64,000 bases of DNA. It comes from Tistrella mobilis (GTDB lineage: Bacteria; Pseudomonadota; Alphaproteobacteria; Tistrellales; Tistrellaceae). Both the position numbers and the translations under genes were made by a program. Each line of letters opens with the position of its first letter. Position 1 is the stretch's first letter. The notes under the pieces are model-generated. The model was not told where the DNA came from, ran no database searches, and saw only the letters and a list, made by a program, of their open reading frames with translations. Of this stretch, positions 1-64,000 are shown piece by piece. The stretch spans positions 1 to 64,000 of the forward strand of contig NZ_JBBIAB010000010.1 in NCBI RefSeq assembly GCF_039634785.1. The letters run 5' to 3'.

Positions 1-104
1 CCAGGCCGTTCATAAACCCGGCGGGTTTCCGTCGTCCACATTCTGTCCGCTCCCGTTTCCTCTGGCGCGGCAGAGAATCACAACGGATTCACCGGATTCA
101 ATAA

Positions 105-734
105 CCTTCCGGACGGGCTCTAAAGGGTAAGTATCTGGTTAATCAGAGCACCGGCATCCGCTGGCTGATATCGGGCAACACCGAACTGGAGACGAACGAA
201 ACTATTTCGACCATCTTCTTGTCCGGAAATATTTCTTCGGAAATCAATACAGGAGATATATTTTCTATTGACTGGGATCTTTTGCCAGCATTTCGCGCAT
301 GGATACTCGATGGCGCCGTGGTGGATAGGAACAACATCACGCAGAGGCCAAAGATTCATTACGAGTATATGTCAAACGTACGTTTGAACTCAGCCACCTA
401 TGATACGGCCAATCATCGCACCGCCCTTGCCATCGCCTCCCCGACTCCTTCCTGGACCTACAATCAGATCGCCGGATATTGGCTTGTAGATGCGAATAAC
501 GAGAAGAGTTATGTGATCCGTGGCAATACCTCCGGGATGACATTCTATGTCGATCATGACCGGGCATCCGAGCTCACCGCGGCAATCTCTGACGGACACA
601 AATTCCACATCCGGTCCGGAATCGATACGACACAGCGCATAATCGGCGGAAAAACGATGTGGGTGGCCGATGGGCGTCTTCGTCTCGGCGACTATCCCAT
701 CATCGACTGGCACAACGGAGGTGCCCCACTCTGA
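105..734 (+). CDS. Hypothetical protein, 5' end unclear, AT-richer than the rest of the window
   Basis: I do not recognise this protein. The frame is open from just after a stop at 102-104 to the TGA at 732-734. The nearest alternative start is a TTG at 219, but the residues before it also look protein-like (many N, T, S, I and W), so the gene probably begins further upstream, in another frame, or is frameshifted near 100-125. Frame 1 upstream also reads plausibly until it meets a TAA at 121-123. The product is rich in Asn, Thr, Tyr and Trp and has no membrane segment or clear motif. Its composition resembles secreted or phage-tail beta-structure proteins. It is visibly less GC-rich than its neighbours, which suggests transfer. 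It lies next to tRNA-Glu. Function unknown. Confidence 0.45.
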   Translation, partial: PSGRALKGKYLVNQSTGIRWLISGNTELETNETISTIFLSGNISSEINTGDIFSIDWDLLPAFRAWILDGAVVDRNNITQRPKIHYEYMSNVRLNSATYDTANHRTALAIASPTPSWTYNQIAGYWLVDANNEKSYVIRGNTSGMTFYVDHDRASELTAAISDGHKFHIRSGIDTTQRIIGGKTMWVADGRLRLGDYPIIDWHNGGAPL

Positions 735-846
735 CGTCAATCGAAATACAATTCGGGCAAGCCGAGACCTTCTAGATGTCTCTCGGCCTACCTCCACCTT
801 ACAAGAGCGGCGTCGCGATCTCGATCAAACTGCTGCACACTACAAC

Positions 847-875
847 AAAAAAAGCCGGCCCGAACCCGGACCGGC
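847..875 (-). terminator. Rho-independent terminator after tRNA-Glu
   Basis: Read on the minus strand, a 9-bp GC-rich stem (one G-U pair, arms 867-875 and 854-862) closes a 4-nt loop and is followed by seven T residues (847-853). It sits about 35 nt past the 3' end of tRNA-Glu and fits termination of that transcript. Confidence 0.8.
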
Positions 876-908
876 CTGCGGAAGCGCATTCATCGGAATG
901 CGAGAAGA

Positions 909-983
909 TGGCACCCCCAACGGGAATTGAACCCGTGTCTCCGCCTTGAAAGAGCGGTGTCCTAACCTCTAGACGATAGGGGC
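909..983 (-). tRNA. tRNA-Glu (anticodon TTC)
   Basis: The minus strand folds into a full cloverleaf. The acceptor starts GCCCCTA, the anticodon loop is CTTTCAA with TTC as anticodon, the T-loop is GGTTCAATTCC, and CCA is encoded at 911-909. It has its own downstream terminator and is not part of an rRNA operon here. Confidence 0.95.
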
Positions 984-1209
984 ATTGCCTGTCTTTCGTG
1001 GCCGGTGCGCGGTGCCTTCGGGCGCCGCCGCCGTCCACGGGGCGTACACATATTCGGGGTCGGGCGCTGCGTCAAGCATTTTACGACGAGAGATCGCAAG
1101 GCTTGTGCAGGGCCGCTCTGCGGCTTGCGCTCGGGCGGGGCTTGCGCCACCATTCGCCGCCCTTGCCATCCCTCTGGATCCGCGCCCGATCTTGTCCCTT
1201 CGTCGTGCC

Positions 1210-2112
1210 ATGACCGGCGCCGTACTGGCGCTCCTGGTGCTCGCCGCATCCGCCGATGCGGCGGAGGGGCCGATGCGGGTGGTGTCGATCAATCTCTGCA
1301 CCGATCAGCTGCTGCTGCGTTTGGGTGACCCCGGCCAGATCGTCGGGGTCGGCCCGTTGTCGCGCGACCCGAAGCTGTCGGTCGAGGCCGCACGTGCGGC
1401 GACCGTTCCCCAGGTGGCCGCCTCGGCCGAGACGGTGCATGCTCTGGAACCCGATCTCGTGCTGGCCGGCCGGTTCGGCGCCACCGCCGCCGCGGCCGCC
1501 CTGGAACGGCTGGGCACACGGGTCGAACGCTTCCGTCCTGCCGCCAGTGTCGACATGATCCGCGACGGCCTGCTGCGCGCAGGTCGCCTGCTGGGCCCTG
1601 CGGCGAGCGCCCGGGCCGCGGCGGAGGTCGCCCGGCTGGAGGCCCATGCCGCCGACCTTGCCGCCCGCGCCGCCACCCTGCCCCGCCGCCCGCGCGCATT
1701 GATGCTGCGCGCCGATGGCAGCATGGTCGGGCCGGGCGGTCTTGCCCATGCCATGCTGGTGATGGGCGGTTTCGACAACATCCTCGAGCATCGGTTCGAC
1801 CCGGCCGGCCGCGCCCGCCGTGGCGGTGACTGGCGGGTGGAGCTGGAAGCCGCAATCCGCGCCCGGCCCGAGGCGATCCTGATCGAGAGCATGCCCGGCG
1901 CCGCGCCGGCCCTGGTCCATCGCCTGCCGCGCCATCCCGCCCTCGCCCGCCTCGCGGCGCTGGGCGACATGGCGCCCGAGATGATCCGCGTGCCGGGCAA
2001 TCTTCTGGTCTGCGGGCTGCCCGACGCACTCGACATCGCCGAAGCCCTGCTGCCGGTCGCCCGGCGGCTGTCCGCCAGACCCGCGATTGCCGCCGAAGGA
2101 GACGCCTCATGA
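1210..2112 (+). CDS. Periplasmic substrate-binding protein of an iron-siderophore/cobalamin-type ABC importer
   Basis: 300-residue member of the BtuF/FepB/FecB family. Residues 1-18 form a short signal peptide ending in an alanine-rich site, and the mature part opens with the family segment VVSINLCTDQLLLRLGDP. The protein would capture a ferric chelate, heme or cobalamin in the periplasm and deliver it to the permease encoded next. The ATG at 1210 is the first in-frame ATG giving a signal peptide, but it lacks a basic n-region. A TTG at 1192 would add two arginines and is a credible alternative start. The stop overlaps the permease start (ATGA). No TonB-dependent receptor or Fur-type site was seen nearby, so the substrate is open. 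Confidence 0.85.
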   Translation: MTGAVLALLVLAASADAAEGPMRVVSINLCTDQLLLRLGDPGQIVGVGPLSRDPKLSVEAARAATVPQVAASAETVHALEPDLVLAGRFGATAAAAALERLGTRVERFRPAASVDMIRDGLLRAGRLLGPAASARAAAEVARLEAHAADLAARAATLPRRPRALMLRADGSMVGPGGLAHAMLVMGGFDNILEHRFDPAGRARRGGDWRVELEAAIRARPEAILIESMPGAAPALVHRLPRHPALARLAALGDMAPEMIRVPGNLLVCGLPDALDIAEALLPVARRLSARPAIAAEGDAS

Positions 2113-3119
2113 GCGGCACGGCGACCCGCCGGGTGACCTGGATCCTGCTGGCGATCCTGCCTCTGATCGTGGGCTGGGCCTCGCTCGGCTATGGGCCGTC
2201 GGGCTGGATCGCGCCCGACCCCCGGGTTCTGCTCGGCATCGATGCGCCGTCCACTGCGTCGGAAATCGTGATGCTGGAGCTGCGCCTGCCCCGCACGCTG
2301 ATCGCCATGATGATCGGTGCGGTGCTGGGGGCCTGCGGGGCAGCGCTTCAGGGGCTGACCCGCAACCCGCTGGCGGAGCCATCCACCCTCGGCGCCTCGT
2401 CTACAGCGGCTCTGGGCGCCGTGACCGCGATCTATTTCGGCCATGCCGGCGTGCTCGACGGTCCCGCACCGGCCGCGGCGGGGCTTGCCGGCGCGGCGAT
2501 CGGCCTGGCGCTGGTCCTGGCGCTGGGGCGCGGTGGCGGGCTGTCGCTGATTCTGGCAGGCGTGGGCGTCGGCGCCCTCGCCACCGCCTTCGTCTCGCTT
2601 GCCCTCACTTTCGCCCCCAGCCCCTATGCGACGCTGGAAATGGTCGACTGGCTGATCGGATCGGTTGCCGATCGCACGCTTGCCGATGCCGGACTGCTCG
2701 CCCCCTTTGCGGCCGTCTCTCTGCTGCTGCTCACCGGCTGCGGCGCCGGGCTCGATGCCCTGGGGCTGGGAGAGCGCACCGCCCGTTCGATGGGCGTGCG
2801 CCTTGGCCGGCTGCGCCTGCAGGTGGTGGCGGCGACCGCGATCGGGGTCGGATCGGCCACCGCCGTTGCCGGCGGCATCGGCTTCGTCGGGCTGATCGTG
2901 CCCCATGCCCTCAGACCCTTCGTCGGCCATCGCCCCGGCCGGCTGGTGCCGGCAAGCATGGCGGGCGGCGCGGTCCTGCTGCCGCTGGCCGATCTTGCCG
3001 GCCGGCTGATCGGCGACGGTACCGAAATCCGCGTCGGCGTCGCCACCGCGCTGATCGGCGCACCGGTCTTCCTGCACATCCTGCTGACCCGGGCCCGGGC
3101 GGAGCGTGGCTCATGGTGA
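2109..3119 (+). CDS. FecCD-family ABC transporter permease
   Basis: 336-residue inner-membrane permease of the BtuC/FecCD family, with a run of hydrophobic helices over its whole length. Typical family segments are visible: LRLPRTLIAMMIGAVLG with the following GLTRNPLAEP loop, and near the C-terminus GFVGLIVPHALRPFVG. It should dimerise and form the translocation path for the ligand brought by the upstream binding protein. It starts inside the stop codon of that gene and ends overlapping the ATPase start, so the three proteins are translationally coupled. Length matches the family. Confidence 0.92.
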   Translation: MSGTATRRVTWILLAILPLIVGWASLGYGPSGWIAPDPRVLLGIDAPSTASEIVMLELRLPRTLIAMMIGAVLGACGAALQGLTRNPLAEPSTLGASSTAALGAVTAIYFGHAGVLDGPAPAAAGLAGAAIGLALVLALGRGGGLSLILAGVGVGALATAFVSLALTFAPSPYATLEMVDWLIGSVADRTLADAGLLAPFAAVSLLLLTGCGAGLDALGLGERTARSMGVRLGRLRLQVVAATAIGVGSATAVAGGIGFVGLIVPHALRPFVGHRPGRLVPASMAGGAVLLPLADLAGRLIGDGTEIRVGVATALIGAPVFLHILLTRARAERGSW

Positions 3120-3901
3120 GCGCCATGCCGACCCTCGACCTTGCGGATGTCCGCGCCGTGCTGGGCGATCGGACCATTCTGGACCGGGTTACCCTCACTT
3201 TGCCGGCCGGCGGTCTCATCGCCCTGGTCGGGCCGAACGGGGCCGGCAAATCGACCCTGCTCGCGATCCTGGCCGGGCTGCTTGCGCCGGCCACGGGCGA
3301 GGTCCGGCTGGACGGCGAGCCGCTCGCCCGCCTGGGCGACCGTGCCCGGGCGCGGGTGATGGGCTATCTGGAACAGCAGCCGGAATGCCATTGGCCGCTG
3401 AGTGTCGCGGCCCTCGCCCGCCTCGGCCGCCTGCCCCATCGCGGCGCCTTCGGCAGTCTGGATCCGCGCGCCGACGCAGCGGCGGTCGAAGCCGCCCTCG
3501 CCCGCACCGGCATGACCGGTTTCCGCGACCGGCGGATCGATCACCTGTCGGGCGGGGAGCGGATGCGCGCCCATCTCGCCCGCGTGCTCGCCGGCGAGCC
3601 GCGGGTCATCCTCGCCGACGAGCCGCTGGCCGGGCTCGACCCGGCCCATCAGCTGGAGGTCATGGCGCTGCTGCGCGACCTCGCGGCCCAGGGACGGGTC
3701 GTGGTGGTGGTTCTGCACGATCTGGCGCTTGCCGCCCGCTTCGCCGACCGCGCGATCCTGCTGGGCGAGGGCCGGGTCCTGGCCGATGGCCCGCCCGAAA
3801 CAGCGCTCGACGATGCCGCCCTCGCCCGCGCCTATGGCGTTTCGGTCACGCGGGTGGAGATCGACGGCCGGCGGGTGCCATTGCCGACCACGCGCCTTTG
3901 A
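3113..3901 (+). CDS. ABC transporter ATP-binding protein (FecE/BtuD type)
   Basis: 262-residue ATPase that powers the importer encoded by the two preceding genes. Walker A is GPNGAGKST (about residues 38-46), the signature is LSGGERMRAHLARVLA, and Walker B plus D-loop is VILADEPLAGLD, followed by the switch histidine in VVVLHD. The start chosen is the ATG at 3113, which overlaps the permease stop by 7 nt; an ATG four codons downstream (3125) is also possible. The gene is the last of the operon and runs convergently into recJ with only 15 nt between them. Confidence 0.93.
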   Translation: MVSAMPTLDLADVRAVLGDRTILDRVTLTLPAGGLIALVGPNGAGKSTLLAILAGLLAPATGEVRLDGEPLARLGDRARARVMGYLEQQPECHWPLSVAALARLGRLPHRGAFGSLDPRADAAAVEAALARTGMTGFRDRRIDHLSGGERMRAHLARVLAGEPRVILADEPLAGLDPAHQLEVMALLRDLAAQGRVVVVVLHDLALAARFADRAILLGEGRVLADGPPETALDDAALARAYGVSVTRVEIDGRRVPLPTTRL

Positions 3902-3916
3902 AGCAGGACAGTGGCG

Positions 3917-5707
3917 TCAGCGGGCGACCGCCACGTCGTCGATGAACATCTGAACGTCGTCGCGGCCCTGCCAGCGATCACGCCTGAGACCGCCCGCCAC
4001 ATGCAAAGGCATGCCGCGCGCCTGAAGCAGCGCGCTGCCGATGGCATTGTCGGCCGCACGGAAGGCCATGCCCTTCAGCCGCGAGCCATCCTCGGCGCCC
4101 ATGATCACCCGGATATGCCCCTGGCCGACGACATCCGCCTTCAGGATCCGCACGCCCGACAGCGCGAAGCGCGGCTGGGCATTGCCGGTCCCGAAGGGGC
4201 CGATACGCTCCAGCACCGAGACCAGATCGGTGGTGGCCCCACCGACCGCCAGCACACCATCCAGGCCCAGCCGCGGGGCCGGCGGCTCGCCACCGGTCTG
4301 GGCGACGATGCGCTCGGCCAGGAAGCCATGCAGATCGACCAGCTGCCCCACCTCGACCGTCAGCCCGGCCGCCATGGCATGGCCGCCGCCATTGACCAGC
4401 AGCCCGGCCTGGCGCGCGGCCGTCACGGCGGACCCCAGATCGACGCCCGGCACCGAGCGGCCGGAGCCCTTGCCGATGCCGGTGGTGCCGTCGACCGCGA
4501 CCACGAAGACCGGCCGATGGAAGCGTTCCTTGATCCGCCCGGCCACGATGCCGATCACGCCCGGATGCCAGCCGTCGCCCGCGACCAGGATGAAGGGCGC
4601 ATCGGCCTGGCGTTCGGCGGCCTCGAGCGCCTCGGCCTCGACCGCCGCCTCGATCTCGCGGCGTTCGGTGTTCAGCCGGTCGAGTTCCATGGCGATGCCG
4701 GTGGCCTCGTCGGGATCGTCGGTGCCAAGAAGGCGCGCGCCCAGATCGGCCTGACCGACCCGGCCGCCGGCATTGATCCGCGGCCCCAGCACATAGCCGA
4801 GATGATAGGCTTCGGGTGCCTCGTCCAGGCGGGCAATATCGGCCAGCCGCGCCAGCCCGGTGTTGCGGCGCCGGGCCAATACCTTGATGCCCTGGGCGAC
4901 GAAGGCCCGGTTGACGCCCGTCAGCGGCACCACGTCACACACGGTGCCGAGCGCCACGAGATCCAGCAGTCCCATCAGATCGGGCGGCTTGACGCCCAAC
5001 CTGTCATACACGCCGCCGTCACGCAGGGCGCGGTTCAGCCCCACCAGCAGCAGAAACGCCACGCCCACCGCGGCCATCTGGCCATGGGGGCTGGTTTCGT
5101 CGAAACGGTTGGGGTTGACCACGGCAAGGGCCGCCGGCAGTTCCGGCTCACCGATATGATGATCGACGACCACCACGTCGAGATGGGCGGCCCGCGCGGC
5201 CTCGAGGGCGGCGAATGCCGTGGTGCCGCAATCGACCGTCACCACCACCCGCACGCCACGGGCGGCGAGCGCGGTCATGGCCGCGGCGTTGGGACCATAG
5301 CCCTCGGTCATCCGGTCGGGAATATAGACCACCACCGGCACGCCGATCCCGCGCAGAAACCGGGTGACGAGTGCGGTGGAGGTGGCGCCGTCGACATCGT
5401 AATCGCCGAAGACCGCGATCGGCTCACGGGCGGCGATCGCCGCAGCCAGACGGTCGACGGCCCGGTCCATATCGCGCAGATGCGACGGATCGGGCAGTGC
5501 GACACGCAGGCTGGGGTTCAGGAAATCGTCGGCGTCGTCCAGGCCGACCCCGCGCCCGGCCAGGACCCGCCCGACGATCTCGGGCAGGCCCAGGCGCTGG
5601 GCAAGGGCCAATCCCAGGCGCTGATCGGCGAGCCGCGTTTCCCAACGTCGTCCGCCAAGCGAGCGTTCGACGCCGAGAACCGCGGCATCACGGAGCAGAA
5701 CGTCCAT
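3917..5707 (-). CDS. recJ: Single-stranded-DNA-specific exonuclease RecJ
   Basis: 596-residue cytoplasmic 5'-3' single-strand DNA exonuclease used in RecF-pathway recombination and mismatch or base-excision repair. The DHH-phosphoesterase core shows GDYDVDGATS (residues 101-110), the VVVDHHIGE motif III, and the DHHA1 glycine motif NGGGHAMAAGL in the second half. The C-terminal OB-like region follows. Length fits the family. The gene lies 54 nt downstream of glpX on the same strand, in the order hom-glpX-recJ that is common in alphaproteobacteria, and is probably co-transcribed with it. Confidence 0.95.
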   Translation of the reverse strand: MDVLLRDAAVLGVERSLGGRRWETRLADQRLGLALAQRLGLPEIVGRVLAGRGVGLDDADDFLNPSLRVALPDPSHLRDMDRAVDRLAAAIAAREPIAVFGDYDVDGATSTALVTRFLRGIGVPVVVYIPDRMTEGYGPNAAAMTALAARGVRVVVTVDCGTTAFAALEAARAAHLDVVVVDHHIGEPELPAALAVVNPNRFDETSPHGQMAAVGVAFLLLVGLNRALRDGGVYDRLGVKPPDLMGLLDLVALGTVCDVVPLTGVNRAFVAQGIKVLARRRNTGLARLADIARLDEAPEAYHLGYVLGPRINAGGRVGQADLGARLLGTDDPDEATGIAMELDRLNTERREIEAAVEAEALEAAERQADAPFILVAGDGWHPGVIGIVAGRIKERFHRPVFVVAVDGTTGIGKGSGRSVPGVDLGSAVTAARQAGLLVNGGGHAMAAGLTVEVGQLVDLHGFLAERIVAQTGGEPPAPRLGLDGVLAVGGATTDLVSVLERIGPFGTGNAQPRFALSGVRILKADVVGQGHIRVIMGAEDGSRLKGMAFRAADNAIGSALLQARGMPLHVAGGLRRDRWQGRDDVQMFIDDVAVAR

Positions 5708-5761
5708 GGGCAGGTTCGATACTCCGGAGAGAAGGAGGATCGCTCGGAGAGAGCGGCCGGA

Positions 5762-6739
5762 TCAGTCGAAGGCGGTCTTGCGGCCGAAATTATGCTCGGC
5801 CGAGATCACCCGGACGGTGCCGGTCTTGGACCGCATGATCAGGCTCTGGGTCGACCAGTGGTTCACGCCCACGCGATGCACGCCGCGCAGCATCGAGCCG
5901 TCGGTCACGCCGGTGGCCGAGAAGATCACGTCGCCCGAGGCCAGATCCAGCAGGTTGTAGATCCGGTTGAGGTCGGTGATGCCCAGGCGATGGGCACGGC
6001 CGCGCTCGTCGTCATTGCGGAACAGCAGCTTGCCCTGCATCTGGCCGCCGATGGCGCGCAGCGCCGCCGCCGCCAGCACGCCTTCCGGCGCACCGCCCGA
6101 GCCCATATAGATGTCGATGCCGGTATCGGGACGCGCGGTCGCGATCACGCCGGCCACGTCACCATCGCCGATCAGCTGGATGCGCACACCCGCTTCGCGA
6201 ACCCTGGCGATCAGCTCGGCATGGCGCGGGCGGTTCAGGATGCAGGCGGTCAGGTCGGAAATCTCGACGCCCTTGGCCCGGGCCAGGCTCTTCAGGTTCT
6301 CTTCGACCGTGTTCTCGAGGCTCACCACACCCTCGGGCAGGCCGCCGCCGACGGCGATCTTGTCCATATAGACGTCGGGCGCGTTCAGGAACTTGCCCTC
6401 TTCGGCCATGGCCAGAACCGCGAGCGCGTTGGGGCCGCCGGTGGCGCAGATGGTGGTGCCTTCCAGCGGGTCGAGGGCGATATCGACCTTCGGACCCTTG
6501 CCGGTGCCGACCTTCTCGCCGATGTACAGCATCGGGGCTTCGTCGCGCTCGCCCTCACCGATCACAACCGTGCCATCGATCTCGAGGCTGTTCAGCGCGC
6601 GGCGCATCGCGTCCACGGCGGCCTGGTCGGCGGCCTTCTCGTCACCCTTGCCGATCATCTTGGCGCAGGCCAGCGCGGCGAATTCGGTGACACGCACGGC
6701 CTCAAGGGCCAGGTTGCGATCCATGCTGTAAGTGATCAT
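5762..6739 (-). CDS. glpX: Class II fructose-1,6-bisphosphatase
   Basis: 325-residue metal-dependent phosphatase converting fructose-1,6-bisphosphate to fructose-6-phosphate in gluconeogenesis (class II enzymes often also accept sedoheptulose-1,7-bisphosphate). Family motifs GEGERDEAPML and DPLEGT, which carry the metal and phosphate ligands, are both present. The open frame extends upstream, but the ATG at 6739 is preceded by a GAGAG-type ribosome site and gives the usual N-terminus, MITYSMDRNLALEAVRVTE. A further ATG at 6724 lacks such a site. It is followed by recJ and preceded by hom, both on the same strand. Confidence 0.94.
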   Translation of the reverse strand: MITYSMDRNLALEAVRVTEFAALACAKMIGKGDEKAADQAAVDAMRRALNSLEIDGTVVIGEGERDEAPMLYIGEKVGTGKGPKVDIALDPLEGTTICATGGPNALAVLAMAEEGKFLNAPDVYMDKIAVGGGLPEGVVSLENTVEENLKSLARAKGVEISDLTACILNRPRHAELIARVREAGVRIQLIGDGDVAGVIATARPDTGIDIYMGSGGAPEGVLAAAALRAIGGQMQGKLLFRNDDERGRAHRLGITDLNRIYNLLDLASGDVIFSATGVTDGSMLRGVHRVGVNHWSTQSLIMRSKTGTVRVISAEHNFGRKTAFD

Positions 6740-7000
6740 CGCTCTCGTCTTGTAGCCGTTCAGCGTCGGTCTGAAACCCACGGGGGAAAATAACGCAACG
6801 ACCGCCCGGAATCATCAGGGTTCCGGACAGCCAGATTGCGGCCGGGTCGCGCCGACGACGGATGTCATCCCACTCCGGCGATACCCTAAGCCCGAAGCGC
6901 CTCGGGCGCCAGAGGCTGAATCGGGGGATGGACACCAACCGGATGGAAAACGGGCGGGATATGCAGCCTGTCCTGCCCGTTCACCCGTTCGTCGTCTGGT

Positions 7001-8344
7001 TCAGAGGCTGTTTTCGATCCGGATCATCCGCGGCGGCTCGATCACCGCCGGCAGGGCGGCGATGGTGTCGAGCGCCCGGCGCAGCGCCGCCTCGGAGGTG
7101 GCATGGGTGGTCAGCACCACCGGCACCGCCTCCACCTCGCTGCGCCCGCGCTGGATCAGGCTTTCAAGCGAGACCTGCTCGGTGGCGAAGGCGCGTGCCA
7201 CATCGGCCAGAACGCCCGGCTGATCCAGCACCATCAGGCGGATATAGAAGGCACCGACATGGGCATCGATCGGCGCCGCGGCCGGCGCACCCAGCGCCAG
7301 AGCCGGTACCGAGAAGGCCGGCACAGCGAAGGCCGGGCCGCCATGGCCGCGGGCAATGTCGATCAGATCGGCCACCACCGCCGAAGCCGTGGGGCCGCGG
7401 CCGGCGCCGCGACCCTGGAACATCGTGCCGCCCACGGCATCGCCTTCGGCGACCACGGCGTTGAACACGCCTTCGACATGGGCGATCGGCGCCGACAGCG
7501 GCACCATGCAGGGATGCACCCGCTGTTCAAGCCCCTGCCCGGTCATCCGCGCCACCCCCAGCAGCTTGATCCGGAAGCCCAGCTCCTCGGCAAAGCGGAT
7601 GTCGTCGATGGTGACGTGGCGGATGCCCTCGACATGGATCGCATCGATATCGGGCCGGCCACCGAAGGCCAGCGCCGCCAGGATCGCCAGCTTGTGTGCG
7701 GTGTCGATGCCGTCGACGTCGAAGGTCGGATCGGCCTCGGCATAGCCCAGCGCCTGGGCCTGGGCCAGCACGTCCGAGAAGTCGCGACCGGTGGTCCGCA
7801 TCTCGGTCAGGATGTAGTTGCAGGTGCCGTTCAGGATGCCGTAAACCCGGCCGACCGCATTGCCGGCCAGACCTTCGCGCAGCGCCTTCAGGATCGGAAT
7901 ACCGCCGGCAACCGCCGCCTCGAAGGCCAGCGCCAGACCGCTTTCCTCGGCGGCTGCCGCAAGCTCGGGGCCGTGGGCTGCGATCATGGCCTTGTTGGCC
8001 GTCACGAAGGACTTGCCGCCTGAGAAGGCGGCACGGGCAAGATCCAGCGCCGTCCCCTCTGCGCCGCCGATCAGTTCGACGACCACGTCGACGTCGTCGC
8101 GCCGGGCCAGTGCCACGGCGTCATCCTCCCAGCCCAGGCCGCCCAGATCGACGCCGCGATCCCGGCTGCGATCACGCGCCGAGACCGCGGTCACCTCGAT
8201 CGGCCGTCCGGCACGGGCGGCGATCAGCGCCGCCTGGTTGCGCAGGATCTCGACGACCCCGACACCCACGGTACCGAGGCCGGCCACACCCACACGGAGC
8301 GGCACGGCATGCCCGGAGGCGGCGGAGAGGGGACTGGCGTTCAT
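7001..8344 (-). CDS. hom: Homoserine dehydrogenase
   Basis: 447-residue enzyme reducing aspartate-semialdehyde to homoserine, the branch to threonine and methionine. Residues 18-30 hold the Rossmann motif GVAGLGTVGVGVV. The catalytic domain contains the conserved segment VRGTC-like GILNGTCNYILTEM, and a C-terminal ACT domain (about 365-440, DQPGVLADVARAFA) is the usual site of threonine feedback. Its ATG overlaps the stop of the upstream aminotransferase gene by 4 nt (ATGA), so both are translated from one message. A gap of about 260 nt with no visible terminator separates it from glpX. Confidence 0.95.
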   Translation of the reverse strand: MNASPLSAASGHAVPLRVGVAGLGTVGVGVVEILRNQAALIAARAGRPIEVTAVSARDRSRDRGVDLGGLGWEDDAVALARRDDVDVVVELIGGAEGTALDLARAAFSGGKSFVTANKAMIAAHGPELAAAAEESGLALAFEAAVAGGIPILKALREGLAGNAVGRVYGILNGTCNYILTEMRTTGRDFSDVLAQAQALGYAEADPTFDVDGIDTAHKLAILAALAFGGRPDIDAIHVEGIRHVTIDDIRFAEELGFRIKLLGVARMTGQGLEQRVHPCMVPLSAPIAHVEGVFNAVVAEGDAVGGTMFQGRGAGRGPTASAVVADLIDIARGHGGPAFAVPAFSVPALALGAPAAAPIDAHVGAFYIRLMVLDQPGVLADVARAFATEQVSLESLIQRGRSEVEAVPVVLTTHATSEAALRRALDTIAALPAVIEPPRMIRIENSL

Positions 8345-9567
8345 CGGACTTCCTCGAGTGCTTCGGCAGGTTTCAGGGCCTGTTCTTCACGGTATTCCTT
8401 GAAGAACCGCTTGATGTTGCGCACCGCCTGACGGATGCGGTGCTTGTTCTCGACCATGGCGATGCGGACATAGCCGTCGCCATATTCACCGAAGCCGATG
8501 CCCGGAGACACCGCGACATCGGCGCGGGCGAGCAGCAGCTTGGAAAATTCGAGCGAGCCCAGATGCTTGAACTCGTCGGGGATCGGCGCCCAGCAGAACA
8601 TCGAGGCCTTCGGCGTCGGCACCGGCCAGCCGATGCCGTGCAGGCCTTCGACCAGCACGTCGCGACGCTCGCGATAGAGCGTCCGCATCTCCTCGACGCA
8701 GTCTTGCGGACCGTTCAGCGCCGCGGCACCCGCCACCTGAACCGGGGTGAACTGGCCATAGTCGAGATAGGACTTGATCTTGGCCAGCGCCTGGATGAGA
8801 CGCCGGTTGCCGGCGGCAAAGCCCACGCGCCAGCCGGCCATGTTGTAGGTCTTGCTGAGGCTGGTGAACTCCACCGCCAGATCGCGCGCACCCGGCACCG
8901 ACAGGATCGAGGGCGGCGGCACGCCGTCGAAATAGACCTCGGCATAGGCGAGGTCCGAAAGGATGTACATCTCGTGGCGGCGGGCGAAGGCGACCAGCTT
9001 TTCATACTGGGCGACGTCGATCACCTCGGAGGTCGGATTGCCCGGATAGTTCAGCACCATCGCCACCGGCTTGGGCGAGGTGTGGCGCACGGCATATTCC
9101 AGCTCGGCCAGGAAATCATAGCCGGGGCCATGGGGCACATGGCGGATATTGGCGCCGGCGATCACGAAGCCGTAGGGATGGATCGGATAGCTCGGATTGG
9201 GGACCAGGATCACGTCGCCCGGCGTGGTGATCGCCGAGGCGAGATTGGCGAGCCCTTCTTTCGAGCCGATGGTCACCACGACCTCGGTCTCAGGGTCGAT
9301 CTCGACCCCGAAACGGCGGCGATAATAGCTCGACGCTGCCCGGCGGAGGCCCGGAATGCCGCGCGACTGGGAATAGCGATGCGTCTTCGGATCGCGCACC
9401 GCCTCGACCAGCTTGTCGACGATATGGGCCGGCGTCGGGGTGTCGGGATTGCCCATGCCGAGATCGATGATGTCGCGGCCGGCGGCGCGCAGCCGGGCCT
9501 TCATCTGGTTGACTTCGGCGAAGACATACGGCGGCAGCCGCCGGATCCGCGCGAATTCGTCTGCCAT
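8341..9567 (-). CDS. alaC: PLP-dependent aminotransferase, AlaC-like (alanine/diaminopimelate-type, class I)
   Basis: 408-residue fold-type I aminotransferase. Recognisable segments are DLGMGNPDTPTP near the N-terminus, LNYPGNPTS, and the PLP-lysine motif SLSKTYNMAGWRVGF. This is the subgroup annotated as AlaC (glutamate-pyruvate aminotransferase) or LL-diaminopimelate aminotransferase-like, and it is often encoded just before hom in alphaproteobacteria, as here. The open frame runs far upstream, but the first ATG giving the family N-terminus (MADEFARIRRLPPYVF) is at 9567. It overlaps hom by 4 nt. Exact substrate cannot be fixed from sequence. Confidence 0.9.
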   Translation of the reverse strand: MADEFARIRRLPPYVFAEVNQMKARLRAAGRDIIDLGMGNPDTPTPAHIVDKLVEAVRDPKTHRYSQSRGIPGLRRAASSYYRRRFGVEIDPETEVVVTIGSKEGLANLASAITTPGDVILVPNPSYPIHPYGFVIAGANIRHVPHGPGYDFLAELEYAVRHTSPKPVAMVLNYPGNPTSEVIDVAQYEKLVAFARRHEMYILSDLAYAEVYFDGVPPPSILSVPGARDLAVEFTSLSKTYNMAGWRVGFAAGNRRLIQALAKIKSYLDYGQFTPVQVAGAAALNGPQDCVEEMRTLYRERRDVLVEGLHGIGWPVPTPKASMFCWAPIPDEFKHLGSLEFSKLLLARADVAVSPGIGFGEYGDGYVRIAMVENKHRIRQAVRNIKRFFKEYREEQALKPAEALEEVR

Positions 9568-9739
9568 GGGACCACTTCCCGTCGATCGTCTCGCAGCTTG
9601 GAGACCAGGTGAAGCAGGTGGCGGAACTTCCGTCGCCCGCAAGGGAGGTTCGAACGTCTCCGGGCGCGGGATGCGTCGGCGCCGGGGCGCCGCCCCCGCA
9701 CGGCGCCCGTCGTCCGCTACAGGGGAAAATTTTCGCTTT

Positions 9740-10351
9740 TTAGCGGATGCCCCCGGTGGGTGCGATGAAAATTTCAAAATCCGGGGCCATCGAGCCTGCC
9801 GGCGCCTGGATCCGCGCGATCCGGGTGGCGGGCGCCCCCATCTCGGCGAGACGACGGGATGCGGCCTCCAGCCGCGCGGTGGCCAGTGCCGTTCCCTGAT
9901 CGGTTCCGGCGACGAGCGCCAGGCTTTCGTCCCGCGCTGCGGCGATCCGCCAGGCGGCGCGCAGTTCGGCCGCCGCGGCATCGTCGATCGCGGCACTGCC
10001 GGGGGCGAAACCGATCCGGCCCACCGAAAGCCCGGGCCGCGGCGCCTCGGGGCGGCTCGCCGCCGCAGCAGCGGCGGCCGCAGCCTCGGCAATCGCCTGG
10101 CCGGCGCGGGCCTGGTCACTCGCCAGGCCCTGGCGGATTTCGGCCCGTTCGGCAAGCGGGGTCACCGGCGGCGCCTTCTCGGGCACCGAATTCAGGGTCG
10201 GGAACGGGGCCGCCGCAAATTCCGCGCGGGCAGCCCGGATATCGGGATCGGTGCCGGCGCCGGGCCCTTCGGCACAGGCGCCGAGGGCGAGCGCGAACAC
10301 GACGGCCACGGCCATGCCGCCGCCCGCGCGTCCCGCGAAATTCCGTCGCAT
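9740..10351 (-). CDS. Lipoprotein with a divergent OmpA-like domain
   Basis: 203-residue predicted lipoprotein. A basic n-region and hydrophobic core are followed by the lipobox LALGAC (Cys about residue 26). A Pro/Ala-rich linker with an alanine run follows. The C-terminal 100 residues have the spacing of an OmpA-like peptidoglycan-binding fold: IGFAPGSAAIDD, then LALVAGTDQ, then ATARLEAASRRLAEMGAP. The key Asp/Arg of canonical OmpA domains are only partly conserved. The ATG at 10351 has a GGTGGGG ribosome site; an upstream ATG at 10396 would lengthen the n-region. It is divergent from phaC, with about 110 nt between them. Role unknown; an envelope-anchoring function is likely. Confidence 0.65.
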   Translation of the reverse strand: MRRNFAGRAGGGMAVAVVFALALGACAEGPGAGTDPDIRAARAEFAAAPFPTLNSVPEKAPPVTPLAERAEIRQGLASDQARAGQAIAEAAAAAAAAASRPEAPRPGLSVGRIGFAPGSAAIDDAAAAELRAAWRIAAARDESLALVAGTDQGTALATARLEAASRRLAEMGAPATRIARIQAPAGSMAPDFEIFIAPTGGIR

Positions 10352-10465
10352 CCCCACCGAGGCAGCGTTGAGCCCCGCCGCCTGCACCCGTATCATGGCC
10401 TTCACCTCGACCTCGCAGTACCACCGATCGCCGACTGTGGCGGCGCAACTATAAGGGACGTAAGG

Positions 10466-12268
10466 ATGGCCGAGCAAGGAGCCGACCGGGGAAGCAGCAC
10501 CGGCAGCCGTGACGACGCCGACGCCTTCGCACGCAACATGCGCGAGGTTGCCGAGCGCAGCCAGCAGATCATCCGCGATTTTCTGTCGCGGAACGAAGGC
10601 CTGGACACGTCCGCTCCCGCCGATCCCCTGAACCTCACCACCGCTTTCACCCATCTCACCGAGCGCATGATGGAGAACCCGGCCCGTCTGGTCGAGGCCC
10701 AGGCTGCGCTCTGGCAGGATTATCTCAATCTCTGGCAGTCCACCGCCAGCCGCATGGCCGGTGGCGAGGCGAAGCCGGTCATTGCACCCGAGCCGTCCGA
10801 CAAGCGGTTCAAGGACAAGGACTGGAGCGAGAACCAGCTCTTCGACTTCATCAAGCAGTCCTACCTGCTCACCGCCCGCTGGATTCTGAACACCGTGCAC
10901 GGTGTTCAGGGCATGGACCCCGACGAAGCCCGCAAGATCGACTTCTACACCCGTCAGTTCGTCGATGCGATGGCGCCGTCGAATTTCGTCACCACCAACC
11001 CCGAAGTGCTGCGGGCGACGATCGAGAGCAAGGGCGAGAATCTGGTCCGCGGTCTCAACAACATGATCCGCGACATGGAGAAGGGCGGCGGTGAGCTGCG
11101 CATCTCCATGACCGACGAGAAGGCTTTCGAGCTGGGCCGCAACGTCGCGACCGCACCGGGCAAGGTGGTGTTCCAGAACGGGCTGATGCAGATCCTGCAA
11201 TACACGCCCACCACCGAGACCGTGCACAAGCGGCCGCTGCTGATCGTGCCGCCATGGATCAACAAGTTCTACATCCTCGACCTTCAGCCCAAGAACTCGT
11301 TCATCCGCTTTGCGGTCGAACAGGGCCACACCGTCTTCGTGGTCTCGTGGGTGAACCCTGACGAGGAGATGGCGAAGAAGACCTTCGAAGACTACATGGT
11401 GGAAGGTCTGATCACCGCCCTCGACAAGGTGACCGAAGAAAGCGGCGTGGCCGAGGTCAACGTCATCGGCTACTGCATCGGCGGCACGCTGCTCGCCACC
11501 ACGCTGTCCTATCTGAAGGCGCAGGGCGACAAGCGGGTCAAGAGCGCCACCTTCTTCACCACCCTCACCGACTTCCGTGATGCCGGCGACATCAAGGTCT
11601 TCGTCGACGAAACTCAGATCGGCAACCTGGAAAAGGTCATGTCGAAGAAGGGTTATCTCGAAGGCCGGAAGATGGCGACCGCGTTCAACATGCTCCGGTC
11701 CAACGACCTGATCTGGAGCTTCGTGGTCAACAACTATCTTCTGGGCAAGGATCCCTTCCCCTTCGACCTGCTCTACTGGAACAGCGACGCCACCCGCATG
11801 CCGGCGGCGATGCACAGCTTTTATCTGCGGCATATGTACCGCGAGAACAAGCTGGTGGAGCCGGGCGGCATCACCATGCGCGGCGTGCCCATCGACCTCA
11901 GGCAGATCGACATCCCGGTCTACATCCTGTCGGCGCAGCAGGACCATATCGCGCCGTGGAAATCGACCTATCGCGCCACCCAGCTCTATTCGGGCAACAC
12001 CCGCTTCGTGCTGGGCGCCTCGGGCCATATCGCCGGCGTGATCAACCCGCCGGCGGCCAACAAGTACAACTACTGGACCAACAAGGATCTGCCTGCCGAT
12101 CCGGAGGCCTGGTTTGCCGGCGCCGAGAAACATGCCGGCTCGTGGTGGGTCGACTGGGCGAAATGGATCAAGCGCCTGGGCGGCGCGCAGGTGCCGGCCC
12201 GGACCCCGGGCGAGGTTCTGGGGGTGATCGAGGACGCCCCCGGCAGCTATGTGAAGATGCGTGACTGA
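10466..12268 (+). CDS. phaC: Class I poly(3-hydroxyalkanoate) synthase PhaC
   Basis: 600-residue cytoplasmic granule-bound enzyme polymerising hydroxyacyl-CoA into PHA. The alpha/beta-hydrolase core carries the lipase-like box GYCIGG with catalytic Cys337, an Asp at about 493 (QQDHIAPW) and a His at about 521 (GASGHIAG). The N-terminal region before residue 240 is the usual PhaC_N domain. Length and the absence of a PhaE partner indicate class I. The ATG at 10466 is the one matching the family; the reading frame remains open far upstream but that part overlaps other genes. No phaA, phaB or phasin gene lies in the window. A terminator follows. Confidence 0.96.
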   Translation: MAEQGADRGSSTGSRDDADAFARNMREVAERSQQIIRDFLSRNEGLDTSAPADPLNLTTAFTHLTERMMENPARLVEAQAALWQDYLNLWQSTASRMAGGEAKPVIAPEPSDKRFKDKDWSENQLFDFIKQSYLLTARWILNTVHGVQGMDPDEARKIDFYTRQFVDAMAPSNFVTTNPEVLRATIESKGENLVRGLNNMIRDMEKGGGELRISMTDEKAFELGRNVATAPGKVVFQNGLMQILQYTPTTETVHKRPLLIVPPWINKFYILDLQPKNSFIRFAVEQGHTVFVVSWVNPDEEMAKKTFEDYMVEGLITALDKVTEESGVAEVNVIGYCIGGTLLATTLSYLKAQGDKRVKSATFFTTLTDFRDAGDIKVFVDETQIGNLEKVMSKKGYLEGRKMATAFNMLRSNDLIWSFVVNNYLLGKDPFPFDLLYWNSDATRMPAAMHSFYLRHMYRENKLVEPGGITMRGVPIDLRQIDIPVYILSAQQDHIAPWKSTYRATQLYSGNTRFVLGASGHIAGVINPPAANKYNYWTNKDLPADPEAWFAGAEKHAGSWWVDWAKWIKRLGGAQVPARTPGEVLGVIEDAPGSYVKMRD

Positions 12269-12289
12269 CCAGAGCCTCTGACGAAGATC

Positions 12290-12330
12290 CCGGCGGTTTC
12301 TCCCCAGGGAGGAACCGCCGGTTCGGTTTC
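12290..12330 (+). terminator. Probable Rho-independent terminator after phaC
   Basis: A 9-bp perfect stem (12290-12298 with 12313-12321), extended by inner pairing of TCTCCC with GGGAGG, is followed by the T-rich TTCGGTTTC. It lies about 20 nt after the phaC stop and overlaps the last codons of the convergent LysR gene. Confidence 0.65.
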
Positions 12331-13207
12331 AGGCGGTGACGGTCTCCAGAAAGGCCCTGGCCGCCCGCCCCAGATAGCGCTCGCGATGCAACAGCAGGTG
12401 AAAGGCCCGCTGCGGCAGGTCGAGTACGGGGCTGCGCAGGCTTCCCAGCGCCAGCCCGCCCGCGACCACCAGAGCGGAGAGCGCGGTCGCCCCCGCCCCG
12501 GCCTCCACCGCTGCCCGCACCGATTCGTTCGAGGGCAGCTCCAGCACCACATTCAGGGTGTCGGGATCCACGCCCAGGCCGGCGAGCGCCCCCTCGAACT
12601 CGGCACGAGTGCCGGACCCGCGTTCGCGCAGCACCCAGGGGGTTTCCGCCAGCTGGCCGGGGGCCACATGGGGCAGCGCCGCCCAGGGATGGCCTGCCCC
12701 CACCACCAGCATCAGCCGGTCGCCGGGCAGAAGCCGTTCCGACAGCGACGGATCCTCGACCGGTCCCTCGACGAAGCCCAGATCGGCGGTTCCGGCCCTG
12801 ACCGCCGCCGCGACCTCGGCGGTGTTGCCGATTGCGATCTCGACGGTGACCGCCGGGAAATCGGCCATGAAGCCGATCAGCCGCGTGGGCAGCCAGTAAT
12901 TGGCGACCGTCTGGCTGGCGTGAATGCGCAGCCGGCCCCGCGGATTGCCGGCAAGATCCGCCAGTGCCTGTTCGGCAGCCGCAGCCCGGGCCAGCACTGC
13001 GCGGGCCTCTTCCAGGAAGATCCGGCCGGTCTCCGCCAGTTCGATGCCGCGCCCGACCCGGTGGAACAACGCCACCCCGTGACGGGCCTCCAGCGCCGCA
13101 ATCGCCGCAGAAACCGTCGACTGGGTCAGGTTCAGCGCCCGCGCAGCCCGGGTCACATGGGCATGCTCGGCGACCGCGACGAAGATTCTGAGCTGTTCCA
13201 GGGTCAT
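12329..13207 (-). CDS. LysR-family transcriptional regulator, YeiE/CysL-like
   Basis: 292-residue LysR regulator. The N-terminal winged helix-turn-helix (about residues 3-62, LRIFVAVAEHAHVTRAARAL) is followed by a two-lobed effector domain. It lies directly downstream of a yeiH-type exporter on the same strand, the same partnership as E. coli yeiE-yeiH and Bacillus cysL, so it most likely activates that exporter and perhaps sulfur genes. A LysR-type palindrome upstream of the exporter promoter (14545-14569) supports this. The assignment rests mostly on context and HTH type, since LysR effector domains are poorly discriminating by eye. Confidence 0.85.
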   Translation of the reverse strand: MTLEQLRIFVAVAEHAHVTRAARALNLTQSTVSAAIAALEARHGVALFHRVGRGIELAETGRIFLEEARAVLARAAAAEQALADLAGNPRGRLRIHASQTVANYWLPTRLIGFMADFPAVTVEIAIGNTAEVAAAVRAGTADLGFVEGPVEDPSLSERLLPGDRLMLVVGAGHPWAALPHVAPGQLAETPWVLRERGSGTRAEFEGALAGLGVDPDTLNVVLELPSNESVRAAVEAGAGATALSALVVAGGLALGSLRSPVLDLPQRAFHLLLHRERYLGRAARAFLETVTA

Positions 13208-13378
13208 GATGCCGCCGTCATCCGGCCATGAAAGGGTATCGGCGCCGGACGCAAGAGCGGCGCCCGCAGGGGCGCCGTCATCAGATCGGATCTGGAAACA
13301 TCGGGCGGGGTCATCCGGACATCATGCCGCCACGCCGCATCCTGGGGCAACGGCTTCGACATAGGATGGCCCGCCGGA

Positions 13379-14428
13379 TCAGCCGAGCACCGAGACCACG
13401 GCCAGCGGCACGGCGCCGACCACCAGGGTGAGCATCAGGCCCAGGATCACCGGGCGGATGCCGCGGGCCTTCACCTTGCCGAGATCGGTGCCGAAGCCGA
13501 TCGCCGCCAGCGCCACCGTCAGCATGATCGGGGTCGCCGCCGCAGAGACATGGCGAACCTCTTCCGGCACCACCCCCAGGCTGTTCAGCCCGGCAAGCAC
13601 CACGAAGCCGACCGCGAACCAGGGAACCGGCACCTTGGCCGCGGCTGCCTCGGCATCCTCGATCGCATGGTCACCGCGGCGGGCGGCACGGTCCGCCGCC
13701 CAGACCAGCAGGCCGACCACCGGGGCGAGCATGGCGACACGGGCGAGCTTGGCAATCACCGACACCTCACCGGCCGCCGTGCCGTGCTGGAAGCCGGCCG
13801 CCACCACCTGCGCCACCTCGTGCACCGAGGCACCGATCCAGAGGCCGTAGGAGCGATCGTCGAGGCCGAGCGCGGTGCCCAGCAGCGGCCAGAGGGCCAT
13901 CACCGCCGTTCCGAACAGCGTGACCACGCCCACCGCATAGGCGATCTCGTCATCGCGGGCCCGCACGGCCGAGCCCACGGCCGCCGCAGCCGAGGCACCG
14001 CAGATCGCGGTGCCGCCGCCGATCACCGTGGCCAGTCGCGGCTCCACCCCGACCAGCCGGCCCAGCGGCCGGGCCAGCGACAGGGTCACGCCCAGGGCCG
14101 CCAGCGCGGCCAGAATGCCATCGAGGCCAAGCCCCAGAATGTCGCCGGCGGTGACCTGCAGCCCGAGCAGCGCCACGCCAAGGCGCATCAGCGGCTTGGA
14201 GGCGACCGCCAGACCGGGGGCCGCCACGGCAGGCGCCCGACCGATCACCGCCCGCAGGACAAGCCCCAGTCCGATCGCGACCAGCACCGGGCTCACCGCC
14301 TGCATGCCCGAGGCGCGAACCATCAGGATCGCCGCGCCGCCGATCACGCCGGCCAGCGCCAGCCCCGGCAGTTTCGCTGCAAGCCGTGGCAGGGCTCCTG
14401 CGGTTTCAGTGGTGGGAAGGCTCGCCAT
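13379..14428 (-). CDS. yeiH: YeiH/UPF0324 family putative sulfate exporter
   Basis: 349-residue inner-membrane protein with about ten hydrophobic segments. It has the family's glycine-rich helices (for example GGGTAICGASAAAAVG and the segment WIGASVHEVAQVVAAG). The family is annotated as a putative sulfate or sulfite exporter; biochemical proof is limited. It is paired with a YeiE-type LysR regulator downstream. Its promoter region contains a perfect TATAAT -10 element at 14530-14535 with a weak -35, as expected for an activator-dependent gene. Confidence 0.88.
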   Translation of the reverse strand: MASLPTTETAGALPRLAAKLPGLALAGVIGGAAILMVRASGMQAVSPVLVAIGLGLVLRAVIGRAPAVAAPGLAVASKPLMRLGVALLGLQVTAGDILGLGLDGILAALAALGVTLSLARPLGRLVGVEPRLATVIGGGTAICGASAAAAVGSAVRARDDEIAYAVGVVTLFGTAVMALWPLLGTALGLDDRSYGLWIGASVHEVAQVVAAGFQHGTAAGEVSVIAKLARVAMLAPVVGLLVWAADRAARRGDHAIEDAEAAAAKVPVPWFAVGFVVLAGLNSLGVVPEEVRHVSAAATPIMLTVALAAIGFGTDLGKVKARGIRPVILGLMLTLVVGAVPLAVVSVLG

Positions 14429-14522
14429 GGCGTGATCTCCGGTCCGTCCTGCCCGGGGGTGATTTTTGCACCTCCCGGGGTGTGGTTCATGACCGAAAGA
14501 TGACCGTTGGCGACCGTTCGCT

Positions 14523-14569
14523 CCAATGAATTATATAGCTTGTTCTGATCGATTTTACCGAATGATCAG
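14523..14569 (-). promoter_or_regulatory. yeiH promoter with LysR-type palindrome
   Basis: On the minus strand the -10 element is TATAAT (14530-14535), and the best -35 position has only GTAAAA. Just upstream, 14545-14569 is an interrupted palindrome with CTGATC at one end, GATCAG at the other, and inner ATT/AAT pairs. Its length and T-N11-A look fit a LysR recognition site. Inference: this is where the adjacent YeiE-like regulator acts. Confidence 0.5.
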
Positions 14570-15195
14570 GATACCGGCACCACGGCGGCGCCGAGCACCT
14601 CGCGGGCGATCTCCTGGTGGCTGGCGGCAAGCCCCGAATAATGACGGGCCGTGGCGGCAAGCCGGGGCATGCCCTCCTCGCCCAGATCGCGCAGCTTCTT
14701 GGCCGGTACGCCGCCCCAGAGCTCGCCGGTCGCGACCCGCTTGTCATTGCCGACCAGTGCCCCCGCGCCGACGATGGCGCCCCCTTCGACCACGGCGCCG
14801 TCCAGCACGGTGGCGCTCATCCCCACGAAGGCGCCGCTCATCAGGGTGCAGGCATGGATCATCGCGCGATGGCCGATGGTGACGTCGTCGCCGATCAGCG
14901 TCGGATGCGCCAGACGGCTGACATGGACGATGGTGCCGTCCTGAAGATTGGTGCCGCGGCCGATATGGATATGGTTCACATCGCCGCGCAGCACGCAGCC
15001 ATACCAGATGCTGCTCTCGGGCCCGATCTCCACCTGGCCCACCACCACCGCACCCGGCGCCACGTAACAACTGGCGTCGATCTTCGGCCAGATGCCGTCG
15101 AAGGGCAGGATGATCGCGCCGGGGAAGCGCGCGGCAAGTTCCGCCGACGGCACCGGATCGGCCGGCGGCGTGATGGTGAGTTCGGTCGAAGACAT
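14566..15195 (-). CDS. Gamma-class carbonic anhydrase family protein (hexapeptide repeats)
   Basis: 209-residue left-handed beta-helix protein. Hexapeptide repeats run through residues 45-165, and the three zinc-ligand histidines of the gamma-carbonic anhydrase group are in place: H91 (IVHVSR), H109 and H114 (IGHRAMIHAC). Such proteins form trimers with metal sites at subunit interfaces. Catalytic activity varies within the family, and many bacterial members (YrdA/PaaY type) are poorly characterised, so hydratase activity is likely but not certain. It is transcribed toward yeiH and lies 46 nt downstream of lolD on the same strand. Confidence 0.88.
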   Translation of the reverse strand: MSSTELTITPPADPVPSAELAARFPGAIILPFDGIWPKIDASCYVAPGAVVVGQVEIGPESSIWYGCVLRGDVNHIHIGRGTNLQDGTIVHVSRLAHPTLIGDDVTIGHRAMIHACTLMSGAFVGMSATVLDGAVVEGGAIVGAGALVGNDKRVATGELWGGVPAKKLRDLGEEGMPRLAATARHYSGLAASHQEIAREVLGAAVVPVS

Positions 15196-15241
15196 GACGT
15201 CAGTCCCTTGTTCTTCTTCTGAAAAGGCTGGCGAATCGCCC

Positions 15242-15917
<676 letters not shown>

Positions 15918-15925
<8 letters not shown>

Positions 15926-17165
15926 AGCGCAGCGCCTCCACGGGATCGAGGCGGGCAGCGCGCCACGCCGGATAAAGCGTCGCCAGGAAAGACAGCACCA
16001 GCGACAGGCCGACCACGCTCACCACATCCGACCAGACCACATCCGCCGGCAGTTTCGACAGGAAGTAGATCTCGGCCGAAAACAGCTGCGTGCCGGTCAG
16101 GGCCTGCAGCGCCTGGCGGATGCTTTCGATATTGGTGGCGAAGGCAAGCCCCAGCACGAAGCCGATGAAGGTGCCGACGATGCCGATCGAGGCGCCGGTC
16201 ATCATGAAGATCCTGAGGATCATGCCCCGTGTGGCCCCCATGGTGCGCAGGATGGCGATGTCCCGCGACTTGTCCTTCACCAGCATCACCATGCCCGAGA
16301 TGATGTTGAAGGCAGCGATCAGAATGATCAGGGTCAGGATCAGGAACATCACATTGCGCTCGACGTCGAGCGCGCCCACCAGCGTCGAATTGGTCTGCTG
16401 CCAGTCGGTCAGCACCACGCCGCGATCGGCGATGATCGACCCGATCTCGCCGCGGATCGCCTTGACGTTCTGCGGGTCGGTGACGTCCACCTCGATCGCG
16501 GTCGCCGCATCACCGGTCTGGAAGAAGGCCTGGGCGGTATCGAAGGGCATGAAGACCAGCGAGCTGTCGAATTCGAACATGCCCACTTCAAACAGGCCGA
16601 CCACCGGAAAACTCACCTGCCGGGGCATGCCGCCGAACGGCGTCGCCACGGTGCGTGGCGAGATCAGGTTCAGTTCGTCGCCGAGCCGGAGCCCCAGGCG
16701 CTGGGCCATGCGGGTGCCGATCAGCACGCCCTTGCCCTGGAAATCGTCCAGACTGCCGGCGCGGATATTGTTCGCGATCAGGGTCTTGCGCTCAAGGCTT
16801 TCGCGGGTGAAGCCGCGGACCAGCGCGCCGCGGGCATCGTCGGGCCCGCTCGCCAGCACCTGGCCTTCGACCATCGGCAGGGCGCGGACGACCACCTGGG
16901 CCTTTTCCAGGTCGGCGGCGATTCCGCCATAATCCTGGATGCCGCGCCCCGAGGCACTGAACACGGTCATATGACCGTTGAGGCCCAGGATCCGGTCGAC
17001 CAGCTGGTCGCGGAATCCCTTCATCACCGCCAGCACCACGATCAGCGTGCCCACGCCGAGCGCAATGCCCAGAAGCGAAAAGCCGGCGATGACCGAGATG
17101 AACCCTTCCTTCCGCCGGGCTCTGAGATAGCGGAAGGCGAGAAGACGCTCGACTGTCCTGAACAT
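15918..17165 (-). CDS. Lipoprotein-releasing system permease (LolC/LolE/LolF type)
   Basis: 415-residue MacB/LolC-fold permease. It has one N-terminal membrane helix (about residues 25-50, [18 protein letters not shown]), a large periplasmic domain (about 50-270), and three C-terminal helices. Only one permease gene accompanies lolD here. It may therefore act as a homodimer (the LolF arrangement), or a second permease may lie elsewhere. The ATG at 17165 gives the family start [14 protein letters not shown]; the frame is open further upstream without a good start. It is divergent from the methyltransferase gene, with about 180 nt between. Confidence 0.9.
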
Positions 17166-17349
17166 GCGGGTTCCGTTGGCCAGAGGATCGAGGGGATGGG
17201 GAGGATGCGTGCGGGCCGACTTTAGGCACAGCCCGGCCATGGTGCAACCAAATGCCCCGTCATGCAGAGCGGATCACGACATCGTCACGGGATCGGGGCC
17301 GGAAACCGGTCCATGATCCCGGGATCCCCTGCGAGCGGAGCGGGTGACG

Positions 17350-18585
17350 ATGCCACAGGATCCTCGGCTTGAAGCCCTGCAGAACGGGCTGCTGCACAGG
17401 ATAGAGAGCTATGTGCCGGTGCGCGGACGGCCGGCACCGCCGCGCCCGGCCCTGATCGAGGCGTTCCGGCGCTATCCTCGCCACCTCTTTTTGCCGCGCT
17501 ACCGGCCGGCGGATCAGCCTGAGGGACCGGCACGCGCTCCGGGTGACGCCGACTTTCCAGAGGGCGCCTATCACGACCGCCCGCTCTGTTACGTCGACGA
17601 GCACGGTATCTCCCTGCCCGCCTCCTGCTCCGAGCCGGGCTTCATTTTCCATCTGGCCGAGTTGCTGGACGTCCGGCCCGGTCATCGGGTGCTGGAGATC
17701 GGCTGCGGCACCGGCTGGCTGCTCGCGATCCTCGCTCATGCCGCCGGGCGGAATGGAAAGGTGGTGGGCGTGGAGATCAACCCCGCTCTGCAGGCCCTGG
17801 CCGCCCGCAACCTTGCCGCGGCGGGAGCAACCAATGCGATCGCCGTGGCAGGTGACGGCCTGACCGCTGCCGGCCCGGGACCCTTCGACCGGATGATCAT
17901 GACCGCCTCGGCCTGGCAGCTGCCGACCAGGATTCTAAGCCTGCTCACGGAAGACGGGCTTGCCGTCCTTCCAATTCGTAACAAAGGCTTGTCCGAAGAG
18001 GTTCACGTTCTGGAGCGGCGCGGCCCGGCGCTGGTGTCGCGCCTGACACGCCTCTGCCGTTTCGTGCCGCTGACCGGCCGCGATGGCGCGGATGAAGATC
18101 TTCTGATGCCTCGTCTGGCCACCGATCCCGACATCGCCCGGCTTGGCGAAACCGGGCAGCCACGATCGCTCGACTTCGGCCAACCGACACCGGATCAGAT
18201 GATGCCGCCGGCGCTCGCCTTCACCGCCTGGATGTCAAAGCTGGAGCCGCGCTTCCGCGCCTGGCGGCTCGGCTTGGGCCACGGGTCGCCATCCCTGTTC
18301 GGTGATCCGGAAAGGCATGGTTTCGGTCTGGTGGACAGGGCCGCCGGGTCCGCCGCCCTCTGGCGCGCAGGCCAGGTGATCGCCTATGGCGACGAAAGCG
18401 CGCGCGATCTGCTTTTCAGTCATCTGGCGCGATGGACGGCACAAGGCGAGCCGACGGGTTATGCTTTCGGCCTCGGCATCACTGCCGCCCGAGGGGCATC
18501 TCCGGTCTCACACCACTCTTATCGCGAGCGCCGGGGCCCGCTCGATTTCTGGTGGTGGCTGCGCCCGCCCACTGAACGGTTGTAG
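17350..18585 (+). CDS. PCMT-like SAM-dependent methyltransferase with a long C-terminal extension
   Basis: 411-residue protein. Residues about 35-215 form a protein-L-isoaspartate methyltransferase-like Rossmann domain with SAM motif VLEIGCGTGW (114-123) and the following acidic strand VGVEIN. About 195 further residues form a second domain ending in a Trp-rich segment that I do not recognise. Classical PCMT enzymes stop near 210 residues, so this is not a plain Pcm. PCMT-like domains also modify peptides in natural-product pathways, but no precursor gene is visible here. The ATG at 17350 has a GGAG site 9 nt upstream; a GTG at 17344 is too close to it. Substrate unknown. Confidence 0.7.
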   Translation: MPQDPRLEALQNGLLHRIESYVPVRGRPAPPRPALIEAFRRYPRHLFLPRYRPADQPEGPARAPGDADFPEGAYHDRPLCYVDEHGISLPASCSEPGFIFHLAELLDVRPGHRVLEIGCGTGWLLAILAHAAGRNGKVVGVEINPALQALAARNLAAAGATNAIAVAGDGLTAAGPGPFDRMIMTASAWQLPTRILSLLTEDGLAVLPIRNKGLSEEVHVLERRGPALVSRLTRLCRFVPLTGRDGADEDLLMPRLATDPDIARLGETGQPRSLDFGQPTPDQMMPPALAFTAWMSKLEPRFRAWRLGLGHGSPSLFGDPERHGFGLVDRAAGSAALWRAGQVIAYGDESARDLLFSHLARWTAQGEPTGYAFGLGITAARGASPVSHHSYRERRGPLDFWWWLRPPTERL

Positions 18586-18596
18586 CCCGACATTGT

Positions 18597-19205
18597 TCAC
18601 CGCCCCTCCCGCTCCAGCCGCGCGCAGGCTGCCGCAATCGCATTCCGGGCCGGATCGTCCAGCCGCTCCCCATTCCAGGTGACCGTGCCGTCGGCCGCGA
18701 TCGTCACCTGGCCGAGATCGACCTCGGCCGCGCCCAGCGGCTGGTCCTTGAAATAGCCGAAACGCTCGAGCGGCAGCCCCAGATCGATGGTGATGCCGCG
18801 GCCGAGGGCGCGTTCGGCCGCGCGCGCCCCGTAGCCGCCGTCCAGATCGGCAGGTGCGACGGGGTTTCCATCGACGTCGACGCCCGGCTGATAGGTCACG
18901 TCGGCATCCGGCCTGTGGACGGTCAGACGGTTGCAAAAGGCCCGGTCGACCGTGACGGTCACGCCACGACCCGTGCCATCGATGCGGATCGGTGCCGTAG
19001 CATGCTCGCCAGCCGCCACCGCGCCGGTGTATAAGCCGAGAAGGACAATCGCGCCGATCCCCGCCGCACGTCCGGTCGCCCGCCGACCGGGTCCGTGACG
19101 TCCCTCCGGTCGCGGCGCCCTCGACAACGACAGAAACCGAAGCGACCCCCGGGGCCGCTGACGCAGGCCCTGTGCGGCTTGTGTGCAGCCCCGCCGCCGG
19201 AGCAT
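18597..19205 (-). CDS. Hypothetical exported protein
   Basis: Unrecognised protein of about 202 residues. An arginine-rich N-terminal stretch precedes a single hydrophobic segment, GIGAIVLLGLYTGAVAAG, that looks like a signal peptide or anchor. The exported part is rich in Asp and Gly, with a YGARAAERAL segment and two cysteines (CNRL, ACARLE). The start is uncertain. The ATG at 19205 has GGGAAG about 9 nt upstream; ATGs nearer the hydrophobic segment are absent, and 19265 would overlap the divergent permease start. It is convergent with the methyltransferase gene, stop to stop 11 nt apart. Confidence 0.5.
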   Translation of the reverse strand: MLRRRGCTQAAQGLRQRPRGSLRFLSLSRAPRPEGRHGPGRRATGRAAGIGAIVLLGLYTGAVAAGEHATAPIRIDGTGRGVTVTVDRAFCNRLTVHRPDADVTYQPGVDVDGNPVAPADLDGGYGARAAERALGRGITIDLGLPLERFGYFKDQPLGAAEVDLGQVTIAADGTVTWNGERLDDPARNAIAAACARLEREGR

Positions 19206-19257
19206 CGGATCGGTCTTCCCAATCGGCATTGCCTTACCCGTCCAGGAGCTTGCGGGA

Positions 19258-20550
19258 ATGCTCAAAACCTATTTCCAGCTCGATCAGCTCGGCACCACGG
19301 TCCGCCGGGAAGTCGTCGCAGGTGTGACGACCTTCCTGACCATGGCCTATATCATCTTCGTCAATCCGGTGATCCTCGCCAACACCGGCATGGATCAGGG
19401 CTCGGTTTTCGTCGCCACCTGTGTGGCGGCGGCGGTCGGCTCGCTGATCATGGGCCTTTATGCCAACTACCCCGTGGCTCTGGCACCGGGCATGGGTCTG
19501 AACGCCTTCTTCACTTTCACAGTCGTGATGGAGATGGGCTACACCTGGAACCAGGCTCTGGGTGCGGTGTTCATCTCGGGCGCGGTGTTCTTCATCCTGG
19601 CCCTGCTCAAGGTCCGGGAATACATCATCAACTCGATCCCGATGACGCTGAAGCTGTCGATCTCGGCAGGTATCGGCCTGTTCCTCGCGATCATCGCGCT
19701 CGAGAACGCCAAGGTCATCGTCGACCATCCGGCCACCCTGCTGACGCTGGGCGACATCGGCCAACCCACCGTGCTGCTCGCCGCCCTCGGCTTCTTCGTG
19801 ATCTGCGCCCTGCACTATCGCAACATCACCGGCAGCATCATCATCGGCATTCTGCTGGTGACCATCCTGTCGATCCTGCTCGGCCTGAACCAGGCGCAGG
19901 GCATCGTCAGCGCGCCGCCGTCGATCGCGCCCACCTTCTTCGAACTCGACATTGCCGGGGCCTTCGAGGCCGGCATGTTCGGCGTGATCTTCGCCTTCCT
20001 GTTCGTCGACATGTTCGACACCGCCGGCACGCTGGTCGGTGTCGCCCATCGCGGCGGCCTGCTCGACAAGGACGGCAAGCTGCCCCGCATCGGCAAGGCC
20101 CTGCTGGCCGACAGCGGCGCCACCATGGTCGGCGCCATCTTCGGCACCTCCACCGTCACCAGCTATATCGAAAGCGCCTCGGGCATCAATGCCGGCGGCC
20201 GCAGCGGCCTGACCGCGGTGGTGGTGGCGATCCTGTTCCTGGTCGCCCTGTTCTTCTCGCCACTGGCGGGCTCGGTGCCGGCCTATGCCACTGCACCGGC
20301 CCTGCTCTTCGTGGCTCTGCTGATGGCGCGCGGCCTGGCCGAACTCGATTGGGACGACATGACCGAGGTGGCACCGGGTGTGCTGGCGGCCATCAGCATG
20401 CCGCTCACCTACTCCATCGCCAACGGTATCGCCCTCGGTTTCATCTCCTATGCCGCGATCAAGCTGCTGGCCGGCCGGGCCCGCGAGGTCTCGATCGCCG
20501 TCTGGGTGCTGGCGGTGGTCTTCGTGCTGAAGTTCGCCTTTATCGGCTGA
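19258..20550 (+). CDS. NCS2-family purine permease (AzgA/GhxP type)
   Basis: 430-residue polytopic inner-membrane transporter. The order of segments, TMAYIIFVNPVIL, then GLYANYPVALAPGMGLNAFF, FLFVDMFDTAGTL and STVTSYIESASGI, is that of the AzgA branch of the nucleobase:cation symporter-2 family, which imports adenine, guanine or hypoxanthine with protons. The ATG at 19258 has an AGGAG site 10 nt upstream and gives the usual MLKTYFQL start. It is followed immediately by a terminator hairpin. No purine riboswitch was seen in the short leader. Confidence 0.92.
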   Translation: MLKTYFQLDQLGTTVRREVVAGVTTFLTMAYIIFVNPVILANTGMDQGSVFVATCVAAAVGSLIMGLYANYPVALAPGMGLNAFFTFTVVMEMGYTWNQALGAVFISGAVFFILALLKVREYIINSIPMTLKLSISAGIGLFLAIIALENAKVIVDHPATLLTLGDIGQPTVLLAALGFFVICALHYRNITGSIIIGILLVTILSILLGLNQAQGIVSAPPSIAPTFFELDIAGAFEAGMFGVIFAFLFVDMFDTAGTLVGVAHRGGLLDKDGKLPRIGKALLADSGATMVGAIFGTSTVTSYIESASGINAGGRSGLTAVVVAILFLVALFFSPLAGSVPAYATAPALLFVALLMARGLAELDWDDMTEVAPGVLAAISMPLTYSIANGIALGFISYAAIKLLAGRAREVSIAVWVLAVVFVLKFAFIG

Positions 20551-20568
20551 CCTGCTGATACACCGGAC

Positions 20569-20604
20569 AAAACGGCGACGCTCCACATGGTGCGGCGCCG
20601 TTTT
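20569..20604 (+). terminator. Bidirectional-looking terminator after the purine permease
   Basis: AAAACGGCG at 20569-20577 pairs with CGCCGTTTT at 20596-20604, giving a 9-bp stem with A-tract and T-tract arms. It lies 18 nt after the permease stop and separates it from the downstream RNA locus. Confidence 0.7.
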
Positions 20605-20707
20605 CATATGTCGGAACGCGAATGTGCACCGCACCATCGCACGGATCAGCACGGTTCGAAGCTTGCCCGATTTCCCCCGTTTTTGTAATGACCTGACGAT
20701 TTTTGCG

Positions 20708-20734
20708 TTTTTTGCACCGCACACATGCAAAAAA
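20708..20734. promoter_or_regulatory. Perfect 9-bp inverted repeat upstream of the candidate RNA
   Basis: TTTTTTGCA (20708-20716) and TGCAAAAAA (20726-20734) are perfect inverted arms around a 9-nt GC-rich spacer. It lies directly upstream of the proposed promoter, so it could be a protein-binding site. It has no adjoining T-tract that would make it a terminator. Confidence 0.45.
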
Positions 20735-20737
20735 CTG

Positions 20738-20766
20738 GTGACGGACGTCACATTCCTGCGTACTCT
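20738..20766 (+). promoter_or_regulatory. Candidate sigma-70 promoter of the non-coding RNA
   Basis: GTGACG (20738-20743) as -35 and TACTCT (20761-20766) as -10 are 17 nt apart and would start transcription near 20774. The -35 element is one arm of a perfect palindrome, GTGACG-GA-CGTCAC (20738-20751), so a repressor could cover it. Confidence 0.45.
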
Positions 20767-20773
20767 CCCCTTG

Positions 20774-21088
20774 CCGACGTAAAGGGCACCGGCAGACAGA
20801 ACCGGCCCAACGTCTAGGGAGGGTGTAACCGGCGCAAGCCGTAGGGATCGACCGCAAGAGCATCCGGTGGCCACGATGCCACCACGCCGGGTTGAACGCG
20901 CGGCGCCAGGAGCCACGGCGATCCCAGGAGAGTAAAGAGTTCAGGCGTCCCGGCAGCAACGATCGGGCGCCCACAAAACACCAATGATAACAATCAGCTA
21001 CGCCGATCGGTTGCCGTCGAATCGGACGTGGTGATCAGCACCAAGCGGAATCTTCGATCAAGGCCGTGCTTGCACGGTCTTTTTTTTT
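20774..21088 (+). ncRNA. Candidate structured non-coding RNA of about 315 nt, family unknown
   Basis: No credible protein is encoded here, yet the stretch is bounded by a promoter and a strong terminator. It contains ordered pairings: a hairpin (20776-20780 with 20810-20814, inner GGG/CCC and CCGG/CCGG); a GCAA tetraloop hairpin (20830-20841); a long-range stem 20844-20850 with 20919-20925 enclosing a GGTGGC/GCCACC hairpin (20866-20883); a bulged stem 20944-20952 with 20964-20971; and a TGGTG/CACCA hairpin (21029-21043). It is not tmRNA, RNase P RNA or SRP RNA: their conserved cores are absent. It also does not match riboswitch cores I know. It is independent of the flanking genes, because the permease is terminated upstream and araC is antisense. 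Function unknown. Confidence 0.55.
21061..21088 (+). terminator. Strong Rho-independent terminator of the non-coding RNA
   Basis: GGCCGTG (21062-21068) pairs with CACGGTC (21073-21079) around the loop CTTG and is followed by nine T residues (21080-21088). The T-tract is only on the plus strand, so the terminator serves the plus-strand RNA and not the convergent araC-type gene. Confidence 0.85.
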
Positions 21089-21107
21089 GCGCAGCTACGG
21101 TCATCCT

Positions 21108-21896
21108 TCAGTCGCCCTCGGACCGGCTGTCGCGCGCCGCATATCGCTGGGGCGTGGTGCCCAGCATCCGCCGGAACATGGCGGTGAAGGCGCTTGGGCT
21201 GTCATAGCCGAGGCGGGCTGCAACCATGGCCACCGGCATGCCCTGCGACAGCAGCGAGACCGCCTCGACCAGGCGTGCCTGCTGGCGCCAGCGCAGGAAG
21301 CCCATGCCGGTCTCACGCGCGAAGGCGCGGGCGAGCGTCCGGGTGCTGGCACCGGCGCTTTCCGCCAGCCGTTCGAAGCCCGCATCTTCCCCCGGATCAT
21401 CCAGAACCCGCCGGCACAGGCGTTGAAGCCGCGGATCGCGCGGCCAGGGCAGATGCAACGGCAGGGTGCGCGGCGCCTGCAATTCATGAAGGATCAGGGC
21501 CGCCACCGCCTCGCCGCGACTGCCATCTGCATAGTCCACGGGCTCGGCCACGGCCGCCAGGATCAGCTCGCGCAGCAGGGTCGTGACCTCGATCACGGTA
21601 CAGGCATCGGGCAGCCGCTTCGCCGGCTCGGGCGCTACATAGACCGTGCGCATCGACACCGGCCCGATCATCCGCACCGAATGCTCCACCCCGGGCGGGA
21701 CCCACAGCCCGCGCATCGGCGGCACCAGCCAGATGCCGTCGGCCGCGGTGATCTCCATAACCCCGGCCGCGGCATGGAGCAACTGGCCGCGCGGGTGGAT
21801 ATGCGGCGGAATGACCGTCCCCGGCGTCAGTTCCTTGGCCATCGCCGCCACCGGCCGGGTGACGTGCTGATAGTCGGCCGCATCGGTGCTGCGCAT
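21108..21896 (-). CDS. AraC-family regulator with N-terminal cupin
   Basis: 262-residue regulator. Residues about 15-100 form a small cupin (TPGTVIPPHIHPRGQLL holds the His cluster) and residues about 160-255 hold the two helix-turn-helices of the AraC domain, ending in the typical GYDSPSAFTAMFRRMLGTTP. This is the AraC_binding/YesN-type architecture that senses a small molecule. The ATG at 21896 is chosen because upstream codons would overlap the divergent gene and lack family similarity. It is divergent from an MFS exporter, with 154 nt between, which is probably its target. Confidence 0.9.
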   Translation of the reverse strand: MRSTDAADYQHVTRPVAAMAKELTPGTVIPPHIHPRGQLLHAAAGVMEITAADGIWLVPPMRGLWVPPGVEHSVRMIGPVSMRTVYVAPEPAKRLPDACTVIEVTTLLRELILAAVAEPVDYADGSRGEAVAALILHELQAPRTLPLHLPWPRDPRLQRLCRRVLDDPGEDAGFERLAESAGASTRTLARAFARETGMGFLRWRQQARLVEAVSLLSQGMPVAMVAARLGYDSPSAFTAMFRRMLGTTPQRYAARDSRSEGD

Positions 21897-22050
21897 GCCC
21901 CTGCCCTCCCGGTCGGGCGATGACGTCCTGTCCGATTCTCGACGATCTTCGACCAGACATCGCCTATCGGTCGACCTTAGACTGAAACCAGATCGCCGGG
22001 AAGCCCGGTATCGTTGCTCCCTTGCCACCCCGCGCCGCCGGACCGCCGCC

Positions 22051-23238
22051 ATGACCCACGCCCGCCGCGTCATCAGTTTCATCAACATCGCCCATGTGGT
22101 CGACCACATGTTCATGCTGATCTTCCCGACCGCGGTGATCGGCATGACCGCCAGTTTCGACATGTCCTATGGTGAGCTGCTTACCCTGTCGCTCGGCGGC
22201 TTCATCGCCTTCGGTGCCGGCTCGCTCCCCGCCGGCTGGCTGGGCGATGTCTGGAGCCGGCGGAACATGATGGCGGTGTTCTTCTTCGGCATCGGGACCG
22301 CGGCAATCCTGACCGGCTTCGCCTCGGGCCCCACGGGCATCGCCGCCGGGTTGACCCTGATCGGCCTGTTCGCCGCCATCTACCACCCGGTGGGCACGGC
22401 GATGCTCACCGCCCATGCCGACCGGCTGGGCCATGAAATCGGCGTCAACGGCGTGTTCGGCAATCTGGGGGTCGCCTTTGCGGCACTGATCACCGGCGGC
22501 ATCACCCAGTATCTGGGGTGGCGTGCGGCATTCATCATTCCCGGCGTACTGGTGATGGCGGTCGGGGTGGCCTTCCTGCTGCTGGTGCCGGACCGGCCGG
22601 CCCCGGCCCCCAAAACCAAGGCCTCCGCCGGGCCGATTCCGCGCGGTGTGATGGTGCGCGCCTTCGCCATTCTGGCCGTGGTCACCATCGCCGGCGGGCT
22701 GGTGTTCAACGCCACCACCATCGTCATGCCGCAGCTCTTCACCGAACGGCTCGCCGATCTGGTCTCCACGCCGCTGGGCGTGGGTGCCCTCACCTGTCTG
22801 GTCTTCGTGCTCGGCGCCACCTCGCAGCTGATCGTCGGCCGGCTGATCGACCGCTACAGCCTGCGGGCGGTCTTCGTGCCGCTCGCCGCCCTGCAGGCGC
22901 CCTGCCTGCTGCTGGCCGCCACCACCGGCGGCTGGGTGCTGCTGCCGCTTGCGGTGGTGATGATGTTCGCGATCTTCGGCCAGGTGACCATCAATGACGG
23001 CATGGTCGCCCATTACACCGCCGACCGCTGGCGGGCCCGGGCCTATGCCGTGCGCTATCTGGTCTCGTTCGGAGCCAGCGCCTGCGCGGTGCCGCTGGTC
23101 GCTTTCATGCATGATCACGGCTCGGGCTTTGCAGGGCTGTTCCCGGTGCTCGCCGCTTTCGGTGGTGCGGTCTTCGCCGGCGCCCTGGTCTTCCCGGGCC
23201 GGCCCCGGCGGCAGCCGGCGATGGCCGCCGCCGAGTGA
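22051..23238 (+). CDS. MFS transporter, drug-efflux type (fosmidomycin-resistance-like)
   Basis: 395-residue twelve-helix major facilitator. The N-terminal half contains the usual loop between helices 2 and 3 (GWLGDVWSRRNMM), and the second half repeats the pattern (GRLIDRYSLRAVF). Early residues INIAHVVDHMFMLIFPTAV resemble the Fsr group. The ATG at 22051 lies just before the first helix. The divergent AraC-type regulator suggests inducible efflux; the substrate is unknown. Confidence 0.85.
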   Translation: MTHARRVISFINIAHVVDHMFMLIFPTAVIGMTASFDMSYGELLTLSLGGFIAFGAGSLPAGWLGDVWSRRNMMAVFFFGIGTAAILTGFASGPTGIAAGLTLIGLFAAIYHPVGTAMLTAHADRLGHEIGVNGVFGNLGVAFAALITGGITQYLGWRAAFIIPGVLVMAVGVAFLLLVPDRPAPAPKTKASAGPIPRGVMVRAFAILAVVTIAGGLVFNATTIVMPQLFTERLADLVSTPLGVGALTCLVFVLGATSQLIVGRLIDRYSLRAVFVPLAALQAPCLLLAATTGGWVLLPLAVVMMFAIFGQVTINDGMVAHYTADRWRARAYAVRYLVSFGASACAVPLVAFMHDHGSGFAGLFPVLAAFGGAVFAGALVFPGRPRRQPAMAAAE

Positions 23239-23265
23239 TCCCGCATCGGTCGACCGGACAGCGGT

Positions 23266-24279
23266 TCAGCCGGCCACGTCGATAACCACCTTGCCCGTCG
23301 CCCGCCCTTCTTCCAGATGGGCCTGGGCATCGGCAGCATGGGCCAGATCGAAGCGCGCCGGATCGAGCAGCGGCCTCATCCGCCCGCTGTCGACCAGGGC
23401 CGCGATCCGGCGCATGATCTCGCCATGATGTTCACGCCCGACATCGTGCAGCACGGGGATGATCATGAACACCACATGCAGATCCAACCCCTTCAGATGC
23501 ATCAGGGTCAGATCGGCCGGGAACTGCGACACGATCGTGACCACACGGCCGTTGAGCCGCGCGCCGGCGAAGGACGTCACCAGATCCTTGCCCCCGGTCG
23601 CATCCATGACCATGTCGAAGCCGCGGCCGCCGGTCAACCGGCCGACATAGGCCTCGACGCTCTCCTCGCGATAGTTCACCGTCTCGTCGGCACCCAGATC
23701 GCGGGCGATCGCCGCCTTCTCGGGCGACGAGATCGTGGTGGTGACATGGGCGCCGGCCGCCTTGGCGATCTGGATCGCGACATGCCCGACACCGCCGGCA
23801 CCGCCATGGATCAGCACCCGTTCGCCCGGCTGCACCCGCGCCCGGTCGATCAGCCCTTCCCAGGCGGTGATGGAGACCAGCGGCAGGGCGGCCGCCTCGC
23901 GGAACCCCAACCCGGCCGGCATGCGGGCGATCAGCCGGGCATCGGCACGCATGTATTCGGCATAGGTGCCGTCGACGGTCTTTACACCGCCCGGCGAACC
24001 GAACACCCGGTCACCGACCGCAAAGCCCGTGACGCCCTCACCCAGCGCCACGACTTCGCCGGCCATGTCGCAGCCCTGGATGCCCGGCAGGGCCGGCGCC
24101 ATCGGCGGACCGTTGCGGCGGATCTTCCAGTCGACCGGGTTGACGCTGGCGGCGTGGATCTTCACCAGCACCTCGCCGCGGCGCGGCGGCTGCACCGGCA
24201 CCCGGCCGGGCTTCAGATTGTCGGGATCGCCGAAGCCGTGCAGCACGGCGGCGGACATTTCGCGCGGGATCGTGGTCAT
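23266..24279 (-). CDS. Zinc-type alcohol dehydrogenase/quinone oxidoreductase, NADP-dependent (MDR superfamily)
   Basis: 337-residue medium-chain dehydrogenase/reductase. The N-terminal GroES-like domain has the segment HAASVNPVDWKIR, and the Rossmann domain has GGAGGVGHVAIQIAKAAGA, both typical of quinone oxidoreductases (QOR) lacking catalytic zinc. The ATG at 24279 is preceded by GGAG at 9 nt and gives MTTIPREMSAAVLHGFG. It is divergent from a LysR gene, which probably controls it. Substrate unknown; quinones or enones are usual. Confidence 0.9.
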   Translation of the reverse strand: MTTIPREMSAAVLHGFGDPDNLKPGRVPVQPPRRGEVLVKIHAASVNPVDWKIRRNGPPMAPALPGIQGCDMAGEVVALGEGVTGFAVGDRVFGSPGGVKTVDGTYAEYMRADARLIARMPAGLGFREAAALPLVSITAWEGLIDRARVQPGERVLIHGGAGGVGHVAIQIAKAAGAHVTTTISSPEKAAIARDLGADETVNYREESVEAYVGRLTGGRGFDMVMDATGGKDLVTSFAGARLNGRVVTIVSQFPADLTLMHLKGLDLHVVFMIIPVLHDVGREHHGEIMRRIAALVDSGRMRPLLDPARFDLAHAADAQAHLEEGRATGKVVIDVAG

Positions 24280-24366
24280 CCTGTCGGTCTCCGGAATGAG
24301 GGGCATTGTGTAGAACCGCATTGAAGCGCGGCGGGATTCATGATGGAAATGAATAGTCTCAATTCC

Positions 24367-24382
24367 AAGAAACACGTTTCTT
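24367..24382. promoter_or_regulatory. Palindromic operator candidate between the oxidoreductase and LysR genes
   Basis: AAGAAAC-AC-GTTTCTT is a perfect 7-bp inverted repeat with a 2-nt spacer, located 16 nt before the LysR start in the divergent promoter region. It could be an operator for this or another regulator. Confidence 0.4.
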
Positions 24383-24397
24383 CATGGATGGTGGGTG

Positions 24398-25279
24398 ATG
24401 AGCCAGCCCGATCTGGATGTCGATCTGCTTCGCAGCTTCCTGGCGGTGGCGGAGACCGGCGGTTTCACCACGGCCGGTGAACGGCTTGGCCGCACGCAAT
24501 CGGCGATCAGCGTCAAGATCCGCCGGCTGGAAGAGAGTCTGGGCCGGCGGGTCTTTGCCCGCACCAGCCGGTCTCTGGCGCTGACCGCCGACGGCGAATT
24601 GCTGCTGGGCTATGCCCGGCGCATGCTGGCGCTGCACGACGAAACCCTGCGCCGCTTTTCGGAACCCGAGGCGGAGGGGGAGCTGCGCATCGGGGTTGCG
24701 GAATACTTCGTGCCCCGCCATCTGCCGGCGGTGCTTTCGGCCTTCGCCCGTGCCCATCCGCGGGTGCGGGTAGAGGTTCGCGCCGCCATGGGCTCAAGCC
24801 TGATGGAGGCACTGGACCGGGGCACGGTGGATCTGGTGATCGCCAACCGTGATGCCGGCGTCGACCGCGGCCGGGTGCTGATGACCGAGCCGCTACGCTG
24901 GGTGGCGGCTCCCGATTTCCAGATCGATGCCGAGGCACCGCTGCCGCTCTGCACCCTGCCCGCGCCCTGCATCTTTCGCGCCCGGGCGATCGAGGCCCTC
25001 GACCAGCGGCTGCGGCGCTGGCGGGTGGTCTATACCTCGGAAAGCGTGTCCGGCGTCTCGGCCGCGGTGACGGCCGGCCTCGGCATCGGCGTGCTCTGCG
25101 ACTCGACCGTACCCGCCGGGCTCAGGCTCTTGACCGACGAGCACGGCTTCCCGCCGCTGGGCGAGGTGGAACTCGCCGTCTTCGGGGAGGCCAAGGCGCC
25201 GCCGGCTCTGGCCCAGTCCTTCACCGGCTTCGTGGCCGAGCGTCTGCGCGCCCTGCTTCCCGGGCGATGTGCGGCCTAG
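24398..25279 (+). CDS. LysR-family transcriptional regulator
   Basis: 293-residue LysR protein. The HTH lies at about residues 6-62 (LDVDLLRSFLAVAETGGF, followed by TTAGERLGRTQSAISVKIRRLEE, given here as two parts), and the rest is a two-lobed sensor domain. The start is either the ATG at 24398 or a GTG one codon earlier; both lack a strong ribosome site. The gene is divergent from a quinone oxidoreductase and about 70 nt upstream of a LysE-type exporter on the same strand, so both are candidate targets. Confidence 0.9.
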   Translation: MSQPDLDVDLLRSFLAVAETGGFTTAGERLGRTQSAISVKIRRLEESLGRRVFARTSRSLALTADGELLLGYARRMLALHDETLRRFSEPEAEGELRIGVAEYFVPRHLPAVLSAFARAHPRVRVEVRAAMGSSLMEALDRGTVDLVIANRDAGVDRGRVLMTEPLRWVAAPDFQIDAEAPLPLCTLPAPCIFRARAIEALDQRLRRWRVVYTSESVSGVSAAVTAGLGIGVLCDSTVPAGLRLLTDEHGFPPLGEVELAVFGEAKAPPALAQSFTGFVAERLRALLPGRCAA

Positions 25280-25350
25280 GCCGGGGCTTGCGCAGGCCCC
25301 CGCCCTGCCCGATCATGTGTGGCGGTTTCCGCGACGGATGAGCGCTTCCC

Positions 25351-26010
25351 ATGGTCAGCAACACCCTGCCCGACGGCCTGTTCCTGGCCTGGGCCGCGAT
25401 TTTCGGCATCGGCATGCTGGGGGCGATGTCGCCCGGGCCCAATCTGATCATCACCATGCGCACCACGCTGACCCGCGGCCGCGCCCACGGTTTTGCGGTC
25501 GCAACCGGCCTCGCCTGCGGCAATGCCGTGCACGCGACCTTCGGCCTCGTCGGCATCACGGTGCTGATCGCGAGCACGCCCTGGGCCTATGACGTGCTGC
25601 GCTGGGCGGGGGCCGCCTTCCTGATCTGGATCGGCGCCAAGGCCCTGTTCTCGCGTCACTCGCCGATCGTGGCCGCGGGCATGGCAGCCGAGACCGCGGT
25701 CGAGCCGCGCAGCTACCGCGCCTCGATGATGGCCGGGCTCGCCACCAATCTGCTCAACCCCAAGGTCTCGATCTTCTTTCTGGCGCTGTTCACCCAGATC
25801 ATCGACCCGGCAACGCCCGAGCCGGTGAAGATCCTCTATGGCGCGACCATGGTTGCGGTGGAACTTCTGTGGTTCGGCAGCGTCGCCTGCTTCATCGGCA
25901 GCCCCGGCATCCGCCGCCGCCTGCTCAGGGTCGGCCCCTGGATCGACCGCCTGACGGGCGGGGCACTGATGGCGCTGGGGCTGCGGCTGGCGCTGCTGCG
26001 CAGCGTCTGA
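25351..26010 (+). CDS. LysE/RhtB-family amino-acid exporter
   Basis: 219-residue inner-membrane protein with six hydrophobic segments. The family signature MSPGPNLIITMRTTLTRGR lies in the first loop (about residues 28-46), and the GxxxxNPKxxxFF motif is seen as NLLNPKVSIFFLALF. Members export amino acids such as homoserine, threonine or lysine. It follows a LysR gene on the same strand. Substrate unknown. Confidence 0.9.
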   Translation: MVSNTLPDGLFLAWAAIFGIGMLGAMSPGPNLIITMRTTLTRGRAHGFAVATGLACGNAVHATFGLVGITVLIASTPWAYDVLRWAGAAFLIWIGAKALFSRHSPIVAAGMAAETAVEPRSYRASMMAGLATNLLNPKVSIFFLALFTQIIDPATPEPVKILYGATMVAVELLWFGSVACFIGSPGIRRRLLRVGPWIDRLTGGALMALGLRLALLRSV

Positions 26011-26016
26011 GCCGGG

Positions 26017-26256
26017 CTACTGTACCAGTCCGGCCAGCATGCCCGACCGGATCAGCTGGTCGATGCCATAGGTGACGGCAATGGCGACCAGGCTGGTGGC
26101 GCCCGCCTTGATCCACATGCGCGGATTGCGCGGTGCGCCCGATGCCTCGGCGTGCTCATCCTTCCGGTCATGGCGCACGCCGATCGGCAGGACCATGAAG
26201 AACAACAGCCACCAGACGATGACATAGACCAGGGCGGCGGTGAACCAGCTCTGCAT
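26017..26256 (-). CDS. DUF1467 family small membrane protein
   Basis: 79-residue protein with two membrane helices: residues 5-26 (AALVYVIVWWLLFFMVLPIG) and about 52-75. The first helix, followed by a GVR basic turn and a Pro-rich cytoplasmic loop (GAPRNPRMWIK), is the pattern of DUF1467, found almost only in alphaproteobacteria and usually next to mce, as here. The ATG at 26256 starts just before the first helix; the frame is open further but would add an unrelated hydrophilic stretch. Function unknown. Confidence 0.85.
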   Translation of the reverse strand: MQSWFTAALVYVIVWWLLFFMVLPIGVRHDRKDEHAEASGAPRNPRMWIKAGATSLVAIAVTYGIDQLIRSGMLAGLVQ

Positions 26257-26360
26257 CGGGCGAGGGCTCCCGTATGTGCAAGGACCATGATGCACGACGC
26301 CCGCCGGACGCATCGGACCGGCGGGCGTCGCACAAAACCCGGATCTGACCGGACGACCGC

Positions 26361-26765
26361 TCAGACCTGCTCCAGCTCGACCAGCGTGCCGTTGGTGTCC
26401 TTGGGGTGCAGGAACAGGATCGGCTTGTCATGGGCGCCGATCTTCGGCTCGCCATCGCCCAGAACCCGCATGCCGTCGGCCTTCAGCTTGTCGCGCGCGG
26501 TATAGATGTCCTCGACCTCGTAGCACACATGGTGCACGCCGCCGGACGGGTTGCGCTCCAGGAACTTGGCCACCGGGCTGTCCTCGCCCAGCGGATGCAG
26601 CAGTTCGATCGCGGTGTTGTCGAGACGCACGAAGACGGTGGTCACGCCATGGGCCGGCTGATCCTTGGCGGCCGAAACGGTGGCGCCGAAAGTGTTCCGG
26701 TACAGGTTCGCCGCCGCCTCGATATCGGGGACGACGATGGCCACGTGGTTGAGGCGTCCGATCAT
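26361..26765 (-). CDS. mce: Methylmalonyl-CoA epimerase
   Basis: 134-residue VOC-fold enzyme interconverting (2R)- and (2S)-methylmalonyl-CoA between propionyl-CoA carboxylase and methylmalonyl-CoA mutase. The start is MIGRLNHVAIVVPDIEAAAN. Metal ligands sit in NHVAIV (His7), GGVHHVCYEVED and the terminal NGTLVELEQ. Length is exact for the family. It closes the nuo-birA-coaX-rnj series together with DUF1467, a standard alphaproteobacterial gene order. Confidence 0.95.
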   Translation of the reverse strand: MIGRLNHVAIVVPDIEAAANLYRNTFGATVSAAKDQPAHGVTTVFVRLDNTAIELLHPLGEDSPVAKFLERNPSGGVHHVCYEVEDIYTARDKLKADGMRVLGDGEPKIGAHDKPILFLHPKDTNGTLVELEQV

Positions 26766-26929
26766 CGGCTCTGTGTCTCCTCACGATGGGGCCGGAACCG
26801 CTTGCCGGCACCCGTTCTTGCTATTGATTGCACCCGGTATTCGCCCGCCCCCGGCTGCGGATATCGAGGGGGCGGACGGAAGGCCGTTGTTGCGTTGCGT
26901 CCTGTCCGGCCGCAACGCAACATAATGAC

Positions 26930-28630
26930 CTAGATTCGCACGACATGCACGTCGATCAAGGGCTTCTTGCCACGACGGGTCCTGAGCCGGCGACGCAGGG
27001 CCAGTCGGGCGACCTCGTGGATGCGCTCGTCCTTCAGCACCTCGTCGTCATCCAGCCCGTCGATCGCCTCGGCCAGATCCTCGACCAGATCGGCGGCCAG
27101 GCTGTCCTCGTCGTCATCGGGGTCGGAGACACCCGGCAGCGCCACCCGCGGATCCGCCTTCAACTCGCCATACTGGTCGACGACCACGGTGGCGAAGGCG
27201 GCCCCTTCGTAGAGCATGCGCTTGCGGGCGCGGATCACCTCGCCATCGGCGGGCAACACCTCGGTGCCGTCGGCGATCAGATAGCCGCTGGCGATCTTCG
27301 CGATCCGCCCCGGCGTCCCCGGTGCCAGGCGAACCAGCGCACCGTTTTCCACCGTCACCGCCTCGGGCACCTGCAGGCTGCGGGCCAGCGCGACATGCTC
27401 GATCAGATGGCGGGGTTCGCCATGCACCGGCACGGCGATGCGCGGCTTCACCCAGCGATACATCCGGGCCAGCTCGTCGCGGCCGCCATGGCCCGAGACA
27501 TGGATGTCGGCGTCACGCTCTGTGATCACCTCGGCGCCCTGACGGGCCAGCTGGTTCAGCAGCCGGCCGATCTTGCGCTCATTGCCGGGGATCTGGCGCG
27601 AGGACAGCAGAACGGTGTCGCCCTCGCGCAGATCCGCCGCCGGATGCTCGCCCCGGGCGATGCGGGCAAGCGCCGCATTGGGTTCCCCCTGGCAACCCGT
27701 CACCAGATAGAGCAGACGCTCGGCCGGCAGCCGGTCGGCCTCGCGATCGCTGGCAAGAAGATCGGCGATATCCAGATAGCCGGTCTCGGTCGCCGCCCGG
27801 ATCATCCGGTCGAGGCCGCGGCCCAGAACCACCACCTTGCGCCCGGCATCCGCCGCGGCCTTCACCACCGTCTCGACCCGGGCGATGTTGGACGCGAAGG
27901 TGGCCACGAAGACCTGCCCCTTGCGGCCCTTGACCAGATCGCCCAGCTTGGCGCGCACATCGGCTTCCGACCCCGCATCCGCTTCGCGGAATACATTGGT
28001 CGAATCGCAGACCATGGCGAGGACGCCTTCCTCGCCGATCTCGCGCAGCCGGTCTTCGTCGGTCACGTCGCCGACCAGCGGTTCGGGATCGATCTTCCAG
28101 TCGCCGGTATGCATCACCGTGCCGAAAGGCGTGCGGATCGCGATCGCATTCGGCTCGGGGATCGAATGGGTCAGCGACACGAATTCCATGTCGAACGGCC
28201 CCAGTTGCAGGCGGCCGCCGAGCGGAATTTCGGTGATGTCGAGTTCGCGCTCCGAAACGCCGGATTCCTTCAGCTTCGCGCGCACCACGGCGGCGGCAAA
28301 AGGCGTGGCGTAGATCGGCAGCCGCAGCCGCCGCCAGAGATAGGGAACCGCGCCCAGATGGTCCTCGTGGGCGTGGGTCAGCACGATTGCCGCGATCGCG
28401 TCGCGCCGGGCTTCGAGGAATGCGATGTCGGGCAGGACGACATCGACGCCGGGCAGCCGGTCATCGGCAAAGCCCAGGCCGAAATCGACCACAACCCAAC
28501 TGCCGCGGCAGCCATAGAGATTGAGATTCATCCCGATCTCATTGGCCCCGCCCAGCGGCAGAAACAGCAATTCCTCGCCCGGCTCGATCCTCACGGTCGG
28601 GGGTAGCGCGTCATCCTTCTGTCGTGTCAT
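26930..28630 (-). CDS. rnj: Ribonuclease J
   Basis: 566-residue metallo-beta-lactamase/beta-CASP RNase with 5'-3' exonuclease and endonuclease activity in RNA decay and rRNA maturation. The zinc site is [11 protein letters not shown] (86-91), where the family norm is HGHEDH. Further ligands are in HTGDWKID. The beta-CASP block contains SSRQIPGNE and SGHGGRDEL. Its ATG overlaps the coaX stop by 4 nt. It follows coaX and birA downstream of the nuo operon. Confidence 0.94.
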
Positions 28631-29406
28631 GCCTTCTCGGAAATGTTGAGCCGGTGGATCTCCAGCAGGCCGACCAGGGTGATATCCGGGTCGGCATGCT
28701 GGATCGCATCGGTCGCGTTGAAGAAGATGGGGGCGAGTCCGCCGGTGGCGATCACCGTCATCGGCTTGCCGTATTCATCGACGATCCGGCGTACCAGACC
28801 TTCGATCAGCCCGACATACCCCCAGAAGACGCCGGCCTGCATTGCCGGCACGGTATCCTTGCCGATGACCTTCTCCGTGCGTTCCACGGCGATTCTCGGC
28901 AGTTTCGCGGCGGCGCGGTGCAGCGCCTCCAGTGACAGGTTGATGCCCGGTGCGATCACGCCACCCTGATAGGAGCCGTCGGCGCCGACCACATCGAAGG
29001 TGGTCGCGGTGCCGAAGTCGATCACGATCAGGTCGCCGCCATAGATCTTGTGGGCGGCGATGGCGTTCACCAGGCGGTCGGCGCCCACTTCACGCGGGCG
29101 GTCCATATCGATCCGAAGCCCGAGATTGACCTCGGGGTCGCCGATCATCATCGGCTCGGAGCGAAAATACTTCAGGCACAGCTGCCGAAGCGAAAACTTG
29201 GTCTGCGGCACCACCGACGAGATGATCACCGCATGGACGTCGTCGACGGTCAGCCCCTCGAGCGCGAACAGCTGCAGCAGCCAGACGGCGTATTCATCCG
29301 CCGTGCGCCGGCCGTCGGTGCTCGCCCGCCATTGCCCGCGCCAGCCATCGCCGTCATGAACCGCAAACACCGTATTGGTGTTGCCGACATCGATGGTGAG
29401 CAGCAT
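28627..29406 (-). CDS. coaX: Type III pantothenate kinase
   Basis: 259-residue kinase phosphorylating pantothenate in the first step of coenzyme A synthesis. The ASKHA-fold phosphate loop DVGNTNT (residues 6-12), the substrate segment [11 protein letters not shown] and the second phosphate motif [11 protein letters not shown] are all present. It overlaps rnj by 4 nt and lies 28 nt after birA, placing two cofactor genes in the complex I transcript. Confidence 0.95.
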
Positions 29407-29434
29407 GGGCGTGTTCCTTCCCGTCTCATCTCGT

Positions 29435-30247
29435 TCATGCGCCGCCCGTTACCGGCGGTTTCGCGAACACCACCTCGCCGGCCGCCAGCCGGCGGACACT
29501 GCCATCCGGCTGTGCGAGCAGCAGCGATCCGTCGTCATCCATGCCGTCGAACCGACCGGTCACCGGCGTTGCGCCATAGCGCACGGTCGCGGTCTGTCCG
29601 ATGCCATAGGCTGCCGCCAGCCAGTCTTCCCGGATGGCCGCCAGCCCGCCCCGCATCCAGGCCGAACGGCGGTTGAGGAAGGCAGGGCCGAACGCCTCGA
29701 CCAGATCCCGAACCATGAGATGGTGTGCGCCGGGCTGTTCCGCCAGCACGATCGGCGGAAACACCCCATCGGTCGGCCCCGGATGCACCCGGACATTGGC
29801 GCCGATCCCTGCGATCACATAGAGACCGCGGGCATCCTCGCCACTCTCCAGCAGCGTCCCGCTCAGCTTGCCGACGCCCCCCTCGCCCGCCAGCAGCAGG
29901 TCGTTGGGCCATTTCACCGCCGGACGGACGGTGGCCTCCGCCGGCAGGATCGCCCGAACCGCATCGGCCATCGCCAGGCCCGAGACGAGAGAAAACTGCG
30001 CCGCAAGTCCGATCGGGACCTGCGGGCGCAGCAGAAGGCTCATATACAGATTGCCGACCGGCGACAGCCATTGGCGGCCCTGGCGACCACGCCCCGAGGT
30101 CTGGCGGGACGCGATGACCAGGGTGCCGTCGGGTGCACCGGCCTCGGCCAGGCGGCGCGCTTCGAGGTTGGTGCTTTCCACCTCCTCCAGCGCCACCACC
30201 GTAAAGGCCGGCGGCAGCTCCGGCGCGCCGTCCGCGACCGCGGTCAC
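29435..30247 (-). CDS. birA: Biotin--[acetyl-CoA-carboxylase] ligase
   Basis: 270-residue biotin protein ligase that makes biotinyl-AMP and loads biotin on carboxylase carrier proteins. The catalytic loop [17 protein letters not shown] and the KWPNDLLL motif are intact. There is no N-terminal DNA-binding domain, so it is a class I enzyme and not a repressor. The start is a GTG at 30247 whose GTGA overlaps the nuoN stop, which indicates translational coupling to complex I. Confidence 0.94.
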
Positions 30248-31689
30248 GGCATCAGCGCCGCAGCGGCCTGCCCGGCATAGTCGAGCAGCAGGCCCGGCCA
30301 GATGAAGTACAGCATCGTGAAGGCGAAGCTGACCCCCAGCGTCACGGTCAGGCCCGGGCTGACGCCACGGTCCAGCGCCTCGGCCGGCTCGTCGAAATAC
30401 ATCACCTTGACGACGCGCAGATAGTAGAAGGCGCTGACCACGCTCGACGCCACGCCAACCACCGCCAGAACGATGAACCCGGCATCGACCGCGGCGCGGA
30501 AGACGAACAGCTTACCGATGAAGCCCGCCAGCGGCGGAATGCCTGCCAGCGAGAACATCATCGCCCCCATCACGAAGGCGAGCACGGGCCGCGAACGCGA
30601 CAGGCCGGCGAGATCCGAGATCTCTTCGACCATCCGGCCCTGGCGGCGCATGACCAGCACGATCGAGAAGGTGCCGAGCGTCATGAACAGGTAGATCGCC
30701 ATATAGGCCGCGACGCCGCGGAAGCCGTCCGCCGTGCCGGCGGTGAGGCCGACCAGGGCATAGCCGACATGGCCGATCGAGCTGTAGGCGAGCAGGCGCT
30801 TGACGTTGGTCTGGCCGATGGCGGCGAAGGCCGCCAGAACCATCGAGGCGACCGAGATGAACCAGGTGATCTGCTGCCAGCTGTGGACGAGGCCACCGAA
30901 GGGCTCGGCCAGCACACGGATCAGCAGGCCCATCGCCGCGATCTTTGGCGCCATGGCGAAGAAGGCCGACACGCTGGTCGGCGCGCCTTCATAGACGTCG
31001 GGCGTCCACATGTGGAACGGCACCGCCGAGATCTTGAAGGCCAGGCCGACCAGGATGAAGACCAGACCGACCAGAACGCCGAGCGAGGGCTGGCCCTGCA
31101 GGCTCTGCGCAAGCGCCTCGAAGCTGGTCGAGCCGGCGAAGCCGTAGACCAGGCTGCAACCGTAGAGCAGCATGCCCGAGGACAGCGCGCCCAGGACGAA
31201 ATACTTCAGGCCCGCCTCGGTCGACCGCACGCTGTCGCGCTTGAAGGCGGCGAGCACGTAGAGCGCCAGGCTCTGCAGCTCCAGGCCCATATAGAGCGCG
31301 ATCAGGTCGTTCGACGAGATCATCATCATCATGCCGACCGTGGCGAGCACGATCAGCAGCGGATATTCGAAGCGCACCACGCCTTCGCGGGCGAGGTAGT
31401 CGCGGGCCATGACGAGAGAGAACATCGACGCGATCAGCACCAGCACCTTCATGAAGGCGCCGAAGCTGTCGGTCACGAACATGCCGTTGAAGGTCACGAC
31501 CCGCCCCTCGGGGCCGGTCACGATCAGAACGGCGGCGATTGCGAAGCCGATGCCGGCCAGCCAGGACAGCAGGCCGGTGGCCTTGTCCTTACCCGCAAAG
31601 ACGCCGACGACGACAAGGGCAAGGGCCAGCGCTGCGAGCCAGAGCTCGGGCAGCGCCGGGGCGAGATCGGGAAGAGGATAGGACGTCAT
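30244..31689 (-). CDS. nuoN: NADH-quinone oxidoreductase subunit N
   Basis: 481-residue antiporter-like membrane subunit of complex I with about 14 helices. The conserved proton-channel segment (YIGLELQSLALYVLAAFKRD-type, here GLELQSLALYVLAAFKRDS, with its Glu) and the Lys-containing helices KYFVLGALSSGM and LAFKISAVPFHMW are visible. It is the last nuo gene; its stop overlaps the birA start, and 21 nt separate it from nuoM. Confidence 0.96.
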   Translation of the reverse strand: MTSYPLPDLAPALPELWLAALALALVVVGVFAGKDKATGLLSWLAGIGFAIAAVLIVTGPEGRVVTFNGMFVTDSFGAFMKVLVLIASMFSLVMARDYLAREGVVRFEYPLLIVLATVGMMMMISSNDLIALYMGLELQSLALYVLAAFKRDSVRSTEAGLKYFVLGALSSGMLLYGCSLVYGFAGSTSFEALAQSLQGQPSLGVLVGLVFILVGLAFKISAVPFHMWTPDVYEGAPTSVSAFFAMAPKIAAMGLLIRVLAEPFGGLVHSWQQITWFISVASMVLAAFAAIGQTNVKRLLAYSSIGHVGYALVGLTAGTADGFRGVAAYMAIYLFMTLGTFSIVLVMRRQGRMVEEISDLAGLSRSRPVLAFVMGAMMFSLAGIPPLAGFIGKLFVFRAAVDAGFIVLAVVGVASSVVSAFYYLRVVKVMYFDEPAEALDRGVSPGLTVTLGVSFAFTMLYFIWPGLLLDYAGQAAAALMP

Positions 31690-31710
31690 CTTGTGCCTCG
31701 ATGCCTCTCG

Positions 31711-33237
31711 TCAGCGCTGCGCGAGCTGGTTCACGGTGTCGAGCACCATGGCGGCCTTCTCGACCTGAACCTGGGTCAGCAGGTTGGCGACCGAGGCGCG
31801 GATCGGCTCGAGGAAGGTCTCGGGATAGATGCCCATCCAGAGGGTGAGCACCACCAGCGGCGCGAAGGCCAGGACCTCACGACGGTTCATGTCGAGGATG
31901 CCCTTCAGATCCTCGCGGACCAGCTCGCCGAACACCACCCGACGGTAGAGCCACAGCATGTAGCAGGCGCCCAGGATCACGCCGGTTGCGGCGATGAAGG
32001 CGACCCAGGTATTGGCCTGGAAGGCGCCGACCAGCACCAGGAACTCGCCCACGAAGCCCGAGGTGCCGGGCAGGCCGATCGAGGCCATGGTGAAGAACAG
32101 GAAGATCAGCGCGTAACCGGGCATCCGGTTCACCAGGCCGCCATAGCGGTCGATGTCGCGGGTGTGCATGCGGTCGTAGACAACGCCCACGCAGAGGAAC
32201 AGCGCACCGGACACAAGCCCGTGGCTGAGCATCTGAATGATCGAGCCTTCGATGCCCTGGGTGTTGAAGGTGTAGATGCCGATGGTCACGAAGCCCATAT
32301 GGGCGACCGAGCTGTAGGCGATCAGCTTCTTCATGTCGCCCTGCACCAGGGCCACGAGCGAGGTGTAGACCACCGCCACCATCGACAGGCCGAAGATCAG
32401 CGGCGCGAAGTACTGGCTCGCATCCGGCAGCATCGGCAGGCTGAAGCGCAGGAAGCCGTAGCCGCCGACCTTCAGCAGGATGCCCGCCAGCAGAACCGAA
32501 CCGGCCGTCGGCGCCTCGACATGGGCGTCGGGCAGCCAGGTGTGCACCGGCCACATCGGCATCTTCACCGCGAACGAGGCGAACATCGCCAGCCACAGGA
32601 AGATCTGCGCCTCGCGGCCGAAGGGGGTGGCCATCAGCGTCGGGATGTCGGTGGTACCGGCCTGGAAGTACATGTAGAGCAGCGCCACCAGCATCAGCAC
32701 CGAGCCGAGCATGGTGTAGAGGAAGAACTTGAAGGACGCGTAGATCCGCCGCTTGCCGCCCCAGATGCCGATGATCAGGAACAGCGGGATCAGCATCGCC
32801 TCGAAGAAGAAGTAGAAGAGGACGAAGTCGAGCGCCACGAAGGAGCCGATGATCAGCGTTTCCATGGCCAGGAACGCGATCATGTATTCCTTCACCCGCT
32901 TGGTGATCGATTCCCAGCTCGCCAGCACGCAGATCGGGATCAGCAGGGTGGTGAGCAGGACGAACCAGAGCGAGATGCCGTCGATGCCGAGATGGTAGTC
33001 GATCCCGTAGCCCGGGAACCACTCCGCCTTCTCGACGAACTGGAAGGCAGCGGTCGAGCTGTCGAAGCCCGTCCACAGCAGCAGGGAGATCAGGAAGGTG
33101 ATGACGCTCGTCCACAGCGCGACGCTGCGGGCGTTGCGGGCCACGGTCGCCTCGTCACCACGGATCAGCAGGATGAACCCCGCGCCGATCAGCGGCAGGA
33201 AGACGACCGTTGAGAGAAGCGGCCAATCCGTCATCAC
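31711..33237 (-). CDS. nuoM: NADH-quinone oxidoreductase subunit M
   Basis: 508-residue antiporter-like subunit of complex I. Key segments are [19 protein letters not shown] with the channel Glu, [22 protein letters not shown] (split here: [13 protein letters not shown] then [10 protein letters not shown]), and [10 protein letters not shown]. The ATG overlaps the nuoL stop by 4 nt. It moves protons across the inner membrane as part of the distal arm. Confidence 0.96.
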
Positions 33238-35165
33238 CAGCCGGCCTCCAGACCGAAGAAGAAGTAGGACACGATCAGCGCGAGACCGATGAGCATGGCA
33301 AAGGCGTAGTGGTAGACGTAGCCGGACTGCATGCGGCCGGCACGCCGTGCCAGATCGACCGACACCGCGGCGATGCCGTCGGGGCCGAGGCCGTCGATGA
33401 TCTTGCGATCACCGGCCTGCCAGAGCACACGACCGATCCAGAGCGACGGACGCACGAAGATCGCATCGTAGAGCTCGTCGAAATACCACTTGTTGAGCAG
33501 GAACTTGTGCAGACCCGAGAAGTCGCGGGCGATCTTGCCCGGCAGGTCGGGACGGCGGATGTAGAGGAACCAGGCCAGCGCGATGCCGCCCACGCTCATC
33601 ACCAGCGGCAGCAGCTTCACCCAGCCGGGCACATGATGCGCCTCTTCCAGGATGTTGTGCTCACCCAGCATGGTGATGGCACCGTTCCAGAAGTGCAGCT
33701 CCGGATCCACCATCGGCAGGCCGATATAGCCGGCGACGATCGCGCCCACCGCCAGCGGGAACAACGGCGCGGTCATGACCAGCGGGCTTTCATGGACGTG
33801 ATCCATGGTGTGCTTGTCGGCACGCGGCTTGCCATGGAAGGTCATGAACAGCAGGCGCCAGCTGTAGAAGGCGGTCATGAACGCCGCGGCGATGCCGAGC
33901 CAGAAGGCATAGGCGCCGACGCCGGTATGGGCTGCATAGGCGGTCTCGAGGATCATGTCCTTCGAGAAGAAGCCGGCGAAGGGCGGCAGACCGGCAAGCG
34001 CCAGAGAGCCGATCCACATGAAGGTGTAGGTGACCGGGATGAGCTTCCAGATGCCGCCCATCTTGCGCATGTCCTGTTCATCGGACATCGCGTGGATGAC
34101 CGAGCCGGCCCCCAGGAAGAGCAGCGCCTTGAAGAAGGCATGGGTCATCAGGTGGAAGATCGCCGCCGGATAGGCACCGACACCCGCCGCGAAGAACATG
34201 TAGCCGAGCTGCGAGCAGGTCGAATAGGCGATGACCCGCTTGATGTCGGTCTGGGTGAGGCCGACGGTCGCCGCGAAGAAGGCGGTCGAGGCGCCGATCA
34301 CCGTGATCATGTCGCTGGTGAAGCTGGTGAGTTCGAAGACCGGCGACAGGCGCGCGACCATGAACACGCCCGCGGTCACCATGGTGGCGGCATGGATGAG
34401 GGCCGAGACCGGGGTCGGGCCTTCCATCGCATCCGGCAGCCAGGTGTGCAGGCCGAGCTGCGCCGACTTGCCCATCGCGCCGATGAACAGCAGCACCGCG
34501 ATGACTTCGATCGTCGGCAGGGTCATGCCGAGGAAGTCGATATTGGTGCCGGCCACCGTGCCGAGATCGGCGAAGATCGCATCGAAGCCGACCGAGCCGG
34601 TCACGAAGAACAGCGCGAAGATGCCGAGCGAGAAGCCGAAGTCGCCGACGCGGTTGACCACGAAGGCCTTCATCGCCGCCTTGTTCGCCGAGGGCCGCTT
34701 GTACCAGAAGCCGATCAGCAGATACGAGGCCAGACCGACGCCTTCCCAGCCGAAGAACATCTGGACCAGGTTGTCGGCGGTCACCAGCGTCAGCATCGCA
34801 AAGGTGAACAGCGACAGATAGGCCATGAAGCGCGGCTTGTGGGGATCATGGCTCATATACCCGATCGAGTAGATATGAACCATGAACGAGACGCCGTTGA
34901 CCACGATCAGCATGACGGCGGTCAGCGAGTCGATCCGGAGCGCCCAGGAGAAGGCGAGTTCGCCCGACCGGATCCAGGTGAAGAGGTTGACGGTGGTCGC
35001 GTTGCCGCCCACGGCGACATCGAAGAAGGCGACGACGGAGAGCAGCGCGGCCAGGCCGACGGCGCCGGTGGTCACGAGCTGCGACCCCCGATCGCCGATC
35101 ACACGGCCGAAGAAGCCGGCGACGATCGCCGCCGCGAGCGGAAGCAGGATCAGTGCGACGTACAT
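33234..35165 (-). CDS. nuoL: NADH-quinone oxidoreductase subunit L
   Basis: 643-residue largest antiporter-like subunit. The characteristic segments [37 protein letters not shown] and [13 protein letters not shown] carry the conserved Glu, Lys and His of the proton channel. The C-terminal part contains the long lateral helix region expected for NuoL. It overlaps nuoM by 4 nt and lies 7 nt after nuoK. Confidence 0.97.
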
Positions 35166-35172
35166 CGCGGCC

Positions 35173-35481
35173 TCAGCCCTTCATCAGGTTGATGTCCTCG
35201 ACCTCGATCGAGCCGCGGTTACGGAAGTAGACCACGAGCACGGCGAGGCCGATCGCTGCTTCGGCCGCAGCGACGGTAAGGACGAACATCGCGAAAACCT
35301 GCCCCACCAGATCCTGGAGCTGGGTCGAGAAAGCGACGAAGTTGATGTTGACCGCAAGCAGCATCAGTTCGATCGACATCAGGATCGTGATGACGTTCTT
35401 GCGGTTCAGGAAGATCCCGAAGATCCCGAGGGTGAACAGGATCGCGGCCAGGACCAGATAATGCTCGACGCCGATGCTCAT
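35173..35481 (-). CDS. nuoK: NADH-quinone oxidoreductase subunit K
   Basis: 102-residue membrane subunit with three helices and the two conserved buried glutamates (in [10 protein letters not shown] and [10 protein letters not shown]). It belongs to the E-channel next to NuoJ. It shares one base with the nuoJ stop. Confidence 0.97.
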
Positions 35482-36095
35482 CAGATGCCCTTACCCGTTG
35501 GGACCTTCTTGATCTCGACCGACTCCTCGATCGTCCGCGCACTCTGCTTGGCAGGGTCCTGACGGACGACGCCGGGACGGGTGCGCAGGGTCAGGACGAT
35601 CGCACCGATCATCGCAACCAGCAGCACGAGGCCGGCAGCCTGGAAGAGATAGACGTACTTGGTGTAGACGAGCTGCCCCAGCGCCTCGACGTTCGAGACG
35701 CCCTCGGGCACGCCGACCGGTGCGGCAAAGAGCGGCTGGGCCGTATCGGACAGGCCGTAGCTGCCGCCGATGAGCACCAGTTCCGCCGCCAGCACCAGCC
35801 CGATCAGCGCGCCGACCGGCAGATATCGCTGAAAGCCTTCGCGGAGCTGGACGAAGTTGATGTCCAGCATCATCACCACGAAGAGGAAGAGCACCGCCAC
35901 GGCGCCGACATAGACGACGACCAGGATCATCGCCAGGAATTCGGCACCCAGCAGCACGAACAGGCCGGCCGAGTTGAAGAAGGCCAGAATGAGGAACAAC
36001 ACCGAGTGAACCGGGTTTCGGGCGGTGATCACCATCACGCCCGATGCCACCGTCACCGCGGCGAAGAGGTAGAAGGCCAGCGCCTGAAGAACCAT
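35481..36095 (-). CDS. nuoJ: NADH-quinone oxidoreductase subunit J
   Basis: 204-residue subunit with five membrane helices. The segment [29 protein letters not shown] is typical for NuoJ helix 2-3 (it includes the pi-bulge YVGAVAVLF). A hydrophilic C-terminal tail of about 40 residues extends past the last helix. A GC-rich hairpin lies in the gap to nuoI. Confidence 0.95.
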
Positions 36096-36167
36096 TCTCC
36101 GCCCTCGTCCGATCTCGTTTCTTGTCGCATGGCACCCGCTGCGGCGGCGGGTCCCTTCAAACCGTCC

Positions 36168-36190
36168 GCCGGCCCCTCATCGGGGCCGGC
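36168..36190 (-). other. Intercistronic hairpin between nuoI and nuoJ
   Basis: GCCGGCCCC (36168-36176) and GGGGCCGGC (36182-36190) form a perfect 9-bp stem with a 5-nt loop. No T-tract follows, so it is more likely an mRNA stabiliser or processing site than a terminator. Confidence 0.6.
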
Positions 36191-36202
36191 GATCTCTTAC
36201 CG

Positions 36203-36691
36203 TCAACGGTAGGGGGCAACGTCGGCCAGGTTGGCCGCGATCTCCCGTTCCCACCGGTCGCCGTTCGCGAGGAGCCTGGCCTTGTCGTAGAACAGTTCCT
36301 CGCGCGTCTCGGTCGCGAACTCGAAGTTCGGACCTTCGACGATTGCATCCACCGGGCACGCCTCCTGGCAGAAGCCGCAATAGATGCACTTGGTCATGTC
36401 GATGTCGTAGCGGGTCGTGCGCCGGCTGCCGTCGGCGCGGGGTTCCGCCTCGATCGTGATCGCCAGAGCCGGGCAGATCGCCTCGCACAGCTTGCACGCG
36501 ATGCAGCGCTCTTCGCCGTTGGGATACCGGCGCAGCGCATGTTCGCCGCGGAAGCGGGGGCTGATCGGGCCCTTCTCATAGGGGTAGTTCAGCGTCACCT
36601 TCGGCTTGAAGAAGTAGCGCAACGTCAGCGCCATGCCCTTCACGATCTCGGTGAGCAGGAATGCGCGTGCGGTCTGGCCGATGGATGCCAT
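36203..36691 (-). CDS. nuoI: NADH-quinone oxidoreductase subunit I
   Basis: 162-residue peripheral subunit with two [4Fe-4S] clusters (N6a and N6b). The ligand motifs [12 protein letters not shown] and [12 protein letters not shown] are intact, followed by the family end [20 protein letters not shown]. It passes electrons from NuoG toward NuoB. It is separated from nuoH by about 150 nt containing two strong hairpins. Confidence 0.97.
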
Positions 36692-36761
36692 CTCAACCTC
36701 TCCTCCCCCGTCCGGGACGGTCCGGCATGGGCCGGCCCGGATGGCGGGCTTACCTTACTCC

Positions 36762-36829
36762 GGGAAGCGCGCTTGGCAAGCACGCTTCCCCGCATTCTGG
36801 GTCCCCTGCCCGGCTTTTGCCCGGGCAGG
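36762..36829 (-). other. Tandem intercistronic hairpins between nuoH and nuoI
   Basis: Two consecutive stems occur in the 153-nt gap. The first is 36762-36774 with 36778-36790, an 8+4 bp stem with one mismatch and a 3-nt loop. The second is 36805-36813 with 36821-36829, a perfect 9-bp stem with a 7-nt loop. Neither has a T-tract. They may set relative transcript stability in the nuo operon. Confidence 0.6.
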
Positions 36830-36844
36830 CTGCCTGACGGGGGC

Positions 36845-37858
36845 TTACTGCCCGGGCAGCCAGCCGAAACCGACCAGCACACCGGCAGTGAGCACCACCC
36901 ACAGCAGCGAGAACGGCAGGAAGACCTTCCAGCCCAGACGCATCAGCTGGTCGTAGCGGTAGCGCGGGAACGTGCCACGGATCCAGATGAAGGTGAACAG
37001 CAGCAGGAAGATCTTGATCAGGAACCACACCACGCCCGGAATCCAGTTCAGCGGCGCGATGTCGAACGGGGGCAGCCAGCCGCCGAGGAACAGGATGGTG
37101 GTCATCCCGCTCATCAGGATCATGTTGGCATACTCGCCCAGGAAGAAGAGCGCGAAGGGCATCGAGGAATACTCGACGTTATAGCCCGACACGAGCTCCG
37201 CTTCCGCCTCCGGAAGGTCGAAGGGCAGACGGTTGGTTTCGGCCAGCGCCGAAATGAAGAAGACCACGAACATCGGGAAGAGCGGGATGGCGAACCACAC
37301 CGTCTCCTGCGCCCGCACGATCTCCGACAGGTTCAGCGACCCGACGCACAGCAGCACCGTGATGATCACGAGGCCGATCGAGACCTCGTAAGACACCATC
37401 TGTGCCGCCGAGCGCAGCGCACCGAGGAAGGCGTAGCGCGAGTTCGACGCCCAGCCCGCGACGATGATGCCGTAGACGCCGAGCGACGAGATCGCGAACA
37501 GGTAGAGCACGCCGACATTGATGTCGGAGAGCACCCAGCCGTCGTCGAAGGGGATCACCGCCCAGGCGACAAGGCTGAGGATCAGGGTCAGCATCGGCGC
37601 GAACAGGAACAGGAACCGGTTCGAGCGCGAGGGGATGATGGTTTCCTTGGTCAGCAGCTTCAGCGCGTCGGCGAAAGGCTGAAGCATGCCGAAGGGGCCG
37701 ACCACGTTCGGACCGCGGCGCATCTGGATGTAGCCGATCACCCGGCGTTCCATCAGCGTCAGATAGGCGACCGCGATCAGCAGCGGCAGCACGATGGCCA
37801 GGATCTGGGCGACGATGATCACCCCGGGCCAGACATATCCGGAAAAGAACTCAGCCAT
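36845..37858 (-). CDS. nuoH: NADH-quinone oxidoreductase subunit H
   Basis: 337-residue membrane subunit that forms the quinone-site entrance together with NuoB and NuoD. Family segments [27 protein letters not shown]-like [12 protein letters not shown] and [18 protein letters not shown] are present. The ATG at 37858 overlaps the nuoG stop by 8 nt and gives the family start [12 protein letters not shown]; upstream codons belong to nuoG. Confidence 0.97.
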
Positions 37859-39929
37859 TGGTGCCGGTCGCCTTGTCCTGCTGGAGCGGGTTGCCCGCAT
37901 AGATCGCGGTGCAGGTCGCCATGGTCTTCGACGCGCGCGAGATCGGGTCGGTCATGTAGTAGTTGGTGACCGGGGACGAGAGCGGCGCCTTGTCCGGTGC
38001 GCCGGTCTGACCGAAGGCACCGCCCAGACCCGCCGGCTCGATCCGGTCGATCTTCGCCAGACGGGGCGCGATCGCCGCCATCCGGGCGCGCACGCCCGAG
38101 AGGTCGTCGTAAGGCAGCGCCTTGCCCAGCACGCCCGAGAGCGCCCGGAGAATCTTCCAGTCCTCGCGCGCCTCACCCACCGGGAACACCGCGAGATGCG
38201 CGCGCTGCGGGCGGCCCTCGAGGTTCACATAGGTGGCGTTCTTCTCGGTATAGGCGGCACCCGGCAGCACCACATCGGCGCGATGGGCGCCGGCGTCGCC
38301 GTGATGGCCCTGATAGATGACGAAGGCATCGCCCAGCGCATCGGTCTGGATCTCATCGGCGCCCAGCAGGAACACCGTGTCGATCTCGCCCCGGCCGGCA
38401 GCCGCCACGATCTCGCGGGTCGAGAGGCCACCCTCGCCCGGCACCAGACCCAGCTCCATGCCGCCGACGCGGGCAGCCGCGGTCTGCAGGACGTTGAAGC
38501 CGTTCCAGCCGTCGCGAACCATGCCGCAGCGCTCGGCAACCTTGCGGGCGGCACCCAGGATGCGGGCACCGTCGGCGCGGGTCAGCGCGCCCATGCCGAC
38601 CACGATCATCGGCCGCTCGGCATTGCGCAGCACTTCGGCCAGCGGATCGGCGCCAGAGGCAATCGCCTCCAGCCGGGTCGCGTCAGCGCCCAGATCCTCG
38701 ATCGGCCAGGTCAGCTCCAGCTTCGGCCCGATCGACCAGCCGCGGAACCCGCCCTTGCGCCAGCGCTTGCGGAAGCGGGCGTTGACCAGCGGCGCCTCGC
38801 GGCGCGGATCGGTGCCGACCAGCAGCACCGCATCCGCCTGCTCGATGCCGGCGATGGTGCTGTTGAACAGCCAGGTGGAGCGCTGGGTCGGATCCAGCGC
38901 CGCGCCGTCCTGGCGGCAGTCGACATGAACCGTGCCGATCACGTCGCGCATCAGATCGCGGAAGGCGGTCATCGACTCGCAATCGACCAGATCGCCGACC
39001 AGGCCCGCCACCTTCTTCGGATCCCGGCCCGCCAGACGGGCCCGGATCGCCTCGAAGGCCTCGTCCCAACCGGCGGGGCGCAGGCGGCCGTTTTCGCGGA
39101 TATAGGGGCGGTCCAGACGCTGGCGCTTCAGCCCGTCATAGGCGAAGCGGCTCTTGTCGCCCAGCCACTCCTCGTTCACATCCTCGTGCAGGCGCGGCAG
39201 GATGCGCAGCACCTCGCGGCCGCGGACATCGACGCGGATATTGGCGCCGACCGCGTCGAGCACGTCGATCGATTCGGTCTTCTTCAACTCCCAGGGGCGG
39301 GCATTGAAGGCATAGGGCTTGGAGGTCAGCGCGCCCACCGGGCAGAGGTCGATCATGTTGCCCGACAGCTCGGAGCTGAGGGCCTTCTCGACATAGGTGC
39401 CGATCTCCATGTGCTCGCCACGGCCGGTCGCGCCCATCTCAGGCACGCCGGCAATCTCGGTGGCGAAGCGCACGCAGCGGGTGCAGTGGATGCAGCGGGT
39501 CATCCAGGTCTGGATCAGCGGACCCAGATCCTTGTCCTTCACCGCGCGCTTCTCGTCGTCATAGCGGCTCTGGCCGCGGCCATAGGCCATGGCCTGGTCC
39601 TGCAGATCGCACTCGCCGCCCTGGTCGCAGATCGGGCAGTCGAGCGGATGATTGATCAGCAGGAACTCCATCACGCCCTCGCGGGCCTTCTTCACCCGCT
39701 CGGTGTTGGTGTGGATCACCATGCCGTCGGCGGCCGGCATGGCGCAGGACGCGATGGGCTTGGGCGCCCGCTCCTGCTCCACCAGACACATACGGCAGTT
39801 GCCGGCGATCGACAGACGCTCGTGATAGCAGAAGCGGGGGATCTCGGCGCCGGCCGCTTCGCAGGCCTGAAGCACGGTCGCCCCGGCGGGCACCTCGACT
39901 TCGAGGCCGTCGATGGTCAGTTTAGGCAT
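37851..39929 (-). CDS. nuoG: NADH-quinone oxidoreductase subunit G
   Basis: 692-residue iron-sulfur subunit. The N-terminal ferredoxin domain holds [2Fe-2S] N1b ([15 protein letters not shown], then CAMP). The next region holds [14 protein letters not shown]-type ligands for N4/N5 and [12 protein letters not shown]. The remainder is a molybdopterin-oxidoreductase-like domain without cofactor. The alphaproteobacterial short form is seen, lacking the N7 cluster insert of E. coli. It lies 10 nt downstream of nuoF. Confidence 0.97.
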
Positions 39930-39939
39930 CGGATCCTCC

Positions 39940-41220
39940 TCAGGCCGCGCGGGCCGCGTCCCGGGCGGCGCTGAGGCGCCGCTCGAGTTCCGGACGGAAG
40001 TGACGGATCAGGCCCTGCACCGGCCACGCCGCGGCATCGCCCAGCGCGCAGATGGTGTGGCCTTCGATCTGGTAGGTCACCTGCTCCAGCCGGTCGATCT
40101 CGGCGACGGTCGCCTGACCCTTGACCATGCGGTCCATGGTCCGCCAGAGCCAGCCCGTGCCTTCGCGGCACGGCGTGCACTGGCCGCAGCTCTCATGCAT
40201 GTAGAACTTCGACAGCCGGGCGATGGCGCGCACCACGTCGGTGGACTTGTCCATCACGATCACCGCGGCGGTGCCGAGGCCGGACTTGACCGCACGCAGG
40301 CTGTCGAAATCCATCAGCACGTCGTCGCAGATCGACTTGGGCAGCAACGGCACCGAAGAGCCGCCGGGGATAATGGCCAGCAGGTTGTCCCAGCCGCCAC
40401 GCACGCCACCGGCATGACGTTCAATGAGCTCCTTCAGCGGGATGCCCATCTCTTCTTCGATGTTGCACGGCTTGTTCACGTGGCCGGAGATCGAGAAGAT
40501 CTTGGTGCCGGTGTTGTTCTCGCGGCCGAGGCCGGCGAACCAGGCGGCACTGCGGCGCAGGATGGTCGGCGCCACCGCGATGCTCTCGACGTTGTTCACC
40601 GTGGTCGGGCAACCGTAAAGGCCGGCCATGGCCGGGAACGGCGGCTTCAGGCGCGGCTGGCCCTTCTTGCCTTCCAGGCTCTCGATCAGCGCGGTTTCTT
40701 CGCCGCAGATATAGGCGCCGGCACCCAGATGGATGTAGACGTCGAAGTCATAGCCGGTGCCGCAGGCATTCTTGCCGATCAACCCGGCCTCGTAGGCTTC
40801 GTCGATCGCGGTCTGCAGCGCCTGGGCCTCGCGGAGGAATTCGCCGCGGATATAGATGTAGGCGGCGATCGCCTTCATCGCAAAACCGGCGATCAGGCAG
40901 CCCTCGACCAGCTTGTGCGGGTCGTGGCGCATGATCTCGCGATCCTTGCAGGTGCCGGGCTCGCCTTCGTCGGCGTTCACGACCAGATAGGACGGGCGCG
41001 GGTCGTTCTTCGGCATGAAGGACCACTTCACGCCGGTCGGGAAGCCCGCACCGCCACGGCCGCGCAGGCCGCTCGCCTTCATCTCCTGGACGATCCAGTC
41101 GGCGCCCTTGGCGATGATGTCCTTCGTACCGTCCCAATCGCCGCGGCGGCGGGCACCAGCCAGACGGAAATCGTCATAGCCGTGGAGATTGGTGAAGATG
41201 CGATCCTGATCACGCAGCAT
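39940..41220 (-). CDS. nuoF: NADH-quinone oxidoreductase subunit F
   Basis: 426-residue subunit that binds NADH and FMN and carries the [4Fe-4S] cluster N3. The NADH-loop [17 protein letters not shown], the FMN segment [19 protein letters not shown] and the cluster ligands [13 protein letters not shown] are all intact. The ATG at 41220 lies inside the end of nuoE (11-nt overlap); upstream in-frame codons are nuoE sequence. Confidence 0.97.
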
Positions 41221-41836
41221 CGTTGCCTCCTGCGGTCCCGGGTGCGGCCTGGGTCGCCGACGGCTGCCAGCCCTCGGGCTCCGAGCCCCTGCGGCGGCCG
41301 GTCTGCGGACCGGGCTTCGGCGTCTCGCCACGCTTCAGCGCCTCGAGCACCCGCACGGTCAGCTCCGCGTCCAGATCCTCGTAGTAGTCGTCACCGATCT
41401 GCATCATCGGCGCATTGGCGCAGGCACCGAGGCATTCCACCTCGGCCAGCGTGAACAGCCCGTCTTCGGTGGTTTCGCCCACCTCGATGCCGAGATGCTT
41501 CTTGCACGCGCCCAGCACCTCGTCCGAGCCGCGCAGCCAGCACGGCGTCGTGGTGCAGACCTGGACGTGATGTCGGCCGATCGGCTTCAGATTGTACATG
41601 GTGTAGAAGGTCGCGACCTCGTACACCCGGATCGGCGGCATGCCGAGAAGATCGGCAATGTAATCCATGGCCACCCGCGGCAGCCAGCCATCGCCCTGGC
41701 GCTGGGCCAGATCGAGCAGCGGCATGACCGCGCTCTGCTGGCGGCCTTCAGGGTATTTCGCGATGATCTTCGCGGCTTGGGCGAGATTCTCTTCCGTGAA
41801 GGCGAAGCTCGCAGGTTCGACGTTGGTGTCGCTCAC
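41210..41836 (-). CDS. nuoE: NADH-quinone oxidoreductase subunit E
   Basis: 208-residue thioredoxin-like subunit with the [2Fe-2S] cluster N1a. Ligands are in [10 protein letters not shown] and [14 protein letters not shown] 40-residue Pro/Gly-rich tail, common in alphaproteobacteria, follows the fold. The start is a GTG at 41836 with a GAGGGGA ribosome site, 14 nt after the nuoD stop. The tail overlaps the nuoF start. Confidence 0.95.
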
Positions 41837-41850
41837 TGGTCCCGGTCCCC

Positions 41851-43035
41851 TCAACGATCGATCTCGCCGAACACGATGTCCATATTCGCCAGGATGGCGA
41901 CGGCATCGGCCAGCAGATGGCCCTTCGACATGAAATCCATGGCCGCGATATGAGCGAATCCGGGCGCGCGGATCTTGCAGCGATAGGGCTTGTTGGTGCC
42001 GTCCGACACCAGATAGACGCCGAACTCGCCCTTCGGCGCCTCGGTGCCCACATAGACCTCGCCGGCCGGCACCTTGAAGCCTTCGGTGTAGAGCTTGAAG
42101 TGATGGATCAGCGCTTCCATCGACCGCTTCATGTCCGCGCGGGCCGGCGGCGCCACCTTGCGGTCCTCGGTCCGGTACGGGCCGTCGGGCATCTGCTCGA
42201 TGCACTGGCGCACGATCTTGAGCGACTCGCGCACTTCCTTCATGCGGACATTGTAGCGGTCGTAGACGTCGCCGTTGCGACCGACCGGAATGTCGAAGTC
42301 CATGCGGTCATAAACGTCATAGGGCTGCGCCTTGCGCAGATCCCAGGGCACGCCCGAGCCGCGCAGCATCGGCCCGGTCAGGCCCCAGTCCAGCGCATCC
42401 TCGGCCGAGAGCACACCCACATCCACCGTGCGCTGCTTCCAGATGCGGCTGTGGCTCATCAGGTTTTCGAGGTCGTCAAAGCGCTTCGGGAACTCTTCGG
42501 TAAACTTCCAGATCTCGTCCAGAAGCCCGGCCGGCAGCTCCATCGACACACCGCCGGGGCGGAAGTAGTTCGCGTGCAGGCGTGCGCCGCAGACCTTGTC
42601 GTAGAAGCCCATGATGATCTCGCGATCCTCGAAGCCCCACAGCAGCGGCGTGGTGGCGCCAAGGTCCATCGCGAAGGTCGTCATGTTTAGCAGGTGGTTG
42701 GCGATGCGGGTCAGCTCCGCGAACATGACGCGGATATACTGGCCGCGCAGCGGCACCTCGATCCCTGCCAGCTTCTCAACCGCGAGCACATAGGCGTGCT
42801 CCTGATTCATGATCGAGACATAGTCCAGGCGGTCGAAATACGGCAGCGCCTGAAGGTAGGTCTTGTACTCGATGAGCTTCTCGGTGCCGCGATGCAGCAG
42901 GCCGACATGCGGATCGGCGCGGGTCACCACCTCGCCGTCCATCTCGAGCACGAGCCGGAGCACACCATGGGCCGCCGGATGCTGCGGCCCGAAGTTGAGC
43001 ATCATCGGCTTGATGGAAGTTTCGGTCGCCGACAT
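41851..43035 (-). CDS. nuoD: NADH-quinone oxidoreductase subunit D
   Basis: 394-residue 49-kDa-type subunit lining the quinone pocket. The segments [22 protein letters not shown] (given as [14 protein letters not shown]) with the conserved His, [20 protein letters not shown] and the C-terminal [10 protein letters not shown]-like [10 protein letters not shown] are present. The ATG at 43035 overlaps the nuoC stop by one base (TGATG). Separate nuoC and nuoD genes, not a fusion, as in other alphaproteobacteria. Confidence 0.97.
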
Positions 43036-43658
43036 CACTTCGTCCCCTGCTGCGCCTTCTCGTCCCCGGGCAGGACGTATTTCGCACCGTCCCACGGGCT
43101 CAGGAAGTCGAACCGGCGGAATTCCTGGGTCAGCTGCACCGGCTCGTAGACCACGCGCTTCTCGGCCTGGTCATAGCGGACCTCGACATAGCCGGTGAGC
43201 GGGAAGTCCTTGCGCAGCGGATGCCCCTCGAAGCCGTAATCGGTGAGGATACGACGGAGATCCGGGTGATCGGCGAAGAACACGCCGTAGAGGTCCCAGG
43301 TCTCACGCTCGAACCACAGTGCCGAGTTGAACACCGGCACGGCCGACGGGACCGGGGTGTCTTCCGAGGCAGACACGGTCACGCGGATGCGCTGATTGTG
43401 CTTGAGGCTGAGCAGGTGATAGACGACGTCGAAGCGCTCTTCACGCTCCGGCCAGTCGACACCGCAGACATCGATCAGCTGCTTGAACAGGCAGTTGCTG
43501 TCGTCGCGCAGGAATGTGAGCGTCCGGATGAGCGAGGTCCGGTAGACCCGGACCGTCAGTTCACCCAATGCGACTTTCCAGCCGTCCACTCCGTCGCCGA
43601 GTGCTGATGCGACATACGCGCCCAGCTCCCGGAGTGCGTCTTCGTTGACGTTACTCAC
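43035..43658 (-). CDS. nuoC: NADH-quinone oxidoreductase subunit C
   Basis: About 207-residue 30-kDa-type subunit of the peripheral arm. The signature [20 protein letters not shown] and the end [22 protein letters not shown] are clear. Two GTG starts are possible, 43658 and 43685; the downstream one was chosen for the shorter, family-like N-terminus with an AGAAGG stretch upstream, but the other has an AAGG closer to it. The difference is nine residues. Confidence 0.93.
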
Positions 43659-43757
43659 GGCATCCGCCTTCTCGTGCCTCGACACAAAACCTTGAGCACC
43701 GTCCGGTTTTCCGGTCCGGTGCCCGTCGCCGCTGTTTTCCGGCCGCGAACGCTGAAA

Positions 43758-44321
43758 TCAGCGCTCGAGCGTACCGGTGCGACGAATCTTCTTCTGAAGC
43801 TGCAGCACGCCGTAGACCAGCGCCTCAGCCGTGGGCGGGCAGCCCGGCACGTAGATGTCGACCGGAACGATCCGGTCGCAGCCGCGGACCACCGAATAGG
43901 AGTAGTGATAGTAGCCGCCGCCATTGGCGCAGCTGCCCATCGAAATGACGTATTTCGGCTCCGGCATCTGGTCATAGACCTTGCGGAGCGCGGGCGCCAT
44001 CTTGTTGGTCAGCGTGCCGGCCACGATCATCACGTCAGACTGGCGCGGGCTCGGCCGGAACAGGAAGCCGAAACGGTCCAGATCGTAGCGGGCGGCGGCG
44101 GCATGCATCATTTCCACCGCGCAGCAGGCCAGACCGAACGTCATCGGCCAGAGCGAGCCGGTGCGCGCCCAGGTGACGAGTTCGTTCAGGCGTGCGGTGA
44201 TGAAGCCGTTTTCCTTCAGCTCGTCAGTCGCAGCCGCGACCACGCGCTCGGCATCGGCGCCGGCCAGGGGGCCGTGCCCCATGGCCCCGGCCGAGGCGGT
44301 GCGAGGATCGGTCACTCCCAT
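43758..44321 (-). CDS. nuoB: NADH-quinone oxidoreductase subunit B
   Basis: 187-residue subunit holding the terminal [4Fe-4S] cluster N2. The tandem cysteines CCAVEMM, the segment MGSCANGGG and [10 protein letters not shown] supply the ligands. An alanine/glycine-rich N-terminal extension of about 30 residues precedes the fold. The ATG at 44321 overlaps the nuoA stop by 10 nt. About 100 nt without other signals separates it from nuoC. Confidence 0.97.
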
Positions 44322-44677
44322 TCCAGCGCCCCCTTCTTCCACTCGTAGATGAAGCCGATGGTCAGCACGCCCAGGAACAGCATCATGGACCAGAAGCCGA
44401 ACATGCCGATGTCGCCGAGCGACACCGCCCACGGGAACAGGAAGGCGACTTCAAGGTCGAAGATGATGAACAGGATCGCGACCAGATAGAACCGCACGTC
44501 GAACTGACCGCGGCTGTCGTCGAACGCGTCGAAGCCGCATTCGTAAGCCGAGAGCTTCTCGGCTTCCGGCCGCTGGGGCGCGATGAAGTAGGAAGCGATC
44601 ACGATCACCGCGGAGAGACCGGTCGCGATGCCGAGGAAGATCAGGATCGGCAGGTACTCGGCCAGCAAGGTCTGCAT
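44312..44677 (-). CDS. nuoA: NADH-quinone oxidoreductase subunit A
   Basis: 121-residue subunit with three membrane helices and the conserved loop [24 protein letters not shown] containing the cysteine near the quinone site (written here in part: [10 protein letters not shown]). First gene of the nuo operon; the ribosome site AGGAGG lies at about 44690-44695. It overlaps nuoB by 10 nt. Confidence 0.97.
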
Positions 44678-44977
44678 GGGCTAGGCTTCCCTCCTGAGGC
44701 GGATGCCGGCCGGTGCGGTCTGACCGTCACGGTCGGAACATCGCCGGCGACGCTGCGGGGCAGACCGGCAGACCGTTCCGGCGGGTGCCATGCTGCATGC
44801 GCGAAGAACGCCATACCGCCGGCCACGCCCGATGGTCCGCCACGGGTACCCCCGCGCGGCGGCCTCACTATAGGCGAACGTGCTCGCCAACAAAATCCCC
44901 ATTTTCAGCCACGAATATGCCCCGGCATCGCAGTGCGGCAAGGCTTGACACGCACGTTGTCACAAGGACTTCCGGCC
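44678..44977 (-). promoter_or_regulatory. nuo operon upstream region with candidate promoter
   Basis: No gene is seen between nuoA and the tRNA-Asp terminator. On the minus strand, TATAGT at 44867-44872 could be a -10, with TTTTGT 17 nt upstream as a weak -35. The spacer contains GGCGA and TCGCC as inverted arms. Transcription from here would give a leader of about 180 nt before nuoA. This is a sequence-motif guess only. Confidence 0.35.
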
Positions 44978-45017
44978 AAAAACGAACAGGCCCGCACCGA
45001 CGAAGATCGGGCGGGCC
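44978..45017 (-). terminator. Rho-independent terminator downstream of tRNA-Asp
   Basis: On the minus strand GGCCCGC pairs with GCGGGCC (45011-45017 with 44989-44995), inside which CCGA pairs with TCGG. A T-rich tail (TGTTCGTTTTT) follows. It ends the tRNA-Asp transcript about 140 nt past the tRNA. Confidence 0.75.
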
Positions 45018-45158
45018 CACGGAGTGCGCATGAACATGCGCGGGTCTTGATGAGGCGGCCCGACCCGAAGGCCGACCGTCCGAAGACGTTTCTGCATGCG
45101 TGAGCACGCGGATCATACAATGCTACCGGGACCATCTGACTGGTTCCCGGAAGATCGC

Positions 45159-45235
<77 letters not shown>

Positions 45236-45305
45236 TCAGGCGATGCGCGGTGTTTATCCGGTCCCGCCCCCCTCTGTCAACGCCTTTCCGCAAGGGGGGC
45301 CGATT

Positions 45306-46859
45306 TCATGTCACGGCATGCTCACGCCGGTCGAAAAGCCCGCCTGCCGCATCGGGCCACGACGCTTCCCCGGCTTCAGCAAAAAGGTACTCGTCCAGCG
45401 GTGCGCCGCGCATGTCCCACCAGTACCGGCTTGCGAAGCCCGACCACTGGGCGGTGATGCGGCCCTCGTCCGTCTTGTACCAGCTGTTGCAGCCGGCGGC
45501 CCAGACGGTGCGGTCCAGGGCATCCCTGAGCTTGCGATTATAGCCGGCCATGGCCTCGGGCCGGACATCCATCACCGGCCGGCGTCTCCCCTCGCCCACC
45601 AGCCGTTGCAGGCAGCGCACCACGTAATCGGCCTGCACCTCATGCATGAAGATGATCGAGTTGTGTCCAAGGCTGGTATTCGGGCCGAAGAGCATGAAGA
45701 AGTTCGGGAAGCCTGCGACCGTCACCCCCCGATGTGCCTCGGCACCTGCAGACCATGCATCGTGGAGGTCGATCCCGCCCCGGCCGGCAATGCGCATCGG
45801 CACCAGAAACTCGGTCGTCCGGAAGCCGGTGGCCCAGATCAGAACATCGAGCGCATGACGGCCGCCCTCCTCGGTCTCCACGGCTTCCGGCGTGATCCGG
45901 GTGATGCGGCGGGCGACGACGTCGACATCGGGACGCGCCAGGGTGTCATACCAGTCGTTGGACAGCACGATCCGCTTGCAGCCCGCGGGATAATCCGGCG
46001 TCAGACACCGGCGCAGCACCGGATCAGCCACCTTGCGGGCCAGCGTCGCCAGAGCCTGACGTTCGAACCGGCGGCGCGCGAAGCCGTTGCGACCGAATAC
46101 GAGAAAGTTCTTCTCCAGCGACAGGAAGATGCCGAGGCGATGGAGCCGCAAGGCTGCCGGACGTCGGCGAAACCGCGCGATTTCGGCCGCTGTATAAGCG
46201 CGGTCCGGCTTGGGCGCGATCCAGGCGGGGCTGCGCTGAAACACAGTCAGATGCCTGGCGACCGGCGCGATCTCGGGCACCAGCTGCACGGCACTGGAGC
46301 CATTGCCGACCACGCCGACACGCCGCCCCTTGAGATCGACCTCGCCCGGCCAGCAGGCCGAGTGGAATTGCAGCCCGGCAAAGCTGTCGCGACCCGGAAT
46401 ATCGGGCACGGCCGGGCGGTCCAGCTGGCCCACCGCCGAGATGAGCACCTCCGCCTCCATCCGGCCGCCACCGACCAGATCGATGGTCCAGAGACCACGC
46501 TGATCGTCGAAGGCAGCGGCTTCGACCGCCGTTCCGAAACGGATCAGCGGCCGCAGACCGAAGCGATCGGCCGTCTCTTCCATATAGGCCAGAATCTCGG
46601 GCTGGCGCGCATAGGTGCGGCTCCAGTCCGGTTTCAGGGCGAAGGAGAAGGAATAGAGGTGGGAGGGCACATCACAGCCGGCCCCCGGATAGGTGTTCTG
46701 GCGCCAGGTGCCCCCCAGCGCCTCCCCCTTCTCAAGGATCGTGACGGCCTGAAAACCCGCCTGACGCAGGCGGATGGCCATACACAATCCGCCGAAGCCC
46801 GCGCCGATAATGACAACGCGCAGACCGCGCGTCCGCGACGTCACCGTCCGGTCGTTCAT
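45306..46859 (-). CDS. Flavin-dependent Baeyer-Villiger-type monooxygenase
   Basis: 517-residue FAD- and NADPH-binding enzyme expected to insert oxygen into ketones, giving esters or lactones. The FAD Rossmann motif is GAGFGG (19-24). The Baeyer-Villiger fingerprint FxGxxxHxxxWP is exactly matched at residues 160-171, and the NADPH motif GNGSSA follows at 185-190. A conserved ATGF segment (LIWATGFRTTEF) lies further on. It stands alone between tRNA-Val and tRNA-Asp with its own promoter. Substrate cannot be told; such genes are often accessory catabolic functions. Confidence 0.88.
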   Translation of the reverse strand: MNDRTVTSRTRGLRVVIIGAGFGGLCMAIRLRQAGFQAVTILEKGEALGGTWRQNTYPGAGCDVPSHLYSFSFALKPDWSRTYARQPEILAYMEETADRFGLRPLIRFGTAVEAAAFDDQRGLWTIDLVGGGRMEAEVLISAVGQLDRPAVPDIPGRDSFAGLQFHSACWPGEVDLKGRRVGVVGNGSSAVQLVPEIAPVARHLTVFQRSPAWIAPKPDRAYTAAEIARFRRRPAALRLHRLGIFLSLEKNFLVFGRNGFARRRFERQALATLARKVADPVLRRCLTPDYPAGCKRIVLSNDWYDTLARPDVDVVARRITRITPEAVETEEGGRHALDVLIWATGFRTTEFLVPMRIAGRGGIDLHDAWSAGAEAHRGVTVAGFPNFFMLFGPNTSLGHNSIIFMHEVQADYVVRCLQRLVGEGRRRPVMDVRPEAMAGYNRKLRDALDRTVWAAGCNSWYKTDEGRITAQWSGFASRYWWDMRGAPLDEYLFAEAGEASWPDAAGGLFDRREHAVT

Positions 46860-46942
46860 ATCCGCTCTCCCCGTCAGCGGCAGAAGCGGCCGGCCCGGCG
46901 ATCATGATCCGTCGCCATGTGCAATCGGGCCGCTCTTCACCC

Positions 46943-46971
46943 ACTATATGAAATTCAGGATACGGATTAAA
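46943..46971 (-). promoter_or_regulatory. Candidate promoter of the monooxygenase gene
   Basis: On the minus strand TTTAAT (46966-46971) and TATAGT (46943-46948) are 17 nt apart, in a locally AT-rich stretch between tRNA-Val and the start at 46859. Transcription would begin near 46936, giving a leader of about 77 nt. Confidence 0.5.
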
Positions 46972-47029
46972 CGTTTTAGTTGATGAACCCGGTGTAGATT
47001 TGCCGGAAGCTTGAACGTCCGGCGGATAT

Positions 47030-47106
47030 TGGTGGGCGATGAGGGGCTCGAACCCCCGACCTTCTCGGTGTAAGCGAGACGCTCTGACCAACTGAGCTAA
47101 TCGCCC
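47030..47106 (-). tRNA. tRNA-Val (anticodon TAC)
   Basis: Minus-strand cloverleaf with acceptor GGGCGAT/ATCGCCC, D-arm AGCTCAGTTGGTCAGAGC, anticodon loop CTTACAC (TAC), T-loop GGTTCGAGCCC and encoded CCA (47032-47030). It lies downstream of hup on the same strand, the order often seen after lon-hup in alphaproteobacteria. Confidence 0.96.
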
Positions 47107-47107
47107 G

Positions 47108-47291
47108 GCGTACGGCGCCGCAGATTCTCCACCAGTGAACGACGGCCGTCCGCCCCTTCAGGTGGAGCGAACGGCCGCGTCTGATCATCTGCGGTGCCAC
47201 GAACCGCATCGCGGCGCCAGAGGGTCGATCCGATCCTGCGGACCTTGTGGCGCCGCCGGCGTCCGGCGTCGTGAGGGACGGCGCCGTACGC
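47108..47291. other. Structured intergenic element between tRNA-Val and hup
   Basis: No gene is seen in 47107-47415. A 12-bp pairing (47114-47125 with 47187-47198, one G-U on the plus strand) encloses a CTCCACC/GGTGGAG stem (47127-47133 with 47161-47167) and the palindrome GACGGCCGTC. The same 5' arm is also part of a perfect 13-bp inverted repeat with 47279-47291, so two mutually exclusive folds exist. It could be an unrecognised RNA, a processing element of the hup/tRNA transcript, or a remnant of a mobile repeat. No promoter or terminator could be assigned. Confidence 0.4.
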
Positions 47292-47415
47292 GCAGAAATT
47301 CGATGAGGTGCCAGCCTTGCATTCGGCCCGGGCCTGGCATGGCCCTGAACGGCGCATCTATGTGTTTTTGGGCGGGTCCAGCCGCCGGGTGGTCCATGGA
47401 ACAGTCCGGGCAGGA

Positions 47416-47691
47416 TCAGCCGTTCACGGCGTCCTTCAGCCCCTTGCCGGCACGGAACTTCGGCTGCTTCGACGCCGGAATGGTGATCGCTTCACCGGTC
47501 CGCGGGTTGCGGCCTTCGCTGGCGGCGCGGGTCGCGACATTGAACGTGCCGAAGCCGACCAGGCGCACCTCGTCATCCGCAGCCAGCGCCGCAGTGATGG
47601 CATCGAACACGCCGTCGACGGCCCGGGCCGCGTCGGTCTTGGACAGCCCGGTGCTGTCGGCCACGCGCGCAACGAGATCGTTCTTGTTCAC
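47416..47691 (-). CDS. hup: DNA-binding protein HU
   Basis: 91-residue histone-like nucleoid protein. The start is NKNDLVARVADSTGLSK, and the DNA-contacting arm is RNPRTGEAITIPASKQPKF, with the proline at its tip. The start is a GTG at 47691 with a GGGGAG ribosome site; no in-frame ATG exists nearby. It has its own promoter (47761-47789) after the lon terminator. Confidence 0.95.
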   Translation of the reverse strand: MNKNDLVARVADSTGLSKTDAARAVDGVFDAITAALAADDEVRLVGFGTFNVATRAASEGRNPRTGEAITIPASKQPKFRAGKGLKDAVNG

Positions 47692-47760
47692 TTCTGAGGC
47701 TCCCCTTCTTGGAGTGGCGGTTCGAAAATCACACCTCGGTGATACGTCGACCAGGGGGGA

Positions 47761-47789
47761 GTGTAAATCCCCCGGCAGAAGCGCGTCAA
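47761..47789 (-). promoter_or_regulatory. hup promoter
   Basis: On the minus strand TTGACG (47784-47789) and TTACAC (47761-47766) are separated by 17 nt, close to the sigma-70 consensus used in alphaproteobacteria. Transcription would start near 47754, about 63 nt before the GTG start of hup. Confidence 0.7.
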
Positions 47790-47823
47790 TCGGCCAGCCC
47801 GTCGAAAACCGCACAAATCCGCC

Positions 47824-47860
47824 AAAAAACAGCCCTCGCACCGCTATCGGCGCGAGGGCT
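47824..47860 (-). terminator. Rho-independent terminator after lon
   Basis: On the minus strand AGCCCTCGC pairs with GCGAGGGCT (47852-47860 with 47831-47839) around a 12-nt loop and is followed by GTTTTTT. It lies about 45 nt after the lon stop and separates lon from the hup promoter. Confidence 0.88.
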
Positions 47861-47905
47861 TCCCGTTCTCTTCAACCAAAAGTACACGCCCTGTCCGGCA
47901 GGCGC

Positions 47906-50326
47906 TCAGTGCGCCCGCGCACCCGGCGCTTCGCCCTGGTCCGAGGCCTCGTCGCGGCTGCTGTCGGCCGCCTTGTCGTCGGTCCGCTCCGGCCACTCGA
48001 TCGGCGTCAGGGGCTTCAGAAGGGCATGGGCCAGAACATCATCGACATGCGAGACCGGGATGATGGTCAGCCCCTTCTTCACATTGGCCGGGATATCCGC
48101 CAGATCCTTCTCGTTGTCCCGCGGGATCAGCACGGTCTTGATGCCGCCATGCAGGGCCGCCAGCAGTTTCTCCTTCAGGCCGCCGATCGGCAGCACGCGA
48201 CCGCGCAGCGTAACCTCGCCGGTCATGGCGACACTGCGGTTCACCGGAATGCCGGTCAGCACCGAGACGATCGAGGTCACCATTGCGATACCGGCCGACG
48301 GACCGTCCTTCGGCGTCGCGCCCTCGGGCACGTGGATATGGATGTCGGCCTGCTCGAACACCGTCGGCCGGATGCCATAGTCCACCGCGCGCGAGCGGAC
48401 ATAGGACCGCGCCGCCTGGATGCTTTCCTGCATGACCTCGCCGAGCTTGCCGGTGATGGTGACTTTGCCCTTGCCGGGCATCTTCACCGCCTCGATGGTC
48501 AGCAGGTCGCCGCCGACCTCGGTCCAGGCAAGGCCGGTCACGGCGCCCACCATGTCCTCGAGCTCCGCCTCGCCGAACTTGAACCGCCGCACGCCCGCGT
48601 ATTTGTCGAGGTTGGCCGAGGTGATGGACACCTGCTTACGGGTGCCCATCACCAGCTCCTTGACCGCCTTGCGCGCCAGACCGGCGATCTCGCGTTCCAG
48701 GCTGCGCACGCCGGCTTCACGGGTGTAATAGCGGATCAGATCGCGGATCGCGCCGTCGGAGATCGAGAACTCGCCCTCCTTCAGCCCCTGGGCCTTGACC
48801 TGCTTGGAGATCAGGTGGCGCCGGGTGATCTCGACCTTCTCGTCCTCGGTGTAGCCCGAGATGCGGATGATCTCCATGCGGTCGAGCAGCGGCTGCGGCA
48901 TACGCAGGCTGTTGGCCGTGCAGATGAACATCACATCCGACAGGTCGTAATCGACCTCCAGATAGTGGTCGGCGAAGGTACCGTTCTGCTCGGGGTCCAG
49001 CACCTCGAGCAGGGCCGAGGACGGGTCGCCGCGGAAGTCGGCGCCGAGCTTGTCGATCTCGTCGAGCATGAACAGCGGGTTGGTCTTGCCCGCCTTCTTC
49101 ATCGACTGGATGATCTTGCCCGGCAGCGAGCCGATATAGGTCCGGCGATGACCGCGGATCTCGGCCTCGTCCCGCACGCCGCCCAGGCTGACGCGCACGA
49201 ATTCGCGGCCGGTCGCCCGGGCGATCGACTTGCCGAGCGAGGTTTTGCCGACACCCGGAGGGCCGACGAAGCACAGGATCGGGCCCTTGAGCTTGGCGAC
49301 GCGCATCTGCACGGCCAGATGCTCGATGATCCGTTCCTTGACCTTCTCAAGGCCGTAATGATCCTGGTTCAGGACCTCTTCGGCCCATTTCAGGTCCTTC
49401 TTGACCTTGGAGCGGGTCTTCCACGGCAGGCCGGTCAGCCAGTCGAGATAGTTGCGCACCACGGTCGCCTCGGCCGACATCGGGCTCATGGTCTTGAGCT
49501 TCTTCAGCTCGGCCATGGCCTTGTCATGGGCCTCCTTGGGCATGCGCGCCTTGCGGATGCGCTCCTCGATTTCGGCGCTCTCGTCGCGGCCGTCCTCGCC
49601 CTCGCCCAGCTCCTTCTGGATCGCCTTCAGCTGCTCGTTGAGATAGTACTCGCGCTGAGTCTTCTCCATCTGGCGCTTGACGCGCGACCGGATGCGCTTC
49701 TCGACCTGCAGGACCTCGATCTCGCCCTCGATATGGGCATAGATCCGCTCCAGCCGCTCGACCACGGTCGGGGTCTCGAGCAGTTCCTGCTTCTCCGCCA
49801 CCTTGAGCGACAGATGCGAGGCGATGGTGTCGGCGAGCTTCGCCGGCTCCTCGATCTGGTTCAGGGTGACCAGAACCTCGGGCGGGATCTTCTTGTTGAG
49901 CTTCACATACTGCTCGAACTCGGCCACGACCGAGCGCGACAGCGCCTCGACCTCGCGGCCGGCATCCTCGCCCTCGGCGATCGCCTGGGCTTCCGCCTGG
50001 AAATAGTCGCCGTCCGAGATGAGGCGGTCGACCCGCGCGCGGCTGGCGCCTTCGATCAGCACCTTGACGGTGCCGTCGGGCAGCTTCAGCAGCTGCAGCA
50101 CGGTGCCGATGGTGCCGACCATGTAGATGTCGTCGGCGCCCGGATCCTCCTGGGCGGCATCCTTCTGCGCCAGCAGCAGGATCTGCTTGTCGCTGCGCAT
50201 CACCTCCTCGAGCGCGCGCACCGACTTCTCGCGGCCGACGAAAAGCGGCACGATCATATGCGGAAAGACGACGATGTCGCGCAGCGGCAGGACCGGGTAG
50301 GTGTGCGTGCGATGAGTTTCGGTCAT
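47906..50326 (-). CDS. lon: ATP-dependent protease La (Lon)
   Basis: 806-residue AAA+ serine protease degrading damaged and regulatory proteins. The N-terminal substrate domain ([15 protein letters not shown] onward) is followed by the AAA+ module with Walker [10 protein letters not shown] and Walker [10 protein letters not shown]. The protease domain has the Ser-Lys dyad in [10 protein letters not shown] (Ser about 677) and [14 protein letters not shown]. The ATG at 50326 gives [15 protein letters not shown]; upstream in-frame codons lack support. It is downstream of clpX, with a 217-nt gap. Confidence 0.97.
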
Positions 50327-50543
50327 GGCCAGTCTCGCATTTATCGGAATCGGCACGGCGTCGGACACGCGGCCCCGGAAGGCCGACATGGCGCCTCGAC
50401 GTCACATCGGCCCGATTCCTGTTGAGGCCGCGCACACGCGCCCACCGGATGCCGGCCACGCCGCCTCGTGCAGAGGCCGGCGATGGCCGGGGCATCACAG
50501 CCGGCACGGGTCAGACCGTGCCGCGGCCGAACTGTCGCAGGGA

Positions 50544-51812
50544 TCAGGAAGCGTTGCCGCCCACGTCGCCCCGCCGGTCCGCATAGATATGGAGAGGCTT
50601 GGCCCGGCCTTCAACGACCTCCCGATTGACGACGATCTCTTCGACCCCGTCGAGGTCGGGCAGATCGAACATCGTGTCGAGCAGGATCTCTTCCATGATG
50701 GCGCGCAGGCCGCGCGCGCCGGTCTTGCGCTCGATCGCGCGCTCGGCGATGGCACCCAGCGCGTCGTCGGAGAAGGTCAGATGCACGTTCTCCAGCTCGA
50801 AGAGACGCTGATACTGCTTCAGCAGCGCGTTCTTGGGCTTGGTGAGGATCTGGACCAGTGCGTCGCGGTCCAGGTCGTGCAGCGTGGCGATCACCGGCAG
50901 ACGGCCGACGAATTCGGGGATCAGGCCGAACTTCAGCAGATCCTCGGGCTCGACCTGGCGCAGCACGTCGCCCGAGCGGCGGGTTTCCACCGGCTCGACA
51001 TTCGCACCGAAGCCGATCGAGGTCTTGCGGCCGCGATCATTGATGATCCGGTCGAGGCCGACGAACGCCCCGCCCACGATGAACAGGATGTTGGTCGTAT
51101 CGACCTGCAGGAACTCCTGCTGCGGATGCTTACGCCCGCCCTGCGGCGGCACGGAGGCGACGGTGCCTTCCATGATCTTCAGCAGCGCCTGCTGGACGCC
51201 CTCGCCCGACACATCGCGGGTGATCGACGGGTTGTCGGATTTGCGGCTGATCTTGTCGACCTCGTCGATATAGACGATGCCGCGCTGCGCCCGCTCGACA
51301 TTGTAATCGGCGGCCTGAAGCAGCTTCAGGATGATGTTCTCGACGTCCTCGCCGACATAGCCGGCTTCGGTCAGCGTGGTCGCGTCCGACATGGTGAACG
51401 GCACGTCGAGGATGCGGGCCAGGGTCTGGGCCAGCAGCGTCTTGCCGCAACCGGTCGGGCCGATCAGCAGGATGTTGGACTTGGCGAGTTCGACCTCGGC
51501 ACCCTTGCCGCCCTGGTTCAGACGCTTGTAGTGATTGTACACCGCGACCGAGAGGATCCGCTTCGCCTGCTCCTGGCCGATCACATAATCGTCCAGGACG
51601 TTGAAGATGTCCTTCGGGGTCGGTCCGCGATCACGCGTCTTGACCAGCGAGGTCTTGCTCTCCTCGCGGATGATGTCCATGCAGAGCTCTACACACTCGT
51701 CGCAGATGAACACCGTTGGACCGGCGATCAGCTTCCGCACCTCGTGCTGGCTCTTGCCGCAGAACGAGCAATAAAGTGTGTTCTTGCCGTCGCCGCCGCT
51801 GGACTTGGTCAT
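50544..51812 (-). CDS. clpX: ATP-dependent Clp protease ATP-binding subunit ClpX
   Basis: 422-residue AAA+ unfoldase that feeds ClpP. The N-terminal C4 zinc domain is [14 protein letters not shown] with [10 protein letters not shown], Walker A is GPTGCGKT, Walker B is [10 protein letters not shown], and the ClpP-docking IGF loop is present (SIGFGANV region). A GGAGA ribosome site precedes the ATG. The 411-nt gap to clpP contains a terminator and a tandem repeat, so clpX probably also has its own promoter. Confidence 0.97.
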
Positions 51813-52078
51813 CGTGTCTCCACTCGTTGGCTCTGCCCGGCGCCCATGTTAGCCGCCGGTCGCGCCCGGGCACAAACCCTAAAAAGCGGCAGACCGACGA
51901 TGAACCGTCCTGGCTTCGGGAACGCGCCCCGGGTCGTCTGCCGGTGCGGGGGTCCGGACCGGGAGACCGCAACATCTTCAGCATGCCGCGGTCAATGGAA
52001 ATGTAATGCGCAGCTCGCGCTTGCCAAAGGGGGAAAAATCATCGGGCGATGCTTCCAGCCCCCACCCCGGACATGAAG

Positions 52079-52110
52079 AACCCGCCATCGCGTGCGCGCG
52101 GTGGCGGGTT
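52079..52110 (-). terminator. Probable terminator after clpP
   Basis: On the minus strand AACCCGCCA (52102-52110) pairs with TGGCGGGTT (52079-52087), a 9-bp stem with a 14-nt GC-rich loop, followed by CTTCATG. The T content is low, so termination may be partial, allowing some readthrough to clpX. Confidence 0.5.
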
Positions 52111-52111
52111 G

Positions 52112-52152
52112 CATGTGGCGGAACGCCCCGACGTCATGTGGCGGAACGCCCC
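52112..52152. repeat. Tandem 18-nt direct repeat between clpP and clpX
   Basis: CATGTGGCGGAACGCCCC occurs identically at 52112-52129 and 52135-52152, with a 5-nt spacer (period 23, about two helical turns). Each copy includes a small GGCG-GAA-CGCC hairpin. Its placement beyond the clpP stop and upstream of clpX suggests a protein-binding or RNA element. Confidence 0.65.
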
Positions 52153-52223
52153 ATCGGCAGCCGTTCCGGCCGGATGCCGCGCGGACGGACGATCACGCGC
52201 GACATCGACCGGTCGGCCGTCGG

Positions 52224-52856
52224 TCAGGAGGCGGTATCCTCGGCCTTCGGCCGCTGGGCCACGACCGTGTCGATCAGGCCGAAGGCCTTGGCCTCTTCGG
52301 GCGACATGAAGTTGTCGCGCTCCATGGCCCGCTCGACTTCCTCCAGCGGGCGGCCGGTGTGCTGAACGTAAATCTCGTTCAGCCGGGCACGCAGCTTCAG
52401 GATTTCACGGGCATGGATCTCGATGTCGGTCGCCTGGCCACGGAACCCGCCCGAGGGCTGATGGACCATGATCCGGGCGTTGGGCAGCGCGAAGCGCTTG
52501 CCCGGCGCGCCGCCGGCCAGCAGCAGCGAGCCCATCGATGCCGCCTGGCCGATGCACAGGGTCTGCACGTCGCAGCGGATGTACTGCATCGTGTCGTAGA
52601 TCGCGAGGCCCGAGGTCACCACGCCGCCCGGCGAGTTGATGTAGAAGGAAATATCCTTCTTCGGGTTCTCGCTCTCCAGGAAGAGCAGCTGGGCGGTGAT
52701 GAGGCTCGAAACATTGTCCTCGACTGGCCCGGTCAGAAAGATGATGCGCTCTTTCAGAAGACGCGAATAGATGTCATAGGCGCGCTCGCCCCGGTTGGTC
52801 TGCTCGACCACCATCGGCACCAGCGAATTCATGTAGGTATCGAGCATGTCGCTCAT
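52224..52856 (-). CDS. clpP: ATP-dependent Clp protease proteolytic subunit ClpP
   Basis: 210-residue serine protease forming the 14-mer chamber used with ClpX (and ClpA). The catalytic triad is Ser107 ([11 protein letters not shown]), His132 (MVHQPSGG) and Asp181. [11 protein letters not shown] marks the oxyanion region. The ATG at 52856 follows GGGGAG and GGAAAG stretches; an in-frame extension of ten codons upstream is less family-like. It lies 125 nt after tig, with a large stem structure in the gap. Confidence 0.97.
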
Positions 52857-52901
52857 GCGCTTTCCGCTCCCCTCGACTGACATCACCGATCTTCACAAAG
52901 C

Positions 52902-52974
52902 CCCTGCCGGGCGCTTGAGACGTCACGACCGCCCTCGGGCTACGGGGGCGGTCGCGGACGGTCTCTCGGCAGGG
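52902..52974 (-). promoter_or_regulatory. Three-tier stem in the tig-clpP gap
   Basis: Outer arms CCCTGCCG/CGGCAGGG (52902-52909 with 52967-52974), middle arms GAGAC/GTCTC, and inner arms GACCGCCC/GGGCGGTC (52927-52934 with 52946-52953) nest into one long stem. On the minus strand it is followed by GCTTTG, a weak T-tract. It may attenuate readthrough from tig to clpP or protect the clpP 5' end. Confidence 0.55.
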
Positions 52975-52981
52975 CGGCGGA

Positions 52982-54340
52982 TCAGGCCTCGGACTTGTCC
53001 GACGCCTCTCCGGCCTCACCGTCCTCGTCGGGATCCTTCATCAGATCCTCGGCGCTGACGACCTTCTCTTCGACCTTCGCCTGGGCGAGGATATGGTCGA
53101 CGACCTTGTCCTCGAAGATCGGCGCCCGGAGCGCACGCAGCGCATCCGGATTCTTCTGGTAATACTCGATCACCCGCGCTTCCTGACCGGGGAAGCGGCG
53201 CGCCTGCTCGATCAGGGCGCGGTTGACCTCTTCGTCCGCCACCTGAACATCGTTCACGCGACCGACTTCTGCAAGGACCAGACCCAGACGAACCCGACGC
53301 AGGGCGATCGCACGATACTCCTCGCGGACCTCGTCCTCGGTCTTTTCCATGCTCTCGAAGGTCTGGCCGGTGCGGGCCATCTCGTCGGTCAGCTGCTTCC
53401 AGATGCCTTCGAATTCGGCCTCGAGCATGCCGGCGGGCACCTCGAATTCGTAGCGGCCGGCGAGCGCATCCAGCAGCGCACGCTTCAGCTTCTGGCGCGA
53501 GATCTGGTCGTAACGGCCGCGGAAGTCGTCGCGGATCGCCGCCTTCAGCGCATCCAGGTTGTCGAGGCCCAGCTTCTCGGCCAGGGCATCGTCGATACCG
53601 GCGGTCTTGGGCGCCTGGACTTCCTTGACGGTGGTCTCGAAGACGGCGGCCTTGCCGGCCAGGTGCTCCGCCCCATAGTCCTCGGGGAAGGAGACCTCGA
53701 CCTTGCGCTCCTCGCCGGCCTTGGCGCCGAGCAGCTGATCCTCGAAGCCCGGGATGAAGGTGCCCGAACCCAGAGCCAGCGCATAGCCTTCGGCCTCGCC
53801 ACCCTGGAAAGCCTCGCCGTCGACGAAGCCCTTGAAGTCGATGACCACCTGGTCGCCGTTCTCGGCGGCGCGATCCTCGACGGTCTCGAACTCACGATTG
53901 GCGGCGGCAATGCGCTCCAGCGCCTCGTCGACTTCCTTCTCGTCGACCTCGGCCGCCTCGCGGACCAGTTCGACATCCGAGAAATCGCCCAGCTCGAATT
54001 CCGGCATGATCTCGACGACCATGCTGTATTCAAGATCCTGGCCCTCGTCGAAGGCCGTGATCTCGATCTTCGGCTGGGTGGCCGGACGCAGATTGTTCTG
54101 GTCCAGCACGTTGCGCGAGGTCTCGTTCACCGCCTCTTCCAGCACCTCGCCCATCACCGAGGAGCCGTAGCGCTGCTTCACGACCTTGGCCGGGATCTTA
54201 CCGGGACGGAAGCCGGGCATCTTGATCGTGGCCGCGATCTGGGCGATGCGGGCGTCGATCTTCTCGTCGATCGAAGCGGCCGGCACGACGACCTTGTATT
54301 CGCGCTTGAGCCCTTCGGCGTTGGTCTCGGTGATCTGCAT
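52982..54340 (-). CDS. tig: Trigger factor
   Basis: 452-residue ribosome-associated chaperone and peptidyl-prolyl isomerase. The ribosome-binding loop appears as MPGFRPGKIPAKVVKQRYG (about residues 40-58), the FKBP-type domain as NGDQVVIDFKGFVDG to IPGFEDQLLGAKAGEE (about 150-220), and the long helical arms follow. The acidic C-terminus ends in DEDGEAGEASDKSEA. The ATG at 54340 matches the family start MQITETNAEGL. It is the first gene of the tig-clpP-clpX-lon series. Confidence 0.97.
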   Translation of the reverse strand: MQITETNAEGLKREYKVVVPAASIDEKIDARIAQIAATIKMPGFRPGKIPAKVVKQRYGSSVMGEVLEEAVNETSRNVLDQNNLRPATQPKIEITAFDEGQDLEYSMVVEIMPEFELGDFSDVELVREAAEVDEKEVDEALERIAAANREFETVEDRAAENGDQVVIDFKGFVDGEAFQGGEAEGYALALGSGTFIPGFEDQLLGAKAGEERKVEVSFPEDYGAEHLAGKAAVFETTVKEVQAPKTAGIDDALAEKLGLDNLDALKAAIRDDFRGRYDQISRQKLKRALLDALAGRYEFEVPAGMLEAEFEGIWKQLTDEMARTGQTFESMEKTEDEVREEYRAIALRRVRLGLVLAEVGRVNDVQVADEEVNRALIEQARRFPGQEARVIEYYQKNPDALRALRAPIFEDKVVDHILAQAKVEEKVVSAEDLMKDPDEDGEAGEASDKSEA

Positions 54341-54543
54341 CAAAACGGTCTCACAGGGTCGGTTGACTGCGGCAGCACCCGGTGCGTCGCGGGGAAGGAG
54401 GCGCATCCCGGGCCGGCCGGGATCGCCTCCGGACGAAACGCCGGGTGCGCGAAGAGGCGTGATCGCGGGCAGCACTGCACCACGACACGGGCGGCAGCCA
54501 TGTGGCACGAAATCACCCGGTTACGCAAGTCCAATACGCTGCG

Positions 54544-54581
54544 AAAACCGGCGCCCGGCGGGATCATTCCCGCGGGGCGCC
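54544..54581 (-). terminator. Rho-independent terminator after the tailspike-like gene
   Basis: On the minus strand GGCGCCC (54575-54581) pairs with GGGCGCC (54550-54556), and the stem continues through GCGGGA/TCCCGC after one C-C mismatch, around the loop ATGA. GGTTTTCGC follows. It lies 10 nt after the stop codon and insulates tig from the accessory gene. Confidence 0.8.
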
Positions 54582-54591
54582 GCACGTCGGT

Positions 54592-56211
54592 TCAGGTGAA
54601 GGCATGGAGCGTGTAAGAGATGCCTGCGCTGTTCCAGCCGCCCTTGACGGTGATCTCCTTACCCGAGATCTCGACCTGATCATAACCGGCAGGCGAGATC
54701 GCCGAGACAGACATCGTGCGCCCGCGATCGCTTCCGGTCACAGCGACGACGGCCACGAATGCGGGCTCAAAGGTGAGGGACACCGTCTTCGACGTCTCTC
54801 CGTCACCATCATAGGCTGCCACCTGGCGGCTCGCACTTCCGACGACCTGATTCCAGTTCGCTGCCGGCTGTTGCGCGTCCATATATGCGGGGAGAAGGTT
54901 GTCCCGGACGACAAGACCGGCGGCAGCTGCCGTGCTGGTCGCGAAACCGATCAGCGGCTCGTTCCGCGCCATCGGCGCATTGTCGACCGAGTTCTCCGAG
55001 ACGATGAGACCGGTCACAGGGCCATTGACCCGGACCACGTAGCGCGATGGTGGCGTGGGATCGCTCTCGGTGTCGTTGTTGCTCAGGCAGACATCCTTCA
55101 TGACATTACCCCGGAACAGGATGTTCCGGCAGGTTCCGCTCAGGGAGAGCACATCCCGCACGACACGCTTGAAGTGGTTGCCCTCGATCGAGACGTTGCT
55201 CACGCCGGAGAGCAGCACGCCGCCGAGGATCTCGCGGGTATCGCCGGTCCCGGCCTCGGGCGTGCCGGCCGCGTTGTCCGTCATGCCGTAGAAGACGTTG
55301 CCGCCGATCCGGATGTTGTCACCGCCCGATATCGCGAACAGGAAGTTCGGAGCGATCGAGTGGATCAGCAGATTGTCGGTGAAGAGCGACTCGTTCGCCG
55401 CACCCTCGAAGATCCGGCAATTGGTGTCGATATAGTTCCCCGAGAACTGGATCCCGTGAATACGCGAGGCGTTCCAGCCGATATTGCGCACGAGATAGCC
55501 GCCCGAACCCGCGTGAAAGCGGTTGTCGCGGATCATATAGGCCCGCATGCCCCCGGCCAGCTTGTTGTCGAAGTTGGGCCCGGGGTTGAAACGCGAGGGA
55601 TCCAGCGGGTCGGCATCCGGCTCCTGTTCATCCGGCCAGTCGAGCTCGATCCCATGTGTGAACGAAACCAGATTGCACTGGGTGACGTTCAGCCCCCGGC
55701 CCTTGATCCGGATCAGCGTATTGGCCCGGCCGAGCACGCATGAAGTGATCTTGAGATCGACATCGCCGTTGTTCTTGCCGTCGGGCGTCACCAGATAGTC
55801 TTCCTCGGCGAAGATGACCACCGTGCCGCTTTCGTTCTGGTCGCGACCGATCATCACGAAGTTCTCGAGATTGACCGAATGTGCCCGAACATTCATCACG
55901 ATAGCGGCCGTGCTGGTCGACGCCATCTGGATCGACGCCCGTGAAGTCGTCCCCGGCCCCGTCAGGCCGAAGATGCGCTGGCCACGGGTAATCACGTCCA
56001 CGGTATCGGTTACCAGATAGCGCGACACCAGCGCCACATCGCGGCCGCTGTTCAGGGCCGCCTGGACAGCGGCCGTATCATCGGCACTGCCGTTGCCCAC
56101 CGCCCCGAAATCCTCGGGCGTCACGTATTCAGCAAGCTTGCTCGTCAGAGTCCGGGAGACTCCACCGAGATAAGGGGCGAGGTAAGTCACGTCATCCGAG
56201 GAGGTCGGCAT
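54592..56211 (-). CDS. Tailspike-like right-handed beta-helix protein (pectate-lyase-3 type)
   Basis: 539-residue protein. The N-terminal segment VSRTLTSKLAEYVTPEDFGAVGNG with DDTAAVQAAL (residues 18-50) is the hallmark of Pectate_lyase_3/phage tailspike beta-helices, normally preceded by a virion-binding part that is only about 20 residues here. The middle (50-460) has repeated NxxF/V-type strands (NVSIEGNHFKRV, NIRIGGNVFYG) as in parallel beta-helices. The last 75 residues resemble the tip domains of phage tail proteins (LTFEPAFVAVVAVTG). There is no signal peptide. The ATG at 56211 has a GGAGA site. It likely binds or cleaves a polysaccharide; catalytic residues are not assignable by eye. 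Confidence 0.75.
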   Translation of the reverse strand: MPTSSDDVTYLAPYLGGVSRTLTSKLAEYVTPEDFGAVGNGSADDTAAVQAALNSGRDVALVSRYLVTDTVDVITRGQRIFGLTGPGTTSRASIQMASTSTAAIVMNVRAHSVNLENFVMIGRDQNESGTVVIFAEEDYLVTPDGKNNGDVDLKITSCVLGRANTLIRIKGRGLNVTQCNLVSFTHGIELDWPDEQEPDADPLDPSRFNPGPNFDNKLAGGMRAYMIRDNRFHAGSGGYLVRNIGWNASRIHGIQFSGNYIDTNCRIFEGAANESLFTDNLLIHSIAPNFLFAISGGDNIRIGGNVFYGMTDNAAGTPEAGTGDTREILGGVLLSGVSNVSIEGNHFKRVVRDVLSLSGTCRNILFRGNVMKDVCLSNNDTESDPTPPSRYVVRVNGPVTGLIVSENSVDNAPMARNEPLIGFATSTAAAAGLVVRDNLLPAYMDAQQPAANWNQVVGSASRQVAAYDGDGETSKTVSLTFEPAFVAVVAVTGSDRGRTMSVSAISPAGYDQVEISGKEITVKGGWNSAGISYTLHAFT

Positions 56212-56350
56212 TTTCCGTCTCCGTGCATCTACTGGAAAACAACGAATGCAACCGCATTCATCACCAGAGATATCGCAAAACATGCGGAGACGTGCTCATA
56301 GTGGTGCTGCAACAACGCGGCACTTCTCGAGCCTTGACATCAGATCCTGC

Positions 56351-57394
56351 CTATTTGCGCACCACCATCCGGCGGACGGTATCGACGACCGGCTTTTCGA
56401 TCACCAGACGAAAAAAGACCGATCCGACGAGTGACAGCACAGCTGCCGCCGCCAGGAACAGAGTCCCGCCAATCGACCCGTCGGCGGCGGCCGGGGGCCA
56501 GATCGCCCGCACTGCGCCGATCGCAAAATAATGGCACAGATAAAGGGCATAGGAGGCATCACCCAGAACGCGAAGCCATCCGATCCGCCGGACATGCCCG
56601 CCCTTCTCCAGCATCACCGCCGCCAGCAGGATGACCGCTGCGGGAACCCCGGCGGTCAGCCACCGCCAGAGGTCATAGGTCGTCTGCGGGGCCGGTGTCA
56701 TGAAAAGAGCAACCGATCCGGCCGTCAGCAGGATCAGACCCGCCGGACGCGACAGCCGCATCCGGCCGAGGAAGGCGACCGCGACCGCCATCCCCAGCAC
56801 GAAGTCGACCAGGATCGGCGAGGTCCAGACCCGAAATGCCGCCACGCCGGGACGAAAGATCAGACCCGCCGCCACCAACCCGGCCACGATGGTGACCATC
56901 GCCGCGACGCGGCGGGAGGGCAGCACGGCCAGCACCAGAGCGAACAGCAGATAGAATTCAAGTTCGAGGTTCAGCGACCAGCCGAGCTGGAACAGCGGCA
57001 AGGCCGTGCCCGTCTCCGGATGCGTCCAGGGCAGGAATGCGAAGGATGCCGCCACATGGGCGGCGTCCAGCCCCATCGTGTGGAAGATCGACGGTGCCAG
57101 GATCGCGAGCGCCAGCACCGCCGCGGTCACGATCCAGTAAGGCGGGGCGACCCGCGTCAGCCGCCGCAGGAAGAAATCGCCCGGCCGCACATCGTCCCGC
57201 GCCGTCATGCAGGTCATGACGAAGCCGCTGATCACGAAGAACAGGTCGACGCCCTTCTGCCCGTCCAGAAAGACGGGCAGACCTCTGCCCTGCAGGTGTA
57301 CGACATAGCTGTGACTGGCATGGAGCAACACGACCATCATGGCTGCCGCGATGCGCAGATACTGGACATGAAAGATGGTCGGCAGGCTGGTCAT
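56351..57394 (-). CDS. Acyltransferase 3 family membrane protein (OafA/YrhL-like)
   Basis: 347-residue protein with about ten membrane helices. The family's catalytic His lies in VVLLHASHSY, the helix-2 motif is GVDLFFVISGFVM, and RRLTRVAPPYWI follows. Such proteins O-acetylate or otherwise acylate surface polysaccharides. The ATG at 57394 starts only 47 nt past the 3' end of tRNA-Leu with no terminator between, so it may be read from the tRNA promoter. It precedes the tailspike-like gene on the same strand (139-nt gap), which suggests both act on cell-surface glycan. Confidence 0.88.
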   Translation of the reverse strand: MTSLPTIFHVQYLRIAAAMMVVLLHASHSYVVHLQGRGLPVFLDGQKGVDLFFVISGFVMTCMTARDDVRPGDFFLRRLTRVAPPYWIVTAAVLALAILAPSIFHTMGLDAAHVAASFAFLPWTHPETGTALPLFQLGWSLNLELEFYLLFALVLAVLPSRRVAAMVTIVAGLVAAGLIFRPGVAAFRVWTSPILVDFVLGMAVAVAFLGRMRLSRPAGLILLTAGSVALFMTPAPQTTYDLWRWLTAGVPAAVILLAAVMLEKGGHVRRIGWLRVLGDASYALYLCHYFAIGAVRAIWPPAAADGSIGGTLFLAAAAVLSLVGSVFFRLVIEKPVVDTVRRMVVRK

Positions 57395-57440
57395 ATCCGG
57401 ATGCCCGGGGCGCGCCCGAAGACTGAAATCAGGGAAAGGA

Positions 57441-57525
57441 TGGTGCGGGCGGTGGGACTCGAACCCACACACCTTCCGGCACGAGAACCTAAATCTCGCG
57501 CGTCTGCCAATTCCGCCACGCCCGC
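57441..57525 (-). tRNA. tRNA-Leu (anticodon TAG)
   Basis: 85-nt class II tRNA on the minus strand. Acceptor GCGGGCG/CGCCCGC, anticodon loop TTTAGGT (TAG), a long variable arm between the anticodon and T arms, T-loop GGTTCGAGTCC, and encoded CCA (57443-57441). It lies 84 nt after mlyCD and just before the acyltransferase gene, all on the minus strand. Confidence 0.95.
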
Positions 57526-57609
57526 GAACCGGCGGTGGATATAGCACGCCGGCCCGCGGAGTTGCCAGTGGTCAAGATGTCCAGGGTCAAGACGTCCACC
57601 GCTTCCGGA

Positions 57610-59118
57610 TCAGCGCAACAGCCCCCGTACGGCCGAACCGGCCCGGACCTCATGCGCGCCCCCGGTATAGGCTTCGTGGTTATCCTCGATCTCGCCGCGC
57701 TTGTAGAGATAGTTGACCATCATGCCGGCTGACTGACGAACCCCCTTGGCGCTGAGATCGGCGCGCCAGTTGATCCGCTCCACCCGCGCACCATTGGACA
57801 GGTGGAAATGCGCCACGCCGTCCCGTGCCCGGCCGCGGGTCTTCTCCTGGGTAAGATAGCGGGCCGCCAGCCGCATCAGCGGTGCCTTCAAAGCCTCGGC
57901 AAGCTGGGGCTCGCCCGGCCAGTCGCGCTCCAGCGCGAGGGCGAGCGGATGCCCCTCCGCTTCTCGGGGCAGGGCGGCCTTCAGCCTCGACCGTTCCGCT
58001 TCGGAGATGAGTCCCTCGCCGCTCGCCGCCAGGCACTCGTCCAGCCAGGCCCTGAAGCCGGGGATCGGCGACAGGGTCGCAAAGGTCTTGAGATTGGGCA
58101 GATCATGGGACAGGTCCTCGACCACCCGCTTGATCAGGAAATTGCCGAAGCTGAAACCCGCCAGGCCCTTCTGGGCATTCGAAATCGAATAGAAGATCGC
58201 CGTGTCGGCGGCTTCCGGGTCGGCTGTCGGCGCCGCCTCGTCCAGCAGGGTGTGAACATCGTTGGCCAGGCCCTTGACCAGGGCCACTTCCACGAAGATC
58301 AGCGGCTCGCGCGGCATCTTGGGATGGAAGAAGGCATAGCAACGCCGGTCGCTTTCCAGCCGGTTGCGCAGATCCGACCACGAACGGATCTCGTGCACCG
58401 CCTCGTATTCGATCAGCTTTTCGAGCAGGGCGGCAGGCGCATCCCAGGTGATCCGGGTCAGGTCCAGGAGACCAATGTCGAACAGGCCCGACAGCACCTC
58501 GCGCAGTTCGTGCTCCATGCCCCGCGCGGCCGGGTCGGTGCGGGCCAGCGGCAGCAGGTCGGCGCGCAGATCCACCAGGAACTTCACGCCCTGGGGCAGG
58601 CTGCTGAACTGGCGCAGCAATCGGGCCCGCGGGCTGACCAGCGTCGCCCGCAGCCGCTCCAGTGCCGCCACCCGCGCCGTCTGGTTCGTCCCCGCCTCGC
58701 GCACCGCCAGCATGGCGGTATCCAACTCGCCCGGCGGCACGTCGAATTCATTGGCGAGCAGGCCAAGGAGGGCAGCTTTGCCCTTCGGGGCCAGCCCCAG
58801 ATAGACCTGTCCCAGTTCGGCCGTGCGCGCCCGTGCCGACACCTCGCCGCCCACGGCATCCAGCGACTGACGGATCAGCGCCCGGATCCGGTCCAGATCC
58901 TCGGCCGGCAGGTCGGGGCGGATCGGCGCACCGATGCGCGCCCGCGCCTGCTGCGAGACCTCGCGCCACAGCCGGTTCAGCCGGTCCAGGGTCCGGTCGA
59001 AAAAGCCCGGCCCCTCGGCACCGGCATCGGTCGCAGGGGGCGGCGTGACGGCAGCTCCGGCGTGAACGGGAAGTGTGGTCTGCACGGCTGTCTGCACTGG
59101 CGTCACGGTGTCGGTCAC
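57610..59118 (-). CDS. mlyCD: Malonyl-CoA decarboxylase
   Basis: 502-residue enzyme converting malonyl-CoA to acetyl-CoA and CO2. The N-terminal helical domain is followed by a GNAT-like catalytic domain with AIFYSISNAQKGLAGFSFGN and KTFATLSPIPGFRAWL, where the Ser and His of the active site fall (TLSPIPGF, and HFHLSNGA near the end). The start is a GTG at 59118 with a perfect AGGAGG site 8 nt upstream. It lies 104 nt downstream of the NAD(P)HX repair gene. A peroxisomal or mitochondrial signal is not expected in bacteria. Confidence 0.93.
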   Translation of the reverse strand: MTDTVTPVQTAVQTTLPVHAGAAVTPPPATDAGAEGPGFFDRTLDRLNRLWREVSQQARARIGAPIRPDLPAEDLDRIRALIRQSLDAVGGEVSARARTAELGQVYLGLAPKGKAALLGLLANEFDVPPGELDTAMLAVREAGTNQTARVAALERLRATLVSPRARLLRQFSSLPQGVKFLVDLRADLLPLARTDPAARGMEHELREVLSGLFDIGLLDLTRITWDAPAALLEKLIEYEAVHEIRSWSDLRNRLESDRRCYAFFHPKMPREPLIFVEVALVKGLANDVHTLLDEAAPTADPEAADTAIFYSISNAQKGLAGFSFGNFLIKRVVEDLSHDLPNLKTFATLSPIPGFRAWLDECLAASGEGLISEAERSRLKAALPREAEGHPLALALERDWPGEPQLAEALKAPLMRLAARYLTQEKTRGRARDGVAHFHLSNGARVERINWRADLSAKGVRQSAGMMVNYLYKRGEIEDNHEAYTGGAHEVRAGSAVRGLLR

Positions 59119-59222
59119 GGCGGTCCTCCTTCGGCTCTTGCGGCCCTCCAGAGGATCAGGGGATGCGGACCTCCGCGTTCAAGTCTTGACATGCCCGCGA
59201 GTGGTGAAGCTTTCGTGGCATC

Positions 59223-60806
59223 TCAGCCGTCGAGCCCGAAGCCCAGCGGATCGAGGGTCGGGTCGGTGCCCGGCGCCACCGCATCCAGCACCGCAGGCAG
59301 GGCATCGGGCAGGTCTTCTGCGATCAGCCCGCGCGGCAGGCGGCGGGCGGCGGCGCCATGCAGCCACACTGCCGCGGCCGCAGCCTCGAAGGCCGGCAGC
59401 CCCTGGGCCAGCAGGCCACCGGTGATGCCGGCCAGCACATCCCCTGCCCCGGCGGTCGCAAGGCGCGCCGGCGCATTACCATTGATCGCGATGCGCGCCC
59501 CGCCACCACTCCCGGCCCCGGCCCCGCCGGGTGCCGCGATCACACTGTCGGCCCCTTTCAGCACCACCACCGCCCCGGTACGGTCGGCGGCCATCCGGGC
59601 CCGATCCAGGCGGCCGGCATCGGACAGGTCGGGAAAGATCCGGGCAAACTCGCCGTCATGCGGCGTCAGCACCACCCGTGCCCCGTCGCCGGTCACTTCG
59701 CGGATCTGGTCGAACAGCAGGTCGGGTGTCGCCGCAAAGGCGGTCAGCGCGTCGGCATCCAGCACCGCGGCCGGCAGCCGGGCCAGTGCCCGGCGCACCC
59801 AGTCGCGGGTCAGCGCATCCACCCCCTGCCCCGGCCCCAGCACGGCCGCCGCCACCTTGCGATCGCGGAGCAGCTGCTCGAAGGCTTCAGGGGTCGGCGC
59901 CACCCGGGTCATCACCGCAGGGTCGGCGCCGGCGTAGATAGAGAGCGCATCCGACAGGCAGGCGATCGTCACCAGCCCGGCCCCGGCCCGCAGGCCCGCC
60001 CGGGCCGCAAGCCGCGCCGCCCCCGCCGTCTCGGGCGGGCCGCCCGCCACCACCAGATGGCCGCGCCGGTATTTATGGTCCGAGGCGACGGGCGCACCCA
60101 GGGCGTGGCGCCAGAGCGACGGCCGGTTGAGCATGGTCACCGGCGTAATCTCGCGCAGCACCCCGTCCTGAATGCCGATATCGGCGATCACCAGCCGGCC
60201 ACGCAGGGCGCGGCCCGGCATCAGCCAATGGCCGGGCTTGGGCCTGAAGAACGACACGGTCAACATGGCCGGCGCCGCCATGCCCATCACCGCGCCGTCA
60301 TCCCCCGACACGCCGCTCGGCACATCGACCGCGACCACCGCCGCCGGCGAGGCGGCGAGCGAGGCCAGAAGATCGGCCACCTCCCCCTCGATCGGCCGCG
60401 ACAGCCCGGCCCCGAACAGCGCATCGATCACCACCGGTGGCGCGGTCTCGTCGGGCGCGGCCGCAAAACGGGCGGCTGCCTCAGAAATCGGCAGCACGCT
60501 GCCCATCCACTGATCAGCGGCCAGACGGGCATCGCCCCGAAGCGCCCCGCGTGCCACCATCGACGCCACCTCCACCGGCCAACCGGCCGTGGCGAGATGC
60601 CGGGCGGCCACCCAGCCATCGCCGCCGTTATTGCCGGGGCCCGCCAGCACGAGAACACGCCTCGGTTGCGGCCCAAGGGCAGCCATCACCTCCTGCGCCA
60701 CGGCTGCCCCGGCCGCTTCCATCAGCGTGATGCCGGCGGTGCCACCGGCGATGGTGGCCTGGTCGGCGCGGCCCATCTCGGCACAGGTCAACAGCTCGTG
60801 GCTCAT
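59223..60806 (-). CDS. nnr: Bifunctional NAD(P)HX epimerase/dehydratase
   Basis: 527-residue repair enzyme. The N-terminal epimerase domain (NnrE, residues 1-205) has LAGPGNNGGDGWVAARHL and IDALFGAGLSRP. The C-terminal ADP-dependent dehydratase (NnrD, about 225-525) has KYRRGHLVVAGG, VVLTPHDGEFARIF and the ATP/ADP site GAGDVLAGITGGLLAQG. Together they return hydrated NADH/NADPH to the normal cofactor. The ATG at 60806 gives MSHELLTCAEM. It is divergent from a small hypothetical gene. Confidence 0.95.
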   Translation of the reverse strand: MSHELLTCAEMGRADQATIAGGTAGITLMEAAGAAVAQEVMAALGPQPRRVLVLAGPGNNGGDGWVAARHLATAGWPVEVASMVARGALRGDARLAADQWMGSVLPISEAAARFAAAPDETAPPVVIDALFGAGLSRPIEGEVADLLASLAASPAAVVAVDVPSGVSGDDGAVMGMAAPAMLTVSFFRPKPGHWLMPGRALRGRLVIADIGIQDGVLREITPVTMLNRPSLWRHALGAPVASDHKYRRGHLVVAGGPPETAGAARLAARAGLRAGAGLVTIACLSDALSIYAGADPAVMTRVAPTPEAFEQLLRDRKVAAAVLGPGQGVDALTRDWVRRALARLPAAVLDADALTAFAATPDLLFDQIREVTGDGARVVLTPHDGEFARIFPDLSDAGRLDRARMAADRTGAVVVLKGADSVIAAPGGAGAGSGGGARIAINGNAPARLATAGAGDVLAGITGGLLAQGLPAFEAAAAAVWLHGAAARRLPRGLIAEDLPDALPAVLDAVAPGTDPTLDPLGFGLDG

Positions 60807-60894
60807 GGCGCGGGGGTCCTTCCGGCAATCGGCGACAGCCGCGCGGACAAGGGCCCGTACGGCACGCCCCGCATCTTCGACGTGCGGGCCGGCT

Positions 60895-60924
60895 TTGACA
60901 AGAATCCTGCCCCACACCTAAAGT
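60895..60924 (+). promoter_or_regulatory. Candidate promoter for the two downstream plus-strand genes
   Basis: A perfect TTGACA (60895-60900) and TAAAGT (60919-60924), 18 nt apart, predict a start near 60931, about 50 nt before the 60982 ATG. Confidence 0.6.
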
Positions 60925-60981
60925 TCGGAATGTCACACTGCCCGACATGGACCCCAATCACCCCCGGAGGCCCTGGAGACG

Positions 60982-61350
60982 ATGGCGACCACACCGCCCT
61001 GGAGCGTGAAAGGCGTCGACCGAGACGCCCGCGACATCGCCAAACGCGCCGCCCAGGCGTCCGGGCAGACGCTCGGCATCTGGCTCGCCGAGGCGATCCG
61101 TGCCTTCGCCGAAGCCCAGGCCGTTCATGCCGCAGAGAGCACCAGCTGGGGGGATCCCACCGCCCCGGCGCCGGCCGCCGCAGCGGCCGCACCGGTGGAT
61201 GACGGCCGCATCGCCGAGATCGAAGAGCGGCTCGCCCGGCTGGAAGCGGCCCTGAACGAGCATCGCGAGCGCTCGGAACACGCCCTGGCCGATCTTGCCC
61301 GCGGTTTCGTCGCTCTGGCCGAGAAGCGCAGCGCACCGCCTGCCGGCTGA
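60982..61350 (+). CDS. Small hypothetical protein with PodJ-like N-terminal motif and coiled coil
   Basis: 122-residue cytoplasmic protein. Residues 6-40 (PWSVKGVDRDARDIAKRAA, then GQTLGIWLAEAI) resemble the short helix-turn-helix or ribbon-like segment seen at the start of PodJ and related polarity proteins in alphaproteobacteria. A Pro/Ala linker (55-70) leads to a heptad-patterned helix, IAEIEERLARLEAALNEH (about 75-110), a likely dimeric coiled coil. A promoter lies upstream. The EEP-family gene follows after 11 nt, so they form one transcript. Function unknown. Confidence 0.7.
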   Translation: MATTPPWSVKGVDRDARDIAKRAAQASGQTLGIWLAEAIRAFAEAQAVHAAESTSWGDPTAPAPAAAAAAPVDDGRIAEIEERLARLEAALNEHRERSEHALADLARGFVALAEKRSAPPAG

Positions 61351-61361
61351 TCGCCGCAGTC

Positions 61362-61964
61362 ATGCGCATCCTCTGCTGGAACCTGAAGCGCCCCGACGGC
61401 CGCCGCCTCAGAGGCATCGCCGAACGACTGCGGGATCTTGGGGTGGAGCTGCTGATGGCGCAGGAAACCCGGCCTGAGGACGGTCCGGCGCTCGGCCGGC
61501 TGCTGGGCGGAGCATCGGCCTTCACCGCCGCCTTCCCGCTCCGCCAGAGTGCTGAAGGCCATCTCCTCTGGCGGCGGCACGGTCCGGTCGGGCCGGTTCA
61601 GCCGTTGAGTTTCGGTGGCTGGCCCTGGCCGCGCGTGGCGCAGCTTTTCCGACTTGTGCCCGATGGGCCGGTCGCCGCCAATCTGCAGCTCTCCCATGGC
61701 CCTCTCGCCCGTCGGCGGGAGCTGGGTGTGGTGGCGGGCCACCGCCCTGCCCTGATCGCAGGCGACCTCAACTGGCCCGAAGCCCTGCACCTGTCCGGCT
61801 GGCACGATGCCACCCCCATCGGGGGCAGCTTCCGCCTGGGTCCGCTCAGGCTTCGTCTCGACCGGGTGCTGGTTGCCGACATCCTGCCGCAGCCATCGGT
61901 CCGCATCCTGCCGCATGACGGCCTCTCCGACCATGACGCCCTGCTGATCGATCTGCCTCTCTGA
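61362..61964 (+). CDS. Endonuclease/exonuclease/phosphatase family protein
   Basis: 200-residue compact EEP-fold protein. The motifs are CWNLKRP (Asn), LLMAQETR (Glu, metal ligand), LIAGDLNWPE (Asp/Asn) and LSDHDALL (Asp-His) in the usual order, so the catalytic set is complete. At 200 residues it is shorter than exonuclease III (about 260-270). The substrate (DNA, RNA, lipid or phosphoprotein) cannot be told. It shares a transcript with the preceding small gene and ends before a bidirectional-looking hairpin. Confidence 0.8.
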   Translation: MRILCWNLKRPDGRRLRGIAERLRDLGVELLMAQETRPEDGPALGRLLGGASAFTAAFPLRQSAEGHLLWRRHGPVGPVQPLSFGGWPWPRVAQLFRLVPDGPVAANLQLSHGPLARRRELGVVAGHRPALIAGDLNWPEALHLSGWHDATPIGGSFRLGPLRLRLDRVLVADILPQPSVRILPHDGLSDHDALLIDLPL

Positions 61965-62000
61965 GCCGTGCGTCGTTCGGTAACCGGCCGCCTGGCCTGA

Positions 62001-62040
62001 AAAGACAAAAGGCGCAGACCCCGCAGGGATCCACGCCTTT
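62001..62040 (-). terminator. Rho-independent terminator after tRNA-His
   Basis: On the minus strand AAAGGCG pairs with CGCCTTT (62034-62040 with 62008-62014), with inner GATCCC/GGGGTC pairing, and is followed by TGTCTTTT. It can also serve the convergent EEP gene, though the plus-strand T-tract is weak. Confidence 0.75.
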
Positions 62041-62098
62041 CTCAAGTCTTTAGTCCGGGTCTCGACCGCCGCGCCGTTCTGAACGGCAAGAGGGGGAG

Positions 62099-62176
<78 letters not shown>

Positions 62177-62254
62177 ACCGGAGTGCCGCTTCTCTAATAC
62201 GCCAGCCCGTGGCGGGTCAAGCGGTTTGTGAAGCGGCGCCCTGAGTTTTTCGGC

Positions 62255-63442
62255 TCAGGCGCTGCGGGCCTGCTGAAAGCCGCCGGCGGCAAAGAAGCGC
62301 TCCAGCCGGGCAACCGCCTCTTCCAGAACGCTTTCCCGCTTACAGAAGCAGAAGCGGACGAAGTTGCGGATGTCGCCCGCCTGATAGAAGGCGCTGAACG
62401 GCAGGCAGGTCACCCCGGCCTCCACCGTCAGACGGCGGCTGAACTCCACGTCATCCATGTCGCCGACCAGCGGCCGGATGTCGGCGCCGATGAAATAGGT
62501 GCCTTCCGCCGCCAGCACATCAAAGCCCACCCGGCGCAGCCCGGCCGAGAGCAGATCGCGCTTGGCGGCGAGATCGGCTGCCAGACCGTCGAAATAGCTG
62601 CGGTCCATGGTCAGGCCATGGGCGACGGCCCGCTGGAGATTGGGCGCGGTGGTGAAGGTCAGGAACTGATGCGCCCGGCCGAGGGCGGCGGCGATCGGCG
62701 CGTCGGCGACCAGGTAGCCGACTTTCCAGCCGGTGAGCGAAAAGGTCTTGCCGGCAGAGCCGACCCGGACGGTACGCTCGCGCATGCCGGGCAGGGTCAT
62801 CATCGGCCGGTGTGCCCGGCCGTCGAAAACCAGATGCTCATGCACCTCGTCGCAGACGACGACCGCGTTGTGCGCCTTGACCAGATCGGCCAGGAAGGTG
62901 AGATCGTCGTCGCTGAACACCTTGCCGGTGGGGTTCATCGGCGAATTCATCAGCAGCATGCGGGTCTTGGGCCCGAAGGCGGCCGTCAGCGCCTCGCGCG
63001 GCAGCTGCCAGTGCGGCGGCTCCACCCGCACCAGCTTCGGCACCGCGCCCGCCAGCTGCACGATCGGCAGATAGCTGTCATAGAGCGGCTCGATCAGCAC
63101 GACCTCGTCGCCGGGGTTGAGCAGGCCCAGCAGGGCCGCTGCCAGGGCCTCGGTCGCCCCCGAGGTCACGATCACCTCGCGCATCGGGTCGACCTCGATA
63201 CCGTAGAAGCGGTGGTCATGCTCGGCCACCGCCCGGCGCAGCTCGGGGATCCCCGCCATCGGCGGATACTGGTTGCCGCCGGCCATGAGGGCGTCGGCGG
63301 CCACGCGCCGCACCTCCTCGGGTCCTTCCCAGTCGGGGAAGCCCTGGCCGAGATTGACGGCCCCGTGCTCCTGCGCAAGCGCGCTCATCACGGTAAAGAT
63401 GGTGGTGCCATAGCCGGAGAGGATCTGATTGGCGAACTGCAC
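62255..63442 (-). CDS. Class I/II PLP-dependent aminotransferase (methionine/kynurenine-oxoglutarate type)
   Basis: 395-residue fold-type I aminotransferase. VNLGQGFPDWEGPEEV near the N-terminus, MNSPMNPTGKVF, the aspartate in VVCDEVHEHLVFDG and the PLP lysine in GSAGKTFSLTGWKVGY place it with the YbdL/KAT subgroup, which acts on methionine, kynurenine or aromatic amino acids. The start is a GTG at 63442 with AGGA 8 nt upstream; a GTG at 63484 has no ribosome site. It is divergent from glnB. Exact substrate open. Confidence 0.9.
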   Translation of the reverse strand: MQFANQILSGYGTTIFTVMSALAQEHGAVNLGQGFPDWEGPEEVRRVAADALMAGGNQYPPMAGIPELRRAVAEHDHRFYGIEVDPMREVIVTSGATEALAAALLGLLNPGDEVVLIEPLYDSYLPIVQLAGAVPKLVRVEPPHWQLPREALTAAFGPKTRMLLMNSPMNPTGKVFSDDDLTFLADLVKAHNAVVVCDEVHEHLVFDGRAHRPMMTLPGMRERTVRVGSAGKTFSLTGWKVGYLVADAPIAAALGRAHQFLTFTTAPNLQRAVAHGLTMDRSYFDGLAADLAAKRDLLSAGLRRVGFDVLAAEGTYFIGADIRPLVGDMDDVEFSRRLTVEAGVTCLPFSAFYQAGDIRNFVRFCFCKRESVLEEAVARLERFFAAGGFQQARSA

Positions 63443-63568
63443 GGCCCGTTCCTGCTGATGCGCCGACCCGGATTTATCAATCACGGGTTGGGTTGAAGAG
63501 AGATGAGGTCCCGAGGATCGCAGAAGCCGGGCCATCCGACAAGGCGGCCGCACAGATGCTGGCCCGAC

Positions 63569-64000
<432 letters not shown>

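Follow-up and report, generated by a model that had tools for sequence, protein, structure and literature searches.

A probable structured noncoding RNA gene, conserved in Tistrella and without an Rfam family, and a candidate regulatory small RNA

Does the space between a permease gene and a regulator gene of Tistrella mobilis hold an RNA gene of its own, and, if so, what kind of RNA would it encode? The question arises at positions 20774-21088 (+) of the window, the whole 64,000-nt stretch of DNA analysed here, where an initial annotation had proposed a free-standing structured RNA with its own promoter and terminator. Tistrella is a natural-product-producing genus, the products including didemnins (PMC9964501), and its branch is isolated, the order being represented by a single genus in our genome set; a literature search joining Tistrella, small RNAs and RNA-seq found no paper. 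Our analysis indicates that the segment is very probably a real conserved noncoding RNA gene. The best overall reading is that of a free-standing, structured RNA gene encoding a regulatory trans-acting sRNA and restricted, as far as testable, to Tistrella, to which we give a rough probability of 0.6.

The unit is compact (about 315 nt) and intergenic. Its left neighbour, a Xan_ur_permease gene, was said to be terminated before the RNA, and a terminator scan indeed places a terminator of its own at about 20587-20601. The right neighbour, an AraC-type regulator gene, is convergent with the RNA, i.e. antisense as described, and its reading frame lies about 20 nt past the RNA end. The strong plus-strand terminator with nine T residues was likewise recovered by the scan. 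The unit and its upstream region comprise the following features.

20681-20773, + strand: conserved stretch ahead of the RNA, taken as promoter and control region; identity to the sister species 95.7%, as against 71.5% just upstream
20707-20735, no strand assigned: inverted repeat GTTTTTTGCA/TGCAAAAAAC with perfect 10-bp arms and a 9-nt spacer, nearly conserved in the sister species
20738-20743 and 20761-20766, + strand: possible -35 (GTGACG) and possible -10 (TACTCT); sigma-70 scan negative
20738-20751, no strand assigned: palindrome GTGACG-NN-CGTCAC with perfect 6-bp arms, covering the putative -35
20774-21088, + strand: structured noncoding RNA of about 315 nt, from conservation, fold and substitution pattern
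21060-21088, + strand: intrinsic terminator with a 9-bp hairpin (stem 21060-21081) and T9 at 21080-21088, from terminator scan and folding

The case for a gene at this place begins with its conservation, which was measured against a second Tistrella species (G001, the sister species). The RNA is 93.3% identical between the two and the upstream region 95.7%, as compared to 71.5% in the spacer 20551-20680 and 63.6% in the stretch past the terminator (21089-21110). Plain 315-base windows fail to set the RNA apart, since coding DNA is equally conserved, and it is noncoding and synonymous sites that make the informative comparison. Over its whole length the permease gene shows 94.0% identity, at its fourfold sites 81.0%, and with these sites as the neutral yardstick (81%) the 294 identical positions among the 315 of the RNA have a probability of 4e-10. 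Conservation starts about 90 bases 5' of the presumed RNA start and ends just past the terminator; judged from these identities, selection ends sharply at the predicted edges of the unit. A conserved block bounded at the promoter region and at the terminator matches the prediction for an independent transcription unit, and we infer from the sequence that transcription starts near 20774 and stops at the T9 ending at 21088.

Comparison with the relatives turned up two features elsewhere in the window. The segment 17179-18539, which overlaps a 413-codon frame (17344-18585, + strand), is 79% identical to the sister species as against about 92% in its flanks, and an alignment gap at 13224-13235 indicates that about 1.1 kb is absent in the window strain relative to T. 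mobilis G058 (or was inserted in G058).

The predicted fold is more stable than all of 100 dinucleotide shuffles, with a z of -2.5 on the + strand and -2.9 in the sister species, whereas the - strand gives a weaker -1.7. A consensus fold computed from three Tistrella sequences contains at least six confident helices, in agreement with the number of ordered helices first proposed, as well as the GNRA tetraloop hairpin (P2) and the long-range 7-bp stem closing a domain (GGGAUCG/CGAUCCC, 20844-20850 with 20919-20925, part of P3) that had been described there. From 5' to 3', all on the + strand, its parts are as follows.

20776-20814, + strand: 5' hairpin P1/P1a (GACGU/ACGUC around GGGC..CCGG), most pairs at a probability near 1 in the consensus fold
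20817-20828, + strand: GGGAGGGUGUAA stretch, no confident pairing
20829-20842, + strand: P2 hairpin with a GNRA loop, GCAA here and GAGA in the sister species
20844-20925, + strand: central domain closed by P3 (GGGAUCG-CCG/CGG-CGAUCCC), pair probability at least 0.92 in the consensus fold
20858-20865 with 20909-20914 (P4), 20866-20883 (P4a) and 20885-20905 (P4b), + strand: inner three-way junction of the central domain, from the consensus fold
20944-20971, + strand: P5 hairpin, which holds the compensatory pair 20945-20970
20973-20996, + strand: A-rich linker, not confidently paired, where the relatives have ARN-like triplets; a possible Hfq contact
20998-21059, + strand: 3' domain, almost without variation and lacking any one confident fold; a candidate target-pairing region

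The substitutions among the three sequences respect this fold for the most part. Variable columns are rarer in pairs (5 of 134 paired as against 23 of 187 unpaired positions; Fisher P=0.008), a contrast biased in favour of the structure because the latter was predicted from the same sequences. In P5 the pair 20945-20970 shows a double compensatory change from G-C to A-U. One U-A to U-G exchange in P3 and one U-G to U-A exchange in P4b keep their pairing, and both remain paired only if the RNA is read from the + strand. The change of the P2 loop from GCAA to GAGA retains the GNRA type, and the window strain has lost one end pair of P2. The check for covarying pairs in relatives gave weak evidence: there is a single compensatory pair among three sequences, and a shuffle control was not exceeded (177 of 500). 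Covariation is minimal because just two Tistrella species enter the comparison.

The RNA is present as a single copy in each of the three Tistrella genomes (T. mobilis strains and the second species), all of which share its neighbourhood and gene order, and the copy of T. mobilis KA081020-065 (NC_017956.1) is identical to that of G058. Outside the genus, blastn with the RNA core and the 3' part found it absent from 382 further alphaproteobacterial genomes, and blastn of the RNA against plasmids found no copy. A covariance model of the core recovered only Tistrella among 385 alphaproteobacterial genomes, although this model was built on three near-identical sequences, and strongly diverged homologs could escape all of these searches. 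An exact 18-mer of the RNA occurred only in Tistrella in GTDB (84,980 species, one genome per species) and was absent from IMG/VR viral contigs. Two weak matches were rejected: one (G208) sits opposite a 576-codon reading frame, and the other (G353) has E=0.014 among 385 genomes and no sequence resemblance by eye.

Rfam at gathering thresholds reported only tRNAs in the window and nothing at the RNA unit, where the initial annotation had likewise found no match by eye to tmRNA, RNase P RNA, SRP RNA or the common riboswitch cores. At permissive thresholds the spacer gave sub-threshold, mainly terminator-like chance matches. The best of these, SorY (RF02651; 21.2 bits against a gathering score of 111) and Atu_C4 (RF02499; 20.7 bits against 80), cover the terminator region only; as they consist mainly of the terminator hairpin and U-tail, they are not evidence of homology. 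By these searches the RNA matches no described family: it is new to Rfam, and its general kind is known. The proposal of a free-standing, lineage-specific RNA is supported by the bounded conserved block, purifying selection, the retained GNRA loop and one compensatory pair.

How the RNA would be transcribed is suggested by the region upstream. Of the 17-nt-spaced promoter reported there, the spacing and both elements are present, but its consensus quality is poor: GTGACG-17-TACTCT (20738-20766) agrees with the sigma-70 consensus at 7 of 12 positions, and a sigma-70 scan upstream of the RNA called no promoter, this candidate lying under the scan threshold. We therefore assign a promoter to this region because of its 95.7% conservation, not because of a consensus match. 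The GTGACG-NN-CGTCAC palindrome differs from the sister species only in its 2-nt centre, to which both changes are confined; a genome-wide search for further copies as the sign of a regulon found none. Taken with the inverted repeat, it suggests that transcription of the RNA is regulated. Alternatively, since this palindrome is followed by T6 on the - strand, it could be a weak terminator of antisense transcription instead.

Most likely, the RNA regulates other genes. Hfq-associated trans-acting sRNAs are well known from Proteobacteria, e.g. GcvB and, in alphaproteobacteria, AbcR. Like these, the Tistrella RNA is intergenic, with a putative promoter region of its own, an intrinsic terminator with a long U-tail, an unstructured A-rich linker and a narrow phylogenetic range. 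It differs in its length (about 315 nt, longer than most Hfq sRNAs) and in its large structured central domain, and no sequence relationship to them was detected. Hfq is encoded in the genome, and the nine U residues of the terminator (21080-21088) exceed the seven or more that characterize Hfq-dependent sRNAs. The A-richness of the linker is marginal (P 0.01-0.04), and its ARN triplets reach P 0.04-0.05 in two relatives and 0.45, i.e. not above chance, in the window strain. Both the linker and the U9 tail agree with an sRNA that pairs with its targets with the help of Hfq, and we prefer this mechanism at about even odds. In this scenario, the conserved promoter region would drive transcription from near 20774 to the T9 terminator at 21088, under a regulation that the palindromes upstream would impose. 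The GC-rich 5' and central domains would serve as a stabilising scaffold, the linker and U-tail as Hfq contacts, and pairing with target mRNAs would fall either to the 3' domain (20998-21059), which hardly varies and is loosely folded, or to the GGGAGGGUGUAA stretch at 20817-20828.

The most serious alternative, albeit a distinctly less probable one, is an RNA that acts by binding protein, whether as regulator or as scaffold, for example as a sponge for CsrA or some other RNA-binding protein; here the multi-helix central domain rather than base-pairing would be active. The compact, well-defined central domain with its three-way junction would suit such a role, and the genome contains a csrA gene. 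The sponge RNAs CsrB and RsmZ carry many GGA motifs in loops, and the Tistrella RNA resembles them in being intergenic, in having several hairpins and in occurring in a genome that encodes CsrA. Unlike in CsrB/RsmZ, however, GGA, ANGGA and AGGA are no commoner than in Markov shuffles (GGA 6 observed vs 6.7 expected), which leaves the CsrA sponge unsupported, and the lack of an Rfam match also counts against a protein-binding RNA. Somewhat less probable still is a new Tistrellales RNA class with a functional central domain (as protein scaffold or for binding RNA polymerase or the ribosome) that is not a conventional base-pairing sRNA. OLE and the raiA motif RNA, large structured RNAs whose role is unclear, share with the Tistrella RNA a multi-helix structure and the lack of a gene product; the Tistrella RNA differs in being genus-restricted and in having no Rfam match.

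It is rather unlikely that the locus is instead a cis-acting antisense element, at which the AraC-type mRNA would read through and pair with the RNA, thereby controlling the regulator's message. The convergent arrangement is common to all three Tistrella genomes, and terminator-like sites on the - strand of the scanned stretch lie only inside or upstream of the RNA (21009-20991 and 20751-20738), as read-through would have it. However, the RNA stops short of the AraC-type reading frame by the 20 nt or so noted above, and simple pairing offers no explanation for substitutions that avoid the predicted + strand pairs.

A small-protein or dual-function mRNA is improbable. A search of the RNA of the three genomes for a conserved reading frame supported no conserved peptide, in line with the original remark that no protein reading is conserved here. 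The sole frame of at least eight codons that shares its start and stop in all three has 16 codons (20984-21034). It lacks a ribosome-binding site, and each of the three substitutions within it alters an amino acid (S to H, Y to C); longer frames are broken by indels of 4 nt and 1 nt between genomes. The frameshifting indels and exclusively nonsynonymous changes argue against a conserved peptide.

A divergent housekeeping RNA (6S, RNase P or tmRNA), in whose range the size and structure do fall, can practically be dismissed, as Rfam gives no match at the unit, and the genome has its RNase P and tmRNA elsewhere, both scoring above the Rfam thresholds, together with a probable 6S slightly under its threshold, so that the unit is not a missing housekeeping RNA. 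The probable 6S RNA (G000:C40:21290-21497; L008) scores 45.2 bits as against the Rfam cut-off of 46.4.

In summary, a regulatory, probably trans-acting sRNA accounts best for this locus. Its conservation, its considerable size and a promoter that appears to be regulated make the Tistrella RNA a clear candidate regulator specific to the genus, and it represents an entry wanting in Rfam.
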